A stretch of 64,000 nucleotides of DNA from positions 1 to 64,000 of the forward strand of contig JAJFLA010000019.1 in the NCBI GenBank assembly GCA_021772935.1, in the 5' to 3' direction. The notes below the pieces were generated by a model, which ran no database searches, was not told the origin of the DNA, and saw only the letters and a program-made list of their open reading frames with translations. The position numbers were made by a program, and so were the translations under genes. The first letter of the stretch is position 1; each line of letters opens with the position of its first letter. This DNA comes from Gammaproteobacteria bacterium (GTDB lineage: Bacteria; Pseudomonadota; Gammaproteobacteria; Xanthomonadales; SZUA-36). Positions 1-64,000 of this stretch are shown here, piece after piece.

Positions 1-300
1 AATTTCAATCTTGAGTTGATCACCTTTGCTCTTGAGCATTGAGTTCTCGCTCATTACTTCACTCATAGCAAAGCCTTCACGCAATTGTTTTCGTGCCTTT
101 AACAAGTGGCTGGACACCTTGCGAAGATCGGTATTTTTGCCGAACAGGTTTTGTTTACTCAATTGCTGGGCCGGTACCTGGAAACAGGTCAACAAGGCCA
201 GCAAACCGAGAAAAATAATTCGACCGCTAATACTTTGCCTCCGGTGAATCTGGCGGTTTCGACTATACGTTGAAAGTGTGAGTAAGTGGTTCTTTTTCAT
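1..300 (-). CDS. Secreted protein, N-terminal part only (runs off window edge)
   Basis: Reading leftward from an ATG at 300 there is an uninterrupted 100-codon frame to base 1 with no stop, so the gene is cut by the window edge. It begins MKKNHLLTLSTYSRNRQ, followed by a hydrophobic stretch (GRIIFLGLLALLTCF, about residues 30-45) and a likely signal peptidase site near VPAQQ. This is a Sec signal peptide with a long basic n-region. The visible mature part is polar and helical with many Lys, Gln and Ser; no family is recognised. No strong Shine-Dalgarno is seen before the ATG, so a start slightly further in is possible. It is on the same strand as the S74 and M4 genes to its right but 347 bases separate them. 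Confidence 0.55.
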   Translation of the reverse strand, partial: MKKNHLLTLSTYSRNRQIHRRQSISGRIIFLGLLALLTCFQVPAQQLSKQNLFGKNTDLRKVSSHLLKARKQLREGFAMSEVMSENSMLKSKGDQLKIEI

Positions 301-647
301 AGTCGTAAATATTACCCATCAAGTTCCCGCACGGTGTGGATTCGTCTTAATTTTAGCGAGTATAGACGTAGCGCCCGAAAAAAGCTTCTGGCTAAGAAGC
401 ACAGGTGGTTGAACACTCCCGGTTTGATTGATAGCACCAGACCCTGTGGAGTCTTTAAGGGAGTATAGAAACTATTGAAAAGTCAACACAGGTTTTTTGC
501 CGTAGTCAGAGGTCGAATTAGCTTTGGATGGTGCAATTGGAACTTGATAAGGAAGGCAGTTGGGTTTGTTTATTGATTGACGGGCCAGGTGCTGGCCGGG
601 AACCATTTCCTCTCTGATTCCCGACCAAAAATTCCCGATCCGACAAC
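301..647. other. Intergenic stretch, no gene seen
   Basis: This lies between the edge-truncated secreted gene and the S74-domain gene, both leftward. Short open frames on the plus strand have no family resemblance and no ribosome binding site. No hairpin with a T-run was found. It presumably holds the promoter of the left gene and the 3' end of the S74 transcript. Confidence 0.5.
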
Positions 648-1481
648 CTAATTCAGGCTGGTCAACAAACGCTTTGATTGCGTCTGCACTTGTAAGTCGA
701 TGACCATGGCTTTCAGGTTATCATATGCTGCAGACTGCTGTTGTTGGTTGCTTAATAATTGAGCCTGGCCTGTCAATAGCGCCTTGTTCTCACGCTGGAG
801 TTGTTCGATAGAACCCTGGAGAGATTGGTTCTTCAACTCAAGCAATCCGTTCTTCTCAGCCAATGCCTGAATGGCTACCAGCGCTACACCTGCGGTATCA
901 ATGGTTGAAATACCGGTCTCGGTACCACCTAAGCCAAAAGCAGCATAAAAATCCTGTGCCATCGGACCAATGTGGGGCTCGCCACGGGCATCCTTGTATT
1001 CCCATTTGCTCACCGGTAAACGCGTCACAAGATTCAGAACCTCATCGATATCAACATCTGTAATTGCGGTCTTGGCATTGACGTCAGAATTCTGTGTCAA
1101 ACTACCCGCAATAGTCATATTGCCATTATTAAGAACTTCCAATTCTACTACCCCGGAACCCTGGCGAGAGAATCGTAGCCCGGTACCTGGATTAGCAAAA
1201 GACCACTCAACATCAGCAGACGTGTTCATAATACTGAATAATGTATTGCCAGCACTCCTGAGACGAAACAAAATATGTTTTCCCAAATCTCCATTTAACT
1301 CTTCAACCAGAATTTGTGCAGTACTATCACTGCGTTGTATGTGTAGACTTGCAGCAGGACTGATCGTGCCAATCCCAACTTCCCCAGACGGAGCCACATG
1401 CATCGCCTGGGCATTTAGACCCATTGAAAAGGCTAGTGCTACACCAGCCACTATTACACTGATCACGTTCTTGTCAGTCAT
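648..1481 (-). CDS. Exported protein with C-terminal peptidase S74 chaperone domain
   Basis: 277 residues. A Sec signal peptide covers about residues 1-25 (hydrophobic ISVIVAGVALAFSMG, cleavage near LNAQA). Residues 25-125 form a beta-rich region like those preceding S74 domains in fibre and adhesin proteins (GEVGIGTISPAASLHI). Residues about 130-215 match the S74 intramolecular chaperone: NSDVNAKTAI carries the Ser132/Lys137 pair with the S-x4-K spacing of the self-cleaving dyad, followed by LPVSKWEYKD and HIGPMAQDFYAAFGLG, which are hallmark segments. The end (about 215-270) is a predicted coiled coil rich in Gln and Leu. In this family the domain trimerises and folds a beta-helical stalk, then cuts itself off. 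The gene starts 53 bases after the M4 protease stop on the same strand, so co-transcription is likely. The substrate of the stalk is unknown. Confidence 0.8.
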   Translation of the reverse strand: MTDKNVISVIVAGVALAFSMGLNAQAMHVAPSGEVGIGTISPAASLHIQRSDSTAQILVEELNGDLGKHILFRLRSAGNTLFSIMNTSADVEWSFANPGTGLRFSRQGSGVVELEVLNNGNMTIAGSLTQNSDVNAKTAITDVDIDEVLNLVTRLPVSKWEYKDARGEPHIGPMAQDFYAAFGLGGTETGISTIDTAGVALVAIQALAEKNGLLELKNQSLQGSIEQLQRENKALLTGQAQLLSNQQQQSAAYDNLKAMVIDLQVQTQSKRLLTSLN

Positions 1482-1534
1482 GTTCTGTCTCCTGATTGTC
1501 TCTCAAATATGTTCACTTCAATTTATCCGGTTCA

Positions 1535-4135
1535 TCAGTTGAGTAGTATCGTAAACGTACTACCCTGCTCAATAGTGAATCCTGGCCCGAGGGTCGTGAT
1601 GGGGGAGTTAAATTGTACGGTTGTACCAGTTTTTACAGTAACGGCAGTACCTGCTTCCAACGAAGAACTCGCCGTACACGTCGTATCACCCGTAAAGTCG
1701 TGGTTCTCAAGTGTGACGTCAACACCCGAACAAGTTGGTGCTTGCGGAGATGATTCTACTTCGGGCGTGCCGCAACTATAAATCTGTACATCGTCCACTA
1801 CCCATCCTAAAGGCCCAGCCATTGATTCGTCACTGCCCAACCGAAAACGCACCTGGAAGTTCTGACCCGTCAGTGTACCAAGGTCAAAGCGACTGGATAC
1901 ATAACCATGGCTTTCGTTGACATACCCTGAGCGAGTGGCCAGTGGATTGCCATAATCCGCGTGGATAGTGCCATGATAGTCGTGACCGGCATCAAATAGG
2001 GCGCCAAGATCCTGCCAGGTTGAACCATTCGTGCTGTACTCGACAACGCCTCCGTCATAATAAAATTGTCCAAGCCATGTCTCAAAACTGTAGCTGTGCC
2101 GGAAATGCAGATAAGTATCTCCGGCGAGAGCAACCGGCGCGGTATTGTAGATCACTGAATCGCTTCTGAAATTCGGATCAGGCCTCCACAGGCTAGTTGT
2201 CCCGGAAGTTGCATATGCATTCGTCAGGGCCCAGAAATTGGGTGCGCCGGTTAAATCTTCAGTTGACCAGTTACCGCTCCCCGATTCCAAGTTATCTGAA
2301 AACAAAACCGTACCTTGCTGTTCACCAGTTGGACACAGAGCCGCAGCAGGTGAGAAGCCTGGCGGATTCACATTCATCGCGACGGCATCGGTGGCCGCAC
2401 GCACTTCCAGGCAATCATCGGCAGTGATATCGAAAGTACCCACCAGGTTAAGACAGGCCTGGTAAAGAGCATCATAAAGATCGGCATAGTTCGAGCCGGA
2501 GGTCAACAAATTGGCCTGAGCTTCATAATAAATCTTTGCCGTCTTGGTGACACCCAAACCGGTAACCGTGACACCATTGAAGGTATCACCGTCAGTCATC
2601 AAGTAGGCCGCTTTGTTACCGACACCACTATTGCTGTGTACTCCACCATTGTCGGAGGCCGCTGTCCAGTAGAGATTACTGGTCATGCTTTCAGGGTCAC
2701 CAAAATCACTGGGGAACTGCAGGTCACGAATCGCACCAGTTGGCATATCCTCGCCCAGCAACCAACGCGCTGAAGCCGAATCGTTACCGGTTGCGTTACT
2801 CAGGTCGATGAATTCACCCCATATATCTGAAAGCGACTCGTTGATGGCTCCTGACTCGTAATAGTATAAAAGACTGGACTCGTTGCTGGTTACACCGTGG
2901 GTCAACTCGTGACCAACAACATCATCCGCATCCGCGTAACCGTCGCAATAAACCATTTGTGTACCGTCCCAGAATGCATTTGGGCAGGTTCCCGAAGAAT
3001 CGTCATAATGCACCGTCGAAGAAATAACACTACCTGCGTTATCAATACCGTCACGACCATGGGTTGTCCAATAGAAATTATAAGCATCACCCGCATGGGC
3101 ATGTGCGTTCATAACATCGGCATCGTTCATTGCGCAACCAGGAAATGCATCTGATTCCGAGCACACCAGTGTTCCGGGTAGTGCGGGCATGCCACTTGCA
3201 TCGTGAGTCTTCCGGTTCTTGGCCGTATCTATTTGATTAAAATGCAGGTTGATTCCGCCGTTATGCGCATCCACCAGCAGCAACTCCCGAATAGGTGTCA
3301 CTTCATTTGAAGTCACATCCATCTGCCAGACGAGGCTCGGTTGCATAACACTCTGTTTGAGTAAGCGGGCATCGTAGACCATTAGTGACGGCTTGCTGGC
3401 GTGCAATTTCGCCGGATCGATGTTGTACCATTTGGCAACTGCCTGCAGAGCGGTACCGATTGCGTCGACTGAGGCCACAGTTGGTGTAACCGACACCGTC
3501 AATCCTGAAGCTATCTCACCATTCATAGAGAGCAGTGCATTGTTCTGATCCAGATTGACAACAAGTTCGCCAGCAAATACAGGTACATTATTATGTAGTT
3601 GTCGATAGCGTAAGCTGCTGCCACCCACTGTGCGGGGCGCGGAACTCTGTACCCTTGATGAGTGGGACTGAGTACTCATCTGTCCCAAAGGGGTCTTGGT
3701 ATTAAGCAGCCCCGATCGAGGCGTATTATCAAGTGGCGTTAATTGTGTACTCGGATTATCTATGCCGAAGGCGGAACCGTATTCTTTGACAAAAGCCAGA
3801 CCAAGATCCTCAAGGGCTTCGGTTCGTGGTGATTGCTTAAGCCGGACGGGATAACCCGGCTCGGTGCCAATAAAACGAAGTAAACCAGTTTGCTCGTGGG
3901 TTGATATACGTGTATCCGTCAATGTCATATCAACTGTTGAAGTTGCGCCCCAAGCGGTTGTGAACCAAGGTAGCAACGCCAACAAACTGATCCGGAAAAC
4001 TTTCGCGAATAAGCTCTGGTTAATCGAGCACCGGCAAATAGCCGTACTCTCATGAGCACCGCATTGGCGCGTATTAGATGTGTGCATTCTGTCCATGATT
4101 GCATTTGCTATGTAACTTCGATTCAGACCATTCAT
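1535..4135 (-). CDS. Secreted thermolysin-like (M4) zinc metalloprotease
   Basis: 866 residues from the first ATG; ATGs at codons 14 and 17 are alternatives because no clear ribosome site marks the start. A hydrophobic segment (VFRISLLALLPWFTTAWGA, about 45-63) is the signal peptide. Next come an FTP/PepSY-type propeptide (about 75-285) and the M4 catalytic domain (about 310-600). The zinc motif HELTH is at 409-413 with the third ligand Glu433 and Asp437 in AINESLSD, exactly the thermolysin spacing. GGVHSNSG supplies the transition-state His. After the catalytic domain are a MAM/immune-inhibitor-like jelly-roll (about 605-785) and a C-terminal repeat with LGPGFTIEQGSTFTI, which resembles the 3-coathanger-stack class of surface domains. 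Expected role: extracellular protein degradation. It is upstream of and on the same strand as the S74 protein. Confidence 0.92.
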   Translation of the reverse strand: MNGLNRSYIANAIMDRMHTSNTRQCGAHESTAICRCSINQSLFAKVFRISLLALLPWFTTAWGATSTVDMTLTDTRISTHEQTGLLRFIGTEPGYPVRLKQSPRTEALEDLGLAFVKEYGSAFGIDNPSTQLTPLDNTPRSGLLNTKTPLGQMSTQSHSSRVQSSAPRTVGGSSLRYRQLHNNVPVFAGELVVNLDQNNALLSMNGEIASGLTVSVTPTVASVDAIGTALQAVAKWYNIDPAKLHASKPSLMVYDARLLKQSVMQPSLVWQMDVTSNEVTPIRELLLVDAHNGGINLHFNQIDTAKNRKTHDASGMPALPGTLVCSESDAFPGCAMNDADVMNAHAHAGDAYNFYWTTHGRDGIDNAGSVISSTVHYDDSSGTCPNAFWDGTQMVYCDGYADADDVVGHELTHGVTSNESSLLYYYESGAINESLSDIWGEFIDLSNATGNDSASARWLLGEDMPTGAIRDLQFPSDFGDPESMTSNLYWTAASDNGGVHSNSGVGNKAAYLMTDGDTFNGVTVTGLGVTKTAKIYYEAQANLLTSGSNYADLYDALYQACLNLVGTFDITADDCLEVRAATDAVAMNVNPPGFSPAAALCPTGEQQGTVLFSDNLESGSGNWSTEDLTGAPNFWALTNAYATSGTTSLWRPDPNFRSDSVIYNTAPVALAGDTYLHFRHSYSFETWLGQFYYDGGVVEYSTNGSTWQDLGALFDAGHDYHGTIHADYGNPLATRSGYVNESHGYVSSRFDLGTLTGQNFQVRFRLGSDESMAGPLGWVVDDVQIYSCGTPEVESSPQAPTCSGVDVTLENHDFTGDTTCTASSSLEAGTAVTVKTGTTVQFNSPITTLGPGFTIEQGSTFTILLN

Positions 4136-5014
4136 CTAAGGGCAGATGAATTAAGGAAAAATTAAAATACTTTTCCTAAATCCAGAACCAAAGCAACAGT
4201 AGACCTCCTTGTCTGCCTGTATATTAGCATTTTCTGCTGGATAATGAAGCTAATCAGCTTCTTCATAAGCAAAAAGTGCAAATTTGTATGACATAATCCT
4301 GTAAATCACTGCATTAAACTAAAGTACCGGCCCTGTCTTTGGGTGTAGAGCCTCACCCCCCGAGATTTCCTTTAGCTTCGGTACCGAGCCAATACTTTCT
4401 TGCCTCTTTTGTCCGTGAGTCTTTTGAATCTCGATTACAGAATGCCACTAATGCAAGTGTGGCGATACTGTTGAAAATGACAGCTCTTTGGCGGGAAAAG
4501 CACAGTGTTATATAGTGTTAGCCGCCGAATAACAAACTCAGCATATCGGCCTGTTCAGGAGCTAATGGGCGTGCTGGTCACTTTATCAAACCTTATATAA
4601 CCCATATTTATTACACATTTAACATCGATACGAGTGAAGGTGTGTCACTCAGGGACCTTTGAGGCTGGGTAGGAAGGCCTGATAACGTAACTTATCTAAA
4701 ATGGTCTTTAGGTGTATTATTGGCAAAGCTTTACAGCATCATTCAGTGAATGTTGGGTCAATGAAGCACATATCCAGTTTTTTTGTTTACCAGGTAAGCC
4801 TGTTATTTATGACAGGTAAAGCTTGTTATTTATGACAGTCCCTCCTATAATTGTTGATAAGGGAAATAGCCGCGTTATTTAAGGGGGCTCCCGGTATGTA
4901 TAAAGTCTGTCATTTATTGGTGGGCTGCAAGGATTTATTTAAGGGGTAACAAACCAACCTCCAGCATGGACGCTAAACCATTTTTATTGGTTTTTAATGT
5001 AGCAGGAGGAAACG
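4136..5014. other. 879-base intergenic region between divergent secreted-protein genes
   Basis: No coding frame is supported. On the left side, bases 4322-4384 can fold: a 6-bp outer stem (4324-4329 with 4379-4384) encloses GGGTG/CACCC (4341-4345 with 4354-4358). This could be structured leader RNA for the leftward M4 gene, but I could not match it to a riboswitch class. On the right side, 4791-4946 is a cluster of direct repeats described separately. The rest is AT-rich promoter-like sequence. Confidence 0.45.
4791..4946. repeat. Cluster of short direct repeats upstream of the Ser/Asp-repeat gene
   Basis: Two tandem copies of a 22/23-bp unit lie at 4791-4812 and 4813-4835, sharing TGTTATTTATGACAG (4801-4815 and 4824-4838). 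A second pair, TTATTTAAGGGG, occurs at 4875-4886 and 4935-4946, exactly 60 bp apart. The cluster ends about 70 bp before the start codon at 5015. Helically phased direct repeats in this position suggest binding sites for a regulator acting on the downstream gene. No known operator consensus was recognised. Confidence 0.5.
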
Positions 5015-6643
5015 ATGAAAAGTTTCAATGTTAGCGGCGGCAGTGCCAACAGGGCGGTCAGCCATTTTAAATTTGTGCCAGTTTTTCTACTGGTTTTACT
5101 TACTTTGTCATTTACTACAAGCGCTTCGGCAGCTGAGCTAGTCATTAACGGTGGCTTTGAAGAACCTAATTTGGCTAATTTCGCAACCACTGCAAGGGCC
5201 TTTGATCAGGGCTGGACGACTTTTTATGGTCAGAACAAATCCGATTTGGATCCCTGTAGTAGCCACGTAGGCGCGCCTGGCGATCCTTTTAACCCTGTTA
5301 CTAACTGGGAAGTGGAATGCAATGGCGACCTTAAAATACCTGGTTGGTCAGTATACTGGACCGATAGTGTATTATTAGGTAGTCCTGAAGCAGGCAGAGT
5401 TGAACTCCAAAACAACATACTGCCCTTATGGGTCAATCCAGTATTTGCTCAATTGAACCTTGATAATGGTTGGGGACCACTGGACCCAGAATACCGGTCA
5501 TTGATATCATTAGCCAAGTTCGGTGAACAAAAGGCGGAGTTAGACTCGCACGACCGTATAAATCTTCTGACGGGTAAACCATTCTCGGATTCCAATATAA
5601 CCCTGGGTCAGACCTTAGAAACCTGCCCGAATCAAGCTTATGTCTTGACTTATCACTGGAAGTCTCGCACCACGAAGGTCGGTGACAACGACGTTCGTGT
5701 GTTAGTAGGGCCCACCATAGTGCGTACACACTCACTGACTGGTGACTGGGTACAGGAAACCGTCCATTTTACTTCTGATGGCTCAGGTGCAACTGATCTT
5801 GCATTTATGTCCATTGGTACCGGCTCAACGCTTGGTATGTCGCTGGATGGTGTCAGTGTTATTGGCCCAGCGCCAGATCTTCTGGGTAATTGCCCACCTC
5901 CTCCTTCATGTGAGGACGACGAAAGCTCAGACGACCCCTCGTGCACCGATGACGGATACGCCGATGTTAATGAAGACGGTTTGCATAACGACGACGATCA
6001 CCATGTAGACGGTCAGCCCATTGGCTGTGCCTGTGAAGACGATGGTTCATCCTCTGATGACTCATCCTCTGATGGTTCATCCTCTGATGGTTCATCCTCT
6101 GATGGTTCATCCTCTGATGGTTCATCCTCTGATGGCTCATCCTCTGATGGCTCATCCTCTGATGGCTCATCCTCTGATGGCTCATCCTCTGATGGCTCAT
6201 CCTCTGATGGCTCATCCTCTGATGACGGATCTTCTGATGACGGATCTTCTGATGACGGCACTTGTGGGATTTGCTCGGGTAAAGGCAAGTTTGACACACT
6301 GACAATTCTGTATGATGGCGATAATCTCACTTCGCACAATCAGGATGCTGACAAAGCCAGTGTTGTACCCGAAACAGTACCTGCCGGCTTACCTGTAGCG
6401 GCTTACATCAGAGTTATCGGCAAGGCTAGGAAAAACCAGCCTGCACCGATAACATCCATCGGTACCGTACTGAAAGGTCAAACCTTTGTTATCGTCGATC
6501 CGGAAAATGCAGTGACGATCGAGATATTTGATGGAGATACACTTGTACAAACCGTGGAATTCCATGCATCTTGCTCACAACCATTGGAGCAGCTGGATTC
6601 ATTCGGTGGGATTACAATCTGGGACGGCAGCAAAGACGACTAA
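5015..6643 (+). CDS. Secreted Ser/Asp-repeat surface protein
   Basis: 542 residues. The start is set by AGGAGGAAACG just before the ATG. A long signal peptide covers about residues 1-40 (VPVFLLVLLTLSFTTSASAA). The mature protein opens with ELVINGGFEEP and closes its first module with SLDGVSVIGP, a layout typical of DUF642/CBM-like jelly-roll lectin domains (about 40-290). A Cys- and Asp-rich segment with calcium-binding look (DVNEDGLHNDDDHHVDG) follows, then about 70 residues of (DGSSS)n, then a C-terminal beta domain (about 415-542) with CGICSGKGKFDTLTILYDG. Asp-rich repeats probably bind calcium and act as a flexible stalk. The gene stands alone: direct repeats lie upstream and a strong terminator follows 35 bases after the stop. 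Function is unknown; a role in matrix or surface display is inference. Confidence 0.75.
   Translation: MKSFNVSGGSANRAVSHFKFVPVFLLVLLTLSFTTSASAAELVINGGFEEPNLANFATTARAFDQGWTTFYGQNKSDLDPCSSHVGAPGDPFNPVTNWEVECNGDLKIPGWSVYWTDSVLLGSPEAGRVELQNNILPLWVNPVFAQLNLDNGWGPLDPEYRSLISLAKFGEQKAELDSHDRINLLTGKPFSDSNITLGQTLETCPNQAYVLTYHWKSRTTKVGDNDVRVLVGPTIVRTHSLTGDWVQETVHFTSDGSGATDLAFMSIGTGSTLGMSLDGVSVIGPAPDLLGNCPPPPSCEDDESSDDPSCTDDGYADVNEDGLHNDDDHHVDGQPIGCACEDDGSSSDDSSSDGSSSDGSSSDGSSSDGSSSDGSSSDGSSSDGSSSDGSSSDGSSSDGSSSDDGSSDDGSSDDGTCGICSGKGKFDTLTILYDGDNLTSHNQDADKASVVPETVPAGLPVAAYIRVIGKARKNQPAPITSIGTVLKGQTFVIVDPENAVTIEIFDGDTLVQTVEFHASCSQPLEQLDSFGGITIWDGSKDD
6041..6250 (+). repeat. 15-bp coding tandem repeat (DGSSS units)
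   Basis: Fourteen in-frame 15-bp units. The first twelve are variants of GATGGNTCATCCTCT and the last two are GATGACGGATCTTCT. Within the array four successive copies carry GGT and the next six carry GGC at the glycine codon. This block structure indicates recent slippage or unequal exchange rather than old divergence. The number of units is likely to vary between strains. Confidence 0.9.
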
Positions 6644-6678
6644 TGGTCTAATTGCTTAATCTCAGTACTATAAAAAAA

Positions 6679-6704
6679 CCCCGGCAAATGCCGGGGTTTT
6701 TTTT
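6679..6704 (+). terminator. Rho-independent terminator after the Ser/Asp-repeat gene
   Basis: Perfect 7-bp stem CCCCGGC/GCCGGGG (6679-6685 with 6690-6696), loop AAAT, followed by eight T. An A-run precedes the stem, so it could also act leftward. It lies 35 bases after the stop at 6643. Confidence 0.93.
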
Positions 6705-7139
6705 GCTTGCAGAAAACACATACACAATATGCATTTCAAAGATCACTTACGACACCTCTACCCTGACGAGTAACCCTAAGCCAATCTCAAATTGTAGACC
6801 TTGCTAATGGCCACGTTGCAACATTGGATTACCTGAAGAATAATCGCAAAATGATAACCGTCAACCTGAACACAGGCCAGGGTGTCTCTGTGCCTTAATT
6901 GATTAACCCCTTCAATACCACCGAATTAGTGTAAAGTTCCCTATCGTATTGCCAAACGCAGAACGGGTGATGTTGCAAGCTGTCGGATCGATGCCGGTCT
7001 TGCCAAGCAACTCCCTGGATGAAGCACTACGCAAACGCTGGAAGATATGTGCCCTACTGCCTAGTGGCGCCAAATTCATAAGGGAAGTAGCGTATCATTA
7101 TTGATAAATGATTTACCTGATCACGAAGAGGAGTCAGAT
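6705..7139. other. Intergenic stretch, no gene supported
   Basis: Short frames exist (for example a small one beginning near 6968 and ending at 7102) but none has a ribosome site or recognisable product. It may contain decayed coding sequence. It includes the promoter of the membrane protein starting at 7140. Confidence 0.4.
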
Positions 7140-7979
7140 GTGAATGCAAATAGCAGCAAAACAGGACCGCAAGACAGCGTAAGCATTGGCAACATCACCG
7201 TCAATGGACGACATCTACCCATGCAAATTTTCATTTTTTGCTTGCTTGCAGAGCTACTCTTTGTGTTGCTTGATGCGACCGTGAATTACGCCAAATTCAC
7301 CAGCTATGACACGATCCGTCGCTTATTCAATATAACCCGTGAGGACAGTCTCGCGACCTGGTTCATGGTCACTCAGACTTTTGTCGCCGCCCAGGTTCTG
7401 TGGTTGACGTTCCTGTTACAGCGCAGCCACGGTGCGGCCTGGAGACGCATAGCTGGCTGGGGCTTCCTGGCCAGCTTTTTCACCTATATGGCTGCTGATG
7501 ATGGTGCAAAAATCCACGAACGGTTTGGCACCATGTTTTCAATAGCATACGGAGACGGCAAATCTGACGATGCAAACAGCCTATTGGGACAAATACAGAC
7601 TCTGTTTCCCAGTTATGAGTGGCAACTTGTCGCCTTACCGTTATTGGTGGGGGCGGGTCTGTTCATGCTGTTTTTTCTATGGCGAGAGTTTCATGCCCGC
7701 GCAGAGCGCCAGTTACTGCTATTAGCAACGGCATGCATGGCCCTCGCTGTGGGACTTGATTTTGTCGAGGGATTAGAGGTCGACCATGCTTTGAATATGC
7801 AGGTTTGGATCAGAGATGTCTTTGAACTCAGGTTGTCCATGATCAGGCATTATGCCAAGTCACTTGAAGAATTTCTTGAAATGTTAGGGATATCGTTGCT
7901 ATTGATGCTGTTTCTGCGTCACTTGATCAGGATATCAGGATCTGGTCTGACTTTTAGTTTTTCCAAAGCAAAACACTGA
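7140..7979 (+). CDS. Uncharacterised multi-pass membrane protein (DD-x4-HE family, copy 1)
   Basis: 279 residues from GTG 7140, chosen because GAGGAG lies about 7 bases upstream; the frame also opens at TTG 7101 without a ribosome site. About six membrane helices are visible. Two motifs stand out: REDSLATWF at the entry of helix 2, MAADDGAKIHERF at the end of helix 3, and SLEEFLEMLG near the C-terminus. The same motifs, at the same relative positions, occur in the protein at 38983 (EESLGTWF, LSLDEIAGFHEF, ALEEFMEMTG). I recognise this pattern from uncharacterised bacterial membrane proteins with no assigned function. Conserved acidic and His residues at membrane borders could bind metal. It precedes the MBOAT gene by 181 bases on the same strand, which may be coincidence. 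Confidence 0.7.
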   Translation: MNANSSKTGPQDSVSIGNITVNGRHLPMQIFIFCLLAELLFVLLDATVNYAKFTSYDTIRRLFNITREDSLATWFMVTQTFVAAQVLWLTFLLQRSHGAAWRRIAGWGFLASFFTYMAADDGAKIHERFGTMFSIAYGDGKSDDANSLLGQIQTLFPSYEWQLVALPLLVGAGLFMLFFLWREFHARAERQLLLLATACMALAVGLDFVEGLEVDHALNMQVWIRDVFELRLSMIRHYAKSLEEFLEMLGISLLLMLFLRHLIRISGSGLTFSFSKAKH

Positions 7980-8160
7980 CCCAATAGCCGGTAAGGCCAG
8001 CAGGCCTCCGACAACATCACTCATGAATGAGTTTGATGAATTACCTCATATTCTATTGTATACAGAACTATGGCCAGGTATTTACAAACTCACAGCATAG
8101 AGAAGGGTGGGAATTGATATGCTAGTATCCAGATAATAGACCAACAAGAAATCAACCTAA

Positions 8161-9675
8161 ATGCTTTTCAACTCCCCAGTCTATATCTTCCTTTTCCTGC
8201 CGTTTGTGCTTGTTGTTTATTTTTTCCTCAATCGACACCGACTTGTCTACCTGTCCAAGGCATGGTTGGTTCTTTCTTCATTATTTTTTTATGGGTATTG
8301 GAATCCGATTTATCTGATATTGATAGTTTCTTCGATGCTTTTTAATTTTGCCGTGGGCACTAAATTACATCGATCCAAAATAGATACTCAGCTCATTAAC
8401 CAAGGGGGTTTGAAACGAAAATCGGTCCTGACCCTAGGCATTTTCTTTAATTTAGGCTTATTAGCATATTTTAAATATGCTGATTTTTTTATTGATAATA
8501 TCAATTTGGTTTTTGCTACAGGCGTTCCTGTTCTGGAGTTAGCACTACCATTGGCAATCAGTTTTTTTACTTTCCAGCAAATTGCATATCTTGTCGACAG
8601 CTACCAGATGGATACTCTGGAATATGACTTTCTGAATTATTGTCTTTTTGTTTCATTCTTTCCGCAATTAATTGCCGGGCCCATCGTTCACCATAAACAA
8701 ATGATGCCGCAGTTTATGCGGCTGAAAAACAGCGTGGTCAACTGGCGCAATATTGCTTCAGGTTTATTTATATTTTCACTGGGTTTATTCAAAAAAGTTG
8801 TAATAGCTGATTCATTCGCTGTTTGGGCCAACGCTGGTTTTGATACGGTTCAACCATTAAGTTTTTTTGAAGCTTGGGGAACCAGTCTCAGTTATACATT
8901 TCAACTCTATTATGATTTTTCAGGCTATTCCGATATGGCAATTGGCGCAGCCCTGTTCTTTAATATCCGACTACCGGTTAACTTCAACTCTCCCTATAAA
9001 GCGGTCAACATTCAGGACTTTTGGCGTCGCTGGCATATATCTCTTTCCACCTGGCTTCGTGACTATGTTTATATTCCATTGGGGGGTAACCGTACTGGAA
9101 GAAGCCGGACCTATATCAATATCATGATAACGTTTTTGTTGGGTGGGCTTTGGCATGGGGCTGGCTGGACCTTTGTTGTTTGGGGAGCAATGCATGGCTT
9201 AGCCATTGCGGTACATCGTTTTTGGAATCAGCTAGGCTTAAAGATGCCCGTTTTCATGGGGTGGTTAGTCACATTCATGTTTGTAAACACCACCTGGGTG
9301 TTCTTCAGAGCAAAAAGTTTTGCGTCGGCGACCCGTATTTTGAATGGCATGACTGATGTGGGTAGCATTAAGGTGACTGAGGGCTTGGCAAATATTTTTA
9401 ATCATTTTACTAACTGGCAGTTTCTGCAACTGGCTGATCCCAAGGAAACAATCAGCATTCCAGTTGGCATGATCGAGTATATAGTGGTTTTCGCATTGAT
9501 TGCCTTTGTACTACCCAACACTGTGCAAATGATCCGTTTTGTATCATATAACGGCAGGTTGGTGTTCAAACCGACAGTGGGAACTGCGATTGTTACTGGC
9601 CTTATTTTCTTTCTCGCAATAATGACATTTGTTGGTAACTCGTCACCAAGCGAATTTCTGTATTTTAATTTCTAG
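8161..9675 (+). CDS. MBOAT O-acyltransferase (AlgI/DltB-like)
   Basis: 504 residues, the usual length for AlgI-type proteins, with about eleven membrane segments. Diagnostic motifs: FSGYSDMAIG (about 253-262), FWRRWHISLSTWLRDYVYIPLGGNR (starting at 288; given here only as a landmark), and GGLWHGAGW with the invariant His332. Family members move acyl groups across or at the inner membrane onto extracytoplasmic polymers such as alginate, cellulose or teichoic acids. The next gene overlaps its stop (TAGTG) and encodes an SGNH-fold protein, the standard partner that completes the acyl transfer in the periplasm. No polymer synthase is present in the window, so the acceptor is unknown. Confidence 0.93.
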   Translation: MLFNSPVYIFLFLPFVLVVYFFLNRHRLVYLSKAWLVLSSLFFYGYWNPIYLILIVSSMLFNFAVGTKLHRSKIDTQLINQGGLKRKSVLTLGIFFNLGLLAYFKYADFFIDNINLVFATGVPVLELALPLAISFFTFQQIAYLVDSYQMDTLEYDFLNYCLFVSFFPQLIAGPIVHHKQMMPQFMRLKNSVVNWRNIASGLFIFSLGLFKKVVIADSFAVWANAGFDTVQPLSFFEAWGTSLSYTFQLYYDFSGYSDMAIGAALFFNIRLPVNFNSPYKAVNIQDFWRRWHISLSTWLRDYVYIPLGGNRTGRSRTYINIMITFLLGGLWHGAGWTFVVWGAMHGLAIAVHRFWNQLGLKMPVFMGWLVTFMFVNTTWVFFRAKSFASATRILNGMTDVGSIKVTEGLANIFNHFTNWQFLQLADPKETISIPVGMIEYIVVFALIAFVLPNTVQMIRFVSYNGRLVFKPTVGTAIVTGLIFFLAIMTFVGNSSPSEFLYFNF

Positions 9676-10808
9676 TGATGACAATAATTACACCCAGAAA
9701 ATTTTTATTTCACACCGCTACGGTGATACTTCTGCTTATCACCATCTATTTGATTGCTTTCAAATTAAGCATTTCGAGTTATACAAAATCGGAATGGTGG
9801 ATAAAAAATGTTTATCAGTATAAAGAGTATGTTGCTTCGAATATTGATAAACCAAAGATCATTATTGCCGGTGGGTCTAACGCTCTATTTGGAATCAATG
9901 GAGGTGTTATCGAGGAATTAACCGGCTTCCCGGTAGTGAACCTGGCAACACATGCAGGCCTGGACATCGATTTTCTATACTACAAAATCAGTGACAACTT
10001 AAATGAAGGTGACGTTGTAGTTCTGCCGCTAGAGTTTGGTGCCTATAAAGGCACGATAGATAAAGCCTGGTTTTATAACAATATGCTTTCCTGGGGATAT
10101 GAAGACTACATCGAGAGACTCACTTTATCAGACAAGCTACTCTTTATTGCCCGTACCCCAAAAAGCAGAATTTATCGGGGTCTATCTGGCATCGACCGAC
10201 AAAGACCTCTTCTAAATCAGGAAAAAGTAGTAGATATAGTCACAAATCAACTCTCTTCCTCTGAAGCAGGCAAGTGGAATGGTTTTAGTATAAAAAGCCT
10301 GAACAAGTATGGAGATATAAATGTTGACGAGGAACCAAAGAAAATACTCATCGCTTCGCACAACAATGGTATTCGCTATATTGGTTTTACGATAAACGAG
10401 CACTTTATTACGGTATTTCGGAAATTAGAGCGACTTATTGATGCCAGGGGGGGGCAATTAATTCTTACCTGGCCTGTTACGATAAAAAACAAGCTATTTG
10501 ATTTAAGCACTGATGTCTCACAGTGGAGAGCCGAACATTTCAGGAAGTTACTGCGTGATCGTTCTATCGATATTCGTTGCAACCCAGCCTTATTTAATTT
10601 GGATTTGAGGTTTTTCTTCAACACTTTGTATCACCCGAATACGAAAGGCGCTCTTATAAGATCCAGGAATCTTGCATTTTGCTTAAACACAATACTTAAT
10701 CAAGAAGACAATCAGGAAATGAAATATTCTGATGCCACCATGATGGTTGATAAGTTACAAACTGAATTTGACAGCCATAAGGAAAACACCACTTCCTTAA
10801 AACCATGA
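9675..10808 (+). CDS. SGNH-hydrolase-like partner of the MBOAT acyltransferase
   Basis: 377 residues. The GTG at 9675 overlaps the MBOAT stop by one base and an ATG follows at 9678, so translation is coupled. One N-terminal membrane anchor (about 10-32) places the rest in the periplasm. IIIAGGSNALFGING holds the nucleophile-like Ser68 (block I). FFNTLYHPNTKGA near the C-terminus supplies the His of the last block, with Asn/Thr where Asp is usual. Architecture matches AlgJ/AlgX-like or PatB/DltD-like proteins that work with MBOAT channels. Expected role: take the acyl group delivered by the MBOAT protein and put it on an exported glycan. It converges with the sulfatase-fold gene, leaving 70 bases between stops. 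Confidence 0.75.
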   Translation: MMTIITPRKFLFHTATVILLLITIYLIAFKLSISSYTKSEWWIKNVYQYKEYVASNIDKPKIIIAGGSNALFGINGGVIEELTGFPVVNLATHAGLDIDFLYYKISDNLNEGDVVVLPLEFGAYKGTIDKAWFYNNMLSWGYEDYIERLTLSDKLLFIARTPKSRIYRGLSGIDRQRPLLNQEKVVDIVTNQLSSSEAGKWNGFSIKSLNKYGDINVDEEPKKILIASHNNGIRYIGFTINEHFITVFRKLERLIDARGGQLILTWPVTIKNKLFDLSTDVSQWRAEHFRKLLRDRSIDIRCNPALFNLDLRFFFNTLYHPNTKGALIRSRNLAFCLNTILNQEDNQEMKYSDATMMVDKLQTEFDSHKENTTSLKP

Positions 10809-10878
10809 CCTCCTTATTGAACCCATCGCGCAAAACTGACGTTCGTTTGCCGGTTTCTTCATGTTTCGTCGGTAACGA

Positions 10879-13068
10879 TTATGGAGCAGGTTTAAACTGG
10901 ATTGAATAAAATGCAAGAGCAAGTGCTCGCTTACCCTTTCCTTGCCCCAGGGATAATGGGGACTGAGCATCCGGTAACTCAAAACGAATATCGGTATTTC
11001 CTGATTGACTAAACAGCTTTTGTGGAATGTTCAATTCAACATCATGAAACTTGTTGGTTGATATTACCCATTCACCCGCTTTCTCAGCCCCAACCAGAAT
11101 GGTTACACGTTGGCGGTCCAACTTCCCAGGCGCAAGCAATGGCTTGAGTCTTACACGCATGTTCACTGAGGTCTTGGTTTCCGGAAAATTGATAGACAGG
11201 CCAGCGTTTGTCCCCTCAGTCCATGTTATATCTCTTGCGGCGCTAATCACCCAGCCCCCTGCCTGAAATTGTCGAAAGTTGCCACTGGCACCAAAAGCAA
11301 TTTCAGTACCCCAGACGTACTTGCCTGAATCGTTGGTTAACGGTGCCTGGTATGATTCAGTTTCCTGCCAGGATGCAAGCTCATAAATGCTCCCGGTAAT
11401 ATGATAGCCGGTGAATTCATCAAAATAGTCTTTGGCTGCTGCTTCATTACGCTTGATTTTACTGCTGTAAAAAACGCGATCTACATCTGCATTATTATTT
11501 TCAGCAAACATGGATGTGCCTGGAAAATTATTGTCAAGCCCAAATTGCTCGGCAACGGTAGTCGGTATATCCAACAACTGTACTTGTTTGTTGGATATTT
11601 GAAGACTGCCTTGGGCACCGGGTTTTTTGATCAGTACAAGTGGAAGTGGGTTTCCCCACATACGGTACAACACGTCGGTACTCGTGGTTTTATCACCATT
11701 TTCCAGCAACATGTCAAAAGGCACACCGCCACCATGGTCACCATGTATCAAAATCATGGAGTTGTCATAAACCCCCAAAACTTTTAGTTGATTCAAAAAA
11801 GCAATAATGGTCTTAAGCGTGCAAAAAGATTGTTGAGTAAAAGCCTTTTTGCTGTATTTAAGGGTTGATCCTGTAAATTCACAGTCTGACGACGAAACAA
11901 ATGGAGCATGTGGGGTTACCAGGTGAATGAATTTGTATCGTTGATTTGTCGTAGTAACTGACATTCTATTTTGCAAATCGGTCAAGAATGTATTGTGTGC
12001 AAAATGTTGAAACTGTTGTTCCGGGTTCGAGACCAGGGTACCGGACAGCAGCCATGTTCCTGACCTGTAGACGAGGGGTTTGAGAAAGTGCGGCACCTGT
12101 CGAAATAAAGATATGTCAGCCAGTAGCAACACGGTACTGAGCAAAGTCTCCTGTTGGTCGGCATAAGGTGTCGGGATCGAATAATAGCTGGAAAATAGTG
12201 CGTTTGATCGATTCCACCAAACAGGTGTAGCCACATCCAGATCAAAGTCATTTGAAGCAAGAAAACTATATAAGTTGTAACCATTCAGAGTTTGATCGTG
12301 GTATTCGGAAATAGTCAGTTGGTTTTTGAATGCCTTACCACTCAACATCGCCGGTACGCTCAGGTAGGTTACATCAGAAGAGGTTGTAGCATCCCTGAAA
12401 AAAGTGAAACCGGACAAAGTATCCACAAGCGGTGGGGTTTCGGTCAACATTTCTTCGAAAATGCTGGCCTGGAAACCATCCAGAACGATATGCACAATAT
12501 TAGTGTCTGTGGAAAACGTTTCCAGTTCTGTAGGGAACGCCGTTAGGTTCGGAGTGGAGTCCCCTTGCTTGTCATACAAAATTGAGAACACGCCGATTGT
12601 CTGGAACAGGATCAGGACTGCGCAAATTTTCCAACCATGAGCAGCCAACCAGCTACGGTAGCGAAATGCTGCCCCGGCAAGCATTACCCACAAAGTTGCA
12701 TCGATAAGGCTCCGCCATGTTTTTGAAAAATCCAGACGAGTGCCGTCTAAAATCCCGGTATTCCACAGCAACAAATTGCCATGGATATACGTCAACACGC
12801 CCAAAAGTATAATAACCGTGTTAAACATCTGTCTTGCCCGCTGGCCGAGCACCATAGACAGAAGCCCCAACACAACAAAAACCACTAAACCAGGCAGGTA
12901 ATAAAAATGTAGGGCGCTGGAATAAGAAACCAGAAATTCCCCATGGTTTCCATTAAAAGCCACAAATGTTCCAAAAACCAGTAAATTGAGACCAAGTAGC
13001 AGACTGGGTGTGAGGGCAATAATAAATTTATGAGCGGTGTTTTGACCGGGTTTCTGGTCTTTGGACAT
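10879..13068 (-). CDS. Membrane-anchored sulfatase-fold enzyme (LtaS/phosphoglycerol-transferase-like)
   Basis: 729 residues. Five membrane helices occupy about residues 15-170, then a linker and a sulfatase/alkaline-phosphatase-fold domain (about 190-510): NIVHIVLDGFQASIFEE carries the first metal Asp, ATTSSDVTYLSVPAMLSG has the Thr/Ser nucleophile region, and LIHGDHGGG carries the paired metal Asp-His. The layout matches LtaS, OpgB and EptA-like enzymes that transfer phosphoglycerol or phosphoethanolamine to envelope glycans. A C-terminal beta domain (about 585-729) with a galactose-binding-like look is an addition. The lipid head group and acceptor cannot be read from sequence. It faces the MBOAT/SGNH pair, so the three may decorate the same polymer. 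Confidence 0.8.
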   Translation of the reverse strand: MSKDQKPGQNTAHKFIIALTPSLLLGLNLLVFGTFVAFNGNHGEFLVSYSSALHFYYLPGLVVFVVLGLLSMVLGQRARQMFNTVIILLGVLTYIHGNLLLWNTGILDGTRLDFSKTWRSLIDATLWVMLAGAAFRYRSWLAAHGWKICAVLILFQTIGVFSILYDKQGDSTPNLTAFPTELETFSTDTNIVHIVLDGFQASIFEEMLTETPPLVDTLSGFTFFRDATTSSDVTYLSVPAMLSGKAFKNQLTISEYHDQTLNGYNLYSFLASNDFDLDVATPVWWNRSNALFSSYYSIPTPYADQQETLLSTVLLLADISLFRQVPHFLKPLVYRSGTWLLSGTLVSNPEQQFQHFAHNTFLTDLQNRMSVTTTNQRYKFIHLVTPHAPFVSSSDCEFTGSTLKYSKKAFTQQSFCTLKTIIAFLNQLKVLGVYDNSMILIHGDHGGGVPFDMLLENGDKTTSTDVLYRMWGNPLPLVLIKKPGAQGSLQISNKQVQLLDIPTTVAEQFGLDNNFPGTSMFAENNNADVDRVFYSSKIKRNEAAAKDYFDEFTGYHITGSIYELASWQETESYQAPLTNDSGKYVWGTEIAFGASGNFRQFQAGGWVISAARDITWTEGTNAGLSINFPETKTSVNMRVRLKPLLAPGKLDRQRVTILVGAEKAGEWVISTNKFHDVELNIPQKLFSQSGNTDIRFELPDAQSPLSLGQGKGKRALALAFYSIQFKPAP

Positions 13069-13568
13069 ACTATTGATCTCTAGGCCTGTATCAGTTCAGA
13101 AGTTGTCCGAGAGCCGGTATTCTGATTTTAAAAGTGCGTTGTAAAATGAATAACAAAGGTGGCGATTTGACAGTCCATAAATTGCCAGATCAAGATCATA
13201 CTGTTCCAGGTCACTGCGGTCAAAACTCATTTTTTAACCCAAAGTGCCGTACAAACAACATTGTTACTGATCATCCAGTTGAAGTAACCCAGGAGCCTCC
13301 GGGAACTTCTACACAAAAAGTTGACAGCATAGCTTTAATCTCTCGCCCAAGTTGTCACCAACGACTCACAGTAGTCATCGAAAAATTTTCGATGTGTCCT
13401 GTACTCCAAACAAGCGATAAGGTATGTTTTAAGAAAATAATTATCATATAAATATACGTAACCACCATATAAGTTAAAACCAAACTAGGAGATTTACAAC
13501 AAAACTGCTTTTCATAGGCTTCATTTCTTCAGGTGAAAAGCACAAAAAACCAGGTAGAGGAGAAACAG
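13069..13568. other. 500-base intergenic region with one inverted repeat
   Basis: It separates the divergent sulfatase-fold and beta-helix genes. A perfect 9-bp inverted repeat with one central base, CATCGAAAA/TTTTCGATG, lies at 13376-13394 and could be an operator. A 105-codon frame at 13134-13451 (GTG start) has no ribosome site, odd composition and no recognisable product, so it is not called. The 3' end is AT-rich and includes the promoter of the gene at 13569. Confidence 0.4.
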
Positions 13569-15578
13569 ATGAGAAATATATTGATCGGGCTAATACTTTT
13601 ATTATTGTCCACTTCATTACAAGCACAGACAATTGTTAACGGCCGACAGAGGCTCAATGTCGACATTAACGACCCGCAAGCATTCGCAGCAGCCTGGGCT
13701 CAGGTAAATGACAACCCCACTCAGCCCGCCACCTTGGTTTTAACTGCCACTGAACCCGGCTCGGATATTGATGAACTCCTGAATTTTGATAAAAACCCAC
13801 TTGGCCCACTCTCTGCTGATGTTTTGATTCTGCCTGGAGATGGTTTGGGAGAGGATCCCAGTTTTTCCGCTACAGGAAATACCGATCCGGTATTTGCTGT
13901 AGCAGCCACCGGCACGCTCGGAATTCATGGCATTGGAGTCGGCCCGTCAGATGCTGGTGGTGTCGTATTGGCAAATGGCGGTCAATTCCACGGTCACGAT
14001 GTAAATTTTCATGACAATACAACCCCAGGTAGTGGCGGCGGTATTTTTTGTGGCGTCAATAGCGAGTGTCAGTGTGATGGATGTCAATTTGAAAACAACC
14101 TTGCCGGTCAAAATGGTGGTGCTTTCAGTTGCCAGCAAGGGGCCACGTGTGATTTCAGTAGTACCACTTTCAGAAATAATGGTGCCGGTGTCTTTGGTTG
14201 CGATATGGATGTTAATGGCGGAAATGTCACAGTGCGCAACGGCGCAGCCACACAAGATCGACCTGCGTGTACAAATACAAGGGTTGAGGTTCCGTCTGGC
14301 AATGTGCTCTGGGGGGACTACTACCTTATGACAGTTAATGGAAACCACGACGCCATTGACTGTACGGGTTTTTGTGAGCTTCACAATACGCTAGTTCATG
14401 TTGAACCTGGAAATTCAACTCCGCGTAGTTTTTTGAACAATACGTCAGGAAATATGCCTGAGCTGGAAAAAGGCGGCTCACTGCAAGGCCAATGTAATGA
14501 TTTTGGATCTGGCGCGATAACTTCACTTGGCTTTAATGTCGATAGCGACAGCAGTTGCTTTTTGAACAAGCCTACTGACCTGCCCAATACCAACCCAATG
14601 ATTGTTGTTGATGCCAACGGTATCCCCCAACCTCAAGCTGGCAGCCCAGTGATCGAGTCTGGCCCAGTTAACTTCGTGAATAATGAACTACCCTGTATCT
14701 ACAAGGACCTGAACGGTCTTGGACGCCCACAGGATTTTGATCTCGACGGTGTGTTTACCTGCGACCGTGGCCCCGTTGAAATCCAGGGTGGACCAGATAT
14801 TGGAGCACCACAAAGTGCGGCCTTTTATGATCTCGACCGCAATGGCGAAGGTGCCTATGTTGAGGTCCTGGAAGACGGCCGTGCAGTGGTTTCTTTTTAT
14901 AGCTATACCATGGATGGCACCGGTCTCGTCTGGATTATCGGTCTGGGCCAGGTGGTGGGAAATTCCGTGGTCATCGATGACATGCAAAGGGTCACAGGCG
15001 GTGTCTTTGGGGCCGGCTTTGATCCAAATACTATCGTCAGGACCACGGTCGGTGGCCTGTCACTGGTATTTCCCGACTGTGATGCCGTTACCAATCCTGG
15101 CAGGCTCAATTTCACTGCTCGCGACGATTCCGGTCTTGAGAACTTGCTACAAAAAGCCAGCCGTCTGACTTCCATTGTTGATTGCGATGGCTCCGCGCCC
15201 GCTGCCAACGCCCATCGAAGCGGTGCATTTTATGCGCCTGACCGCTCAGGTGAAGGTATTTTTGTGCAATGGCTCAGTGATGGCAGGATGGTGTTCGTAT
15301 TTTATACCTTCGATACCGAAGGCAATGCCTTCTGGGTAATCAGCGACGATACCGTTATCAACGGCAACACGGTGACCGCAACCATGGTCTACGCCGCGGG
15401 GAAATCCAAATTTGGGGCCAATTTTAACCCTGCCGAGGTCACCCTCGCACCCTGGGGTACTATTACCCTGACCTACACAGATGACAACAACCTGACCTTT
15501 GCCTACGACTCAGTCTTGGCCGGTTTTGGTACCGGCAGCTATGCTTATACCCGTTTGACAAGCCTGGCAGGTACTTAG
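13569..15578 (+). CDS. Secreted beta-helix protein with two C-terminal GxFYxPDRsGEG domains
   Basis: 669 residues from ATG 13569, preceded by GTAGAGGAGAAACAG. The in-frame GTG at 13533 would put a charged extension ahead of a good signal peptide (RNILIGLILLLLSTSLQAQ) and is less likely. Residues about 95-380 look like a right-handed beta-helix of the polymorphic-outer-membrane/CSLREA type, with repeats such as CDGCQFENNLAGQNGGAFSC. The C-terminus has two copies of a roughly 120-residue domain (about 425-540 and 555-669), each running from AFYxxDRxGEG through WxI to GxFGxxFxP and an aromatic end. The same domain appears in the proteins at 28399 and 29974. Expected role: surface or secreted protein of unknown ligand. 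The stop codon abuts a MITE-like element. Confidence 0.75.
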   Translation: MRNILIGLILLLLSTSLQAQTIVNGRQRLNVDINDPQAFAAAWAQVNDNPTQPATLVLTATEPGSDIDELLNFDKNPLGPLSADVLILPGDGLGEDPSFSATGNTDPVFAVAATGTLGIHGIGVGPSDAGGVVLANGGQFHGHDVNFHDNTTPGSGGGIFCGVNSECQCDGCQFENNLAGQNGGAFSCQQGATCDFSSTTFRNNGAGVFGCDMDVNGGNVTVRNGAATQDRPACTNTRVEVPSGNVLWGDYYLMTVNGNHDAIDCTGFCELHNTLVHVEPGNSTPRSFLNNTSGNMPELEKGGSLQGQCNDFGSGAITSLGFNVDSDSSCFLNKPTDLPNTNPMIVVDANGIPQPQAGSPVIESGPVNFVNNELPCIYKDLNGLGRPQDFDLDGVFTCDRGPVEIQGGPDIGAPQSAAFYDLDRNGEGAYVEVLEDGRAVVSFYSYTMDGTGLVWIIGLGQVVGNSVVIDDMQRVTGGVFGAGFDPNTIVRTTVGGLSLVFPDCDAVTNPGRLNFTARDDSGLENLLQKASRLTSIVDCDGSAPAANAHRSGAFYAPDRSGEGIFVQWLSDGRMVFVFYTFDTEGNAFWVISDDTVINGNTVTATMVYAAGKSKFGANFNPAEVTLAPWGTITLTYTDDNNLTFAYDSVLAGFGTGSYAYTRLTSLAGT

Positions 15579-15839
15579 TGCTCTATCAACCTCATAAATT
15601 AGGGTCAGCGAGTTCAAAAGCTGTTAGCTGCAAGGCAGCGATTCGAAGACATAGTGGTGCTAAGTCGAGAAGAGCTGACGCAGCAGATGACAGCTTGTGG
15701 GCTCGCCCTGCGGGTGGTCACCAGAATGTCCATCACGGCGTTACACCCGCTTGACGTAGCACCACTATGCCTGCGCGAATGTGCCTTGTGCTGATCATTC
15801 TGGTGACCACTGATCCTAATTTATGAGGTTGATAGAGCA
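15579..15839. mobile_element. MITE-like non-autonomous element, about 261 bp
   Basis: Terminal inverted repeats of 30 bp with one mismatch (15579-15608 and 15810-15839), beginning TGCTCTATCAACCTCATAAA. The interior has two more inverted repeats: CATAGTGGTGCTAAGTC at 15650-15666 against 15753-15769 (one mismatch), and GTGGTCACCAGAATG at 15714-15728 against 15796-15810 (perfect). The whole can fold into a long branched hairpin. There is no coding frame, so it would need a transposase in trans. A target duplication is not clear at the flanks. Alternatively it may act as a transcription stop for the gene ending at 15578. Confidence 0.8.
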
Positions 15840-15883
15840 ATAGGTTGTGGCACAAGGGAATTGATCTGATACGAGTACCATCT

Positions 15884-15911
15884 GCAGTGTCACCGTTAAC
15901 GGTGACACTGC
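15884..15911. promoter_or_regulatory. 28-bp perfect palindrome between convergent genes
   Basis: GCAGTGTCACCGTT is followed directly by its exact reverse complement, with HpaI-like GTTAAC at the centre. It lies 43 bases beyond the ArgE stop and 45 bases beyond the MITE. There is no T-run on either side, so it is not a classic terminator. It may be a protein binding site, an RNA-stabilising hairpin or a terminator-like structure. Confidence 0.6.
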
Positions 15912-15953
15912 GTTCATCAGCGGTGTGCACAAGCAAGCAATCAAATTACCCGC

Positions 15954-17078
15954 TTATACGCTCGTGAGTGTCCCAGCAAGATCAACAAGGAATGCACGGT
16001 ACTCATCCATCATGGTCAACGGTATATTTTCATTGGCTTGATGGGCTTGCTCAAGATGGCCCGGCCCACAAACGACGGCTGGAATATTGGCTTGTTGATA
16101 CAAGCCGGCCTCGGTGACAAAAGGCACCGTCGCCAGCCTTGAGTGCTGTAGATGGATCTGTAATTGAGTCGCGATCTCACGGTTCTTCCCTTCCTGCAAG
16201 CCAGGAACGTTAGCGTCAACCCGATGTTCAACACAAATCCCCGGCATCTCCTGTTGAAGCTTCTGCACAAGCTCAGAAAATTTGTTCTGTACCACTTGCG
16301 CGTCCTGCGATGGAAGGGAGCGAAACTCCCAGACAAAGCTGCAGTCTTGCGGAATAATATTGCTGGCATTGCCGCCGCGCACGGTGCCGATGTTGAATGT
16401 TGCGCCAGGGGGATTAAACATTGCATCTTGTTCAGTTGGCAAAATGGTCTCTATCTGCTTGATGAGCTTTACCGCCGCCATAATGGCACTGGCACCCAAA
16501 GCGGGACAACTTGAATGGGCGGATTTACCACGGATGTGCGTTGATGAAAGACTGATTCCTTTATGCGCGGTGGCCAGGTCCATATTGGTGGGTTCCCCAA
16601 TCAATACAAACCCTGGTCGCGCCTCCATGCCCCTTAAAACCTCAACAAGACGCTTTGCACCGCCACAGCCAATCTCTTCGTCATAGGTAAACACGAGGTA
16701 TAAAGGTCTTTGTAAGCTTTCCGGATCAAGCGATACCGCAAGCTCCATAGCCAGCGCCAGAAAGCCTTTCATATCCGAGCAGCCACGACCGTAGAGCCTG
16801 CCATCTTTTTGTACCAGGCGAAATGGATCAGTGTGCCAGTCCTGTCCGTCTACTGGCACCACATCACTGTGACCGGCCAGCATGATACCGCCCTCAATTT
16901 CCGGGCCGATACGCGCGATCAGATTTGCCTTGTTTTGCTCGCGATTATAGATACGTTGGGTGTGAAAATGTCTCTCGGACAAAAATGATTCAATGTAGTC
17001 GATACACTCCAGATTGGAGCTCGATGAGACCGTAGGAAAGCTGATAAGCTTTTCAAGAATACCGAGGTAGTTAGCGAT
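15954..17078 (-). CDS. argE: Acetylornithine deacetylase/M20 metallopeptidase, apparent ATC start
   Basis: 374 residues if begun at the ATC at 17078, or 342 from TTG 16982. The longer version is favoured: the in-frame upstream codons read NYLGILEKLISFPTVSSSSN and then LECIDYIESFL, the normal ArgE N-terminus, and AGGAG lies seven bases before the ATC. No ATG, GTG or TTG exists in frame between the upstream stop and 16982. Metal-site motifs are MLAGHSDVVPVDG, GRGCSDMKGF and the downstream YDEEIGCGGA with the catalytic Glu pair. Family role: hydrolyse N-acetylornithine or a related N-acyl amino acid using two zinc ions. It follows the aldehyde dehydrogenase stop by 34 bases on the same strand, so a catabolic rather than arginine-biosynthetic role is possible. 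Confidence 0.85.
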   Translation of the reverse strand: MANYLGILEKLISFPTVSSSSNLECIDYIESFLSERHFHTQRIYNREQNKANLIARIGPEIEGGIMLAGHSDVVPVDGQDWHTDPFRLVQKDGRLYGRGCSDMKGFLALAMELAVSLDPESLQRPLYLVFTYDEEIGCGGAKRLVEVLRGMEARPGFVLIGEPTNMDLATAHKGISLSSTHIRGKSAHSSCPALGASAIMAAVKLIKQIETILPTEQDAMFNPPGATFNIGTVRGGNASNIIPQDCSFVWEFRSLPSQDAQVVQNKFSELVQKLQQEMPGICVEHRVDANVPGLQEGKNREIATQLQIHLQHSRLATVPFVTEAGLYQQANIPAVVCGPGHLEQAHQANENIPLTMMDEYRAFLVDLAGTLTSV

Positions 17079-17112
17079 TACTTCTCTCCTTTGGTATCAC
17101 TGGCCAAGCTCA

Positions 17113-18597
17113 TCACTTCCTTAACTGGGTAACCGTCTTGGTTTCGGTATAGGCATCCAATGCCTGTTCACCCAGTTCACGCCCGAGACCAGACATTTTG
17201 TAGCCACCAAAGGGCGCTGCCGGGTCCACAATATTGTAACAATTGATCCACACAGTTCCGGCCTTGAGTGCTTCGGTTACGGTATACGCCTTGTCAATAT
17301 CCTGTGTCCAAACTGCCGAACTGAGACCAAACTGGCTATCATTGGCGCGGCTGATGACCTCATCGGTACCGCTGAACCTGAGGATACTGAGCACCGGCCC
17401 AAAAATCTCATCAGTGGCAATCGCCATATCATCTTTAACCTCACTGAAGACAGTGGGCGCAACAAAATAACCACGATCAAAAACACGTTCACCACCACTG
17501 ACACATTCGGCACCCTGCTCCTTGCCGAGATTAATGTAATGCATGATCTTGTCAAACTGGGCCTGGTCGATCTGTGGTCCATGTTCGGTTTCAGGATCGA
17601 AGGGGTCGCCGATGATTCTATTGCAGGCTTTATCCGCCAGTTTCTGTACAAACTCATCATAAATTGCCTCATGCACAAAGGCACGGCTACCGGCACAGCA
17701 ATTCTGTCCTTGATTGAGAAAAATGGCCCCGAACGCTCCGTCAACAGCCTCATCAAGATTGGCATCATCAAAAACAATATTTGGACTTTTCCCACCCAAC
17801 TCAAAAGTCATACGTTTCATGCTATCGATGGTAGCGGCCTTTATGATCCTGCCAGTTGTATGTTCACCGGTAAAGGCGATTTTATCGACATCAGGATGCT
17901 TAACCAAAGCTGCTCCAGCGGTTTCACCATATCCCGGCACAATGTTAATGACACCCGGCGGAATGCCAGCCTCCAGTGCAAGCTCTCCCGCCCACAAAGC
18001 TGTTAACGGTGTTTGTTCTGCGGGTTTAAGAATCGTGGTACACCCTGCTGCCAATGCCGGCCCCAGTTTCCAGGCCGCCATAGCCAGTGGAAAATTCCAC
18101 GGAATGATCAGGCCACAGACGCCGACTGGCTCACGCCGGGTATGAGTGAAATAGGGACCTGATATGGGAATGGTCTTACCTTCAACCTTATCCGCCCAGC
18201 CAGCAAAATAGCGAATGGTCGCCGCCGCACTTGGAATATCATAACCCAGGGCCTCTACGATCGGTTTGCCATTATCAAGTACTTCAAGCCGTGCAAACGC
18301 TTCCTGATTCAAGTCAATCAAATCAGCCCACTTCATCATCAGTCGACCACGTTCACGCGCATCCATCTTGCCCCATGGTCCTTCGTGTAATGCTTTGTTG
18401 GCAGCGGCAACAGCGAGGTCAATGTCCGCCATATCACCTTCTGCGATAGTGGCGATGACCTCTTCGGTCACCGGATTGATACTGTCAAACGTTTTACCAC
18501 TTTGACTGTCCTGAAACTTTCCATCAATCAAAAGACGTGTTTGTGGAACCCTGATCAGGTTTTTATAGCTTTCAGGGAGCGTTGCTGCTTCAGTCAT
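17113..18597 (-). CDS. NAD(P)-dependent aldehyde dehydrogenase
   Basis: 494 residues, full family length. Diagnostic residues: Asn168 in IPWNFP, the general base Glu266 in FELGGKSPN, and the catalytic Cys300 in NQGQNCCAGSR. The nucleotide loop reads FTGEHTTGR, where FTGSxxxG is more usual. Overall closest in look to betaine/gamma-aminobutyraldehyde/phenylacetaldehyde dehydrogenases. GGAG lies seven bases before the ATG. A strong inverted repeat sits 30 bases upstream. The ArgE-type deacylase follows, suggesting a short operon that degrades an acylated amine or amino acid by deacylation and aldehyde oxidation; this pathway is inference. Confidence 0.93.
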   Translation of the reverse strand: MTEAATLPESYKNLIRVPQTRLLIDGKFQDSQSGKTFDSINPVTEEVIATIAEGDMADIDLAVAAANKALHEGPWGKMDARERGRLMMKWADLIDLNQEAFARLEVLDNGKPIVEALGYDIPSAAATIRYFAGWADKVEGKTIPISGPYFTHTRREPVGVCGLIIPWNFPLAMAAWKLGPALAAGCTTILKPAEQTPLTALWAGELALEAGIPPGVINIVPGYGETAGAALVKHPDVDKIAFTGEHTTGRIIKAATIDSMKRMTFELGGKSPNIVFDDANLDEAVDGAFGAIFLNQGQNCCAGSRAFVHEAIYDEFVQKLADKACNRIIGDPFDPETEHGPQIDQAQFDKIMHYINLGKEQGAECVSGGERVFDRGYFVAPTVFSEVKDDMAIATDEIFGPVLSILRFSGTDEVISRANDSQFGLSSAVWTQDIDKAYTVTEALKAGTVWINCYNIVDPAAPFGGYKMSGLGRELGEQALDAYTETKTVTQLRK

Positions 18598-18626
18598 ATG
18601 AGAATCTCCATTATCAAAGGGCTAGT

Positions 18627-18655
18627 CTTGAATTAAATCACAAATTTAATTCAAG
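18627..18655. promoter_or_regulatory. Operator-like inverted repeat upstream of the aldehyde dehydrogenase
   Basis: A perfect 12-bp inverted repeat: CTTGAATTAAAT at 18627-18638 and ATTTAATTCAAG at 18644-18655, spacer CACAA. It ends 30 bases before the ATG at 18597, overlapping the likely promoter. The length and symmetry fit a dimeric repressor of the TetR, GntR or LysR kinds. No such regulator is encoded beside it. Confidence 0.7.
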
Positions 18656-18706
18656 CTGATCTCTTTTTCTCTTTTTGCTCTAAATGACAGACAATGATTG
18701 CCTGGA

Positions 18707-18904
18707 TCATCCATCTGTACGAGACAAAAAGAGGTTATAAGAACCGGATGGTCTGATATCGGGGCCGTCCTGCCAGGGCGAAGCTCCACTAGCTGGGTAA
18801 AGATCACGTGCAGCACAGCCAACACCAGTCAAGAGCACGGTGCCTGTAACGGCAGTAAAAAACAATACTGGAACGACCTGCATGAAGCGTTCTAACTGGT
18901 CCAT
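18707..18904 (-). CDS. Possible small lipoprotein or membrane peptide
   Basis: 65 codons; the ATG overlaps the last 13 bases of the GNAT gene. A hydrophobic segment (VVPVLFFTAVTGTVLLTG, about 10-27) runs into VGCAARDLYP, where Cys30 could be lipidated, though GVGC is a poor lipobox. The remainder is short and rich in Pro, Gly and Ser. No ribosome binding site is seen, so translation would depend on coupling to the upstream gene. It may instead be chance. Confidence 0.35.
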   Translation of the reverse strand: MDQLERFMQVVPVLFFTAVTGTVLLTGVGCAARDLYPASGASPWQDGPDIRPSGSYNLFLSRTDG

Positions 18905-19383
18905 TTTGAGTTTGCCAAAACCACGGATGTTTCAATTTGCCGAGCAGATATTGTCCAATACTTTTTCAGAAGCCTGGTTTTTTCTTTTGCAGAGACGAGT
19001 TGATAGCCGTTCTTCTGGTAGAAAGACACTGCCCATGTTGCATCTGCCCAAGTTCCAATCAGTATGGGCTTTGTGGTAAACCGTTCAAAGTGACGTAAAA
19101 AAAGAGTTCCAATTCCTTGTTTTTGAATACCAGTACGGACATAGGCGTGACGTATCAATGTGACGACTCCCTTATCCTGAATACCCATTACACCATCAAG
19201 TTGCGCATTGCGTTCAACGCCCCAAAAAATGACACCCTGCTTGATCTCATCTGCTAGCTCGGCCCTGTTCATATAAGGCTCGTGCCAGCAGTCATCAGGG
19301 ATCACATCACGATATGCCTGTGCAGCGTCATTAATAATGTCATAGATGACTTCAAAGTCAGCATCATTACATTGCCTGATCAT
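18892..19383 (-). CDS. GNAT-family N-acetyltransferase
   Basis: 163 residues. The acetyl-CoA motif is AYVRTGIQKQGIGTLFLRHF (about 81-100), with the Q/RxxGxG/A core as QKQGIG. The C-terminal FYQKNGYQLV is the usual family ending strand. Known members acetylate amines on small molecules or protein N-termini. It starts nine bases after the transglutaminase-like gene stop, so both are likely in one transcript. The substrate is unknown. Confidence 0.88.
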   Translation of the reverse strand: MIRQCNDADFEVIYDIINDAAQAYRDVIPDDCWHEPYMNRAELADEIKQGVIFWGVERNAQLDGVMGIQDKGVVTLIRHAYVRTGIQKQGIGTLFLRHFERFTTKPILIGTWADATWAVSFYQKNGYQLVSAKEKTRLLKKYWTISARQIETSVVLANSKWTS

Positions 19384-19392
19384 AAAGATATC

Positions 19393-20082
19393 TTACTTTT
19401 TTTGGCCCAACGTCTCGAGCTCAACTTCTCCGGAGAAATCCCCTTGACCGGAGAGTTCGGCAAGACCAGGATAAAATCTGGAAAAATCTTGCATCATACG
19501 ATCGAAAGGAAGGTCCGCGAACTCACCGTGATAGTTCAGGTACTCCATGTGTTTCTGTCCATCGAGGTCGAATGGGTGATAGATGGAGTCTTCAAGGCCA
19601 TCGAACTCGAGAGGCCTTAAACGAAACCTGGCGCAAAGCCCGATATTGAATGCGGGTGTCGCCTTAACCCATGTCCGGTTCAGATACACGTCGGTATAGC
19701 CGTGCCAATAAAAAATATCTGTGTGCATGAGACGACGCAAATTTGCGGTAGACAGGTGATTCCTGACATCGGCATAACCAAGCCTGGCTGGGATTCCGAC
19801 TGCCCGGCAACAGGCTGCATACAATATCGCTTTGGTCACACACCAACCCCGCCCTGTCTTTAGCGTATGGCTAGCTGAATAATCGTTCAGCGCAGGGCTG
19901 AAGCTGTACGGATCATAACGAATCTGGTCGCGGACTGCGTAATAGAGAGATTTTGCCCGTTCCAGATCAGTCGAATTCGTCAAACTGTTTTCTGTTACAA
20001 ACTCTCTTAAAGACTCGCTTTCAAAATCCATCGTCTGCGTGGGGCGAAGAAAGATATCCATAGCCTTGTCAGTCGACTGCAT
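19393..20082 (-). CDS. Transglutaminase-like cysteine protease-fold protein
   Basis: 229 residues without a signal peptide, so cytoplasmic. The core is KTGRGWCVTKAILYAACCRA, with catalytic Cys81, followed by DIFYWHGYTDVYL with His127. The third catalytic position, Asp in DPT-type motifs, is replaced by VKATPAFN. Such bacterial members may be proteases, amidases or non-catalytic. It sits between a radical SAM protein upstream (91 bases away) and the GNAT gene downstream, all leftward. Confidence 0.85.
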   Translation of the reverse strand: MQSTDKAMDIFLRPTQTMDFESESLREFVTENSLTNSTDLERAKSLYYAVRDQIRYDPYSFSPALNDYSASHTLKTGRGWCVTKAILYAACCRAVGIPARLGYADVRNHLSTANLRRLMHTDIFYWHGYTDVYLNRTWVKATPAFNIGLCARFRLRPLEFDGLEDSIYHPFDLDGQKHMEYLNYHGEFADLPFDRMMQDFSRFYPGLAELSGQGDFSGEVELETLGQKK

Positions 20083-20173
20083 TAAAAACTACCGTACGAG
20101 GACATAGGTAGGTTTTGCCAGTCTGTTGACACTGATGCTTTTGCGTTAACACACTGTTGATCACTTATTGGCA

Positions 20174-21541
20174 TCAAAACCTGTTCCTTATTCGGCCTGT
20201 TAGCCATGCGACCTGACTTTTAAATAGTTTCCATCGGTCAGCAAAACTCTTACCGGCCTCGTTTTGCATAAGCCCGGCCAGCTCAGGCACCAAACATATT
20301 AAAGACTCGTCACGCACTTGGTCAAACACACTGGTGATACGTCGGAATTCATTCATTATGTACGGCGAATGATTTGATAGTTGCATGAAGGCGAGGATAC
20401 CATCTAACGGATTGGGATCATTGCTCATCTCGTTCAATTTAAGACGCTGACTTAAATCTCCCAGTTGCTTAACCACAAGATTTTTAAGGTCGTCAGGTAA
20501 AAATTGAATGTTGAAATAATCCGGTACGGAAAGATGTACCAGATTGGGCATGGGATGGATAAAGGAAAACCGTTGCTGTGTATACTCGATCAGGTCTGCC
20601 AGTTTGAATACATTATAAATTTGTACCGTAATACTAATGCTCACCCAACCCAGATTAAGCTCATTATGTTCGCGGTCAATCGTGTCTAGATTATGTGCAA
20701 TAGTCTTCCATTTTGATGGATAACGGATATAGTCATTAAGCGCACCAAATGCATCGACACTACACAACAAATTAACCGCTTTGAATTGTGGCCACAGATC
20801 CCGGTGTTTTTGAGGGATCTTGGTGACATTGGTATTGAAAGTCAGTTCAATTCGGCTGGCCACACCACTTTTGACACAAATCTCCAGCGCCTTTAAAACT
20901 TCCGGAATAATCAGTGGTTCACCACCAGCGAAGTGAAGGTGTTCCAGATCGTGGATGTGTTCGGCAAAATCATCCCACAACTGTTCATTCTGAAACCAGT
21001 CCATATGTGTAAGCTGGTATGCATTTTCACCTTTGAGTCGAAGTCTTCGACGACTGATCTGATTCCATTCTTCAAGCATCAGTTTACTGGCGCGGGGATG
21101 GCACATTCGACACCGCAGGTTACACAGGTTACCGAGCCGGTAATCACGTGAGCAGATGCGAACAGGTGCCCTGCCCTGCGCATCAGTATTATCCAATATC
21201 CATGGAATATGATGCTTGAAGTGATGGTTTTCGTGGCTTCTCCGACTACTACCCCCACATTGTTCGGTTATTCTGCAGCGCTCACAGGCTGGGGGCCATG
21301 TACCCTTGAGCATTAATTTACGAATTTCACGAATATGAGCTGTGTCACTAATTTGCTGGTCGGTGAAGCCATCGGCTACGTTGATCAATTTACCCGAATC
21401 ACTCTTGATGTAACTGTGTGAATGTTCCTCTGCGGTGCAACACAACTGAACCTCTCCACCCAGGTTTACAAAGCGGTGCACCCACGGCAGCACACAAAAC
21501 GAGTGCTTTGAAATATCATTAAAATTAGCCGGAAGAGTCAT
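20174..21541 (-). CDS. Twitch-type radical SAM protein
   Basis: 455 residues from ATG 21541 (a TTG lies two codons upstream; neither has a strong ribosome site). The N-terminal portion carries Cys clusters (FCVLPWVHRF, VQLCCTA, PPACERCRITEQCGG) resembling a twitch/SPASM auxiliary cluster region placed before the core. The radical SAM motif is GNLCNLRCRMCHP (CxxxCxxC, about 147-155), followed by HFAGGEPLI for SAM binding. Family members modify peptides, sugars or small molecules. The downstream transglutaminase-like and GNAT genes hint at a shared modification pathway. No precursor peptide could be identified nearby. Confidence 0.85.
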   Translation of the reverse strand: MTLPANFNDISKHSFCVLPWVHRFVNLGGEVQLCCTAEEHSHSYIKSDSGKLINVADGFTDQQISDTAHIREIRKLMLKGTWPPACERCRITEQCGGSSRRSHENHHFKHHIPWILDNTDAQGRAPVRICSRDYRLGNLCNLRCRMCHPRASKLMLEEWNQISRRRLRLKGENAYQLTHMDWFQNEQLWDDFAEHIHDLEHLHFAGGEPLIIPEVLKALEICVKSGVASRIELTFNTNVTKIPQKHRDLWPQFKAVNLLCSVDAFGALNDYIRYPSKWKTIAHNLDTIDREHNELNLGWVSISITVQIYNVFKLADLIEYTQQRFSFIHPMPNLVHLSVPDYFNIQFLPDDLKNLVVKQLGDLSQRLKLNEMSNDPNPLDGILAFMQLSNHSPYIMNEFRRITSVFDQVRDESLICLVPELAGLMQNEAGKSFADRWKLFKSQVAWLTGRIRNRF

Positions 21542-21660
21542 TGGCAAATGGAGCGTCTGTTGATAAGAATCTTAAGTTGTAACATGTATTCTGATTGTAG
21601 AGGAAAACCAGACAGAGGAGATGTAAAAAAAAGACAGCCTTAAGTGAGATTAATATCGAT

Positions 21661-21677
21661 TTTAAGCTCCGGTTAAG
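21661..21677 (+). promoter_or_regulatory. PmrA/QseB-like box
   Basis: TTTAAG-N5-GTTAAG: two TTAAG half-sites with an 11-bp period, as in binding sites of PmrA/QseB-class regulators. A -10-like TCTAAT (21694-21699) follows at promoter distance. The next protein gene rightward is a regulator of exactly this class, so autoregulation is plausible. Confidence 0.55.
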
Positions 21678-21700
21678 GTTTGTAGGCGCATAGTCTAATC

Positions 21701-21797
21701 ATGGAGTGGGGGGGCATGATCTCCTCGTGTACAGTGATCGACACCCGTCTGAAAACTGTAAACGATTCGGCGCCGTACTTAGTGCGGCGCCTTTTTT
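21701..21797 (+). ncRNA. Candidate small RNA with intrinsic terminator
   Basis: A promoter-like sequence with a PmrA-like box and a -10 element is followed by about 95 bases that end in a strong terminator, with no open frame of note. It contains a G-run (21708-21714) and CTCCTC (21721-21726), which could pair with each other or with a Shine-Dalgarno. The start is inferred to lie near 21701-21706. It may be a free small RNA or an attenuated leader of the two-component operon, whose start is 160 bases further on. Confidence 0.45.
21769..21797 (+). terminator. Rho-independent terminator ahead of the response regulator
   Basis: Ten-pair stem with one G-U pair: GGCGCCGTAC (21769-21778) with GTGCGGCGCC (21782-21791), loop TTA, then six T. 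No plus-strand protein gene precedes it, so it must end a non-coding transcript, or leftward act poorly because the other side lacks a T-run. Confidence 0.9.
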
Positions 21798-21956
21798 AAT
21801 GGTATGTCAATCTTACTGTTACAAACTTTCAACCCAGAACAACAAATATATGTAATGAATGGTTTTGCCAATGCTCAAAGTTGTATCTGCGTTTACATTG
21901 GCAATGCCAACTCATGTAAACTGATCCTGTCATAAAGCTGTGCTCAAGGGTTGGGA

Positions 21957-22628
21957 ATGCGAATTCTCGTTGTTGAAGACAATCAGCAAGTTGCGCGACA
22001 AATTCAAGTTTCGCTTGAACAGGAGCTCTTTATTGTTGATGTTGCGTATGATGGTGAAGAGGGTTGGTTTTTAGGAGACACAGAACCTTACGATGCAGTA
22101 ATACTGGATCTTGGCCTACCCAAACTGGATGGCTTGAGTCTGCTTAAGACTTGGCGGCAGTCATCCAACCGGGTACCTGTGCTGATCCTGACGAGCCGAG
22201 ATACCTGGCGTGAAAAAGTTGTCGGATTAAGGGCGGGGGCCGACGATTATTTGGCAAAACCATTCGAACTCGAAGAGTTACTAGCGCGTGTGGAAGCCTT
22301 GATTCGTCGCGCATCCGGCCATGCTTCTCCTGTGCTGAAATGTGGCCCAGTTGAACTCGAACCAGTATCAGCCCAGGTTAGCATGCGGGGAGTGCCGATC
22401 AACATGACGGCACTTGAATACCGCGCCCTACAATATCTGATGCAAAAAAAGGGCAAGGTTGTTTCCAAGTCTGAATTGAGTGAACACATTTACGGGCAAA
22501 ATCTGGAACGTGACTCGAATGTCATTGAAGTGCTGATTAACCGTTTACGCGGCAAGCTCGATTCCAGCCTGATTGAAACTCGCCGGGGCCTTGGATACCA
22601 ACTACAGGAGACCAATGATGGTGCATAG
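21957..22628 (+). CDS. OmpR-family response regulator (PhoP/QseB-like)
   Basis: 223 residues from ATG 21957, with AAGGG about seven bases upstream; TTG 21951 is in frame but less likely. The receiver domain (1-118) has the acidic pair in VVEDNQ, phospho-acceptor Asp51 in VILDLGLPKLDG, a Thr-containing LTSRD and Lys in LAKPFELEELL. The C-terminal winged helix (about 128-220) ends RRGLGYQL. Role: phosphorylation-dependent transcription control, activated by the adjoining kinase, whose start overlaps this gene. A PmrA-like box lies about 280 bases upstream. Confidence 0.93.
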   Translation: MRILVVEDNQQVARQIQVSLEQELFIVDVAYDGEEGWFLGDTEPYDAVILDLGLPKLDGLSLLKTWRQSSNRVPVLILTSRDTWREKVVGLRAGADDYLAKPFELEELLARVEALIRRASGHASPVLKCGPVELEPVSAQVSMRGVPINMTALEYRALQYLMQKKGKVVSKSELSEHIYGQNLERDSNVIEVLINRLRGKLDSSLIETRRGLGYQLQETNDGA

Positions 22629-23952
22629 ATCACTGACCTTCCGGATCATCGCCTTGTCGGGTGTCTGGATCGTCATGGCACTGGTTATCACCGCCTTACT
22701 GCTGGTGCACTCTTTTCGTAACTATAGTACTCAACATTATGATAATCACGTCAACATGCACCTTGAAGAGTTACTCGAAGCAAGCCGGTTTTTGCCGGAT
22801 GGTACCTTCGAATTAGCGTTCACCCCAAGTGATCACCGTTATCGGAATATGCGCTCCGGATGGTATTGGGAAATCAAACAGTCCATATTATCTTTAAGGC
22901 ATTCCCCATCGCTGGGCGAAAACAGTCTGGATATTGGAAACGTGCAACCAACTGAGCAGATGGTTATTCATGAAATCGTTGGCCCGATGGGAGAAAAACT
23001 GCGCGTTCAGGTGTTAAGGAAGACGCTAGACCCTAACCATGAACCGCTGACCTTTCTGGCATCAGCGCCAACGGCGGGCATCAAGGATGATGTCATGTAT
23101 CACTCCAGTCAAATCATCAGCAGTTTCCTGGTACTGGGTGTTGGCTTGATCATGGCGGTGGTGTTGCAAGTGCGTGTTGCTCTAAAGCCTTTGCAAGCAA
23201 TTAGTAAAGGCATCGGCCACATCCGTGAAGGCACTGCCAACAAGCTACCCCAGAATCATATCGAAGAGGTTCAACCTTTAGTGGATGAATTGAACAATCT
23301 GCTTGAACACAATGCGGTTTTACTTAAACGCGCCAGAAATCGACTGGCGGATCTGGCACATTCGGTTAAAAACCCACTTACCGTAATCAACAATGAAACA
23401 CGCCATATGCAAGCTGCGCAAAAAGAGTTGATTATTCATCAGACTGGCGAGATCACCAGAAACGTCGATCATTATCTCTCACGGGCAAGAGCCTCTGGCA
23501 CTGGCAACGTACTTGGCTCCAGGTCAAATGTCAAAGCCGCAGCTGACGACCTGGTTTACGCGATGCAACGGATTTACCAGCAACGAAACCTCGATTTTGA
23601 CATTTCTCATTTGGAAGACTGCTGGTTCAGAGGCGAGAGCCAGGACCTGGAAGAGATGTTGGGTAACTTGGCGGATAATGCCTGTAAATGGGCAACAAAA
23701 CGGGTGCTTATTCACTTTAAAACTTGCAATGATCGCTTGATCCTAACGGTTGAAGATGATGGCCCGGGTATTCCCGAAGAACGATTCAAAGATGTCATGC
23801 AAAGAGGTCACAAGCTGGATGACTCCAGTCCGGGTCATGGTCAGGGCCTTGGGATCGTGGTTGACATTGCTGAGCTTTACGAGGGCTCACTGAAGCTGGG
23901 AGTAAGCGAATTGGGAGGACTGCAGGCTGAACTAAACCTACCCCTGGCCTGA
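22618..23952 (+). CDS. Sensor histidine kinase, PhoQ-like
   Basis: 444 residues from ATG 22618 (AGGAG seven bases upstream; ATG 22615 is the alternative). It overlaps the regulator gene by 11 bases. Two membrane helices (about 8-32 and 165-190) flank a periplasmic sensor of about 130 residues rich in charged residues. A HAMP-like linker leads to the phospho-acceptor His248 in LADLAHSVKNPLTVI. The ATPase domain has NLADNACKWA, EDDGPGIPEE and GHGQGLGIVVDIAE. The DHp and ATPase sequence is of the PhoQ kind, suggesting a signal such as divalent cations, low pH or cationic peptides. The sensor region is too divergent to name the ligand. Confidence 0.92.
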   Translation: MVHRSLTFRIIALSGVWIVMALVITALLLVHSFRNYSTQHYDNHVNMHLEELLEASRFLPDGTFELAFTPSDHRYRNMRSGWYWEIKQSILSLRHSPSLGENSLDIGNVQPTEQMVIHEIVGPMGEKLRVQVLRKTLDPNHEPLTFLASAPTAGIKDDVMYHSSQIISSFLVLGVGLIMAVVLQVRVALKPLQAISKGIGHIREGTANKLPQNHIEEVQPLVDELNNLLEHNAVLLKRARNRLADLAHSVKNPLTVINNETRHMQAAQKELIIHQTGEITRNVDHYLSRARASGTGNVLGSRSNVKAAADDLVYAMQRIYQQRNLDFDISHLEDCWFRGESQDLEEMLGNLADNACKWATKRVLIHFKTCNDRLILTVEDDGPGIPEERFKDVMQRGHKLDDSSPGHGQGLGIVVDIAELYEGSLKLGVSELGGLQAELNLPLA

Positions 23953-23978
23953 CGACCCATCCACTGTGACATTCACAT

Positions 23979-25427
23979 TTATACCGATTGCTCAATGTTT
24001 TTTCTATCAGGTTTGTCTCCCGTTATCCTACTGACTGAAACCGTTAGAAACAGGCCAATCAAGAAACCGGGAATAATCTCCGACAGTTCGTAGAACCGGG
24101 CCTTAAAAAACAGCACCCACACAACAGTAGTGAAAAACCCTGCCAACATACCAACGATGGCGCCTTTAAGGTTGGTTTTTGAATACCACAGACCACATAA
24201 AAGTGGTGGGCCGAAAGCAGCACCCAGGCCGTTCCAGGCAAAAATCACAAACCAGAAAATCATCGGGGATTGTTGCAGTGCAAAACCCACACCAATCAGG
24301 CCAATCAGCAGCGTCAGCAGTTTGCCGCGATTGGCCAGAGCTTTTTCACCCAAACTGGACCCGCGTATTTTCTGTACGTAATCACGCACCACGGCGCTGG
24401 ATGCCAGGATCAACAGGCTATCCACGGTGGACATGATAGCCGCAAGTACAACCACCATCATGATGCCGGCCATCCACTCTGGCAACATCGCATTGGACAT
24501 GACCGGCAAGATGGCCTCCGGATCTTCCAGACCAGGAAACAACGCGCGCCCCGCCATCCCGGTCAACACGGCACCTACATCAAACAGGAAAATCACAATG
24601 ACCGACAAAGTCATCGCTGGCACCAGGCTCTTTTCCGAACGCGCAGACATAAAGCGCACCATCAACTGTGGCACACCCATAAAAGCTACACCAATTGACA
24701 TAAAACTGATCACACCCACCATAGCCAGCGTACTCTTGCCTTCAAGTCCCCAGGGGCTGAGCAGTCCAGGATCCTGAGCCCTCAAATTAGATGTAATGGC
24801 ATCCCAGCCTCCGCCTGTGTAAATCGCGATAATGGGCAAGGTGATCAGGCCTAGCAGCATCAAAACGCCCTGTATCAGGTCGGTCCAGGCCACTGCCTTG
24901 AAACCACCCACAAGTGTGTAAGCAATAATAATGGTGGCGCCCACAACCACACCCCAGGTGTAATCAAGATCGGTAAAACCATCAAAGGCCTTACCGGTGG
25001 CGACCATTTGCGCAGCCACATAAATCATGACCATAGTCAGGATGATCAACACACTGAGGCTTCTTAAAACGTGGTTCTTGTCGCCAAACCGTGCTGCCAA
25101 CACATCGGGCACGGTGATGGAATCCGTTTTATCTGCGTAGCGTTTTAAGCGCCGCGACAGCAGTATCCAGGCCAGGCTGATACCGAGCACTTCACCCAGC
25201 ACCACCCAAAAGGCATGTGCGCCAACCGCGTAACCCATACCGGTCAGACCCAGCAACAGCCAACCACTCTCACCTGTGGCATTGGTGCTGAATGCCACCA
25301 CCCACGGTGGTAGTTTCTTTCCCGCTATGAAATAGCCTTCAAGCGTCGTACTTTCTTTTCTGCTCCAGGCAGCAACCACGCCAAGGATGATGAGATAGCC
25401 AAGAAAGACGATGGTGATCACTGACAT
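23979..25427 (-). CDS. putP: Sodium/solute symporter, probably Na+/proline (PutP-like)
   Basis: 482 residues, slightly shorter than E. coli PutP, with about 13 membrane helices. Typical SSS features: LEGYFIAGKKLPPWVVAFS near the start, ATGESGWLLLG (sodium and substrate region of helix 2), AWTDLIQGVLMLLG, and the GLGAAFGPPLL segment. It converges with the histidine kinase gene (26 bases between stops). Substrate assignment to proline is from overall resemblance and is less certain than the family. Confidence 0.85.
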   Translation of the reverse strand: MSVITIVFLGYLIILGVVAAWSRKESTTLEGYFIAGKKLPPWVVAFSTNATGESGWLLLGLTGMGYAVGAHAFWVVLGEVLGISLAWILLSRRLKRYADKTDSITVPDVLAARFGDKNHVLRSLSVLIILTMVMIYVAAQMVATGKAFDGFTDLDYTWGVVVGATIIIAYTLVGGFKAVAWTDLIQGVLMLLGLITLPIIAIYTGGGWDAITSNLRAQDPGLLSPWGLEGKSTLAMVGVISFMSIGVAFMGVPQLMVRFMSARSEKSLVPAMTLSVIVIFLFDVGAVLTGMAGRALFPGLEDPEAILPVMSNAMLPEWMAGIMMVVVLAAIMSTVDSLLILASSAVVRDYVQKIRGSSLGEKALANRGKLLTLLIGLIGVGFALQQSPMIFWFVIFAWNGLGAAFGPPLLCGLWYSKTNLKGAIVGMLAGFFTTVVWVLFFKARFYELSEIIPGFLIGLFLTVSVSRITGDKPDRKNIEQSV

Positions 25428-25568
25428 TCTTATTATTCCTTAAATTTTTACCTGCGCCTGAAAAACACTGGGACCAACTCGCTAAAATCAACGGGGGCAC
25501 ACATTAACCCTGGCTTAAAGCAAAATAACTGACTCGGAAACTCCATATTTACATACTTTTACGTAGTC

Positions 25569-25585
25569 ATTAACACAAGGTTAAC
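25569..25585 (+). promoter_or_regulatory. Phased TTAAC repeat upstream of the Gly-rich lipoprotein
   Basis: ATTAAC-N5-GTTAAC, an 11-bp-phased direct repeat with the same geometry as the PmrA-like box at 21661 but TTAAC in place of TTAAG. A -10-like TAGATT follows at 25607-25612. Regulation by the nearby two-component pair is possible but unproven. Confidence 0.35.
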
Positions 25586-25643
25586 ATGCAAATTATCCAA
25601 CCCGGCTAGATTGAATTCTATTCCCTGAATTGAGTGGCACCCC

Positions 25644-26141
25644 ATGCACCATAAGATAAACACCATCATACTATTGACCATCTTGCTCGCTGCGTGCGCC
25701 AGCAAACAACGGGGACCGGAATTTTCAGAATACCTTGCTACAAATATCCGTAGCGACGGTAGTAAAGAGTTTCAGTACACCGTAGAGATTACCCATTCAG
25801 ACAGTCATCGAAACAAGAAAATTGGCAGGCGCATGGGTGTGACCGGCGGCAGTGGCGGGCAGGCGCGTGGGTATGGAGGCATAACAGTTGGCGGTAACAG
25901 CGGTGGTGGTAAACATCGAGGCGGTCCTGGGAAAAATGGTCAAGGCGGCCCGGATACGCAAATGATTGAGCAAGTTGATCAACAACTAGAAAAGGCATTA
26001 TCGCGTAGCGGATACTGCCGCGAAGGATGGATGGAGGTTGAGCGTGACTACCAACCACCCAAGATTGTAGTTAAAGGTGAATGTAACGAATCAGCGACAG
26101 AAAAAGACCGGCGCCACTTTCCAAACTCAGAAGATACGTGA
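25644..26141 (+). CDS. Glycine-rich lipoprotein of unknown function
   Basis: 165 residues. N-terminus MHHKINTIILLTILLAACAS is a signal peptide with a good lipobox (LAAC, Cys18). A beta-like segment (about 30-50) is followed by a flexible Gly-rich region (about 65-105) and a C-terminal part with Cys residues (SGYCREG, KGECNES) that could pair. The pattern of a basic Gly-rich linker resembles small outer-membrane lipoproteins of unknown role. It is transcribed divergently from the symporter. Confidence 0.75.
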   Translation: MHHKINTIILLTILLAACASKQRGPEFSEYLATNIRSDGSKEFQYTVEITHSDSHRNKKIGRRMGVTGGSGGQARGYGGITVGGNSGGGKHRGGPGKNGQGGPDTQMIEQVDQQLEKALSRSGYCREGWMEVERDYQPPKIVVKGECNESATEKDRRHFPNSEDT

Positions 26142-26204
26142 TTAGTATAGTGTATCGAACTGTCTGCCTATACTCTATTCCCCAATCCATGTTCTAGAAA
26201 AAGG

Positions 26205-28238
26205 TCACTTGGAAAGGTCAATCATCTTGATGTTCAGCTCCGCCCTGTCCGTACGGGCTATGAAAAGTACTTTGCCATCGGCACTGACATCAATGGAACC
26301 GCCCACGGTGTTGGGGCTGAATGTCGTAACAATTTCCGGGGTATTGTTTTCAAGTTGGGTTCGCACGACCTCATAAACACCACCGGCACCACGGCGTATA
26401 TGCACAAGCCAGGGTGCCTTGAGTGCCCAGTCCTTCCACCTTTCCACTGCCAGGTCAGGTACAACCTTCGTTTCTTCACCGCTGGCAGGGTTCCATACAA
26501 AAATACCGACCCTGGCTGGCTTGGTGTAATAAACAAAGCCATTTGCACCCGCCAGTACACGATTTGCACCGATATCAAGTATTTCTGCCGGCCCCTGGCC
26601 AAACCCCCGAATCCTGGCGAGACGTGGACCCGGATCGCCCTGGTCAATAAAATAAATCCACTTGTCCGCAAAGCGCGCACCATAAGCATGTTCGCCGGCT
26701 CCGGTGAGCACCCTGGTCTGAGCTGACTCAAGAAAGTATTGCAGGATCTGGCCATTGGCTTGTGTAAACCGGGTAACAAGCAGGCTCTTTCCATCGGCAG
26801 ACCAGGAAGGGTCAGCGAACCGGCTACCCGGTTCGTTCAATATCATTAATGCCTGCTCACCGTTGTCAGAGGCAAGCCAGATACTGTCTATACCGCTGCG
26901 GTTTGAGTTGTACGCCAGCAGATCCCCTGCTGGAGACAGGGCGGGGTAATTGTCATAGTCACGGGACGAGATAACCCTTTCGGCTTCAAGACCGGGCTCG
27001 TCAAGGTTTAAACGGTATATATTGGCAGTGTAGTGAGCACTTTCAAACGCCAGTTTCGTACCGTCGTGTGACGTTGACACCAAGCTCGCACCTCGCATTC
27101 CCAGTGAAGTGATGTGCTCGCTGCTGGTATTCAGGTGCCACAGTTGCCGTCTACCCATTCTGTCGGAACTGAAGACAACGTCAGGTCCGAGCCATGCGTG
27201 GCCAGACACGTAGCGACCATCTGTAGTGAGGTTTACAGCATCTCCACCGGACACCGGGATACGGTATAACTCTCTTTGGGCACTGGTGCCACGGACAAAA
27301 TTGATCCATCGACCATCCGATGAGTATTTCGGGTGTTGATCGGTGCTGCCCCCCGAATTGTTGGTGGTCACGATACGGGTAGATCTATCGGTCAGGTTCA
27401 AACGGGTGATCGCTACACCGCTTTCGGTTTGAGTAAGAAAAACCATTTCTTTGCCGTCACTACTCCAGTCCAGACCGGTGAGACCCGGATGGCAAGCAGC
27501 AATACGGTGGCTTGAACTGTCAAACAGGGAGTACAGGACAACCGAACAGCTACCCTCGTCGTGTTGCAGATAAGCGACCTGCTTGGCGTCTGCAGAAAAC
27601 ACCGGGCTGGTCTCGAAGTGGGGATCATCAGTGAGCTGGCGACGCATCAGGTTAAGGGTATCCACCAGCCACAGATCCGATTGCCCGTCGACCACGGCTT
27701 GCGAATAAACTATCAGCTGACCATCGTTCGAAATGGCGGGGTCCATCTCCCTGCCTTCATCACTGGTGATGGGTTTTGCTCGCATCTCATCAAAACTCAA
27801 TTCCATCGTATTTTTAAACCACCACCCGTCCTTCAAAATAATTACCAGTAAGGTGATCAGCAAGCCAACCAGGCCGATTAAGACGGGCCATTTTGATGAC
27901 CAGTTTGTCCCCGACACCGGTTCAACTGCCTGCATCAAGCGATAACCACGTTTGGGAATGGTCTCGATGAAGCGCGGCTGTCTCGCGTCATCGCCAAGCG
28001 CCTGGCGCAATTCCGCGATCGCACGGGAAACGGCCTCTTCATTGACGGCCACCCCATCCCAAACAGTCTCGAGCAGCGTTCCCCGGCTAACCAGTTCACC
28101 AGGTGATCGGGCGAGTTCCTGTAACAAGCCCATCAATTTCGGTGGCAGTCGTTTTCGCGAGTGCTCCGAGCTCAGCGTGCCGAGCTGGCAATCGACCTGC
28201 CAGTGGCCTAAACGAAAACGTGTCAGATTGGTGTTCAT
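26205..28238 (-). CDS. ToxR/CadC-type transmembrane regulator with TolB-like propeller
   Basis: 677 residues. An OmpR/CadC-type winged helix comes first (about 5-105; RLPPKLMGLLQELARSPGEL, RFIETIPKRGYRL). One membrane helix (WPVLIGLVGLLITLLVIIL, about 118-136) follows. The periplasmic part is a TolB/PD40 beta-propeller (about 150-670) with repeats of the type DPAISNDGQLIVYS and HPKYSSDGRWINFV. It should bind DNA directly from the membrane and sense a periplasmic ligand. No kinase is needed. It is transcribed away from the secreted protein at 28399, with 160 bases between starts, and may control that gene. Confidence 0.9.
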   Translation of the reverse strand: MNTNLTRFRLGHWQVDCQLGTLSSEHSRKRLPPKLMGLLQELARSPGELVSRGTLLETVWDGVAVNEEAVSRAIAELRQALGDDARQPRFIETIPKRGYRLMQAVEPVSGTNWSSKWPVLIGLVGLLITLLVIILKDGWWFKNTMELSFDEMRAKPITSDEGREMDPAISNDGQLIVYSQAVVDGQSDLWLVDTLNLMRRQLTDDPHFETSPVFSADAKQVAYLQHDEGSCSVVLYSLFDSSSHRIAACHPGLTGLDWSSDGKEMVFLTQTESGVAITRLNLTDRSTRIVTTNNSGGSTDQHPKYSSDGRWINFVRGTSAQRELYRIPVSGGDAVNLTTDGRYVSGHAWLGPDVVFSSDRMGRRQLWHLNTSSEHITSLGMRGASLVSTSHDGTKLAFESAHYTANIYRLNLDEPGLEAERVISSRDYDNYPALSPAGDLLAYNSNRSGIDSIWLASDNGEQALMILNEPGSRFADPSWSADGKSLLVTRFTQANGQILQYFLESAQTRVLTGAGEHAYGARFADKWIYFIDQGDPGPRLARIRGFGQGPAEILDIGANRVLAGANGFVYYTKPARVGIFVWNPASGEETKVVPDLAVERWKDWALKAPWLVHIRRGAGGVYEVVRTQLENNTPEIVTTFSPNTVGGSIDVSADGKVLFIARTDRAELNIKMIDLSK

Positions 28239-28398
28239 GAAATTGCATGATACTCAATTCGTATCGCAAAATCACAGCACGGAAACCAAACAGTGTCCTT
28301 CGCAAAAATGCGAACAAAAAAAAGAGGGATGCAAAAGACACAGCAAAGGGTATTTCGTTATATTTGGATTTCGTTCAATCAACCCGAAATTGTGAATA

Positions 28399-29712
28399 AT
28401 GAAATCAAAGTTCATATTATTTGTTCTGGCGTACAGTTTGCTGGTCACCACCAAGTTGACCGCGTTGGAACTTACGGCCTGTGATCAGCTGATGCTGATC
28501 AGCGCTTATACCTCGAATAACGTTTACGTGTTCAATGCTTGCGACGGTGAATTTATTCAGGTGCTGGACACCGAAGGAAGGATAAGCGGGGCTCAGGCCA
28601 CGCGAATCGGGCCTGACGGCCAGCTTTATATTGCCAGTGAAATAAACGGAAAAATTCTACGTTACGATAGCAAAACACTGACTTTTATTGACGAATTTTC
28701 CGCAGGCGTTTCAATCAATGAACCAACCGGGCTGGCATTTGGACCGGACGGAGACCTCTATGTCGCCAGCTTCGCTGACGACAAAATTATCAAGCTTGAC
28801 GGGACCACCGGCCAGTATTTGGGTGATTTTGCGAGCGGTATTGATGGGCCAGATGCCGGCATGGTGTTTGGTCCTGCTGGAAAACTGTACGTTCCCTCCT
28901 TTTTCGGTAATAGAATCCATGTGCTGGACGGTGAGTCCGGGGTGCTAGTACATACCATCACGGGGCAACTGAGAAATCCACGGGTGGTGACCTTCGAACC
29001 GGGCAACGGCAGTTTTGTGGTATCGGTATCAGGTTCGGGCAGTATTTCCAGGTACAGCGGAGCCGGTGTTTTCGAAAACTTTGTCACCCAGAGTTTCAAC
29101 TCGGTTTCGGGATTGGCGTACAGAAAAGACGGTGCCCTTTTTGCCATTTCCGACACCAATGGCCGGGCTCGACCGGTTGACCCTGCAAGCGGGGAGATTG
29201 GGGATTTCCTCACCGGGCCGGAAGGTATTTTAGGTGCTACATTTATCACCTTTATGGATTTTGTCAGCGCAGAGCCTGTCAATACCAATCAGTTCTGGGT
29301 GGTGGGAGTCGGGAACATCACCGGTCTGACCATTTCCGTGGACGCCGATGCTTTTGTTTTTGCTAACGGTGGCGTGTTTGGGGACGCGTTTGATCCCACC
29401 AGCGTGGACCTCAGTCCGTTTGGAACATTGGAAATCACACTGATAGCTTGTTCGCAAGCCACTTTGACTTATAACAGCATAGGCAACGCCGGAATGGGGA
29501 GTGGTGGCTACGACCTTGAAAAAATTGGTGGAAACGTATCCCTGGCACAATGCCTGGAGCAGGGCTATGACGAGAACGGCACTTCGATAAACGCGTTAAC
29601 GGGTGCCTGGTTTGGCGGGCCGGACAGAAACGGCGAAGGGTTCTTTGTTGATGTACTGGAGAACGGAACTGCTATCGTCGCCTGGTTTACATTCGGGGCG
29701 GCAAATGGATGA
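28399..29712 (+). CDS. Secreted propeller protein with rearranged C-terminal domain
   Basis: 437 residues. Signal peptide about 1-24 (FILFVLAYSLLVTTKLTA). An NHL/SMP-30-like beta-propeller follows (about 30-290; repeats such as GPDGDLYVASFADDKIIKLD). The C-terminus has pieces of the domain found in the genes at 13569 and 29974, but in reversed order: first the second half (from QFWVVGVG through GGVFGDAFDPTSV to the aromatic end, about 295-385), then only the first half (AWFGGPDRNGEGFFVDVLEN, AWFTF) before a stop. This is either a circularly permuted domain or the remains of two copies after a deletion. Propeller and signal are intact, so the gene may still work. Confidence 0.7.
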   Translation: MKSKFILFVLAYSLLVTTKLTALELTACDQLMLISAYTSNNVYVFNACDGEFIQVLDTEGRISGAQATRIGPDGQLYIASEINGKILRYDSKTLTFIDEFSAGVSINEPTGLAFGPDGDLYVASFADDKIIKLDGTTGQYLGDFASGIDGPDAGMVFGPAGKLYVPSFFGNRIHVLDGESGVLVHTITGQLRNPRVVTFEPGNGSFVVSVSGSGSISRYSGAGVFENFVTQSFNSVSGLAYRKDGALFAISDTNGRARPVDPASGEIGDFLTGPEGILGATFITFMDFVSAEPVNTNQFWVVGVGNITGLTISVDADAFVFANGGVFGDAFDPTSVDLSPFGTLEITLIACSQATLTYNSIGNAGMGSGGYDLEKIGGNVSLAQCLEQGYDENGTSINALTGAWFGGPDRNGEGFFVDVLENGTAIVAWFTFGAANG

Positions 29713-29788
29713 GATAATGAAAACACCGCGTTAGAACGCTCTCGTCACCCATGAATTCTTGAATCGAAACACGTGGCTGTCTTCACTG

Positions 29789-29971
29789 TCAGTCGTCTTC
29801 GTCTTCACTTTCATTAACCAGAGGTGTCACTCCTTGTTTGACTGCAGCCCGACTCGTCATTCTGTCTCGCCAGGCCATCAGTCGTGGGGTGGCTTCGGTC
29901 ATCAGAGCGGATTTGCGCTCGGTAAAAACCCGTGCCATGTAAAATGCGATGTCAGTAGAGGATACACACAA
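29789..29971 (-). pseudogene. Glutathione S-transferase remnant (C-terminal domain only)
   Basis: The leftward frame reads STDIAFYMARVFTER, then MTEATPRLMAWRDRMTSR and AAVKQG, which is the last helical part of a bacterial glutathione S-transferase. The thioredoxin-like N-terminal domain with the glutathione site is missing; upstream of about 29963 the sequence belongs to the gene starting at 29974 on the other strand. The first codon is TTG with no ribosome site. An acidic tail (NESEDEDD) ends it. It is a relic left by a rearrangement and should not be active. Confidence 0.65.
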
Positions 29972-29973
29972 AC

Positions 29974-31200
29974 GTGAAAAACGATTGGCTCCTTGTGTTC
30001 TTAATTATTTCAATTTCTTCCGCCTTCACCGGAGGAACGATTTGTGTCGCTAGTGCCAATTCAGACGAAAGCCCCCATTCCTCCGAATCAATTAATACCT
30101 ACCAATTACTGTTCGTTGGCAACAGTCATAGTAGCGCGAATGGACTACCTGATCTCGTGACGGCTATGATTGAAGCTGGCTCACCCGGTAGCTCAGCACA
30201 TTCTGAATTAGCCCCTGGATCAGGTTTCCTGTCAGACAGGCTGGAAACTGTTGAGACTCAGCAAAGTTTGGAAAGTCGGGCCTGGACCCATGTCATTTTG
30301 CAAGCGCAAAAGTACTCGTCTTCAGGCCTTTACTTCTATCCAACTGATGCCGCAGAAGAATGGATTCGTCGGGTGAAGGCAAGAAACGCTCATCCCATTT
30401 TATTCCCCGAGTGGCCGCGCAAAGGGAACACTGAGGAAGGCCCCAGAATCCATGATTTGCATCTTGGCATCGCTTCCCGTGAACCGGCCTGTGTTGCACC
30501 GGTGGGATTGGCATGGGAGGAATCAATCAGGTCCTATCCAGCACTGGATTTACATTTCGCTGACGGCAATCACTCAAATATCAATGGCGCAACGTTAACG
30601 GCTTTTGTTTTTTATCAGCTGATCACCGGGCAGTCCGCTGCTGAGTTGCCTCCAATTCCAGGGATTGATGTGAGTGAATTTACCCAACGGAAACTACGGG
30701 AAATCGCTACTGAGATTGTAAATGAAAACTCGGCTACTTGCGCCGATATGGGTAGTGAAGTTTTTCAAATTAACGCCGGCCTGAACGATGCTTGGTATTA
30801 CCCTGATACCGATGGACAAGGGTTCTTCATCACAGTATTTCCTGATCTGGGTAAAGTGTCGTTGGCGTGGTTCACCTATGACACAGAATTGCCACCTGAA
30901 GGTGCAACCTCCAACCTGGGTAGTCCCGGTCATCGTTGGATCACGGCTGGGGGTACGTATATCGGTAACCAGGCAGTGATGGAAATAGTACTTACTTCTG
31001 GTGGTCTCTTTGACACTCCTGGCGAGGTGCGGCGCACTGACCCGGCTGGTTCAGATGGCACAATAATATTGACATTTGATAGTTGTAATTCGGCCACTAT
31101 TGAGTACGACATTCCCTCAATCAACCGCCAGGGAACTGTGCCCATACAACGTGTTGCCGGCGATAATGTCGCGATTTGCGAAGCACTCGGCGCAGATTAA
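29974..31200 (+). CDS. Secreted SGNH-like hydrolase with C-terminal repeat domain
   Basis: 408 residues from GTG 29974. Signal peptide about 1-28 (LLVFLIISISSAFTGG). Block I of the SGNH fold is LLFVGNSHSSANG (Ser51), and block V is HFADGNHSNINGA with Asp and His. Block II Gly and block III Asn are less clear. The C-terminal domain (about 265-405) is one complete copy of the family shared with 13569 and 28399: DAWYYPDTDGQGFFITV, AWFTYD, GGLFDTPG and FDSCNSATIEYD. Likely an extracellular esterase or acetyl-hydrolase with a surface or carbohydrate-binding module; substrate unknown. Confidence 0.75.
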   Translation: MKNDWLLVFLIISISSAFTGGTICVASANSDESPHSSESINTYQLLFVGNSHSSANGLPDLVTAMIEAGSPGSSAHSELAPGSGFLSDRLETVETQQSLESRAWTHVILQAQKYSSSGLYFYPTDAAEEWIRRVKARNAHPILFPEWPRKGNTEEGPRIHDLHLGIASREPACVAPVGLAWEESIRSYPALDLHFADGNHSNINGATLTAFVFYQLITGQSAAELPPIPGIDVSEFTQRKLREIATEIVNENSATCADMGSEVFQINAGLNDAWYYPDTDGQGFFITVFPDLGKVSLAWFTYDTELPPEGATSNLGSPGHRWITAGGTYIGNQAVMEIVLTSGGLFDTPGEVRRTDPAGSDGTIILTFDSCNSATIEYDIPSINRQGTVPIQRVAGDNVAICEALGAD

Positions 31201-31412
31201 AAAACAGCTCTAATTTGATTTCTCAAAGGGCTCCTTCTAGCCGAATGTTGCTACAGGCCACCCTTCCCTATTTCCTTCCAAGTAAGTCGAGGCTCGTGCA
31301 GCAGAATTCGTAAGAATACGTACAGCTGACAAGTCATTTGAGCCACTAGATTTTATCTCCAAGCTGGTTTCCCTTATTCCCAAGCCCTGTGTTTAATTGC
31401 AAATAGCCCGGT

Positions 31413-31733
31413 CTATTCCGGTTCGATCACCACGGCTGTACCCACTGCCAGCAGTTCAGCCGCACCACCCAAAATGACCGAGGTGGTAAAGCGTGTAGTA
31501 ACGACCGCATTAGCGCCCAGTCGCTCGGCGTCCGCAACCATGCGATCAAGGGTATGTTCACGACTCTCGGCCATCAACTTTGTATATTCGTGAATCTCAC
31601 CGCCAACGATCGTGCGTAAGCCGGCCAGGATATCCTTGCCGACATGGCGCGCTCGCACGGTGTTTCCACGTGCTAGTCCCAGGGTCTTTACGATACGGTG
31701 ATTTGCGATTGTTTCGCTGGTTACTATTATCAT
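31413..31733 (-). CDS. YbjQ/UPF0145 family protein
   Basis: 106 residues, full length for the family, which forms a small pentameric alpha/beta barrel-like protein. Characteristic segments: GLARGNTVRARHVGKD, GGEIHEYTKLMAESRE, and GANAVVTTRFTTS near the end. The biochemical role is not settled; a heavy-metal link has been proposed from domain neighbours. The ATG is one base after the anti-sigma factor stop, so it belongs to the sigma operon. Confidence 0.9.
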   Translation of the reverse strand: MIIVTSETIANHRIVKTLGLARGNTVRARHVGKDILAGLRTIVGGEIHEYTKLMAESREHTLDRMVADAERLGANAVVTTRFTTSVILGGAAELLAVGTAVVIEPE

Positions 31734-31734
31734 T

Positions 31735-32196
31735 TCATATCTCCACGTCTTTGTATTTGTCTGTCTTGCGCTCGATGAGCCGTTGTCTTAATACGGAAAA
31801 AAACAAGCTTGCCAGACCACCATAAACTGCGATCATGAGCAGCTTTTCCCCGATGGATAAATCACTACCAAAGATAAATGCGAACAAGCCAATGCCAGCG
31901 ATAACCAGCATACCTGCGATAATTAACAACCAGCCGATACTGCGACTACTCTGTACGATAGGGTCATTCATATTCTCTCTCCATTGATCTTCGCCCACTT
32001 CGCTGAGCCTGGCATTGCCGATACGTTCCCGCAGAGCCTGTAGCCTGGCAAGGTCTTGCCGGCACTCATCACACTCATCACAATGCAGTGTGACCCACTG
32101 GCGTTGTTGTTGTGTCAATTCGCCATCGATAAAACCCGATAACAGTTCACCCACATGCTTTTCCAAAGGTCGCTTCTCGTTAACCATGACGGTCAA
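31735..32196 (-). CDS. Membrane anti-sigma factor with zinc-finger (ZAS) domain
   Basis: 153 residues. The N-terminal cytoplasmic part has the ZAS signature LHCDECDEC (His-x3-Cys-x2-Cys, about 38-46) after LSGFIDGELT. Two membrane helices follow (about 88-110 and 118-138). Expected to hold the ECF sigma factor encoded just upstream and release it on a signal. Its start overlaps the sigma gene by 17 bases, the usual arrangement for such pairs. Confidence 0.88.
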   Translation of the reverse strand: MTVMVNEKRPLEKHVGELLSGFIDGELTQQQRQWVTLHCDECDECRQDLARLQALRERIGNARLSEVGEDQWRENMNDPIVQSSRSIGWLLIIAGMLVIAGIGLFAFIFGSDLSIGEKLLMIAVYGGLASLFFSVLRQRLIERKTDKYKDVEI

Positions 32197-32671
32197 GTTC
32201 CTCTTTCAATGCCATTCGTGCCCTGTGTAAGCGGGACATTACGGTTCCCTGGGCTATATTCAGGACGGAGGCTATTTCTGCATAACTCAGGTCCATGTAG
32301 TCACGCAAAACGATGATCTGGCGTTGCAAATCTGGCAATTTCGTTAATGCCAGCTGTAAGGCCTGATCACGCTGTGCAATTTCCAGAGAAGTTTGCGGCC
32401 CCGGTCCAGGGTCACTCAATGTCTCTACATCGACACCACCAGGGTGCCGACGTCTGATCAGATCAATACAGTGATTGCGCACCACCCTCAAAAACCAAGG
32501 CGTGAACGGACCTTTGTCTGCGTTGTACACGTGTGGCTTCCTGAGCACTTTTGCGAACACATCATGTACCGCGTCTGCCGCATCATCTGTATTACCCAAT
32601 ATTTGTGTTGCCATTGCGTGTGCCCCGTTTCCAAGTTGTACTAACTGCTGTCGCATATCGTTATTTTTCAT
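32180..32671 (-). CDS. ECF RNA polymerase sigma factor
   Basis: 163 residues, normal for an ECF factor. Region 2 is seen in AADAVHDVFAKVLRKP and GPFTPWFLRVVRNHCIDLIR; region 4 in LPDLQRQIIVLRDYMDLSYA followed by EIASVLNIAQGTVMSRL and HRARMAL. It is the first gene of the operon sigma, anti-sigma, ybjQ. Its target promoters cannot be told here; ECF factors usually control their own promoter. Confidence 0.93.
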   Translation of the reverse strand: MKNNDMRQQLVQLGNGAHAMATQILGNTDDAADAVHDVFAKVLRKPHVYNADKGPFTPWFLRVVRNHCIDLIRRRHPGGVDVETLSDPGPGPQTSLEIAQRDQALQLALTKLPDLQRQIIVLRDYMDLSYAEIASVLNIAQGTVMSRLHRARMALKEELDRHG

Positions 32672-32729
32672 TGGTTTCGGTCTATATACGCACTAGCATT
32701 CAGTTTATTCCCAAATATTGTGGCATGAC

Positions 32730-34085
32730 CTATCGTGGTGGATACGATTGCTGCAATTGTTGATGAGAAGCCATCAAATCCGGGTCTGTTACCAGTAGCT
32801 GACAAAAAATCTGATTTGCTACCAGTTCTGCGAACTTGACTGACGACAGGTGGTGATCACGCAGGTGATGGATCAATTTGAGCGTGCGGAAGGCATCAAA
32901 CCAAGTGTGCATTTGCCGTGTGAATTGCTCCAGATTTTTGCTTTGTTTGAACGCATGCGCAAGTGCCTGCTCCGTTCCAATTGTGTTTAGACCAGCCAGG
33001 AGTGACCGTTGACCTGCCGTTTGGTCATATCCACCAGACGCGTCATTAAAAACACTTGCGCCGAGATCATTGGACCGCGACTGCCAAATCGCAGGCAAGC
33101 TCAGCAGCCAATGCTGTAACAGATCAAATACCGCGGGATGGTAGAAACGATAATCGCTTACCGGCTCAGCCAGATCAGTGATTTTATTGACAGCAGCACC
33201 GGTACCAAACGGTACTCGATCAGAACGGCGTGCCGCAATCTCGATGGGCTCGCAATCCAGTCCTTCCAGCACAAGTCCAACCTTGGCCAGTTTATTAAGC
33301 AAGTAGAAATCTTCTGCCGCCTCCCGTTTGGGGAAACCCCGCACCTTTGCATAGTGAATGGCGCTAACTGCGATGGTGCTGCCGATGGTGTTGAAGGCAT
33401 AAGGTGAGCGGGCGAATTTCATGCCAGCCACGTAATAACGCAATGAAAACTCGTACAGTTGTGTCGCCAATATGACTTCTTTTGCTACCGCTCTTTCTTG
33501 ATCATCACAATGTTGGAACGGATAAATCAGGGCCGCGTATTTCGAACTTGTTTTGTGCATAGTGTTTTGCACTGCATCGCTGCAGGTGAAGTAGCTTTTT
33601 GGCAGCTTAACGTCTGCATCACTGCAATGTATCCATGGCGAAGATATACGTTGGCGATGGATGAGGCTGAGCGCCAGATCAGCGCCGATTTTACGGGCAT
33701 GCCCTACACCACCTTTAGCGCTTAATTGGCATGCTTCGCTGAAACGATCCACTAACAGCACATCGCGTGGTGCAAATGGGTCCTTCAACAGACTTAATTC
33801 AAAGCCCGGAAATTCTTTGGACGATTGCCATAAAGATTCAAATCGTGCCCGCACGGTTGCCGCCAACGCCTGGTTGTTCAACGATACCTGCGGCGGTGCA
33901 GTTACAGTTTCATTGATCACCAGAATCATCAGGCTGCGTCCATCACAAGGCGGGGGTGGACGAAGAAACTCCGGTGACTCATTACTGGCAGGAATAACCA
34001 GAACATTAGCCCATTGGCCCTGGTCAGGCAACCCGTCGAGCGCAGCTATCTCGGGCTCTGCGTAATGACGCAAGTACTTTTCCAT
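32730..34085 (-). CDS. Glycosyltransferase-like protein beside MiaE
   Basis: 451 residues, no signal or membrane helix. VLVIPASNES near the start is the first strand of a GT-A fold. SPWIHCSDADVKLPKSYF (about 150-167) contains a DAD metal motif. GFPKREAAEDFYLLNKLAK (about 258-276) carries the ED pair typical of the acceptor base. These fit a GT2-like fold, although the donor and acceptor are not known. The start is 11 bases after the MiaE stop, so the two are co-transcribed. I recall similar pairings of this gene with MiaE, but the functional link is unclear. Confidence 0.65.
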   Translation of the reverse strand: MEKYLRHYAEPEIAALDGLPDQGQWANVLVIPASNESPEFLRPPPPCDGRSLMILVINETVTAPPQVSLNNQALAATVRARFESLWQSSKEFPGFELSLLKDPFAPRDVLLVDRFSEACQLSAKGGVGHARKIGADLALSLIHRQRISSPWIHCSDADVKLPKSYFTCSDAVQNTMHKTSSKYAALIYPFQHCDDQERAVAKEVILATQLYEFSLRYYVAGMKFARSPYAFNTIGSTIAVSAIHYAKVRGFPKREAAEDFYLLNKLAKVGLVLEGLDCEPIEIAARRSDRVPFGTGAAVNKITDLAEPVSDYRFYHPAVFDLLQHWLLSLPAIWQSRSNDLGASVFNDASGGYDQTAGQRSLLAGLNTIGTEQALAHAFKQSKNLEQFTRQMHTWFDAFRTLKLIHHLRDHHLSSVKFAELVANQIFCQLLVTDPDLMASHQQLQQSYPPR

Positions 34086-34096
34086 TTCAGCCCGTG

Positions 34097-34669
34097 TTAG
34101 TGCAGCGCAAGCCGCAAAGGTAGTTCACTTACAATGGCTGCTTCTGCTGTGAGCAGCTCATCAAGACGTGTTCGCACCTCGGCCAGGTCAAAATATTTTT
34201 CTGCGAGCTGCACAAACAAACCCTCATGCATCAATTCTGAGCGCGTTATCGACTGATAAAACCGCTTCATCTCGCCGGCTGGCAAGGCTTCAGCTATCAA
34301 GCCAAAACGTTCTGCACCGCGTGCCTCGACGATACCCGCTATAAGCAATCGATCCATGAAATAATGTAGTTTCCCGTTTCGAATATTGCGGCGCAAGGCA
34401 TTGACATATTGATCTTTTTCATCGGGGAGCAAGCTAAGGCCACGCTCATGCATCAATTTGACGACGGACCGAAAGTGACTGAGCTCTTCCAATGCGAGAT
34501 CAATCATGGCGCTCACAAGCTCTGGTTTATCCGGGTAATGGGCCACCATACCCAGTGCCATGCTCGAAGCTTTTCTCTCTGCCGCGGCGTGATCGGGTAA
34601 AAAAACACCGATGGCGTTGGCAATGTTTTCAGCCCATACGGCCGGTGTTTTGAACTTCAACTCAATCAT
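34097..34669 (-). CDS. miaE: tRNA 2-methylthio-N6-isopentenyl adenosine hydroxylase
   Basis: 190 residues from ATG 34669; the frame is open to 34726, but homology begins at MIELKFKTPAVW. Diiron ligands appear as a pair of ferritin-like motifs: Glu in DHAAAERKAS and ALEELSHF (ExxH), then EARGAERF and SELMHEGLF (ExxH). The enzyme hydroxylates the isopentenyl group of ms2i6A37 in tRNAs reading UNN codons, using oxygen. The presence of MiaE implies aerobic growth and MiaA/MiaB elsewhere. A glycosyltransferase-like gene follows. Confidence 0.88.
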   Translation of the reverse strand: MIELKFKTPAVWAENIANAIGVFLPDHAAAERKASSMALGMVAHYPDKPELVSAMIDLALEELSHFRSVVKLMHERGLSLLPDEKDQYVNALRRNIRNGKLHYFMDRLLIAGIVEARGAERFGLIAEALPAGEMKRFYQSITRSELMHEGLFVQLAEKYFDLAEVRTRLDELLTAEAAIVSELPLRLALH

Positions 34670-34775
34670 GTATGTGATACCTGTTTCCAAATAGAGATAT
34701 GTACCACCCTGAATCGGGGTGATCAAAATCCTGACTGCTTAGCAGGAGACTTAAGTGGCAGTAGCAACTGTCCGT

Positions 34776-36809
34776 CTATTTTAAATAAACAAAGCCTTCA
34801 GCTGAATCTTCGGCACGACAAATATCACATTTTGCATTGACACGAAATTTGTAAATGCCGGTTTTTAAGCCCGGTGGTAATTTGGTATACAACGACCAGG
34901 AATCACCCAGAGGCTGAATTAATGTGCCCGCATCGATATTCCAGGTGACATCTGCTGAAATCAAATCGAGACTGAGTGCAATAGTGCCAGAAAATGTTGA
35001 GGCTACCTTGATGGGACCACGCAGGTTCAAATGTGAACTCGCGAGCGCTGTCACCTCGACATTATCAGGGCTTAAACCTATTTCGATCCATGGTCGTGTG
35101 ATGTCGAACGCAGCCATTGAATTGACGGGAATGGTTTCTTTGCTCTTTAGCGCCGGTAATTGAACAGAAACTTGCCATCCAATATCGCTAAACTCCGTGA
35201 GACCGGTGCGCGGAACTTGTATTGAAACCCCCCTTGCCAATGGTATTAACGGGTTTGTTCGTTCCGCTGATGCTATACCCAGATGCTGCACACTGGCAGT
35301 TTTTCCAATTGGATGAGTGCTTTGGTTAAGCCATTCCCCATCGCTGTACTTGAACGAAACGCCTGCATTAACCAGGCCATCATTGTTCAGGTCAAGTTGT
35401 ACCGCTAATTCAATTGGCTGCTTAAACGTAATCGGGTATGTAAATTCCGCCTGAAACTCTACCGTATCGGGCCGGCTAATAACGTAGGCATACTTTAAGT
35501 CACCCTGTTCATTGGGTGGTACATAACCTTGACCAGATTCGCTTTTAACCCCTTTTTCACAGGTGGGTGCGTTACGATTCATATACTTGGCCAATACCTG
35601 CGCAAGCTCCACTTCTCTTTTACGCATTTCTTTGCCGGGGTTTTCGTGCTTCATCAAACGTTTATCCGCTCCCGTGGCATCTTTGATTTCTTTATCCCAG
35701 TCATCAACCTCCCGGTGATCTTTCGGTGTATCACCAACCCCTAAACCCAACGCATGGCCCAATTCGTGCGCAAGTGTACGACCATTGGCACCGGCTTTCC
35801 CTGCCAATGAAACTGAAATGCGGTCTCCTGTTCGTAGCTTCTTGCCGTATTTTGTGCCTTTGATCCAGGCTGGCAGATCGGGCACCTTATTGGCAGCAAG
35901 ACTTGAGGTTCTGGTATCACCACTGCCTTCGGTTTTCGCGGCATCAAAATATAAATCCAGACAATGCACATCCATGGAATCTCCAACTTTATCGACCAGT
36001 GTGATTGGCTTTTTGCGTTTAAACTGGATGCCACTGTGGTTTGCAGCCCAAATAGCGTTCGCTTCAGCAATGGCTGCGTTAACCTGTTTTTCACGTGTTT
36101 CACGCACCTGTTTTTGTTGCTCTTTATTCATTTTGTCCCAATCTTCAGGTTTGACCAGGTGTGCTGCAATACAAACTTCGATCACTTTTTTGGGTAGAGC
36201 TAATGCTTTTCCAGCACCAATGGCGATCTTGGGGTTGGTAGCCAGATCAAGAAACCCGGATTCGGTTGCCGTAGCAGCCGGACAGGGCGTGCCATCCCCC
36301 ACTAATGGGATGGTAACGGTCGCTCTGCTACCAGACTTGTATTTGGCAGTAATCAGCAACTGGGCTTCAGACAAACGTGGTTCTGCAGGATTAAATGTAA
36401 TCGTAAATTCTGCCGGGGCAGATTTGTTCACGTCTGTGCCTTCAATCTGCTCATCCAGAGTCCAATCCGCCTCCAGCGAGCTTTGCAGCTTTATACTCTC
36501 TATAGTCGTAACGCTTTTCTTGCGTGAAATGAGTTTTAACTCGCGTTCATCGGTTTCATCCAGTGGTGCACAGGCTTTGAATTCCAAGTCGCTGGGTGAA
36601 AGCAATTTATGCTTACTCGATGGCGGCACGGGTGGCAGGTAGAGCTTTAGCTTTGCGGTCGCACCAAGTTTCGTTTTAGCCTTCTTAAAATCTTTTTTTA
36701 GTTTTTTTTGATGGTCTTTGGTAATTAATCCATCGGCGACTGATGGGTTCATAATACTAAAACAAAAAACGCTGACTAACGAAATAAGCACTAGCCTAAA
36801 AACTTTCAT
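34776..36809 (-). CDS. Secreted protein with zinc-protease-like motif
   Basis: 677 residues from ATG 36809, with GGAAGG upstream; six codons precede it in frame without a site. Signal peptide about 1-26 (VFRLVLISLVSVFCFSIM). HELGHALGLGVGD places His348, Glu349 and His352, as in metzincins (HExxHxxG), but the third ligand position holds Val358 with Asp360 two residues later. The early part (about 60-200) has a beta domain with sulphur-poor repeats and the later half (about 430-677) has several beta domains of unknown type. A protease of an unusual subfamily or an inactive relative are both possible. Confidence 0.6.
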   Translation of the reverse strand: MKVFRLVLISLVSVFCFSIMNPSVADGLITKDHQKKLKKDFKKAKTKLGATAKLKLYLPPVPPSSKHKLLSPSDLEFKACAPLDETDERELKLISRKKSVTTIESIKLQSSLEADWTLDEQIEGTDVNKSAPAEFTITFNPAEPRLSEAQLLITAKYKSGSRATVTIPLVGDGTPCPAATATESGFLDLATNPKIAIGAGKALALPKKVIEVCIAAHLVKPEDWDKMNKEQQKQVRETREKQVNAAIAEANAIWAANHSGIQFKRKKPITLVDKVGDSMDVHCLDLYFDAAKTEGSGDTRTSSLAANKVPDLPAWIKGTKYGKKLRTGDRISVSLAGKAGANGRTLAHELGHALGLGVGDTPKDHREVDDWDKEIKDATGADKRLMKHENPGKEMRKREVELAQVLAKYMNRNAPTCEKGVKSESGQGYVPPNEQGDLKYAYVISRPDTVEFQAEFTYPITFKQPIELAVQLDLNNDGLVNAGVSFKYSDGEWLNQSTHPIGKTASVQHLGIASAERTNPLIPLARGVSIQVPRTGLTEFSDIGWQVSVQLPALKSKETIPVNSMAAFDITRPWIEIGLSPDNVEVTALASSHLNLRGPIKVASTFSGTIALSLDLISADVTWNIDAGTLIQPLGDSWSLYTKLPPGLKTGIYKFRVNAKCDICRAEDSAEGFVYLK

Positions 36810-37072
36810 TTTTCCTTCCCCAAGCAAGAAGTTAGCAACAGATTAATTTACAGCCGTCCATAAGAAAAGAGCCACGTACATTAATAGCGCTGCTATGCTG
36901 ACAGCCGATGACCTGACTAATACTCAAGAATATCAACATGAAAGCCCCATATCCATTACTGCTAATGGCATGTTAGCTTTAAAGGCGTTGGTACGGATTT
37001 TTCAAATGCAGAAACTCGCTTGTACCCATGGTTCCCTACTGGTGGCGTACCTTTTTTAAAATCAGAGGTTCA

Positions 37073-38146
37073 TTAAGTTTCTTTTGGATGTTCTACCAAC
37101 AAAAAAGTGGTTCCATCCGTCCCAGAAACCCTTACTTCACACGTTCCCCAGTCCTGATTGATGCTCCAGGCGATTTCAGGTTCGTACACCAACGACACCG
37201 AGTGGACTCCGCAAATCACTTCGACTTCATTCACCTCTCCTTCTACCTGGTGGATGGAAAGGCGGTTTCGATTCAATGTATGACGCCAATAAGTAACTAT
37301 TGGGCGGCAATATTCACATTTGGAAATTACAGCCTGAGTTACGATATTGTTTTCTCCTTCCAATATTTGTTTGACCTGCGTAATTACACCATGCAACAGA
37401 TCACCATCACCTGGAACAAGGGCTTCATCTTCTTTCAAAAGAGTTTCGTAATGACTCAAAGCGGCACCATAATTGTTGGCTACCGCGTTATCGACAATGG
37501 CCTGACGAAGCAGGCTCATAAGGATAGGTTTAGATGCCACATCCTTGGCCAACACCAGCGCTCTTTCCACATGTTTTAACGTTGCCTGTTTGTCTCCCAT
37601 ACCCTGCCAGTACCATGACTCGACCAGGTCAAGGTAGAAAACTTCGGCGATTAGTCTCTTTTTGTAAGCTTTCAGTTCATCGATGAGTATTCTCGCGGCG
37701 GGTAAATTATTTTCTTCAATGGCTTGACGTGCTTTCTTGTATTTGGAAAGGAACGGTCTCGTTACTCCTCCATCTTGGTTCTTGATGATAAATATGCTGC
37801 GGGCTGTGTAATTGCCCTCCCTGACCGGCCTGCCATTCAGTGTGGCGGGTTCGTAAACCCACGATTTGACCGCGTTCATCGCATACCTTTCAAAGTAATT
37901 CTTAATACTTGCATCCATCACTACGATGTCGTCGGTGGTGCCATCCTCCTGGACAACAAAATTCAGGATCACCCAACCCTCAACACCCTGTTTTAGGGCT
38001 TTTAGCGGATATCTGGGTGGTTTCTTCACAAGCACTACGGCTCGGGTAGAGCTTGAAACAACATCTGGAATGGCTTCATCCTGGGCTTTTAAATCGGCCA
38101 TTGAGAAAATAAGGAGACTAAGCGTAAACATTGATGGTAATTTCAT
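37073..38146 (-). CDS. Periplasmic TonB C-terminal-domain protein with TPR-like tail
   Basis: 357 residues. Signal peptide about 1-22 (LPSMFTLSLLIFSMADLKAQ). The TonB_C domain (about 38-125) is seen in PPRYPLKALKQGVEGWVILN and AVKSWVYEPATLNGRPV. There is no membrane anchor or Pro-rich span, so it is not a working energy transducer. Residues about 130-265 are helical repeats resembling TPRs (AARILIDELKAYKKRL, ATLKHVERALVLAKD). The C-terminus is Cys-containing beta (SKCEYCRPIV). Function unknown. A second TonB_C protein lies at 52753. Confidence 0.8.
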   Translation of the reverse strand: MKLPSMFTLSLLIFSMADLKAQDEAIPDVVSSSTRAVVLVKKPPRYPLKALKQGVEGWVILNFVVQEDGTTDDIVVMDASIKNYFERYAMNAVKSWVYEPATLNGRPVREGNYTARSIFIIKNQDGGVTRPFLSKYKKARQAIEENNLPAARILIDELKAYKKRLIAEVFYLDLVESWYWQGMGDKQATLKHVERALVLAKDVASKPILMSLLRQAIVDNAVANNYGAALSHYETLLKEDEALVPGDGDLLHGVITQVKQILEGENNIVTQAVISKCEYCRPIVTYWRHTLNRNRLSIHQVEGEVNEVEVICGVHSVSLVYEPEIAWSINQDWGTCEVRVSGTDGTTFLLVEHPKET

Positions 38147-38477
38147 TTTCTATTTTCCCCAACCATATTATTTTTTATTGTTGATTCAGTATGGTAGGCG
38201 AATTAGGGTTTGTCCATGGTACCAATGTCGCAGGAGAAGGAGAAGGAGAAGGAGAAGGTGAAACCAGCACCCGGCCAGCCGTGCTGGATCATGTACGGCA
38301 GCAACCCAAATGTGGTTTCTAAATGGAGCCTGTGGCGTCTGGATCTAACCTTTTAGGGTGATGAAACAGCAGGGAGTTTCGACACAATCTGGGGGCATTA
38401 TGCGGTTTACCACTCGATCAGAGTGGTTTTGCTAAATCACCTGGGGTCAGAACCACGCAAAAGCGCGTGGTACAGAC
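38147..38477. other. Intergenic region with GGAGAA microsatellite and a hairpin
   Basis: Four tandem GGAGAA hexamers lie at 38233-38256. They fall in a 46-codon plus-strand frame (38216-38356; encodes Glu-Lys repeats then PAPGQPCWIMYGSNPN) that lacks a ribosome site and is not called as a gene. CCACGC-AAAA-GCGCGTGG-like pairing at about 38451-38472 forms a hairpin next to the lipoprotein stop, without a T-run. Confidence 0.4.
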
Positions 38478-38792
38478 TTAACGATCAGGATCCGCATTTT
38501 TTGGAAAACGAGTATTTTTTAGTTCGTCCATGTATTCCTGTGAATTTTTCAGAAAAGCTTCACGTTGTGATCTGGTCATACATGACTTGACTACACGGTG
38601 GCTACCTACTGCTTTCCTTTTTGTACAAATCAGTTCTTCGCCTTCGGTGTTTACCAGATTTCCAGTGAGATCTATTTTCCCAGATGGTTCTGTCTTCTCA
38701 GAGTCCAGTTTCGTTGATTCAGGTTCTGGTGTGGTACTAGCGCAATTACTGACAATAAATACTACAGATATCATGAGAAGTTTTTTAAGCAT
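38478..38792 (-). CDS. Small lipoprotein
   Basis: 104 residues. MLKKLLMISVVFIVSNCAS is a lipoprotein signal with Cys17. The central part ELICTKRKAVGSHRVVKSC and then MTRSQREAFLKNSQE resembles a common family of small exported proteins with two Cys in that spacing (IC-x12-C). The Cys pair likely forms a disulfide. No function is known. It stands alone, 190 bases from the divergent membrane protein at 38983. Confidence 0.75.
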   Translation of the reverse strand: MLKKLLMISVVFIVSNCASTTPEPESTKLDSEKTEPSGKIDLTGNLVNTEGEELICTKRKAVGSHRVVKSCMTRSQREAFLKNSQEYMDELKNTRFPKNADPDR

Positions 38793-38982
38793 TTTATTTG
38801 ACCCTAATATTTGTGGTAAAAAATGAAATGTAAGAAAAGATAGACCTGACTATGGTGATATTAATTACATAACATATTAATTGGAACCCTAACACAGGAT
38901 ACTAAAGATACATAAATGTTAATAAAAGACAATCGTAATTATAGAGGTAAAGTTTGAGACCTGCAAAATAATTAACTACAGT

Positions 38983-39708
38983 GTGGAGAACAAACGACAG
39001 GAAGATTTCAACATCAAAAACGAAAATAGGCAGACGCTACTTGTTTCACTACAGGCTCATACCATCGGCAAGTTATTATTGTGGATGGCCTTTGGTCTTA
39101 CCATCACACATGCGGTCTGCATGGTTACATGGTACATGGATATGTTGCCATTTGATGATCGGCTGTATATCTCTTTTTTCGATCTCGATGAGGAAGAATC
39201 ATTGGGAACGTGGTTCAGCACACTTATCCTCTTCTTAGCGGGTATTTTGTCGTTGTTTCAAGCCCGGTATGCCGGCAAACCACGGCAGCGCATGCATGTT
39301 TTCTGGTGGTTACTTGGTATTGGTTTCTGTTTGCTTTCACTTGATGAAATCGCCGGATTTCACGAATTTGTGAACACCGTCTCAAGCGACACGCACTGGA
39401 CCACTTACGGCGTGATGTTGGTATTCGTAACAGGGTTTGTACTTCTGCCTTTTTTGCGATCCCTACCCACACGAACGCAACTACAGTTTCTGATTGCCGG
39501 TGCGGTTTACGTGGGCGGCGCTATCGGGGTCGAATGGGCAACAATCTGGTACGAAGAAAATGATCAACTGGACACCTTGGCTTACAACTTGTGGAACGCG
39601 CTGGAGGAGTTTATGGAGATGACCGGCGTTATCTTGTACATCTATGCTGTGCTGACCCATATCACGGACAATCGGCAAGGAGTGCATATCCATATCCAAC
39701 ATTCGTGA
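38983..39708 (+). CDS. Uncharacterised multi-pass membrane protein (DE-x4-HE family, copy 2)
   Basis: 241 residues from GTG 38983, without an obvious ribosome site. About six membrane helices. Conserved motifs shared with the protein at 7140: FDLDEEESLGTWFS before helix 2, LLSLDEIAGFHEFV at the end of helix 3, and NALEEFMEMTGVILY at the last helix. Overall identity to copy 1 is low away from these motifs, so the copies are old or separately acquired. The conserved Asp, Glu and His positions suggest a metal or proton-handling role. I recognise the pattern but no assigned function. Confidence 0.7.
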   Translation: MENKRQEDFNIKNENRQTLLVSLQAHTIGKLLLWMAFGLTITHAVCMVTWYMDMLPFDDRLYISFFDLDEEESLGTWFSTLILFLAGILSLFQARYAGKPRQRMHVFWWLLGIGFCLLSLDEIAGFHEFVNTVSSDTHWTTYGVMLVFVTGFVLLPFLRSLPTRTQLQFLIAGAVYVGGAIGVEWATIWYEENDQLDTLAYNLWNALEEFMEMTGVILYIYAVLTHITDNRQGVHIHIQHS

Positions 39709-39872
39709 ACATACGTGCAACCTGGGGAGCGATCTCACAGAGCAAATGGCTTAATCAAAGGTGTCCACCATATGAGCCAATCACTTTATAAGCGATGCGC
39801 ATTGTGGCAGACTGACTTGAACATATTGGTACAGATAAGAAACCGGTCATACATTTCTCTGAGGGAAACAAA

Positions 39873-40589
39873 ATGAAAACTCTATTTTTTGGGATAGCTC
39901 TTGCTGTCTCGCTGTTACATTCACCCATGTTGGCGGCACAATTCAACTTGGTGACCAATGGTAGTTTTGAGACAGGAGATCTCACCGGCTGGACAGAGGT
40001 GAATTCCGGAGACGGGCAGTTTAGCGTCGAGAGCGGCACAGTAACACCGAGCTCAGGTGGCCCCATACCCGCGCCACCTGACGGGACGTTTGCCAGTGTT
40101 TCGGACCAGGGAGGGGCCGGATCTCACATTCTGTACCAGGACGTGAGTATTCCCACTCATGGGGACATAACACTGTCATTATTGCTGTACTACAACAACC
40201 GGGCAAACGTGTGGGTGGACAACGGTACGCTGTCCGAGTCAGGCGGCGCCAATCAACAACTCAGGGTCGATATTATGGACCCCAGCGCTGCTGTGGATGA
40301 TGTTGGCACCGGTGTATTGATGAATATTATCAAACCTTCAGGTAGCGACCCTTTCACCTTTGGTTACAACACACTTTCGGCAGACCTGAATCAGTTTGCC
40401 GGGCAGACAATACGTCTACGATTTGCGGAAGTGGATAACCAGTTATTTCTCAACATGGCCATCGATGATGTAAGAATTTCGCAATTTATTGGTATACCTG
40501 TGGATCAACCGCTTGCCCTGCTCTTGTTAATCCTGGGGATCATGATCCTGGCGACCATCGGAATACGAAGGTCACAGCACGCGGCCTAA
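39873..40589 (+). CDS. Secreted jelly-roll protein with C-terminal sorting-signal-like tail
   Basis: 238 residues; GAGGGAAACAAA precedes the ATG. Signal peptide about 1-22. The mature part begins NLVTNGSFETGDLTGWTEV and contains a beta-sandwich of the carbohydrate-binding kind, ending FLNMAIDDVRIS (about 25-205). The tail IPVDQPLALLLLILGIMIL (about 208-226) then TIGIRRSQHAA is Pro motif, membrane helix and basic cluster, as in PEP-CTERM/IPTL-CTERM-type sorting signals. If so, an exosortase or rhombosortase should exist elsewhere. A two-way terminator follows at 40596. Confidence 0.7.
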   Translation: MKTLFFGIALAVSLLHSPMLAAQFNLVTNGSFETGDLTGWTEVNSGDGQFSVESGTVTPSSGGPIPAPPDGTFASVSDQGGAGSHILYQDVSIPTHGDITLSLLLYYNNRANVWVDNGTLSESGGANQQLRVDIMDPSAAVDDVGTGVLMNIIKPSGSDPFTFGYNTLSADLNQFAGQTIRLRFAEVDNQLFLNMAIDDVRISQFIGIPVDQPLALLLLILGIMILATIGIRRSQHAA

Positions 40590-40595
40590 AATAAG

Positions 40596-40638
40596 GGGCC
40601 GGATACATCTATTCAGTACAATTGAATGTAGCCGGCCC
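40596..40638. terminator. Hairpin between convergent genes, probable bidirectional terminator
   Basis: GGGCCGG (40596-40602) pairs with CCGGCCC (40632-40638); after one A/G mismatch TACAT pairs with ATGTA. It lies seven bases beyond the stop at 40589 and 13 bases before the opposing stop at 40651. The T-run on the right is weak (TTCTTT), so stop strength is uncertain. Confidence 0.65.
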
Positions 40639-40650
40639 TTCTTTGTAATA

Positions 40651-41751
40651 TCAACCTTGATTCAGCTTCATACCAAAAAGTGGTCGGATATATTTCAACC
40701 GCCTGAGAACAAGCTCATAGAGCAAAAAACTGATGCCAAAGGTGCTCGCCAGCAACAAAGTCAACTTCAAAACAGCTGCCAGTGGTAGAGGAAAGAGAAA
40801 GTAAGCCATTATAAATTGCACTGGCAGGTGAACAATGTAAACCGGATAGACTGCCTTGCTTAGATAGGACAAGCTTTGCGATGGTTTGTTGAGGTACAAG
40901 GAACTGAAACCAAAAACAGCCAACATCCAACTCATGGATTCAAAAGCAGTCAGCCAATTAAAAGGTGTCACCAACTCAAAGACCAATAACCGTACAAGGT
41001 AGAGCGAAAAAGCAAGAACCAGGGCGAGCCAGCGAATTTTCACGACGGCAGGCCAGAACACATGCCGAAGAGAAACAAAAATAAAACCCAGGAAAAAGCA
41101 GATCAGACCCATCACCCAGCCATGTAGGGAATCGACATAACTGGAAAAATATTGAGGATTAACCAACCACGCCTCGAGCATCAGCGGCAAAGCGAACAGG
41201 AAAAGTCCCAGGGGCCATTGCATCAGTTTGGACAGAAAGCGGAAGAATCCATTTCCTGGGTTATTTTGCAGGTAAATCATGATCCCGATGAGCCACGAAA
41301 AATATAGAAAGATATTAAGCAGAAACCATAGGTGTCCAAAAGTGATTATGTATTCGGCCTGCCAGCCCAGGTAGGGCAACGCGATAGTCACAATAGATTG
41401 AAGAACGACAATACCGAAAAGATAGGGTACGAGAATCCGTTTAGTTCGATCTTTAAGTAGTTGCTTCCAGTCACGGCGCTCCATGGCGAAGCACACGCCC
41501 ATACCGGAAATCAGGAAGAGAATGGGAATGCGCCAAATATTGAGCGCCGCCATGAAAGGCCATATGCCTTCCAGGGCCGAGTTGTTCTGGGGAAATCCAA
41601 TGTGTACGGCCCACGGCTGGAAACACAAAACCACGTGATAGATAATGAGCAGAGTCAGGGCCAGGGTACGCAGCCAGTCCACATCATAACGACGTCTTTG
41701 GGCAACGGTATCATCTAAATTTACCGCAAACTTATGTTTTCTCAGTTTCAT
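40651..41751 (-). CDS. Acyltransferase 3 family membrane protein (OpgC/OafA-like)
   Basis: 366 residues, ten membrane helices. Family markers: RRYDVDWLRTLALTLLIIYH with the catalytic-region His at its end (about 40), FLISGMGVCFAMERR and KRILVPYLFG in the next loop. Family members move acetyl or succinyl groups onto glucans, LPS or peptidoglycan at the inner membrane. There is no fused SGNH domain, as in OpgC. No glucan synthesis genes are adjacent. Confidence 0.88.
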   Translation of the reverse strand: MKLRKHKFAVNLDDTVAQRRRYDVDWLRTLALTLLIIYHVVLCFQPWAVHIGFPQNNSALEGIWPFMAALNIWRIPILFLISGMGVCFAMERRDWKQLLKDRTKRILVPYLFGIVVLQSIVTIALPYLGWQAEYIITFGHLWFLLNIFLYFSWLIGIMIYLQNNPGNGFFRFLSKLMQWPLGLFLFALPLMLEAWLVNPQYFSSYVDSLHGWVMGLICFFLGFIFVSLRHVFWPAVVKIRWLALVLAFSLYLVRLLVFELVTPFNWLTAFESMSWMLAVFGFSSLYLNKPSQSLSYLSKAVYPVYIVHLPVQFIMAYFLFPLPLAAVLKLTLLLASTFGISFLLYELVLRRLKYIRPLFGMKLNQG

Positions 41752-41987
41752 CGAGTTATCCCATCGCTTACGTCGAGCTCACCCAACTATGTATCGATTA
41801 CTATCGACATTCCTCCGACACGAGCAAACTTGATATCACAACAAAAATAAATCTCACTAAACTGTTCCTTGTAAAATAGGTTGAAGTTTCGGAAACCAAG
41901 CCCCCCAGTATTTCTGTTTGGGTCGGAAGCGAATTTTTAAGCAAGTGTAAATCAAACCGGGGAGTCAGGTCAGCCCAGGTTCCACCA

Positions 41988-42689
41988 TCAAGTAAAAAGC
42001 ACAGATAACAGCTCAACGGGGCGGTTTACAACGGTAGTAGCGCCAGCCTGAAGTAATTCCTGGCGGGAACCATAACCATAGGTGACTCCGATGGCATGCA
42101 TTCCGTTGGCCAGCGCACCGATGATGTCATGTTTTCTGTCGCCAACCATCGTCGTGTTTTCTTCCACTTGCGTGTCGGAAAGTGCAAATCGGAGCAAAAC
42201 GGATTTGTCGGTTCTTGTGCCATCAAGTTCGGCGCCGTATATAGCACCAAAATATTGGCTCATCTGAAAATGCTCGATGATTTTTTTTGCAAAGACATGA
42301 GGCTTGCTGGTCGCGATGTGTAGATGAAACCCTGCTTCACACAAACGGACAAGCGTGTACTCGATGCCGGGATATGGCGTATTCTCTTTCCAGCCAATGT
42401 CTGAAAATCGCTCACGAAAGAAAACAAGGGCTTGCTCAGAGTGCTGTTTTCCAACCAGCACGCTAAAACTCTCCAGCAATGGCGGTCCGATACACCAGGT
42501 TAATTCATTTTTCGCAAGAACTTCAACATTGAGTTTTTCCAATGCGAATTGAATGCAGGTGGTGATACCAACTTTCGGATCGGTCAATGTACCGTCGAGA
42601 TCAAAGAAAACAGTTTTTCCTATGCCATTGGTCAAAACAGCATCGGAAGAGTAAGCCTTAGTCAAACTTTCACCTTCAATGATGAACAT
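41988..42689 (-). CDS. HAD-superfamily phosphatase (phosphoglycolate phosphatase-like)
   Basis: 233 residues from ATG 42689; a TTG eight codons in follows GAAGGTGAAAG and is a good alternative. Motif I is VFFDLDGTLTD, motif II IATSKPH, motif III the Lys of GTRTDKS, motif IV MVGDRKHDIIGA. The helical cap between about 30 and 105 makes it a subfamily IA enzyme, closest in look to Gph or 5'-nucleotidase-like PNT hydrolases. Substrate not determinable. Confidence 0.9.
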   Translation of the reverse strand: MFIIEGESLTKAYSSDAVLTNGIGKTVFFDLDGTLTDPKVGITTCIQFALEKLNVEVLAKNELTWCIGPPLLESFSVLVGKQHSEQALVFFRERFSDIGWKENTPYPGIEYTLVRLCEAGFHLHIATSKPHVFAKKIIEHFQMSQYFGAIYGAELDGTRTDKSVLLRFALSDTQVEENTTMVGDRKHDIIGALANGMHAIGVTYGYGSRQELLQAGATTVVNRPVELLSVLFT

Positions 42690-42903
42690 TCATCGCATTT
42701 AGAAATGATCCAGAAGTAATCATTCCAGTTTCCGAATCTGTAAATCCGGCAACCTTCAAGCCGTGTACGATCTTTCGGTATGAATAGACCTGATCTAACC
42801 CATCGGCTACATATTTCCCCATGGCTTGATAGTCTGACCCGCTGCCTCAATAGCCTACACTCTAGCGGCTCAAGAAAAGGACCTTGATGTGTTAAACAGG
42901 CGC

Positions 42904-43887
42904 TCAACCGTCTCTTAGCGCTTCGATAAGCTTTGCATCAACCCAAAAAATGTCTCCTTCTCCTTCTCGTTTACTGGAAAAGAAGAGGTACTTCCCGTCG
43001 GCAGTGACCATCGGACAAAAATCACGTTTATCTGAATTGATTGCACCACCCATATTCTTCAAGGGCGACCACGAGCCATCGAGGCTTTGGAAACTGATAT
43101 ATAAATCAGCCCCACCAAACCCATCTTTGCGGCCGTAAACGGAGACAATCAGGTAACGCTCATCATGGGCGATAAAGACGTCGCCCTCGTAGTTTTCAGA
43201 GTTGATTACAGGGCCAAGATTCTCTGGAGTCTGATAGAGGCCATCAATCAAACCAGAGCGGTATATATCGGCTTTGCCATACCCCTCTGCCCTCACGGCC
43301 TGGAAGTAAAGCGTGCCATTGCGAGTAACAGTTGGATAGACCTGGCTTTCACCAGAATTCACCACTGCTCCAAGATAGAACTCTTTGCCCCAGCCCGATT
43401 CAGTGCGCTCAACAAACCACATGTCAAAGCCATCTTTTCTGGTTTCAGACTCCCCAGGGCGAGGACGGCGGGTAGCAAAGAAAATTCTCTTGCCATCGTA
43501 GCTGATAGCGGGGTCAACATCGCTAATGTGATTGGAAAACGACGCCGCTACCGGTGCTCCCCAACGACCGTCAACCTGGCTGGTGACCATAATTTTGGTG
43601 CCGGTTTCCCGGGTCCAGATCGTGAAGTAGAACTCGTCACCGTTGGGAGCAAATACCGAATTAATTTCACTTTGCTCAGTGGAAATAATTCCCGCTGCAA
43701 AAATTTCGGCCGTCATACCGGGAGGTTCCTGTCCAAGATAAGGTCCGGTGACATCGGGCCAGTGATCATAAGAAGGTGTTGCAAAAGCGTGGGTTGAAAA
43801 TACGGAAACAACGGTGATCAGCAGTAGGATCACCATCAGAACCTCCGCTGTGAACAATCGTCGATACCACATTTTGTCCTCCTTCAT
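42904..43887 (-). CDS. Secreted TolB-like beta-propeller protein
   Basis: 327 residues. Signal peptide or anchor about 10-35 (LMVILLLITVVSVFSTHAFA). The rest is a PD40-type beta-propeller: PNGDEFYFTIW, SYDGKRIFFATRRP, TRNGTLYFQAV, and the last blade TADGKYLFFSSKREGEGDIF. Related proteins bind periplasmic partners or sugars; no specific role is known. The gene starts 15 bases after the hybrid kinase stop, so it is probably in one transcript with it and may modulate signalling. A GAGGACA-type site precedes the ATG. Confidence 0.8.
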   Translation of the reverse strand: MKEDKMWYRRLFTAEVLMVILLLITVVSVFSTHAFATPSYDHWPDVTGPYLGQEPPGMTAEIFAAGIISTEQSEINSVFAPNGDEFYFTIWTRETGTKIMVTSQVDGRWGAPVAASFSNHISDVDPAISYDGKRIFFATRRPRPGESETRKDGFDMWFVERTESGWGKEFYLGAVVNSGESQVYPTVTRNGTLYFQAVRAEGYGKADIYRSGLIDGLYQTPENLGPVINSENYEGDVFIAHDERYLIVSVYGRKDGFGGADLYISFQSLDGSWSPLKNMGGAINSDKRDFCPMVTADGKYLFFSSKREGEGDIFWVDAKLIEALRDG

Positions 43888-43902
43888 ACCCGGGAGCGTT
43901 GT

Positions 43903-46554
43903 TTAATGCCGATTCCCCTGTGCCAACCATTTCAGGATAATCGCAAACAGGTCGTCCGGCCGGAATGGCTTTGAAATGAAGTCGTTCATGCCGGCGTCCA
44001 GGCAGAGTTTTCGGTCGTCGGCAAATGCGTTGGCCGTTGTGGCGACAATCGGGGTCTTTTCCCGTCCGGGTAGCATACGAATTGACTTTGTGGCATCGAC
44101 CCCGTTTAACCTCGGCATCCGCATGTCCATCAGGATCAGGGCATAGTCAGTTTGCTTCGACATCTCGACAGCCTGAACACCGTCCTCGGCAAGGTCGATG
44201 ACAAGTCCGATATCCTCCAGCATCGTCTTAACGAATTCCTGACCGACCGGCTCATCCTCGACAAGCAGGATGCGCACACCTGAGTAATGGGCTTTTAGCT
44301 GCTCTTTTACCAAGGGCCCGACAACTACCGGGGCCGCGTCCATATCCCTGGCATGCTTGTCCAGTCGCGCCGAGAACCAGAAGGTGCTGCCGGCCCTGCT
44401 TTGGCTATCCACTCCGATGTCGCCTTCCATCGCCCGTACCAGATGCTTGCTGATGACCAGTCCAAGACCCGTGCCACCATACTTACGGGTCGTCGAGCTA
44501 TCGGCTTGCTCGAAGGCGGTGAAGAGGCGTTTCTGGTCTTCAGCGGAGATGCCAATGCCGGTGTCGGTGACCTCGACGCGCAGGCGGATGGCCTCGGGGG
44601 TCTCCTCGGCCATGGCAACCATCAACGTCACGGAACCAGCGGCGGTGAACTTGATCGCATTACTGGTCAGGTTGAGCAGAATTTGGCCCAGTCGCAAGGG
44701 ATCACCTTGCAGCGGTAGCTGGGCAAGTTCGGGCGCGATCTCGATGCAGAGCCTCAGGCCCTTTTTCTGCGCATCCGGCTGAGTCAGACCGGAGATACTG
44801 TCTATAACGCTGCCCAGGGTGAATTCAACCCGATCCAGAGTAAGCTGTTCGGACTCAATCTTGGAGATGTCAAGAAGGCTATTGATGATGGCCAGGAGCT
44901 TGTTGGAGGCTTGGCTGACCTTGTTGAGATGGTCGATTTGCTTCGGATCCGTGGCTTCCAACCTGGCCAGTTCTGTCATGCCCATGATGTGATTCATAGG
45001 TGTACGCAGTTCGTGGCCCATGTTGGCCAGGAAGGTGCTCTTGGCGCGGCTGGCGGCTTCGGCTGCTTCCTTGGCGATGGACAGGGCGGTGGTGCGTTCT
45101 TCGACCAAGTGTTCGAGGTGGTGGCGGTATTGGTCCAGTTCGGCTGCAACCGCCACGCGTTCGGTGATGTCATGGCTGATGCCCAATACCCCGATCAGCT
45201 CACCACTGGCATCGCGCATCGGAACCTTCGTGGTTTCAAGCAGTTCGTGATGACCATCTGAGGCATATGACACCTCCTCTTCGTTGATCGAGGGGCCGCC
45301 TTTTTCCATGGCCACACGGTCATTTTGTCGAAAGGAATCGGCTAACTCCTTGCTGACAAAGTCGTAATCTGTCTTGCCGACAATATCTGCTTCCGGAGCA
45401 CCGAGTAAATGTTCGACGCGTTGGTTGCAGCTGAGAAAGACACCTTGAGAGTCCTTGAGCCAGATCAGGTTGGGCAACGTGTCGATCAGGGTACGCAGTA
45501 CATTGCGTTCATGCGCCAATGTCAATTCTGCTTGCTTGCGCTCGGTGATGTCCGCATGAATGCCGATCATCCTGACCGGCTTCCCTTCTGAATCCCATTC
45601 GACGACCTTGCCAACCGAGTTTATCCATATCCAGTCACCGGCCTTTGTTTGACGACGATATGACATTTCAGCGACTTCACTTGACGCTAACGCAAGCTGA
45701 AATGCAGCCGAAACAGCAGGGCGATCATCCTGGTGAATGTTGTCCAGCCAGTTCTTGAAATCAGATTGAAACTCGCCTGGATCGTATCCCAGCAGTTGCG
45801 CGTATTCAGGACTGACGCCAATTTCCCCGGTTCGAATATCAAGATCGAAGCAGCCTTGCCGCGCGGTGAGGAGTGCAAGTCGCAGGTGTTCCTCGCTAGC
45901 GGTCGATGCCTCGGTGCGAGACGCCACCCTGGTTTCAAACTCCTTGTTGAGGAGCGTCAGATCTTCACTCGCTCGCAGATGCTTGAATTTATCGAAGCTG
46001 TTCATCGCCAGCATGGCCGCGAATTGGGAAAAGAGGCAGGTGATAGCCTCGACTCGCTCTGGCGGGAGCACAGGGACTTGCCCGATGGCCTCCAGGTAGT
46101 CTTCTTCGTCGAAGCCGAACTGGTGGGCCTGACTACGGAAAAACTCCACATCAGGCGGTGCAGTCAGGTATTGACCGGTGAAGACGTTGGCGATGTGCTG
46201 CCCGTCCACCACGATAGGTGCGGCGTTATCGACAAGACCGTTGAGACATTTGTAGACAACGAAGGTGTCTCCCTTTATCAAGCCATTCGCAATTGATGAG
46301 TCGCTCTCTGTGCAGCGCTGGCAAGTTTGAGCGTTAGTGCGATGAAAATCGGTACAGACAGACTGCCAACCGGCGTGGGCAAGCACCTTACCTTCAAGAT
46401 CGCCCACAGCATTTGCGACACCAATTACCTGATAGAAGCTTTCCATAAGCTCTTGCAGTTTGGAGAGATCGACCAGCCCTTCATACTTGAGTTTTTTGGA
46501 TGAAATCACGCAGTCATTCATTGCCTCAACCCGCGGGTACATCAAATAGCCCAC
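43903..46554 (-). CDS. PocR-PAS-PAS hybrid sensor histidine kinase
   Basis: 883 residues without membrane helices. A PocR ligand-binding domain (about 28-190) has TCQRCTESDS and GLVDNAAPIVVDGQ, with a Cys-rich site that in PocR proteins binds small hydrocarbon-like ligands. Two PAS domains follow (about 225-340, ending ITERKQAE, and 350-470). Then come a short coiled coil, the H box FLANMGHELRTPMNHIMGMT, an ATPase domain with NLTSNAIKFT and [13 protein letters not shown], and a receiver with LILMDMRMPRLNG. The receiver makes a phosphorelay likely, needing an HPt protein elsewhere. It is divergent from the GTPase gene at 46827. A kinase with the same back half is at 57017. Confidence 0.93.
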   Translation of the reverse strand: MGYLMYPRVEAMNDCVISSKKLKYEGLVDLSKLQELMESFYQVIGVANAVGDLEGKVLAHAGWQSVCTDFHRTNAQTCQRCTESDSSIANGLIKGDTFVVYKCLNGLVDNAAPIVVDGQHIANVFTGQYLTAPPDVEFFRSQAHQFGFDEEDYLEAIGQVPVLPPERVEAITCLFSQFAAMLAMNSFDKFKHLRASEDLTLLNKEFETRVASRTEASTASEEHLRLALLTARQGCFDLDIRTGEIGVSPEYAQLLGYDPGEFQSDFKNWLDNIHQDDRPAVSAAFQLALASSEVAEMSYRRQTKAGDWIWINSVGKVVEWDSEGKPVRMIGIHADITERKQAELTLAHERNVLRTLIDTLPNLIWLKDSQGVFLSCNQRVEHLLGAPEADIVGKTDYDFVSKELADSFRQNDRVAMEKGGPSINEEEVSYASDGHHELLETTKVPMRDASGELIGVLGISHDITERVAVAAELDQYRHHLEHLVEERTTALSIAKEAAEAASRAKSTFLANMGHELRTPMNHIMGMTELARLEATDPKQIDHLNKVSQASNKLLAIINSLLDISKIESEQLTLDRVEFTLGSVIDSISGLTQPDAQKKGLRLCIEIAPELAQLPLQGDPLRLGQILLNLTSNAIKFTAAGSVTLMVAMAEETPEAIRLRVEVTDTGIGISAEDQKRLFTAFEQADSSTTRKYGGTGLGLVISKHLVRAMEGDIGVDSQSRAGSTFWFSARLDKHARDMDAAPVVVGPLVKEQLKAHYSGVRILLVEDEPVGQEFVKTMLEDIGLVIDLAEDGVQAVEMSKQTDYALILMDMRMPRLNGVDATKSIRMLPGREKTPIVATTANAFADDRKLCLDAGMNDFISKPFRPDDLFAIILKWLAQGNRH

Positions 46555-46587
46555 CAGAGACAGTCAGCGGCAGAACCCGCCACCTGT

Positions 46588-46602
46588 TGGCAGCCATGTT
46601 GC
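46588..46602 (+). promoter_or_regulatory. Sigma-54-type promoter candidate
   Basis: TGGCAGCCATGTTGC keeps the -24 TGGCA and -12 TTGC elements at the exact sigma-54 spacing. It points toward the GTPase gene, about 225 bases away. No enhancer-binding protein is encoded in the window. The match is by eye. Confidence 0.35.
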
Positions 46603-46826
46603 TATGTGGCAATTCTGCGCCGAACGGACAGCGATGTCCACGGTGGACACCTGTTTTTGTGATGCAGATCAGTTTCTTTTTGATGCCATTGCATTAGATT
46701 GGCCTCAACAATTTTTGCTACAAAAATATTCAGAGTCAGACTTAAGTGTAATCAGGTCTGCGTGCTGATTGATCGCTGTACGCTGCATTTGAACCTGGCC
46801 TCTTCATAGGTAAAAAAGGCATAGTG

Positions 46827-48149
46827 ATGAAAAAGAATGTGATTGTTATTGGTGCCGCCGGGCGAGATTTTCATAACTTCAATACCTGTTTTCGTGGCAA
46901 TGATGGCTTCAATGTCATTGCTTTCACAGCCGCTCAAATCCCCGATATTGATGGAAGAAAATATCCAGCCGAACTCGCGGGAAATTTATACCCGGATGGT
47001 ATTCCGATTTATGCGGAAGAAGGCCTGGTGGGGCTGATCAAGAAATATAATGTAGACGACTGTGTGTTTTCATACAGTGATATCACCTACCAGAAGGTGA
47101 TGAGTATGAGCGCACTCGTGAATGCTGCTGGCGCCAACTTCATCCTGCTCGGGCCAAGCGACACCATGATCAAATCACACAAACCGGTCATTGCCGTTGG
47201 GGCCGCGCGCACGGGTTGTGGAAAGAGCCAGACATCCAGGAGAATCATTGAAAACCTGATGAATAGGGGTCTTAAAGTGGTCGCTATCCGTCACCCGATG
47301 CCCTATGGCGACCTTGTTGCCCAGAAGGTGCAACGTTTTGCCACGGTTGATGATCTTGCCAGGCATGAATGTACCATCGAAGAAATGGAAGAATACGAAC
47401 CTCATGTTGTCCGTGGTAATGTCATTTACGCAGGCGTTGATTATGAGGCCATTGTCAGGGCGGCCGAACAGGATCCGGATGGTTGCGATATTATTGTCTG
47501 GGACGGTGGAAACAATGATTTCCCATTCTACAAACCCGATCTCAATATTACCGTTGTCGACCCACACCGCGCGGGCCACGAGTTAAGCTACTATCCGGGT
47601 GAAGTTACGCTGAGGCTTGCCGATGTCGTGGTCATTAACAAGATGGACACCGCTGCTCCGGAAGGTATACAGCTGGTCAGGGAAAACATCGCGAAAGTAA
47701 ACCCGGAAGCCATCATTGTTGATGCCGTTTCACCCATCGCGGTGGATGACGCCAATGTCATAAAAGGTAAAAGAGTGCTGGTCATCGAAGATGGACCGAC
47801 ACTTACCCATGGTCAGATGACCATCGGGGCTGGTACCGTTGCCGCCATGAAGTTTGGTGCAACTGAATGTGTCGACCCGAGACCCTATACGGTCGGCAAA
47901 CTATCTGAGACCTTCAATATTTACCCCAAAATTGGCGCACTCCTGCCCGCCATGGGTTATGGCGAACAACAGATCAAGGATTTAGAAACCACGATCAATA
48001 ATACGGAATGTGACTCAGTGCTTATCGGCACACCCATCGACCTTAACCGGCTGATAAGTATCAATAAACCAAACACAAGAGTCTATTACGATCTACAGGA
48101 GATTGGATATCCAGATCTTGGAAATATTCTGGATGATTTTCTGAAATAA
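46827..48149 (+). CDS. P-loop GTPase, cyclic 2,3-diphosphoglycerate synthetase-like
   Basis: 440 residues from ATG 46827, with AAGG upstream; GTG 46824 also possible. A Rossmann-like N-terminus (VIVIGAAGRDFHNFNTCFRG) is followed by a P-loop VGAARTGCGKSQTSR and an NKMD guanine-specificity motif in VVVINKMDT. IVWDGGNNDFPFYKPDL is characteristic of this family. The best-known member is the archaeal enzyme making cyclic 2,3-bisphosphoglycerate, a thermoprotectant. In mesophilic bacteria the role is not known. It is divergent from the PocR-type kinase. Confidence 0.8.
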   Translation: MKKNVIVIGAAGRDFHNFNTCFRGNDGFNVIAFTAAQIPDIDGRKYPAELAGNLYPDGIPIYAEEGLVGLIKKYNVDDCVFSYSDITYQKVMSMSALVNAAGANFILLGPSDTMIKSHKPVIAVGAARTGCGKSQTSRRIIENLMNRGLKVVAIRHPMPYGDLVAQKVQRFATVDDLARHECTIEEMEEYEPHVVRGNVIYAGVDYEAIVRAAEQDPDGCDIIVWDGGNNDFPFYKPDLNITVVDPHRAGHELSYYPGEVTLRLADVVVINKMDTAAPEGIQLVRENIAKVNPEAIIVDAVSPIAVDDANVIKGKRVLVIEDGPTLTHGQMTIGAGTVAAMKFGATECVDPRPYTVGKLSETFNIYPKIGALLPAMGYGEQQIKDLETTINNTECDSVLIGTPIDLNRLISINKPNTRVYYDLQEIGYPDLGNILDDFLK

Positions 48150-48210
48150 ATTCAAATTTATTTTTGCCTGGTCTTCATGAATGCCACGAGAGTCGGTATC
48201 CAGGAAAGGC

Positions 48211-48822
48211 TTACGCGAGAGTAACATCCAGCACTTCATCGACCGTAACCGGAGGACTACCGTGGTGTGCAAGAACAATAACCCTTGATAAGGACCAATC
48301 GCCTATCCATTGACTGAGCTGAACTGCGCTGTGCTCATCCAGGTGAGCAAACGTCTCATCAAGCAAGAGCACTGCTGGATCGCCGGCGAGACCGCAAATG
48401 AGCTCCGCTTTACTGCGCTGTCCAGCGCTTGCATAGCCGAGATGCAAAGTCGGGTCTAGTTCTAATGCTTCACAATACGATTTACCATCCCAGTTCGGGG
48501 CTCCTCTAAGCGATGCCGAAAATTGGTAAGCTTCGGTAACCGTCAGAAATGCTGGCAGCTCTGGCACTGACGTGATCAAGGCCACATGACGACGTGCCTG
48601 TATCACCGAATGAACATCTTGCCCATGCACACAAACACTACCGCTCGAAGGTGTCAGCTCTCCACCCATCGCACGCAATAAGGTGGTCTTTCCACCACCA
48701 TTTGGACCTTTGAGATGAATGACACCGCGATTAACAAGCAGATTCATTGGCCCGACTGAAAACGTCTTGCCGAAACTAACCACCAAGTCTCGAACTTCAA
48801 GCAAACTGGTCAAGATTCCCAC
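48211..48822 (-). CDS. ABC transporter ATP-binding protein
   Basis: 203 residues, one ATPase domain. Walker A HLKGPNGGGKTTLLRAM, signature SAGQRSKAEL (degenerate LSGGQ), Walker B AVLLLDETFAHLD, and His switch VLAHHGSPP. The size resembles CcmA or small export ATPases. The GTG start overlaps the permease gene by 26 bases; a TTG three codons in is also possible. It pairs with the membrane protein encoded upstream. Confidence 0.88.
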   Translation of the reverse strand: MGILTSLLEVRDLVVSFGKTFSVGPMNLLVNRGVIHLKGPNGGGKTTLLRAMGGELTPSSGSVCVHGQDVHSVIQARRHVALITSVPELPAFLTVTEAYQFSASLRGAPNWDGKSYCEALELDPTLHLGYASAGQRSKAELICGLAGDPAVLLLDETFAHLDEHSAVQLSQWIGDWSLSRVIVLAHHGSPPVTVDEVLDVTLA

Positions 48823-50056
48823 GCTCCGTTTGTTGAGTGAACATCTGAAGTCCTTTCAGCATTAGTGAAAAACCAAGAGGCACAATTGCTACCGCGCTCA
48901 ACGCATAAATCCAGCCTGGTAGTGTCATTGCAAGTATTGCATGTATGAATAGCAACCACAGGCTCCACCCCAACATTGGAGCAGCCACAACCAGTGTGCG
49001 GGAAAACAGGGCAGTCAGGACAACAATGGTGTTTGCGGCAAATAGCATAAACAAAAGCCCGTATGCCCGGCCCATGGTTGAGCCCAGCCCGGCCAGGGCA
49101 ATGATGTTCGGTCCCGTCAGCACAAACATGGTACACAGTAATGCAACACCCCGGTCGTGATGATTCACTGGCCATCGTTGACGCATTAGTTCCGGGCCCA
49201 GTCTTGTTTTCAAGCGTGTAAGTATTTCGTAGACCGGCATAATGGCAAACGACAAGAACCCACATGAAAAGACAAAAGCTTCGCGACCGCTCACCTGAGC
49301 GTTCACGCGTAAAGCTAACATCATTAGTGCTACAACAACTGCCGGCAAAACCAGGCCAATAAGACTTTTCCGCTCCAGTCGCCATAAGCAAAGCAAATCA
49401 CGCCGAACTACTGCGGCTATCGGCCAGTTGCTCACAAGACGACCGGGGCTGATTTTTCTTGATTGAACGAGCTGATCTCGTATTCCAGTGATACTAACTG
49501 GAAGTAACAAAATTGTCGCAATAATTGCGAGGTAAGCGACCCCGGGCTGAAGGGCGTAGCCGAATATGAGTGTCGCCATTGCAGCGGTGCCAATAGCGAT
49601 CAATTTCACCGATGCAAGCCCACGAAAGGACGCACCAAGAATAATAGTCCACGAGAGCCCGACGAAGCCTGAATAGTGGGCAAGCGGATGCGCATAATGC
49701 GGTGCCAGCCACCAGATACTCACAACGGGCAGGAAAGCTATCGACAATGAGGGCAGCAAATACCGAACCCAAAACCAGTGACCTATGGGTTGTCGCAGAA
49801 GAAACGCGATCGTTGGCTGGCTCCAGACAGGCCGAAGTGCCCGACCAGCGCTAATGCTCCAAAATAAATTCAGCGTCGTGAATATAAGCGTGATTTGCCA
49901 GGGATCTTGTGTGGCCAACTGTTCTCTCAGAGCCGACCAATCGACACTCGGGTCGAGCGAGGACACAACCATCAAAAACACACCAAGGGGTAATATCAGC
50001 CGACGAAAAAACGGCCTTCCAATCACCGAGAAAAAGACACGTGTATTGAGATTCAA
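48797..50056 (-). CDS. Membrane protein, probable ABC transporter permease
   Basis: 419 residues from TTG 50056. About 10-12 hydrophobic segments are visible with a cytoplasmic polar part near residue 195-215 (ISPGRLVSNWPIAAVVRRD). It does not match a family I know, but its overlap with the ATP-binding gene makes a permease role very likely. It follows the ABC-F gene by 239 bases without a strong signal between. Export of a toxic compound would fit both neighbours. Confidence 0.65.
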   Translation of the reverse strand: MNLNTRVFFSVIGRPFFRRLILPLGVFLMVVSSLDPSVDWSALREQLATQDPWQITLIFTTLNLFWSISAGRALRPVWSQPTIAFLLRQPIGHWFWVRYLLPSLSIAFLPVVSIWWLAPHYAHPLAHYSGFVGLSWTIILGASFRGLASVKLIAIGTAAMATLIFGYALQPGVAYLAIIATILLLPVSITGIRDQLVQSRKISPGRLVSNWPIAAVVRRDLLCLWRLERKSLIGLVLPAVVVALMMLALRVNAQVSGREAFVFSCGFLSFAIMPVYEILTRLKTRLGPELMRQRWPVNHHDRGVALLCTMFVLTGPNIIALAGLGSTMGRAYGLLFMLFAANTIVVLTALFSRTLVVAAPMLGWSLWLLFIHAILAMTLPGWIYALSAVAIVPLGFSLMLKGLQMFTQQTERGNLDQFA

Positions 50057-50295
50057 AACATTACTCTACCTTAAACATGTCAATTCCAGTCATTTCCTGG
50101 TCTTAGCCTTAGCTGCGCGCTGCCAGGGACAACTTTACACCAGCCCCCGAAAGCAGGACACCCTGATCATCGTTGACAAGAAATTCTGTTGTGCAATAAA
50201 TACACATTCCGCAACCAGAGTACCCGTTACAGTTTGATCGCTTTGGAAGTCACCTGCGTACGTCGTTGCATATGATCGGCACAACATGCTTCGCT

Positions 50296-51801
50296 TCATA
50301 CGATTACCACAGAATTGCGCTGCTCGTCCCCTTTGATGTGCCAGGACGTATCTGCTACCCGCGCAAGAAAACGTTGGTCGTGACTCACCAGGAGCAAGCC
50401 ACAAGGGCAGTCAGCAAGTACTTTTTCTAATGCCTCAATGGACGGCAGATCGAGATGATTTGTCGGCTCATCCATCACAATGAAGTGGGGGCTGCGGGCC
50501 ATGCCAAGTGCTAACAACAGCTTGCGAACTTCACCAGGACTTGGTTGCTTACTTTCAAGCAGACGCTGAGGTCGCGAGCCGAGGCGACTTACTACGTTCA
50601 TTACCTGTCCCAGTTGTTCATTCGGCAGCGTGCGAGCTTGATCGAGAATATTTTGAGCGGTCACAGCAGATACCTCTTGTGGCATTTCGATAATTTTCTC
50701 AAGCGGTACATTGACTCTCGTCAGGATAAATCGAATTAACGTCGACTTACCCAAGCCGTTCAGCCCAGTTATCGCAACCTGATCTTCAGGTTTCATCGAA
50801 AGCTGGGGAAACCGTAAAACACGGCCGGCGCCGAGTGGGATTTTACCTGCTTTGAGCTCGAACAGCATGTCACGCCGTGATCGCGAACCGGGTAGCCAGA
50901 TTCCAGTTTCGTGCTGCTTCGTCACCTGTGCCGCTTGAACACGATTACCGGCTTGCCCGACCCTGCCATCCAGTTGCCGCAATAATCGTCCAGCCTGTCC
51001 GTCTTTGCCGGACACACGGGCAAGGTTAATTTTATCCCGTGCATCGCTATCTCTTGATGACAGACCACGTTTAGACCGATCGGAATCGGCCCGGGCAGCC
51101 TTGTCGCTTCGTCGAACGGTCTCTCGTTTCAACCGCTTATACTCGTTAACGGCCTTGCGGCGCTCGCGGATGGCCGAGTCCCGGCCAAGTTCCTTTTGCT
51201 CAAGGGCGTGAGTAAAGCCTCCCGGATACACATAGCCGTTTGGGGGCTCAAGCCACAGGCATTGAACGCACAGCTCGTCCAGGAGGTCTCTGTCATGACT
51301 GACAATGAGGCCAACACCCTGAAAGCGCTTTAGGTTAGCCACCAGTAACTCACGAGCGTGTGAATCAATATGATTGGTCGGCTCGTCGATCGCGAGAATC
51401 GCAGGTTTGCACCATAGCGCGTGAGCAATCTGTGCCCGCTTACGCTCGCCATGGCTCAGCGTGTGCCAGCGTTCGAGATACTCGAATTCGATACCAAGCC
51501 GGCCCCGCAACTCGAAAGCTTCACTACCCCAATCTTCCAACATATCCGCAAAACCGACAGGAGGAACGTCGGTTCGCTGTTCACAGTAAATTGTATTTTC
51601 TGCACCATGGATAGTGCCGGCCACGGGCATGAGCGCACCCGTTACCAACTGCAGCAAGGTCGTTTTACCAGCCCCATTGGCACCGATAACACCGGTGAAG
51701 CCAGGAGGAAAATGCACAGACAGGTCTGAGATTAAAGGCTCTGGAGCATTTTCGTAGCAGAATGTAAGGTCACGAAGCGCGACCGATGATTCGGAAGACA
51801 T
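50296..51801 (-). CDS. ABC-F family ATPase
   Basis: 501 residues, no membrane helix, two ATPase domains. First: Walker A GVIGANGAGKTTLL, signature LSHGERKRAQIA, Walker B AILAIDEPTNHID. Second: GLNGLGKSTLI, PSPGEVRKLLLALGMA, and HFIVMDEPTNHLD. The linker (about 205-315) is rich in Arg and Lys, as in ribosome-binding ABC-F proteins. Family members rescue ribosomes from antibiotics or adjust translation. GGAGAGATGTC precedes the ATG. Its place before a transporter pair suggests resistance to a ribosome-targeting compound. Confidence 0.93.
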   Translation of the reverse strand: MSSESSVALRDLTFCYENAPEPLISDLSVHFPPGFTGVIGANGAGKTTLLQLVTGALMPVAGTIHGAENTIYCEQRTDVPPVGFADMLEDWGSEAFELRGRLGIEFEYLERWHTLSHGERKRAQIAHALWCKPAILAIDEPTNHIDSHARELLVANLKRFQGVGLIVSHDRDLLDELCVQCLWLEPPNGYVYPGGFTHALEQKELGRDSAIRERRKAVNEYKRLKRETVRRSDKAARADSDRSKRGLSSRDSDARDKINLARVSGKDGQAGRLLRQLDGRVGQAGNRVQAAQVTKQHETGIWLPGSRSRRDMLFELKAGKIPLGAGRVLRFPQLSMKPEDQVAITGLNGLGKSTLIRFILTRVNVPLEKIIEMPQEVSAVTAQNILDQARTLPNEQLGQVMNVVSRLGSRPQRLLESKQPSPGEVRKLLLALGMARSPHFIVMDEPTNHLDLPSIEALEKVLADCPCGLLLVSHDQRFLARVADTSWHIKGDEQRNSVVIV

Positions 51802-51979
51802 GACATCTCTCCAAGACTGAATGGGTGTGTAACTGGGTAACGCGTCTTAGAAAAGGGTCTACTTCATGTGTCCGTCATTCCAAAGGGGGCGGGAAATCGC
51901 CTCAAGCAGAGAATAATAATGGCTGAGCCCCGTATTTACTATCGTTATCAATGTATTCAGGAAACGTGTGAGTTTCTTT

Positions 51980-52531
51980 TCAATAGATGAATGGAATCAG
52001 TTTTTTGGTGGTCTTTTTATATTTCTGAAAGGTTTCCTGAAATTCCTCAGTTAACAACTTTTCCTCTAGCCTGATCCTGTTAAGGATAATCGGGATCAGG
52101 ACCAATGAGGCCCAAAAGCCATATAGACTTGCGGTATACACCGGTAAGCCTGTGACAACCATGATAAGCCCCAGATACATCGGGTTGCGGGTGAAGCGGT
52201 AGATGCCGTATGTAACGAGTTGGTGGCCTTCTCTTATGATTACCGTTCCAGAGTAATTTCTGAAGAGTGTTATCTGACCGACAGTCATAATTGTTAACCC
52301 AAGAATAAAAAGACCCAATCCAATGATGTTATGCAGCGGCAATGTGGAGATTGTCTGTGGTTGCCTGGCCAAGTCCCAGATGGTACCCCAAAGTCCTGAC
52401 AAACCGTCGCTTACACAAAATAGCAACTCAATGAAAAAGACCGCCATTCCAGGGATAGCAAACTGGAATATATCTTCTTTTATGGCATTTCTTACAATTC
52501 TATGTTTTTTAAGAAACCCGGTTTTTGTCAC
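51980..52531 (-). CDS. Isoprenylcysteine methyltransferase-like membrane protein
   Basis: 183 residues, four or five membrane helices. The ICMT/PEMT signature is GIYRFTRNPMYLGLIMVVTG (about 113-132), followed by RIRLEEKLLTEEFQETFQKY, which binds SAM. Bacterial members methylate lipids or unknown small molecules. Not obviously linked to its neighbours. Confidence 0.88.
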   Translation of the reverse strand: MTKTGFLKKHRIVRNAIKEDIFQFAIPGMAVFFIELLFCVSDGLSGLWGTIWDLARQPQTISTLPLHNIIGLGLFILGLTIMTVGQITLFRNYSGTVIIREGHQLVTYGIYRFTRNPMYLGLIMVVTGLPVYTASLYGFWASLVLIPIILNRIRLEEKLLTEEFQETFQKYKKTTKKLIPFIY

Positions 52532-52752
52532 TGTTTCAAACCTCCGTTTCTATTGATGTTCGAGGCCGCAGAAGATGAAGTTGATGGTAGGTTGGCTCGA
52601 ACAAACACGACTGTGATGTTCACAATCACGAACACCGCCAATGCCGATTGTACTCTCTGCAGCTAACGTGTTGGTTACGCGGCGCATGCGCAGCACGCGT
52701 CTGGTGTAGCAAGCCTGCTGGCGGAACGTACCAGAACGGCTTGTATGGTGTC

Positions 52753-53238
52753 CTACCCCGAAGAGGTGGACTCAAACGCCTTGTCAGCTGCGGAAGTACA
52801 AACGTCCCTCAGCTTTTTGGCCTTTCTCTTATTGGATTTCCTTGTCCTGTTAATCTCAAAAGTGAATAGATTGGTTGTAAATACTACTTCTCTTTCAGGG
52901 TTTTGCTCAGATGGCTTGTACGAGAACTGCTTTGCAGCCTGGATCGCTGATTTGTTGAAGTTAGGCGAGCCTATGGTAACAATGGTTCGATGATTGCTGG
53001 TTGTCCCGTCAGACTCGATTTTGTAACCAACAACAACACAACCTTCTATATGTCTGCGAAGTGCTTTTGTGGGGTATTGAGGTGCGACTTTCTTTTCAAC
53101 AATCCAGTGAGATACCAACTTACCATTAGTCAAAAATGGAATGAACTCCGAATCTTGTGCCCATACGCCAGTCGATACGAGGACCGATACGAAGACAGTC
53201 ACGCTCAGGGTTATTCTTGAAAATATGTAATTGTTCAT
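52753..53238 (-). CDS. Periplasmic TonB C-terminal-domain protein
   Basis: 161 residues. Signal peptide about 1-27 (LSVTVFVSVLVSTGVWA). The TonB_C domain covers about 45-130: KKVAPQYPTKALRRHIEGCV and then AAKQFSYKPSEQN. It has neither anchor nor Pro-rich linker, so it is a free periplasmic domain. A basic tail follows (RTRKSNKRKAKKL). It resembles the first half of the protein at 37073. Role unknown. Confidence 0.78.
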   Translation of the reverse strand: MNNYIFSRITLSVTVFVSVLVSTGVWAQDSEFIPFLTNGKLVSHWIVEKKVAPQYPTKALRRHIEGCVVVGYKIESDGTTSNHRTIVTIGSPNFNKSAIQAAKQFSYKPSEQNPEREVVFTTNLFTFEINRTRKSNKRKAKKLRDVCTSAADKAFESTSSG

Positions 53239-53789
53239 CAGTAGCTCCCGTTTGAGTTGGCCGACACCGTCATGCGTCCGTTGGAACCACTGTTATCCCA
53301 GTTACATTTATTTGTCAATAGAATAACTTTATGAATATATTAACAAACTACGGATTTTCAACACTATAGTGTTGTACGTAATCACTGAAGTTCTGTCTTT
53401 TGAAAGGAGGTTTCCTGGAATCTGGTTTAAGTAGAAAGACTATTTACTTGAACCTGCGCAATAAGATTGAAATCTGCATATTTAGGATGATCAAAGCACT
53501 AATCACTATAGTGCTGAGTATTGGCGCCGAAAAATTGTGAATTTATTTTTCCTTTCTCTAAGGTCGACATGTTGGAATAAGAGAGGTCGCTGATAAAATT
53601 TGGCTTGTCAGCTTTATGAATTGTGACCCAGGATTCTTTGATCAAAACGAGAAAAAGATCCTCCATTCTCTGAACTTCCACTGATTTAAAACATTTCTGA
53701 TGCTGCTCTTGACCTGACTATAGGTTCATAGTTTACCGTTTGTATTCATCGGGACGACAAGGTCAATTAGCAAGCAATATGAGGCAGCC
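53239..53789. other. 551-base intergenic region with two related palindromes
   Basis: CAACACTATAGTGTTG, a perfect 16-bp palindrome, lies at 53359-53374. The same core CACTATAGTG occurs at 53504-53513, 142 bp away centre to centre. Either could be an operator. A leftward 60-codon frame at 53499-53681 has no family or ribosome site and overlaps the second palindrome, so it is not called. The rest is AT-rich. Confidence 0.5.
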
Positions 53790-54314
53790 ATGAAACAGCA
53801 AGACAAACTTGAAGGTATCAGCAAGCCACGACGAATTAAGCATAGCTTTTCACAGTCAATCAAAGGGACGCCTGAGCAGGTATTTCCGTTACTTTGTCCT
53901 GTACGCGAGACTGACTGGATTCCCGACTGGACAACCGATTGGGTGATTTCCAATTCGGGCGTAGCTGAAGTGAACTGCATATTTCAAACACCTCCCCGCC
54001 CGGGGGCGGGGGGAACTGCTTCCATATGGGTGATCACACACCATGATAGGGTAGCAAACGAGGTGGAAATGTTTAAGGTGACACCTGGGTTTACTGTCGG
54101 CAAACTACAAATTTCATTGTTTGCACAAGGCCAGACTGCAACCACCGCAACCATCGCCTATGAGTTCACATCACTGGGACCACTTGGTGATAAGTACTTG
54201 GAAACCTACACGGCGCAATGGTACGAAAAGTTCATGCAGGTCTGGGAAGGGCAGATGAACCATTATCTAGAAACGGGTGAAGTAAGTTCTGATCCTGACT
54301 TGCAATCGGGGTAA
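53790..54314 (+). CDS. SRPBCC (START-like) family protein
   Basis: 174 residues, no signal. The opening strand KHSFSQSIKGTPEQVFPLLC and the C-terminal helix (YTAQWYEKFMQVWEGQMNHY) with the helix-grip layout are typical of the polyketide-cyclase/START superfamily. Such proteins bind hydrophobic ligands. The region LCPVRETDWIPDWTTDWVI is a recurring pattern in the group. It is followed by a small membrane protein 32 bases later. Confidence 0.7.
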   Translation: MKQQDKLEGISKPRRIKHSFSQSIKGTPEQVFPLLCPVRETDWIPDWTTDWVISNSGVAEVNCIFQTPPRPGAGGTASIWVITHHDRVANEVEMFKVTPGFTVGKLQISLFAQGQTATTATIAYEFTSLGPLGDKYLETYTAQWYEKFMQVWEGQMNHYLETGEVSSDPDLQSG

Positions 54315-54346
54315 TCACCAGCATGCCGCAAGAAAGAGGTACTAGT

Positions 54347-54751
54347 ATGAAAATTAATTCAACAGTAATGCTGAGACTCATGTTTATCCTTGGAGCGATA
54401 GTCGATGGCGCGATTGCGGTATCGTGGTTCCTGATCGCATCCGGTGCAAGAGTCCCAAATATACTTAATGGCTATACAGGAAGTGGATCTGACTATGAAT
54501 TGGCGATGTATGTAGGCGCGATGTTTATGACAGGCTGGACCATATTGCTAGCCTGGGGAGGAATAAAACCAGTTGAAAGAAGAGACCTGCTGCTCATTAC
54601 TTCCACACTGCTTTTTCTTTCAGTGATTGGCGAACTCATGTTTTATGGTGACATGCTGGGGGGTGGTGGTTTTGTATTTGGTGCAACGAAACGTGTAGTG
54701 TTGAGTACGGCAGCTACAGCAGTATATTTCTATTCATTTAGAAACCAATAG
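54347..54751 (+). CDS. Small four-helix membrane protein
   Basis: 134 residues from ATG 54347 (AGAGG eight bases upstream); an in-frame ATG at 54323 is less likely. Four membrane helices are predicted, at about 8-28, 48-66, 77-97 and 108-128. Sequence MLRLMFILGAIVDGAIAVSW is similar to uncharacterised membrane proteins of the same size. It probably shares a transcript with the SRPBCC gene. Confidence 0.65.
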   Translation: MKINSTVMLRLMFILGAIVDGAIAVSWFLIASGARVPNILNGYTGSGSDYELAMYVGAMFMTGWTILLAWGGIKPVERRDLLLITSTLLFLSVIGELMFYGDMLGGGGFVFGATKRVVLSTAATAVYFYSFRNQ

Positions 54752-55116
54752 AATCCATACAACGGATGACGAAGCCGTCAACATATCGAAAAAACTATGA
54801 TTATGAAAGTAAAAACGACTGCAGTAGAAATGAGTCACCTAAAGTAGGCGCTTTAGGCGAATGGGGGCGCGGCGGTCTAAGCCGGAAAAGCGATGGGGGA
54901 TTACCCAAACCACTCTATGATTCTGTTGAATTCAGCTTTAGTTTTGCCGTGAATGAAATTATTGCTGCTAACAGTAGTGTGTTTGATAAATTTTAGGCGC
55001 GTTTTTAATTAATTTTCGGGAATTTTTTGCATTTCATCATGCGGTTGTGGCACTTTATACCTAAGCTGATGTTCATTCAGCACAATCGCCTGCAACCCAA
55101 ATTAAGGAAATAGAAA
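54752..55116. other. Intergenic region upstream of the haemoglobin gene
   Basis: A 76-codon plus-strand frame at 54766-54996 has no recognisable domain and no ribosome site, so it is left out. The remaining sequence is AT-rich and holds the haemoglobin promoter; I saw no clear FNR or NsrR site. Confidence 0.4.
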
Positions 55117-55485
55117 ATGACAGACTCTCTTTACTCTCGACTCGGTGGCTATGACGGAATCGCAATGTTCGCAACAACCCTCGTGGGTCAGGCGCAAAAG
55201 GATGAACTCCTTGGGCGGTTCTGGACCAATCGTGGCGAGGACCGAATCGATCGCGAGGTCCAGCTCCTGATCGACTATCTCGTCAAAGAGACTGGCGGAC
55301 AGATGTACTACACCGGTCGCGATATGGCACTTTCTCACCAGGGCATGGGGATCACTGAAGTGGACTGGAGTCGTTTCATTGAGATCGTGACGAGCGTTGC
55401 CGGTGAACTGGGTGTTGGCCCGACAGAAGGTGGTGAAGTTATGGATTTCCTGAACAGCCTCAAGGCCGATATCGTTACTGCGTAG
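55117..55485 (+). CDS. Group I truncated haemoglobin
   Basis: 122 residues, right length for trHbN. The opening LYSRLGGYDGIAMF is the family N-terminus. YTGRDMALSHQGMGIT carries the proximal His74. The pattern of two-over-two helices with Gly pairs fits. It binds oxygen or nitric oxide and may detoxify nitric oxide. AAGGAAAT precedes the ATG. It stands alone. Confidence 0.9.
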   Translation: MTDSLYSRLGGYDGIAMFATTLVGQAQKDELLGRFWTNRGEDRIDREVQLLIDYLVKETGGQMYYTGRDMALSHQGMGITEVDWSRFIEIVTSVAGELGVGPTEGGEVMDFLNSLKADIVTA

Positions 55486-55735
55486 CCTGGGTCGGGAACA
55501 TGGGATGATTTTCCCGGCTGGCATCAAGTCACTCATCTCGTAATTCTTACCAGAAAGTACCCGCGCCATCAAACAAATTACAGATTTCATCTCCAGCCAT
55601 ACCGGCTGGTCGAAAGGGTCTGGGAGGTTGTAATACCTCCCAGACTGTTTGGTGATGGCAAAGCTTCCAGGCAGCCCTTCTGCCTAAGCTGAAAAAATAA
55701 CCAGGGTCGTTCTCCTGGCCTTCTTATTTCTTGCC

Positions 55736-56725
55736 CTAATCCTGGCTGTCGTCATCGCTATCATCATCGTCAGCACTGTCATCGCTGTCATCGCTGTCAT
55801 CGCTGTCATCATCGTCAGCACTGTATAACTCATTGTCTGAAAACTCGTTCACATCAGCCAGAGAGTCCGGCGTCAGGGCGATTGACTGCAAGGTACATTC
55901 CAGCTCGTTGTCTGTGATGATATTGTCAAATATATAAGGACCACCCGGTGGTGCTACCGCTTCTGTCAACTCGATTCCGACGATATCAACAACATCGGGC
56001 GTGTCACTCGACATGCAGACTTTATTGTCAACCACAAGGTTATTGATCATCATTTCAGTTCCAGCACTGCCCCAGCGCCAGTCCGCGAAAAGAACAATCC
56101 CCGATCCGGCGTAGCCTCCCCCATCACCTGCCCACACGTGAAGTGTGCCGCTTATTTTATTTTTCGACACCACATTGTTTTCGACAATGCCACCAAATCG
56201 ATCAGCGATAAGAATGCCAATGCCGCCACCATTACGGGTACGCAAATCCAAAATGCTGTTTTTGTAGATCAGCCATCCACTTCCACCCCAGTTACTGATC
56301 GCCTGAATCGCGTTGAGGAACTTGTTCTTTTCAACAAGTACATCGCTGGGACCTCTGCTCATGATCGGGAATTCTACATTGTCGAACGTGAAGCCCTTGA
56401 TCTTGGTTCCATCACCCCCGGCACTCAACTGGAAACCAATATACAGGCCGCAACATAGCTCTGGACCCGTTGTTATGGTGGCACCTTCCTTACCCTTGAG
56501 GCTGACATTCTTATCAATGTTCGCACCCGCATAGCTGCCCGCCCGAACAACGATGGTATCGCCATCAAAGGCCGCCACTACCGCAGACTGGATATCCGCG
56601 AAGTCCGCAGGATCGTCATCATCTACAGTAATGGTGTCTGCGAATACGGAACCCGCAAACAAGGCAAGTGTTGTCATGACCATTGCAGCGTAAGCGGCAA
56701 TGTAGTCCAATTTCCAGTATTTCAT
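55736..56725 (-). CDS. Secreted right-handed beta-helix protein with acidic tail
   Basis: 329 residues; GAGGAG seven bases upstream fixes the ATG. Signal peptide about 1-29 (AAYAAMVMTTLALFAGSVFA). The body (about 32-290) is a NosD/pectate-lyase-type parallel beta-helix: DFADIQSAVVAAFDGDTIVV is the usual entry, then repeated strands like GGIGILIADRFGGIVENNVV. The tail (about 297-329) is almost only Asp and Ser, encoded by 9-bp CATCGCTGT-type repeats. The tail may bind calcium. No catalytic site is evident, so it may be structural. Confidence 0.75.
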   Translation of the reverse strand: MKYWKLDYIAAYAAMVMTTLALFAGSVFADTITVDDDDPADFADIQSAVVAAFDGDTIVVRAGSYAGANIDKNVSLKGKEGATITTGPELCCGLYIGFQLSAGGDGTKIKGFTFDNVEFPIMSRGPSDVLVEKNKFLNAIQAISNWGGSGWLIYKNSILDLRTRNGGGIGILIADRFGGIVENNVVSKNKISGTLHVWAGDGGGYAGSGIVLFADWRWGSAGTEMMINNLVVDNKVCMSSDTPDVVDIVGIELTEAVAPPGGPYIFDNIITDNELECTLQSIALTPDSLADVNEFSDNELYSADDDDSDDSDDSDDSADDDDSDDDSQD

Positions 56726-57016
56726 GTTTGACTCCTCATGTAATTGATCACCCGGCTATCACACTTTTTATTAAGCGCCAGCGTGGCGAACGACCCGCAG
56801 CCAGACTGCGTTACGATTTTTCAATGGGGCAGTTAACGGAGAACACGTAACCTGTATGCATCTGCACCCAAAGCATCCGTGCTAAACACATTTCTTCCTG
56901 AACACTCGAGTATGCACTTATGTTGAAAGAAAAGCCAAAAATGCGATGGGGATCCCAGCTATTCGGCACATTTCGTTTAGCACCATGGATGTCATGGACA
57001 TCCTATACGTTATATA

Positions 57017-59062
57017 ATGTTTGGGATGTCTGACGCCTCCTTCAATGGTGACCATAGCCGGTTCAAACAGCTATTCGATTTGTCGCCGGACCCAACCTGG
57101 ATCATCGACGGCAATCGGTTTGTCGAATGCAATGAAGCGGCCGTGCGCACCCTGGGCTACACCAACCGCGACGAATTTCTGAACGTCCATCCTTCGAAAC
57201 TCTCGCCGCCCAACCAACCCAACGGGGAAGACTCCTTCGTCAAAGCGGAACGTATGATGGCCCTTGCAAAAGACAAGGGTCTGCATAGATTCGAATGGAT
57301 ACATACCAGGGCGGACGCCACGAATTTTGTCGCAGAGGTTACCCTATCGGCAATCGAACTTGGTGGTAGGCAAATCATCTACTGTGTTTGGCGCGATATC
57401 ACCGAACGCAAACGGTCCGAGGACGCGCTGCGGCAAAGTGAGGCACACAAACGTACATTGCTCAACACATTACCTGATCTGGTCTGGTTAAAAGATACGC
57501 AGGGCATATACCTGAGCTGCAACTTCAGGTTCGCGCAATTTATGGGTCTGAAGGAAGACGAAATCGTGGGGAAGTCAGGTTATGAGCTGCTGGACCAGGA
57601 ACTGGCAGATTTTAATCATAGCCAGGATCAGACAGCCATGACCAGTGGCAAGCCTGTCCATCACAAGGATGAAGTTGTTTTCGCTGATGACGGCCATACC
57701 GAGACACTCGAATTAACCAAGGTGCCCATGTTTGATGCCGACGACAAGATCGTGGGTATATTGGGTGTCGCCCACGATATTACTGAGCACAAACGGCGTA
57801 ATGAAGAACTTGACCAGCACCGTCATCACCTCGAGGAACTGGTGAATGAGCGCACTTCGGAGCTAGCTGAAGCACAGCACCATGCGGAGGCTGCTAATTA
57901 TGCAAAGAGTGCCTTTCTGGCCAATATGAGTCACGAGATCCGCACCCCCATGAACGCCATCCTCGGGCTTACCCACCTGCTACAGCAAGCCGGTGTGACA
58001 CAGGAGCAGAAGCATCAGCTCACCAAGATCGACAACTCCGCTGCACACCTGCTGTCCATCCTCAATAACATCCTCGACCTGTCCAAGATTGAGGCGGGCA
58101 AGCTGACTCTGGAAAAGACGGATTTCCACCTGGGCGCGTTCTTCGATCAAATCCAATCAATGTACAGCGAGCAAGTCAAAGCCATGGGCGTGACCATGGA
58201 AACAGACCTGAACGATGTACCGGTATGGTTGCGGGGTGATCTGACCCGTCTGCACCAGGCCCTGCTTAACTACATTGGCAATGCGATCAAGTTCACCAAG
58301 CAAGGTACGATCTCACTACGCGCAAAAATACTGGAAGAGATGAATGACGAGATGCTGATACGTTTCGAGGTACAGGATAGCGGTATCGGTATTGAGCCAG
58401 ACAAGCTGACCAACTTGTTCAAAGCCTTTGAACAGGCCGATGTCTCCACAACCCGCGTATATGGCGGTACCGGTCTTGGCTTGGTCATCACCAAGCGGCT
58501 GGCGCAACTGATGGGGGGCGAAGTGGGGGCGGAAAGCGAACCGGGTAAGGGCAGCACCTTCTGGCTCACCGTCCAACTTGGCCATGGCCATCCTGTCATG
58601 CAGGACGTACCATCTTCAACAGAAGCGGTCACCAGGACGACGCTGAGCTCCAATCATCACGGTTCACAGATCTTGCTGGCAGAAGATAACACCATCAACA
58701 GCGAAGTGGCGGTGGCACTACTCAGCAGTGCAGGTCTGGTGGTAGATACGGCGGAAAACGGCCGGGAGGCTGTAGATAAGGTTCGCACCACCGCTTATGA
58801 CCTGGTCCTGATGGATATCCAGATGCCGGAGATGGATGGTCTGGAGGCAACCCGCATGATCCGTTCCATGGCTGGTTCCAGTGCCAGCCATAAAGACCTG
58901 CCGATCCTGGCGATGACCGCAAATGTCTTTGCAGAAGATCGTAAGGCCTGTCTGGAGGCCGGCATGAATGACTTCATCTCCAAGCCGATCGATCCCAAAA
59001 ACCTGTTCACGACGCTCGCCAGATGGTTGCCCGAGCAAGTCACTGTTGAAGCGAATGACTGA
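57017..59062 (+). CDS. PAS-PAS hybrid sensor histidine kinase
   Basis: 681 residues from ATG 57017; ATG 57026 is an alternative, and a TATAAT sequence overlaps the first. PAS 1 covers about 12-135 ([20 protein letters not shown]), PAS 2 about 145-260 ([11 protein letters not shown] end). A short coiled coil leads to the H box [20 protein letters not shown], the ATPase domain with [25 protein letters not shown], and a receiver (about 550-670) with [19 protein letters not shown] 2 and the kinase core closely follow the PocR-type kinase at 43903, but the PocR domain is missing. Soluble, no membrane helix. Confidence 0.93.
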
Positions 59063-59151
59063 AAACTGACTTGGTGACCTGACCTCTACTTTTGAAGGCG
59101 GTTAAAAAAGGGAGGATCACCCTATTGACACAAATTCACTCCTGTCAAACA

Positions 59152-60003
59152 CTAGCGAAATAGCGCCAAAAAATCTGCCGGTGCGGGAGTTTCAAATACC
59201 AGTGGCTTATTCGTTCCCGGTTTGGTGATACTCAGCCGCAAGGCGTGGAGGCCCATTCGTATACCAGCCATGCCATATCGTTGGTCGCCTACGACCGAGT
59301 GTCCCAGCCATGCCAGGTGGGCTCGTATCTGATGCTGGCGGCCGGTTTCCAGTTCTACCCGTAACAGAGTTCGCTGACCAACGCTGCGTTCGGTGGTGAA
59401 ATGGGTCACCGCGCGCTTGGCGTCTGGATGCGGCCCGACATGCATCTGGTAGATTTCCGGGTCGAGACGCAACGGCTGATCGATGATGCCCGCCGCAGGC
59501 TTTGGGCAACCCTCCACGATCGCAAGGTAGGTTTTTTCCGCGGCCTTCCACCCCTTCATCACCGCCTCCCGCATCTCCCGGGAGGTCGCGAAGAGCAGTA
59601 CCCCGGAAGTATCGCGATCAATTCGGTGCACCGGCCACAGTCTGATCGTCTTGCTACGACGCGACAGCTGGTCACGGAGTATGCCCAGCGCATGGGGCTC
59701 CTTACTTTTTAGGGCACCAACCGACAACAAGCCGGCAGGTTTATTGATGGCGATCAGGTCCCGATCCTTATAGAGGATGTCGAGCTGCGGCCGCAAACTG
59801 AAAGCGCCTCGGGCGGAGGCTTCGACAACCACCTGGTCGCCCAGCAGCAGGTCGTGGTCATGTTGGGTAGTCTGCTCGCCGTTAACCCTGACGCAACCGC
59901 TTTTAAGGCGCTGCTTGATCGTGCTCCGCGACCAACCCTGAAGCTGGATGGCAAGGAACGGTAGTAGTGTGGTGTTCGCCTTGACCGTTAGTCTATCTGA
60001 CAT
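59152..60003 (-). CDS. RluA-family pseudouridine synthase
   Basis: 283 residues. An S4 RNA-binding domain is at about 15-70 (LQGWSRSTIKQRLKSGCVRV). The catalytic motif PVHRIDRDTSGVLLFA contains the family Asp in HRIDRDTSG. ETGRQHQIRAHLAWLGHSVVG is the second family motif. It converts uridine to pseudouridine in rRNA or tRNA; which site is not determinable from sequence. Confidence 0.92.
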   Translation of the reverse strand: MSDRLTVKANTTLLPFLAIQLQGWSRSTIKQRLKSGCVRVNGEQTTQHDHDLLLGDQVVVEASARGAFSLRPQLDILYKDRDLIAINKPAGLLSVGALKSKEPHALGILRDQLSRRSKTIRLWPVHRIDRDTSGVLLFATSREMREAVMKGWKAAEKTYLAIVEGCPKPAAGIIDQPLRLDPEIYQMHVGPHPDAKRAVTHFTTERSVGQRTLLRVELETGRQHQIRAHLAWLGHSVVGDQRYGMAGIRMGLHALRLSITKPGTNKPLVFETPAPADFLALFR

Positions 60004-60084
60004 TGGCGATTGCCTTGTAAGAATGAATCACGACTTCATCGAGATCAACAACTACATCTTCAAGCAACACGGGGGACACTGAGT

Positions 60085-61161
60085 TTAGAGGCACCCAAGT
60101 TCCGCGGCCGAAAGACCATCAATCCCAAGCGTCTCCGGTGTACGTAACGCCTCGCCGGCATAGTCTCGATTCATCAGAACGGAAGTGAGCTGGATCATGG
60201 CGTCTATGGTAGGCGTCTCAACATTGATTTGGCGCGCAAGCCGGGACATAAACACCAGGCCGTAGCCAACATCCTCGTTCAAATAGCGGTGATCCAGTTG
60301 CGGTTGGGCACCAATACCGAGAAAACCCGGTGCATTGCGATAACCGGTGCCGTAGTTGTCTTCCAGCATGTAGCCCTGCCGCATTCCCATTATCGGATCG
60401 GGCAATACGATTATTCCCAGTTTCGCACCAATGTTGATCCGTTCCTGATCCAGAGCCTCGATCATACGTCCGGTTGAATCACTGACGCCTTCTTCGTAAA
60501 ACAGAAAGTCCCCGCCGGTACCTTCAATACGAGCCGAATTGGCCAGGGTTACCGCCGGGTGAATAATCGGATTAGCGTTTTGCAGGCTGGTTTGAAGAAC
60601 ACTCTGCGCTGGCTCCATGCTTGGATATACATCAGATATGAGCCGCAAGATGTCGTTGGTATGCCTATTGGGTAGAGCGGCCAGCAGGTTACCCGCCTTG
60701 AGCTTCAAGAACACGCGAACATGGCCGGGCGTTACCAGACGAACGGCGTAGTGCAGCGTCGATGTCTCCGCAACCCGTATTGAGTCGTCTTCCAGTGCGA
60801 TTCCCGCAGCTTGTTTAAAAGCCAACGCCCCGCCACAAGAACTGGGGCTGACGATTACAGTCTGCCCGGGGCGTAGTATTCCAGCCACGGCCTTGCCGAA
60901 TGGCTCCGTGCTGTATGCAGGTCCAACCACATAGATTAGTTCCGCGTCTTTCAGTGCCTCGTCAATGTCATGACCCGCATAGGCTACATTTGCGGAGCCT
61001 GAGATATCACCTTCTGCGGTAATGCATTTCTTTTCGTTGATGGCCTCGATGTTTTCTGGAAATTGCGGGAAATCGAAAAGCCTAACCTCATGCCCGTGAA
61101 ATGCACAATCAAACGCGATGGTTGTGCCACCCGCTCCCGCTCCCAATACCGCAATTTTCAT
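60085..61161 (-). CDS. NAD/NADP octopine/opine dehydrogenase family protein
   Basis: 358 residues. The N-terminal Rossmann motif is VLGAGAGGTTIAFD, and the second domain contains NPIIHPAVTLANSARIE, the signature of the octopine-dehydrogenase family, with the catalytic His. Members reduce Schiff bases between an amino acid and a keto acid, or reduce related substrates. The start is preceded by GGAGGCTAAT. No transporter or metallophore gene is adjacent, so the substrate is open. Confidence 0.85.
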   Translation of the reverse strand: MKIAVLGAGAGGTTIAFDCAFHGHEVRLFDFPQFPENIEAINEKKCITAEGDISGSANVAYAGHDIDEALKDAELIYVVGPAYSTEPFGKAVAGILRPGQTVIVSPSSCGGALAFKQAAGIALEDDSIRVAETSTLHYAVRLVTPGHVRVFLKLKAGNLLAALPNRHTNDILRLISDVYPSMEPAQSVLQTSLQNANPIIHPAVTLANSARIEGTGGDFLFYEEGVSDSTGRMIEALDQERINIGAKLGIIVLPDPIMGMRQGYMLEDNYGTGYRNAPGFLGIGAQPQLDHRYLNEDVGYGLVFMSRLARQINVETPTIDAMIQLTSVLMNRDYAGEALRTPETLGIDGLSAAELGCL

Positions 61162-61305
61162 TATTAGCCTCCGTAGCTATTCTTCAAAACTATACCACGC
61201 TAATGGCCGGGTGCTGCTATTTGGGGCATTGTTATTTGGGGCGCTAAAATATGTGCCTCACCACTATCTGCTTTATTACCAATATCAGACATTCAAGAGT
61301 AGTTG

Positions 61306-62373
61306 CTATCGACTATTTTTACCTTTCAAGGTTGACTTAATTAACTTGCCAAAAGCCTTGTCTTTCTTTCTTTTTTCGGAGTAAGACATTTCGTTAAATG
61401 CTGACTCTTTCCTCAGTTTTATATAGTTTTTCCAACGCTGTTCATCCAATTTTCCTTTTTCTATGGCCCCCAATATTGCACAACCCTTTTCGGTGGTATG
61501 GGAGCAATTACCAAACTTGCAGCGCTGGACCAGCTCTAGTATTTCTGAAAATGTTTCGTCAAGACCAGTATCAACAGACACGCTGCCAAGTTCTCTCATT
61601 CCAGGGGTGTCAATTAGCAGGGCTCCATTTTCTAGCTGTATAAGTTCTCGGCTTGTAGTGGTGTGCCTGCCTTTGCTGTCTTTTTGCCTCACAGATTGTG
61701 TTTCAAATTGTTCGGTGCCCAAGATACTATTAATTAGGGTCGTTTTCCCAACACCAGATGAACCGAGCAAACAGTAGGTATGCCCAGGTAATAAAAGGCT
61801 TTTGATTGTATTTATATTTTCTCCGCTCTTATTACTAAATGCCACTACAGTAGTTTGACGGGCAATACTCAAAATATTCCCTTTTATTTCCTCAAGCTCA
61901 TCCTGAGAAATGAGATCGCACTTGCTCAGTAGTACTACCGGAGCAATTTGGCTTTCGCTAACCATTACAAGGTATCGCTCCAACCTTCTAAGACTTAGAT
62001 CGTGATCTACAGATTGAATAATAAAGGCAAGATCAATATTTGCTGCAATTAACTGATAATCTATTATTTTTCCGGCCGTTTTTCTTTTTAACAACGATTT
62101 TCTGGGTACCACCCCATGGATTATGGCCTGAGAGTCATCGTCATAAAAATCAGCATATATCCAATCTCCAGTTGTTGGCAGGTCTGAAGAAGAGCTCGCC
62201 GTGTAGAACAAACTCCCCGATAACTCGGCAAATGCTTCCCCACGACCTTTTGTTACTACAAAGCTACCCTTGTGTACTGAAACCACACGCGCAACTTCAT
62301 GAGCGGCTGATTTTTCAACATCAATCTGGCTACGAAACCAGTCGTTATACCCCACTCTTTCCAAGCTATTCAT
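61306..62373 (-). CDS. rsgA: Small ribosomal subunit biogenesis GTPase RsgA
   Basis: 355 residues. The circularly permuted GTPase has LLSKCDL (G4), GSSGVGKTTLINSILG (G1) and IDTPGMREL (G3) in the order usual for RsgA. The OB fold is N-terminal, and the zinc site is CKFGNCSHTTEKGC near the C-terminus. It helps mature the 30S subunit. Length and motif order are normal, so it is probably functional. Confidence 0.95.
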   Translation of the reverse strand: MNSLERVGYNDWFRSQIDVEKSAAHEVARVVSVHKGSFVVTKGRGEAFAELSGSLFYTASSSSDLPTTGDWIYADFYDDDSQAIIHGVVPRKSLLKRKTAGKIIDYQLIAANIDLAFIIQSVDHDLSLRRLERYLVMVSESQIAPVVLLSKCDLISQDELEEIKGNILSIARQTTVVAFSNKSGENINTIKSLLLPGHTYCLLGSSGVGKTTLINSILGTEQFETQSVRQKDSKGRHTTTSRELIQLENGALLIDTPGMRELGSVSVDTGLDETFSEILELVQRCKFGNCSHTTEKGCAILGAIEKGKLDEQRWKNYIKLRKESAFNEMSYSEKRKKDKAFGKLIKSTLKGKNSR

Positions 62374-62472
62374 AATTCTGCTTACAACGCGTTCCGCACC
62401 AATTCAAGAATAAATCCAAATACTGCCATTATAAATTAAGGCAATCCGAATCAACGAGCACAATATCCACGT

Positions 62473-62931
62473 TCAACTGGGCTTGATGGAGTCCTTGATG
62501 CTGTCTTCAGAAATGCTTTCGATGGAAGATAACCTTTCGATGAGCGTTGAGGCGTCGTCCAGGGCGGTATCAAAATAAGCCAACACTTCCTTATCGAAAG
62601 CTTCACTTCTCAGGGCTTCCAATTTGAATAGCTGCATCTGGTTGAGCAGATTATTGAGTATGTGATGTGTGGCATATACAGTTGACCTGTATATGTCTTG
62701 AGCCTCCAGTTCTCTTTCTTTCTTAACAATCGACCGAACATGAAAATCAGCGAAAAATCCAAACAGGACAATCAGTAGGCAAATCACAATTCGCATCCAT
62801 AACTCGTTAATATCGGTAGGTATCCATTCAAACCCCGGTTCTCCATACCCGAAGTGATGCAAGGATGAATCAAAAAACCAATAAATAAGGGCTACCAGGA
62901 TGCCAATGATAAAATACAGGTATTTATTCAT
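62473..62931 (-). CDS. Kinase-like membrane protein without an ATPase domain
   Basis: 152 residues from ATG 62931, which overlaps the upstream PAS stop (TGATG). Two membrane helices (about 3-18 and 45-65). The cytoplasmic part YATHHILNNLLNQMQLFKLE looks like the H box region of a HisKA-type helix (His followed by NN). A second helix (FDTALDDASTLIERLSSIES) gives the two-helix DHp layout. No ATP-binding domain follows, so it cannot phosphorylate itself. It may accept phosphate or dimerise with a partner. Confidence 0.6.
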   Translation of the reverse strand: MNKYLYFIIGILVALIYWFFDSSLHHFGYGEPGFEWIPTDINELWMRIVICLLIVLFGFFADFHVRSIVKKERELEAQDIYRSTVYATHHILNNLLNQMQLFKLEALRSEAFDKEVLAYFDTALDDASTLIERLSSIESISEDSIKDSIKPS

Positions 62932-63125
62932 CAGCTCGAACCGGGAGACGGGTTGCCAAACACATCCCGTGCAGAAAGTAATTCCCAACAACTCTTGCCC
63001 AGTACCTGGGATTCAGTAAAGCCAAAGGTTCGCTCTGCTGCCTGATTCCAAACCACAATCCGCCCGTTACGATCCACTGCATAAGCGGTTTCGCTGGTAC
63101 TGAACAGTTTGTCTGTTGCGATCAT
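62931..63125 (-). pseudogene. Truncated PAS-domain regulator
   Basis: 64 residues: FSTSETAYAVDRNGRIVVWN then QAAERTFGFTESQVLGKSCW and LLSARDVFGN, a PAS fold that stops abruptly at SPGSS. In the PAS-LuxR regulators I recall, the same sequence goes on with Cys-containing residues and a helix-turn-helix. Here these are gone, and the stop overlaps the next start. Probably a cut-off regulator; a stand-alone PAS protein is the alternative. Confidence 0.5.
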
Positions 63126-63488
63126 GGCTTAGTGACTGCCCCCCTCGCCTAAACAATTGTAGTTAAAGGGCGATTGCTATTAAAACATACTAACCACATA
63201 AAGCCGAATTGATTAAACGTTGCACGCCCATTAAAACGATGTGCGCAATCAAAATATATGAATGGCCGCTTGTGGCCGGTCCGCCCCCTTTTCGAACGCA
63301 TAAATGTTAGCGGACTCAGGCACTTAACTCTGACCTCATATTTTCCAATCTGGACAACTGGATTTGATAAAGGGGTTGGATTCAGTTTACGATAAAGGAG
63401 TCGGAACCAATTGAGGCAGCTAAATTGGTTCCGACCGGTTTAGTGAACAAGACACATTTAACTAACAAACAAAAAACAGGCCTCAACA
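63126..63488. other. Intergenic region with a hairpin and direct repeats
   Basis: It separates the PAS gene and the secreted protein, which diverge. GATAAAGGGGTTGGA (63367-63381) and GATAAAGGAGTCGGA (63391-63405) are imperfect direct repeats. A 13-bp inverted repeat at 63400-63435 is described separately. No gene is seen. Confidence 0.5.
63400..63435 (+). promoter_or_regulatory. 13-bp inverted repeat upstream of the last gene
   Basis: GTCGGAACCAATT (63400-63412) and AATTGGTTCCGAC (63423-63435), perfect, loop of ten bases. It ends 53 bases before the ATG at 63489, without a T-run. Possible operator or leader hairpin. Confidence 0.6.
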
Positions 63489-64000
63489 ATGAAAACCAAA
63501 TTTTTTGCAACAGCTCTGATATTAGCAGCGGGCTTAACAACGAGTGTCAATGCATTTGCGGTACTTTCGGAAGGTTGCGACACGTTTGCTGATCACTTTG
63601 GCACATTTATGTGGACGCAACTTGGTACCGGAGATCAAAGCTTCTTCGCGGGTGAGACCATAACAGTCTCAGCAGAGGTGCCATCGAGCGGTACACCTAC
63701 ACAAGTTACACTTAAAGTCGATGATGTTGATGGTGCGGTTGTTGACACAGCTGCGTATCCTGGAACAGTTTCCTACAAGTTTTCAGCAAGCGGGATCTAT
63801 AGCGTTGTCGTGAGCGTTGATCAGGGTGAGTCAACCTTTTTAGGTAGTTGCACTGAAGATGCTGCAGCAACGGCCCCCGACGTAAGTGTTACATCGGTTG
63901 AGGTGCTTAATGGCGCCCATAACCCAGGTACAGAGATGACCGTCACGGTTGTACTGAAAAACAACGGGACTTCAGGCTCGGGCGCGTTCAACATCAAGAT
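63489..64000 (+). CDS. Secreted CARDB-like protein, C-terminus beyond window
   Basis: 170 codons are visible with no stop. Signal peptide MKTKFFATALILAAGLTTS then VNAFA. The mature part has two Cys (EGCDTF, GSCTED) framing a beta sandwich, then APDVSVTSVEVLNG and EMTVTVVLKNNGTSG, the beginning of a CARDB/Ig-like domain of the kind found in cell-adhesion and secreted enzymes. Start is fixed by the signal; no strong ribosome site is evident. Confidence 0.75.
   Translation, partial: MKTKFFATALILAAGLTTSVNAFAVLSEGCDTFADHFGTFMWTQLGTGDQSFFAGETITVSAEVPSSGTPTQVTLKVDDVDGAVVDTAAYPGTVSYKFSASGIYSVVVSVDQGESTFLGSCTEDAAATAPDVSVTSVEVLNGAHNPGTEMTVTVVLKNNGTSGSGAFNIK

Follow-up and report, generated by a model that had tools for sequence, protein, structure and literature searches.

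Three proteins encoded in the window, the whole 64,000-nucleotide stretch of DNA analysed here (contig JAJFLA010000019.1 of a gammaproteobacterium of the order Xanthomonadales), were originally noticed to share a C-terminal domain composed of two segments, A and B. In two of them A was read before B; in the third, encoded at 28399-29712, B was read first and A last, with a stop codon close behind. The question raised by this locus is whether the B-A order represents a natural circular permutation of the domain or a recent defect of one gene.

The ORF at 28399-29712 (plus strand) encodes 437 amino acids and, according to the ORF list and profile searches, comprises a signal peptide, a beta-propeller and then the B-A domain in a C-terminal stretch of approximately 143 residues. 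The other two ORFs of the family extend from 13533 (inner start 13569) to 15578 and from 29974 to 31200. The features of these genes were as follows.

28399..29712, plus strand: whole gene, with a signal peptide (read by eye), an NHL/WD40-type beta-propeller and the putatively permuted B-A domain
28471..29262, plus strand: beta-propeller, approximately residues 25-288, matched by propeller families and WD40/NHL structures; boundary set by alignment
29287..29526, plus strand: segment B, placed first, predicted barrel strands 4-8 (B profile i-E 1.5e-16; model strands E10-20 to E80-89)
29449..29451, plus strand: conserved Cys 351, after predicted strand 6, candidate disulfide partner, invariant in the B-A alignment
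29527..29601, plus strand: linker from the presumed old C-terminus (strand 8) to the presumed old N-terminus (strand 1), placed by the model and by the B-to-A gap in 36 proteins
29551..29553, plus strand: conserved Cys 385, in the predicted linker helix, candidate disulfide partner, invariant in the B-A alignment
29602..29694, plus strand: segment A, placed last, predicted barrel strands 1-3 (A profile i-E 3.3e-11; model strands E114-117, E126-131 and E136-144)
14820..15185, plus strand: first A-B copy in the 13533 protein, in the usual A-then-B order, by the A-B profile
15222..15572, plus strand: second A-B copy (copy 2) in the 13533 protein, in the usual A-then-B order, by the A-B profile and model; forms the core of the stretch modelled for A-B (15207-15575)
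29974..30760, plus strand: N-domain of the neighbouring gene, end approximate, presumably SGNH-hydrolase-like, homologous to an N-domain that bears B-A elsewhere
30790..31161, plus strand: A-B domain of the 29974 protein, usual order with a long A-to-B loop, by the A-B profile

Propeller profiles matched the 28399 protein within residues 19-268. The N-terminal part was hit by the WDR5 propeller (E 2e-8), Vgb_lyase (3.1e-8) and ANAPC4_WD40 (3.2e-8), only the last passing its cut-off, and by the WD40 structure 2ymu with an E value of 1.2e-44; profile matching classes it as an NHL/Vgb/WD40-type beta-propeller. The N-domain of the 29974 protein is one that we take to be SGNH-hydrolase-like from a motif, with no Pfam match.

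A 119-position A-B profile was aligned to each window protein and found the domain in all three, as first noticed. In the 28399 protein, profile positions 33-112 were followed by 1-31, the order switching at position 31-33, and segment A was followed by five residues and then the stop. The 13533 protein aligned with positions 2-117 followed by 1-116, two A-B copies that give the window itself an A-B-A-B tandem of the kind surmised at the outset, and the 29974 protein with positions 2-113, which confirms the usual order in these two. Separate A and B profiles were then built from 32 A-B copies, with the B-A proteins kept out of training; on the L001 copy of the 28399 gene the B match (i-E 1.5e-16) preceded the A match (3.3e-11).

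Scanning of 1328 ORFs gave 160 A matches (i-E <1e-2) and 159 B matches (<1e-3), and no matches were obtained with the two profiles on shuffled and reversed ORFs. Sorted by segment order there were 50 A-B-A-B, 36 B-A, 18 A-B, 3 A, 2 B, 1 B-A-B and 1 A-B-A ORFs, or 31 tandems, 36 B-A and 18 A-B as distinct segments, several tandem genes being represented more than once in overlapping loci. The B-A-B and A-B-A ORFs derive from a pair of adjacent tandem genes on contig C46 and are truncated where L004 and L008 end. The ORFs came from searches with the B-A protein and the A-B profile, and these counts describe the sample rather than natural frequencies. The tail after the A match measured 1-15 residues in all 36 B-A proteins; in a set of 32 B-A proteins the chain ended 1-11 residues past A. 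A 295-aa ORF elsewhere in the same genome (L139:1401-2285; contig C11, about 69.9-70.8 kb) gave an A match at i-E 1.9e-8 with no B called, and may be a very diverged form of the domain.

A recent defect, that is, a complete A-B or A-B-A-B truncated in this genome by deletion or frameshift, would account for a gene that stops right past A in a genome in which A-B-A-B tandems are common. Against it, a paralogue 69% identical and 44 kb distant on the same contig is likewise B-A with a stop shortly past A, the order recurs in 36 distinct proteins, and the tail after A is short in every one. Searching the flanks 28239-28398 and 29713-29973 for leftover A or B yielded none (best E 0.4). Between the two paralogues pN was 0.20 and pS 0.69 over B-A, with synonymous sites near saturation, and 0.13 and 0.92 over segment A, a contrast suggesting that the permuted form is under purifying selection. 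Homologues with a complete A-B domain, which together with a lesion here had been named as the sign of a defect, do exist (some propellers bear A-B, and four of these nest inside the B-A propellers), but the B-A form itself is intact and shared. We consider that a recent defect has next to no likelihood; a recent truncation or frameshift is ruled out by the conserved B-A order.

The homologue search suggested at the outset found B-A in many genera. Among 398 genomes of the order, 45 had a match to the 28399 protein with E <=1e-20; 35 matches in 34 genomes were near full length (from residue <=31 to >=432), the gene itself and its paralogue included. A search of 369 genomes drawn from the class gave matches in 2, of which one was the window's own genome and the other belonged to the same order; both searches scored no more than 4 candidates per genome. 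The A-B profile matched 110 of 151 genomes of the order, several with at least 29 matches, and 3 of 274 class genomes, two of them outside the order. Named relatives, from 17 loci, belong to Xanthomonadales/Lysobacterales, to Gammaproteobacteria metagenome genomes, one of which is labelled Alcanivoracaceae, and to Marinicella species, including the cultured Marinicella litoralis KMM 3900, which has B-A. The B-A order is thus inherited and kept in many genera of one order, and is not the mark of a single broken gene. A few sequences in the set had irregularities of their own. L054, one of the 35 near-full-length matches, has a single in-frame TGA inside the matched stretch; at L133:429-1765 (G053 contig C56) a propeller B-A gene lies in two overlapping frames, which indicates a broken gene or an assembly error; and the long open frames before the B-A genes of L058 (922 aa) and L047 (772 aa) probably lie upstream of the true start codons.

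Structure prediction was carried out for both orders. AlphaFold2 predicted the B-A stretch alone (29263-29709, 16 sequences) as a compact domain with a pLDDT of 88.7 and a pTM of 0.83. The top structure match of this model was circularly permuted streptavidin 1swg (Z 9.8, 106 residues, 3.1 A), accompanied by other permuted streptavidins (4gd9, Z 9.2; 4gda, 9.0; 1swf, 8.8), the DUF3224 protein 2q03 (8.6) and permuted avidin 2jgs (8.4), and then the PloI4 cyclase (7.6); among the 50 matches listed, the native avidins 4ggr, 3szj, 3szh, 3szi, 3ew1 and 3t2x scored 4.2-4.7. Foldseek also placed 1swf first (E 0.019).

The A-B copy of the 13533 protein (15207-15575) was modelled from only 4 sequences because two viral-contig searches for A-B relatives yielded none; its pLDDT was 74.1 and its pTM 0.69, and the other four models reached 63-66. 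In the predicted models the strands of A-B were identical to those of B-A, in rotated order. The A-B model matched native-order streptavidin variants (4jnj, Z 9.1; 3wzo, 9.0) in order over nearly the whole model, and rhizavidin (8.8), afifavidin (8.8) and avidin (8.3), the avidin-type range being 8.2-9.1; no entry labelled as a permutant was among the 50 matches listed. Designed barrels (Z up to 10.2) and Cap15 (9.8) exceeded the avidins, and nitrophorin 2 gave 8.4. In Foldseek nitrophorin 4 came first (E 0.0022) and retinol-binding proteins stood ahead of streptavidin (rank 20, E 0.031). Neither model had a Foldseek match with E <0.001.

Eight-stranded meander barrels are nearly rotation-symmetric and resemble one another, and models with no clear match or kinship commonly reach a best Z of 7-8; the matches therefore fix the topology better than the family. 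The domain in both orders is predicted to resemble an eight-stranded barrel of the avidin/lipocalin type, other meander barrels matching too, and the two models agree with one shared fold. A sequential aligner favours a permuted target only for a permuted chain, so the crossed matches, B-A nearest the engineered permutants and A-B matching the unpermuted versions, are the outcome that a circular permutation would give. With an order kept in many genera and the signature of selection, these modelled folds support the permutation that had been proposed: we regard B-A as very probably a natural circular permutation, cut at loop 3-4, of a predicted eight-stranded antiparallel avidin/lipocalin-type barrel.

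In the alignment to 1swg, residues 11 to 144 of the B-A model ran from 52 to 46 of the chain (residue 11 on 52, residue 144 on 46), which would put the new termini in loop 3-4, the cut site of engineered permuted streptavidin. In the usual order the chain would enter strand 1, with A forming strands 1-3 and B strands 4-8; in B-A it would enter strand 4, pass through strand 8, return by the linker to strand 1 and end past strand 3. The gap from B to A was 15-33 residues in the 36 B-A proteins, and in the model the linker is a predicted helix carrying the second of two conserved Cys. That Cys probably pairs with the Cys after strand 6, and a disulfide between Cys 351 and Cys 385 may pin the linker to the barrel. 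The pair occurred in every one of the 36 B-A proteins and, over all B segments, in 112 of 116; both Cys were absent together in three, including copy 2 of the 13533 protein, and one lacked the second Cys in the extract used. Copy 2 of the 13533 protein (15222-15575) and the second copies of related tandems in L008 and L015 have lost both Cys. At the position of the lipocalin G-x-W motif at strand 1, G108 was invariant in 32 of 32 B-A rows, and the aromatic residue varied.

Barrels with this topology have their native termini at one end and loop 3-4 at the other, so the permutation should move the point of attachment from the base of the barrel to its mouth. In a B-A barrel the partner domain would then sit at the mouth, and the cut would leave the lid loop 3-4 open. 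A circularly permuted streptavidin from which loop 3-4 had been removed had a biotin affinity lower by approximately six orders of magnitude, according to PMC7385176. Why a permutation at this loop was kept across the order can be suggested only tentatively: perhaps it was retained because the module is thereby turned round, with a tether at the ligand mouth, an open lid and a second geometry that can be exchanged on the same partner.

The same data could also be read as A and B being separate small units that pair between chains in B-A, as a swapped dimer, or stay apart. Segments do occur in either order, a few ORFs contain lone segments (3 A and 2 B), and single-chain prediction is blind to the difference between an intra-chain barrel and a swapped dimer. 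Against this, A and B were equal in number in 104 of the 111 classified ORFs, 2 of the other 7 being cut by locus ends, and the B-A stretch alone was predicted with high confidence as a single compact domain. We consider separate units quite improbable.

When the B segments were placed in a tree, the B-A proteins fell on one side of a single branch, with SH-aLRT support of 96 for 36 rows and 99 for 41 rows; the tree has few columns, many open forks and no trustworthy root. Sequence comparison establishes the swapped order, its conservation and this single branch. B-A was found on three N-domains: the propeller; a domain in L069/L082 (which contain the same proteins) and L131 that we presume to be SGNH-hydrolase-like from a motif, with no Pfam match; and an HExxH domain (L128, L129/L089 and L130) that resembles a metallopeptidase when read by eye and for which Pfam gave nothing in L129. 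The N-domain of the 29974 protein, which carries A-B, is homologous to that of L131, which carries B-A (24% over 214 residues, E 3e-15, single comparison). Propellers with A-B occur in L134-L137, both segments being called by profile in L137 only, since in L134-L136 A was below the profile threshold and was read by eye, and also in the more distant L048-L050. Both orders therefore occur on two N-domains judged homologous by alignment, the propeller and the SGNH-like domain.

Several gene neighbourhoods were observed in addition. A propeller B-A gene adjoins an SGNH-like gene in the window at 28399-31200, where the SGNH-like gene bears A-B, and in L069/L082 and L131, where it bears B-A; no such pair was found in a search of the other loci and their short flanks. 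In a genome of the same genus (L020:2935-4209 and L088:4432-4848) a protein with a long-loop A-B, which we take from a motif to be FG-GAP/UnbV-like, adjoins a propeller B-A gene.

The 45 propeller rows comprised 34 with B-A, 7 with A-B or B, and 4 with neither segment called (including L138). The propellers of L134-L137 nest inside the B-A propellers, beside L061 (SH-aLRT 99). In the B tree, the B segments of L134-L137 lie apart from the B-A branch (99%). This speaks for replacement of the domain rather than return to A-B in place, but holding them together with B-A was not rejected (AU p 0.742). The simplest reading is that one permutation occurred, that B-A spread to other partners, and that B-A was later replaced by A-B in one sublineage.

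The opposite polarity, with B-A original and A-B permuted, gains from the same nesting, which makes B-A the older state among the closest propellers with four propeller-A-B rows within, and from the lack of a trustworthy root. It has to contend with the greater frequency and diversity of A-B (matches in 110 of 151 genomes as compared with 45 of 398 at E 1e-20, thresholds that differ), with B-A forming one branch, and with the A-B on the more distant propellers of L048-L050. We judge B-A as the original order unlikely.

Permutation through a tandem, in which duplication gave A-B-A-B and its outer halves were then lost so that B1-A2 remained, stands at about an even chance. A-B-A-B is the commonest form among the classified ORFs (50, of which 31 distinct), and the gap from B1 to A2 in tandems, 11-26 residues, overlaps the 15-33 residues of the B-A linker, in keeping with the classic route by duplication and outer-half loss. 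Against this route, the B of B-A scored higher to second copies than to first copies in 32 of 36 proteins, the A showed no second-copy preference (18 of 36), and no intermediate form was present among the 45 propeller proteins. Single A-B copies also lean to the second-copy profiles (14 of 18 each for A and B), so the score test does not discriminate. Outer-half loss from A-B-A-B, originally put forward as an alternative to circular permutation, is better seen as a possible route to it; the origin test lent that route no support, and a tandem origin is plausible.

As to the role of the domain, 10 proteins were scanned for partner domains. A zinc carboxypeptidase M14 (L014), CARDB (L018) and a multihaem cytochrome c (L016) passed their Pfam cut-offs, and a thrombospondin-type repeat (L010) and a bacterial Ig-like domain (L009) fell just below. 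Tandem ORFs ended <=7 residues past the last B match in 39 of 50 cases and had 270-800 residues beyond it in 11; on these figures a binding or docking module is likelier than a C-terminal sorting signal. The domain might be a secreted binding or docking module on envelope or extracellular proteins, the permuted form showing the other barrel end to its partner, a role to which we give somewhat less than an even chance. Carbohydrate binding was considered and set aside: CBM_56 matched 5 of 32 A-B copies with a best E of 0.025 and L014 at 0.0044, and Cbm74 matched L129 at 0.0062; the L014 and L129 matches were below their cut-offs, and all of these hints were weak. In the same genome, three ORFs of 130-166 aa (L011:65-415, 624-974 and 2057-2407; contig C39), each with a lone A-B, are clustered upstream of a larger tandem A-B-A-B protein, and the barrel may also exist as a separate protein.

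The presence of both orders in one genome and on homologous partners provides a useful test case of whether permutation is neutral or changes function, and comparison of propeller-A-B with propeller-B-A proteins could answer the question of neutrality directly. The predicted avidin/lipocalin-like barrel would also give a first lead on many secreted proteins that lack annotation.

The domain was compared with known families. No consistent Pfam match was found for it, and no NCBIfam match covered it in the window proteins. The native order of the avidin family (PF01382) is matched by the predicted A-B structure over nearly the whole model. PF01382 gave no match in the 28399 protein (Pfam, E up to 1) or in 32 A-B copies (E 0.1), and profile-profile comparison with avidin gave a probability <1% with shallow alignments, the avidin profile consisting of 9 sequences from 9 of the 15 loci L113-L127, which leaves room for a remote link. 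PF01382 itself occurs in 1 of 151 genomes of the order and is absent from the window's own. On these negative Pfam and profile-profile results the domain is not filed as avidin.

Lipocalins are the other family approached by the models, through nitrophorin 4 at the top of the Foldseek list for predicted A-B and through nitrophorin 2 (Z 8.4). A G-x-W at strand 1 is the lipocalin/calycin motif, and around G-x-W the A portion of the B-A profile bears a weak resemblance to the start of retinol-binding protein (E 0.019-0.83). An unrelated ribosome-inactivating protein scored E 0.018 with the A-B profile, which puts the best retinol-binding match (0.019) at noise level. The domain differs from lipocalins in being bacterial and in having its own conserved Cys pair.

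The closest structural parallels are the engineered permuted streptavidins (1swf, 1swg, 4gd9 and 4gda) and the avidin permutant 2jgs, which likewise start at strand 4, end past strand 3 and are cut at loop 3-4. Those permutants are laboratory constructs of biotin-binding proteins, whereas the B-A domain is natural and joined to other secreted domains. A search of titles and abstract openings in the open-licence literature showed no natural circular permutant described for an avidin- or lipocalin-type barrel. Known natural permutations include, among the references of PMC2213659, swaposins, the GTPases YjeQ/YloQ and a permuted jellyroll glucanase, in which the same domain appears in permuted order, as here. 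The present case belongs to this known phenomenon of natural circular permutation; it differs in concerning an unnamed domain family, with both orders in one genome and on homologous partner domains, and it looks like a natural counterpart of permuted streptavidin.
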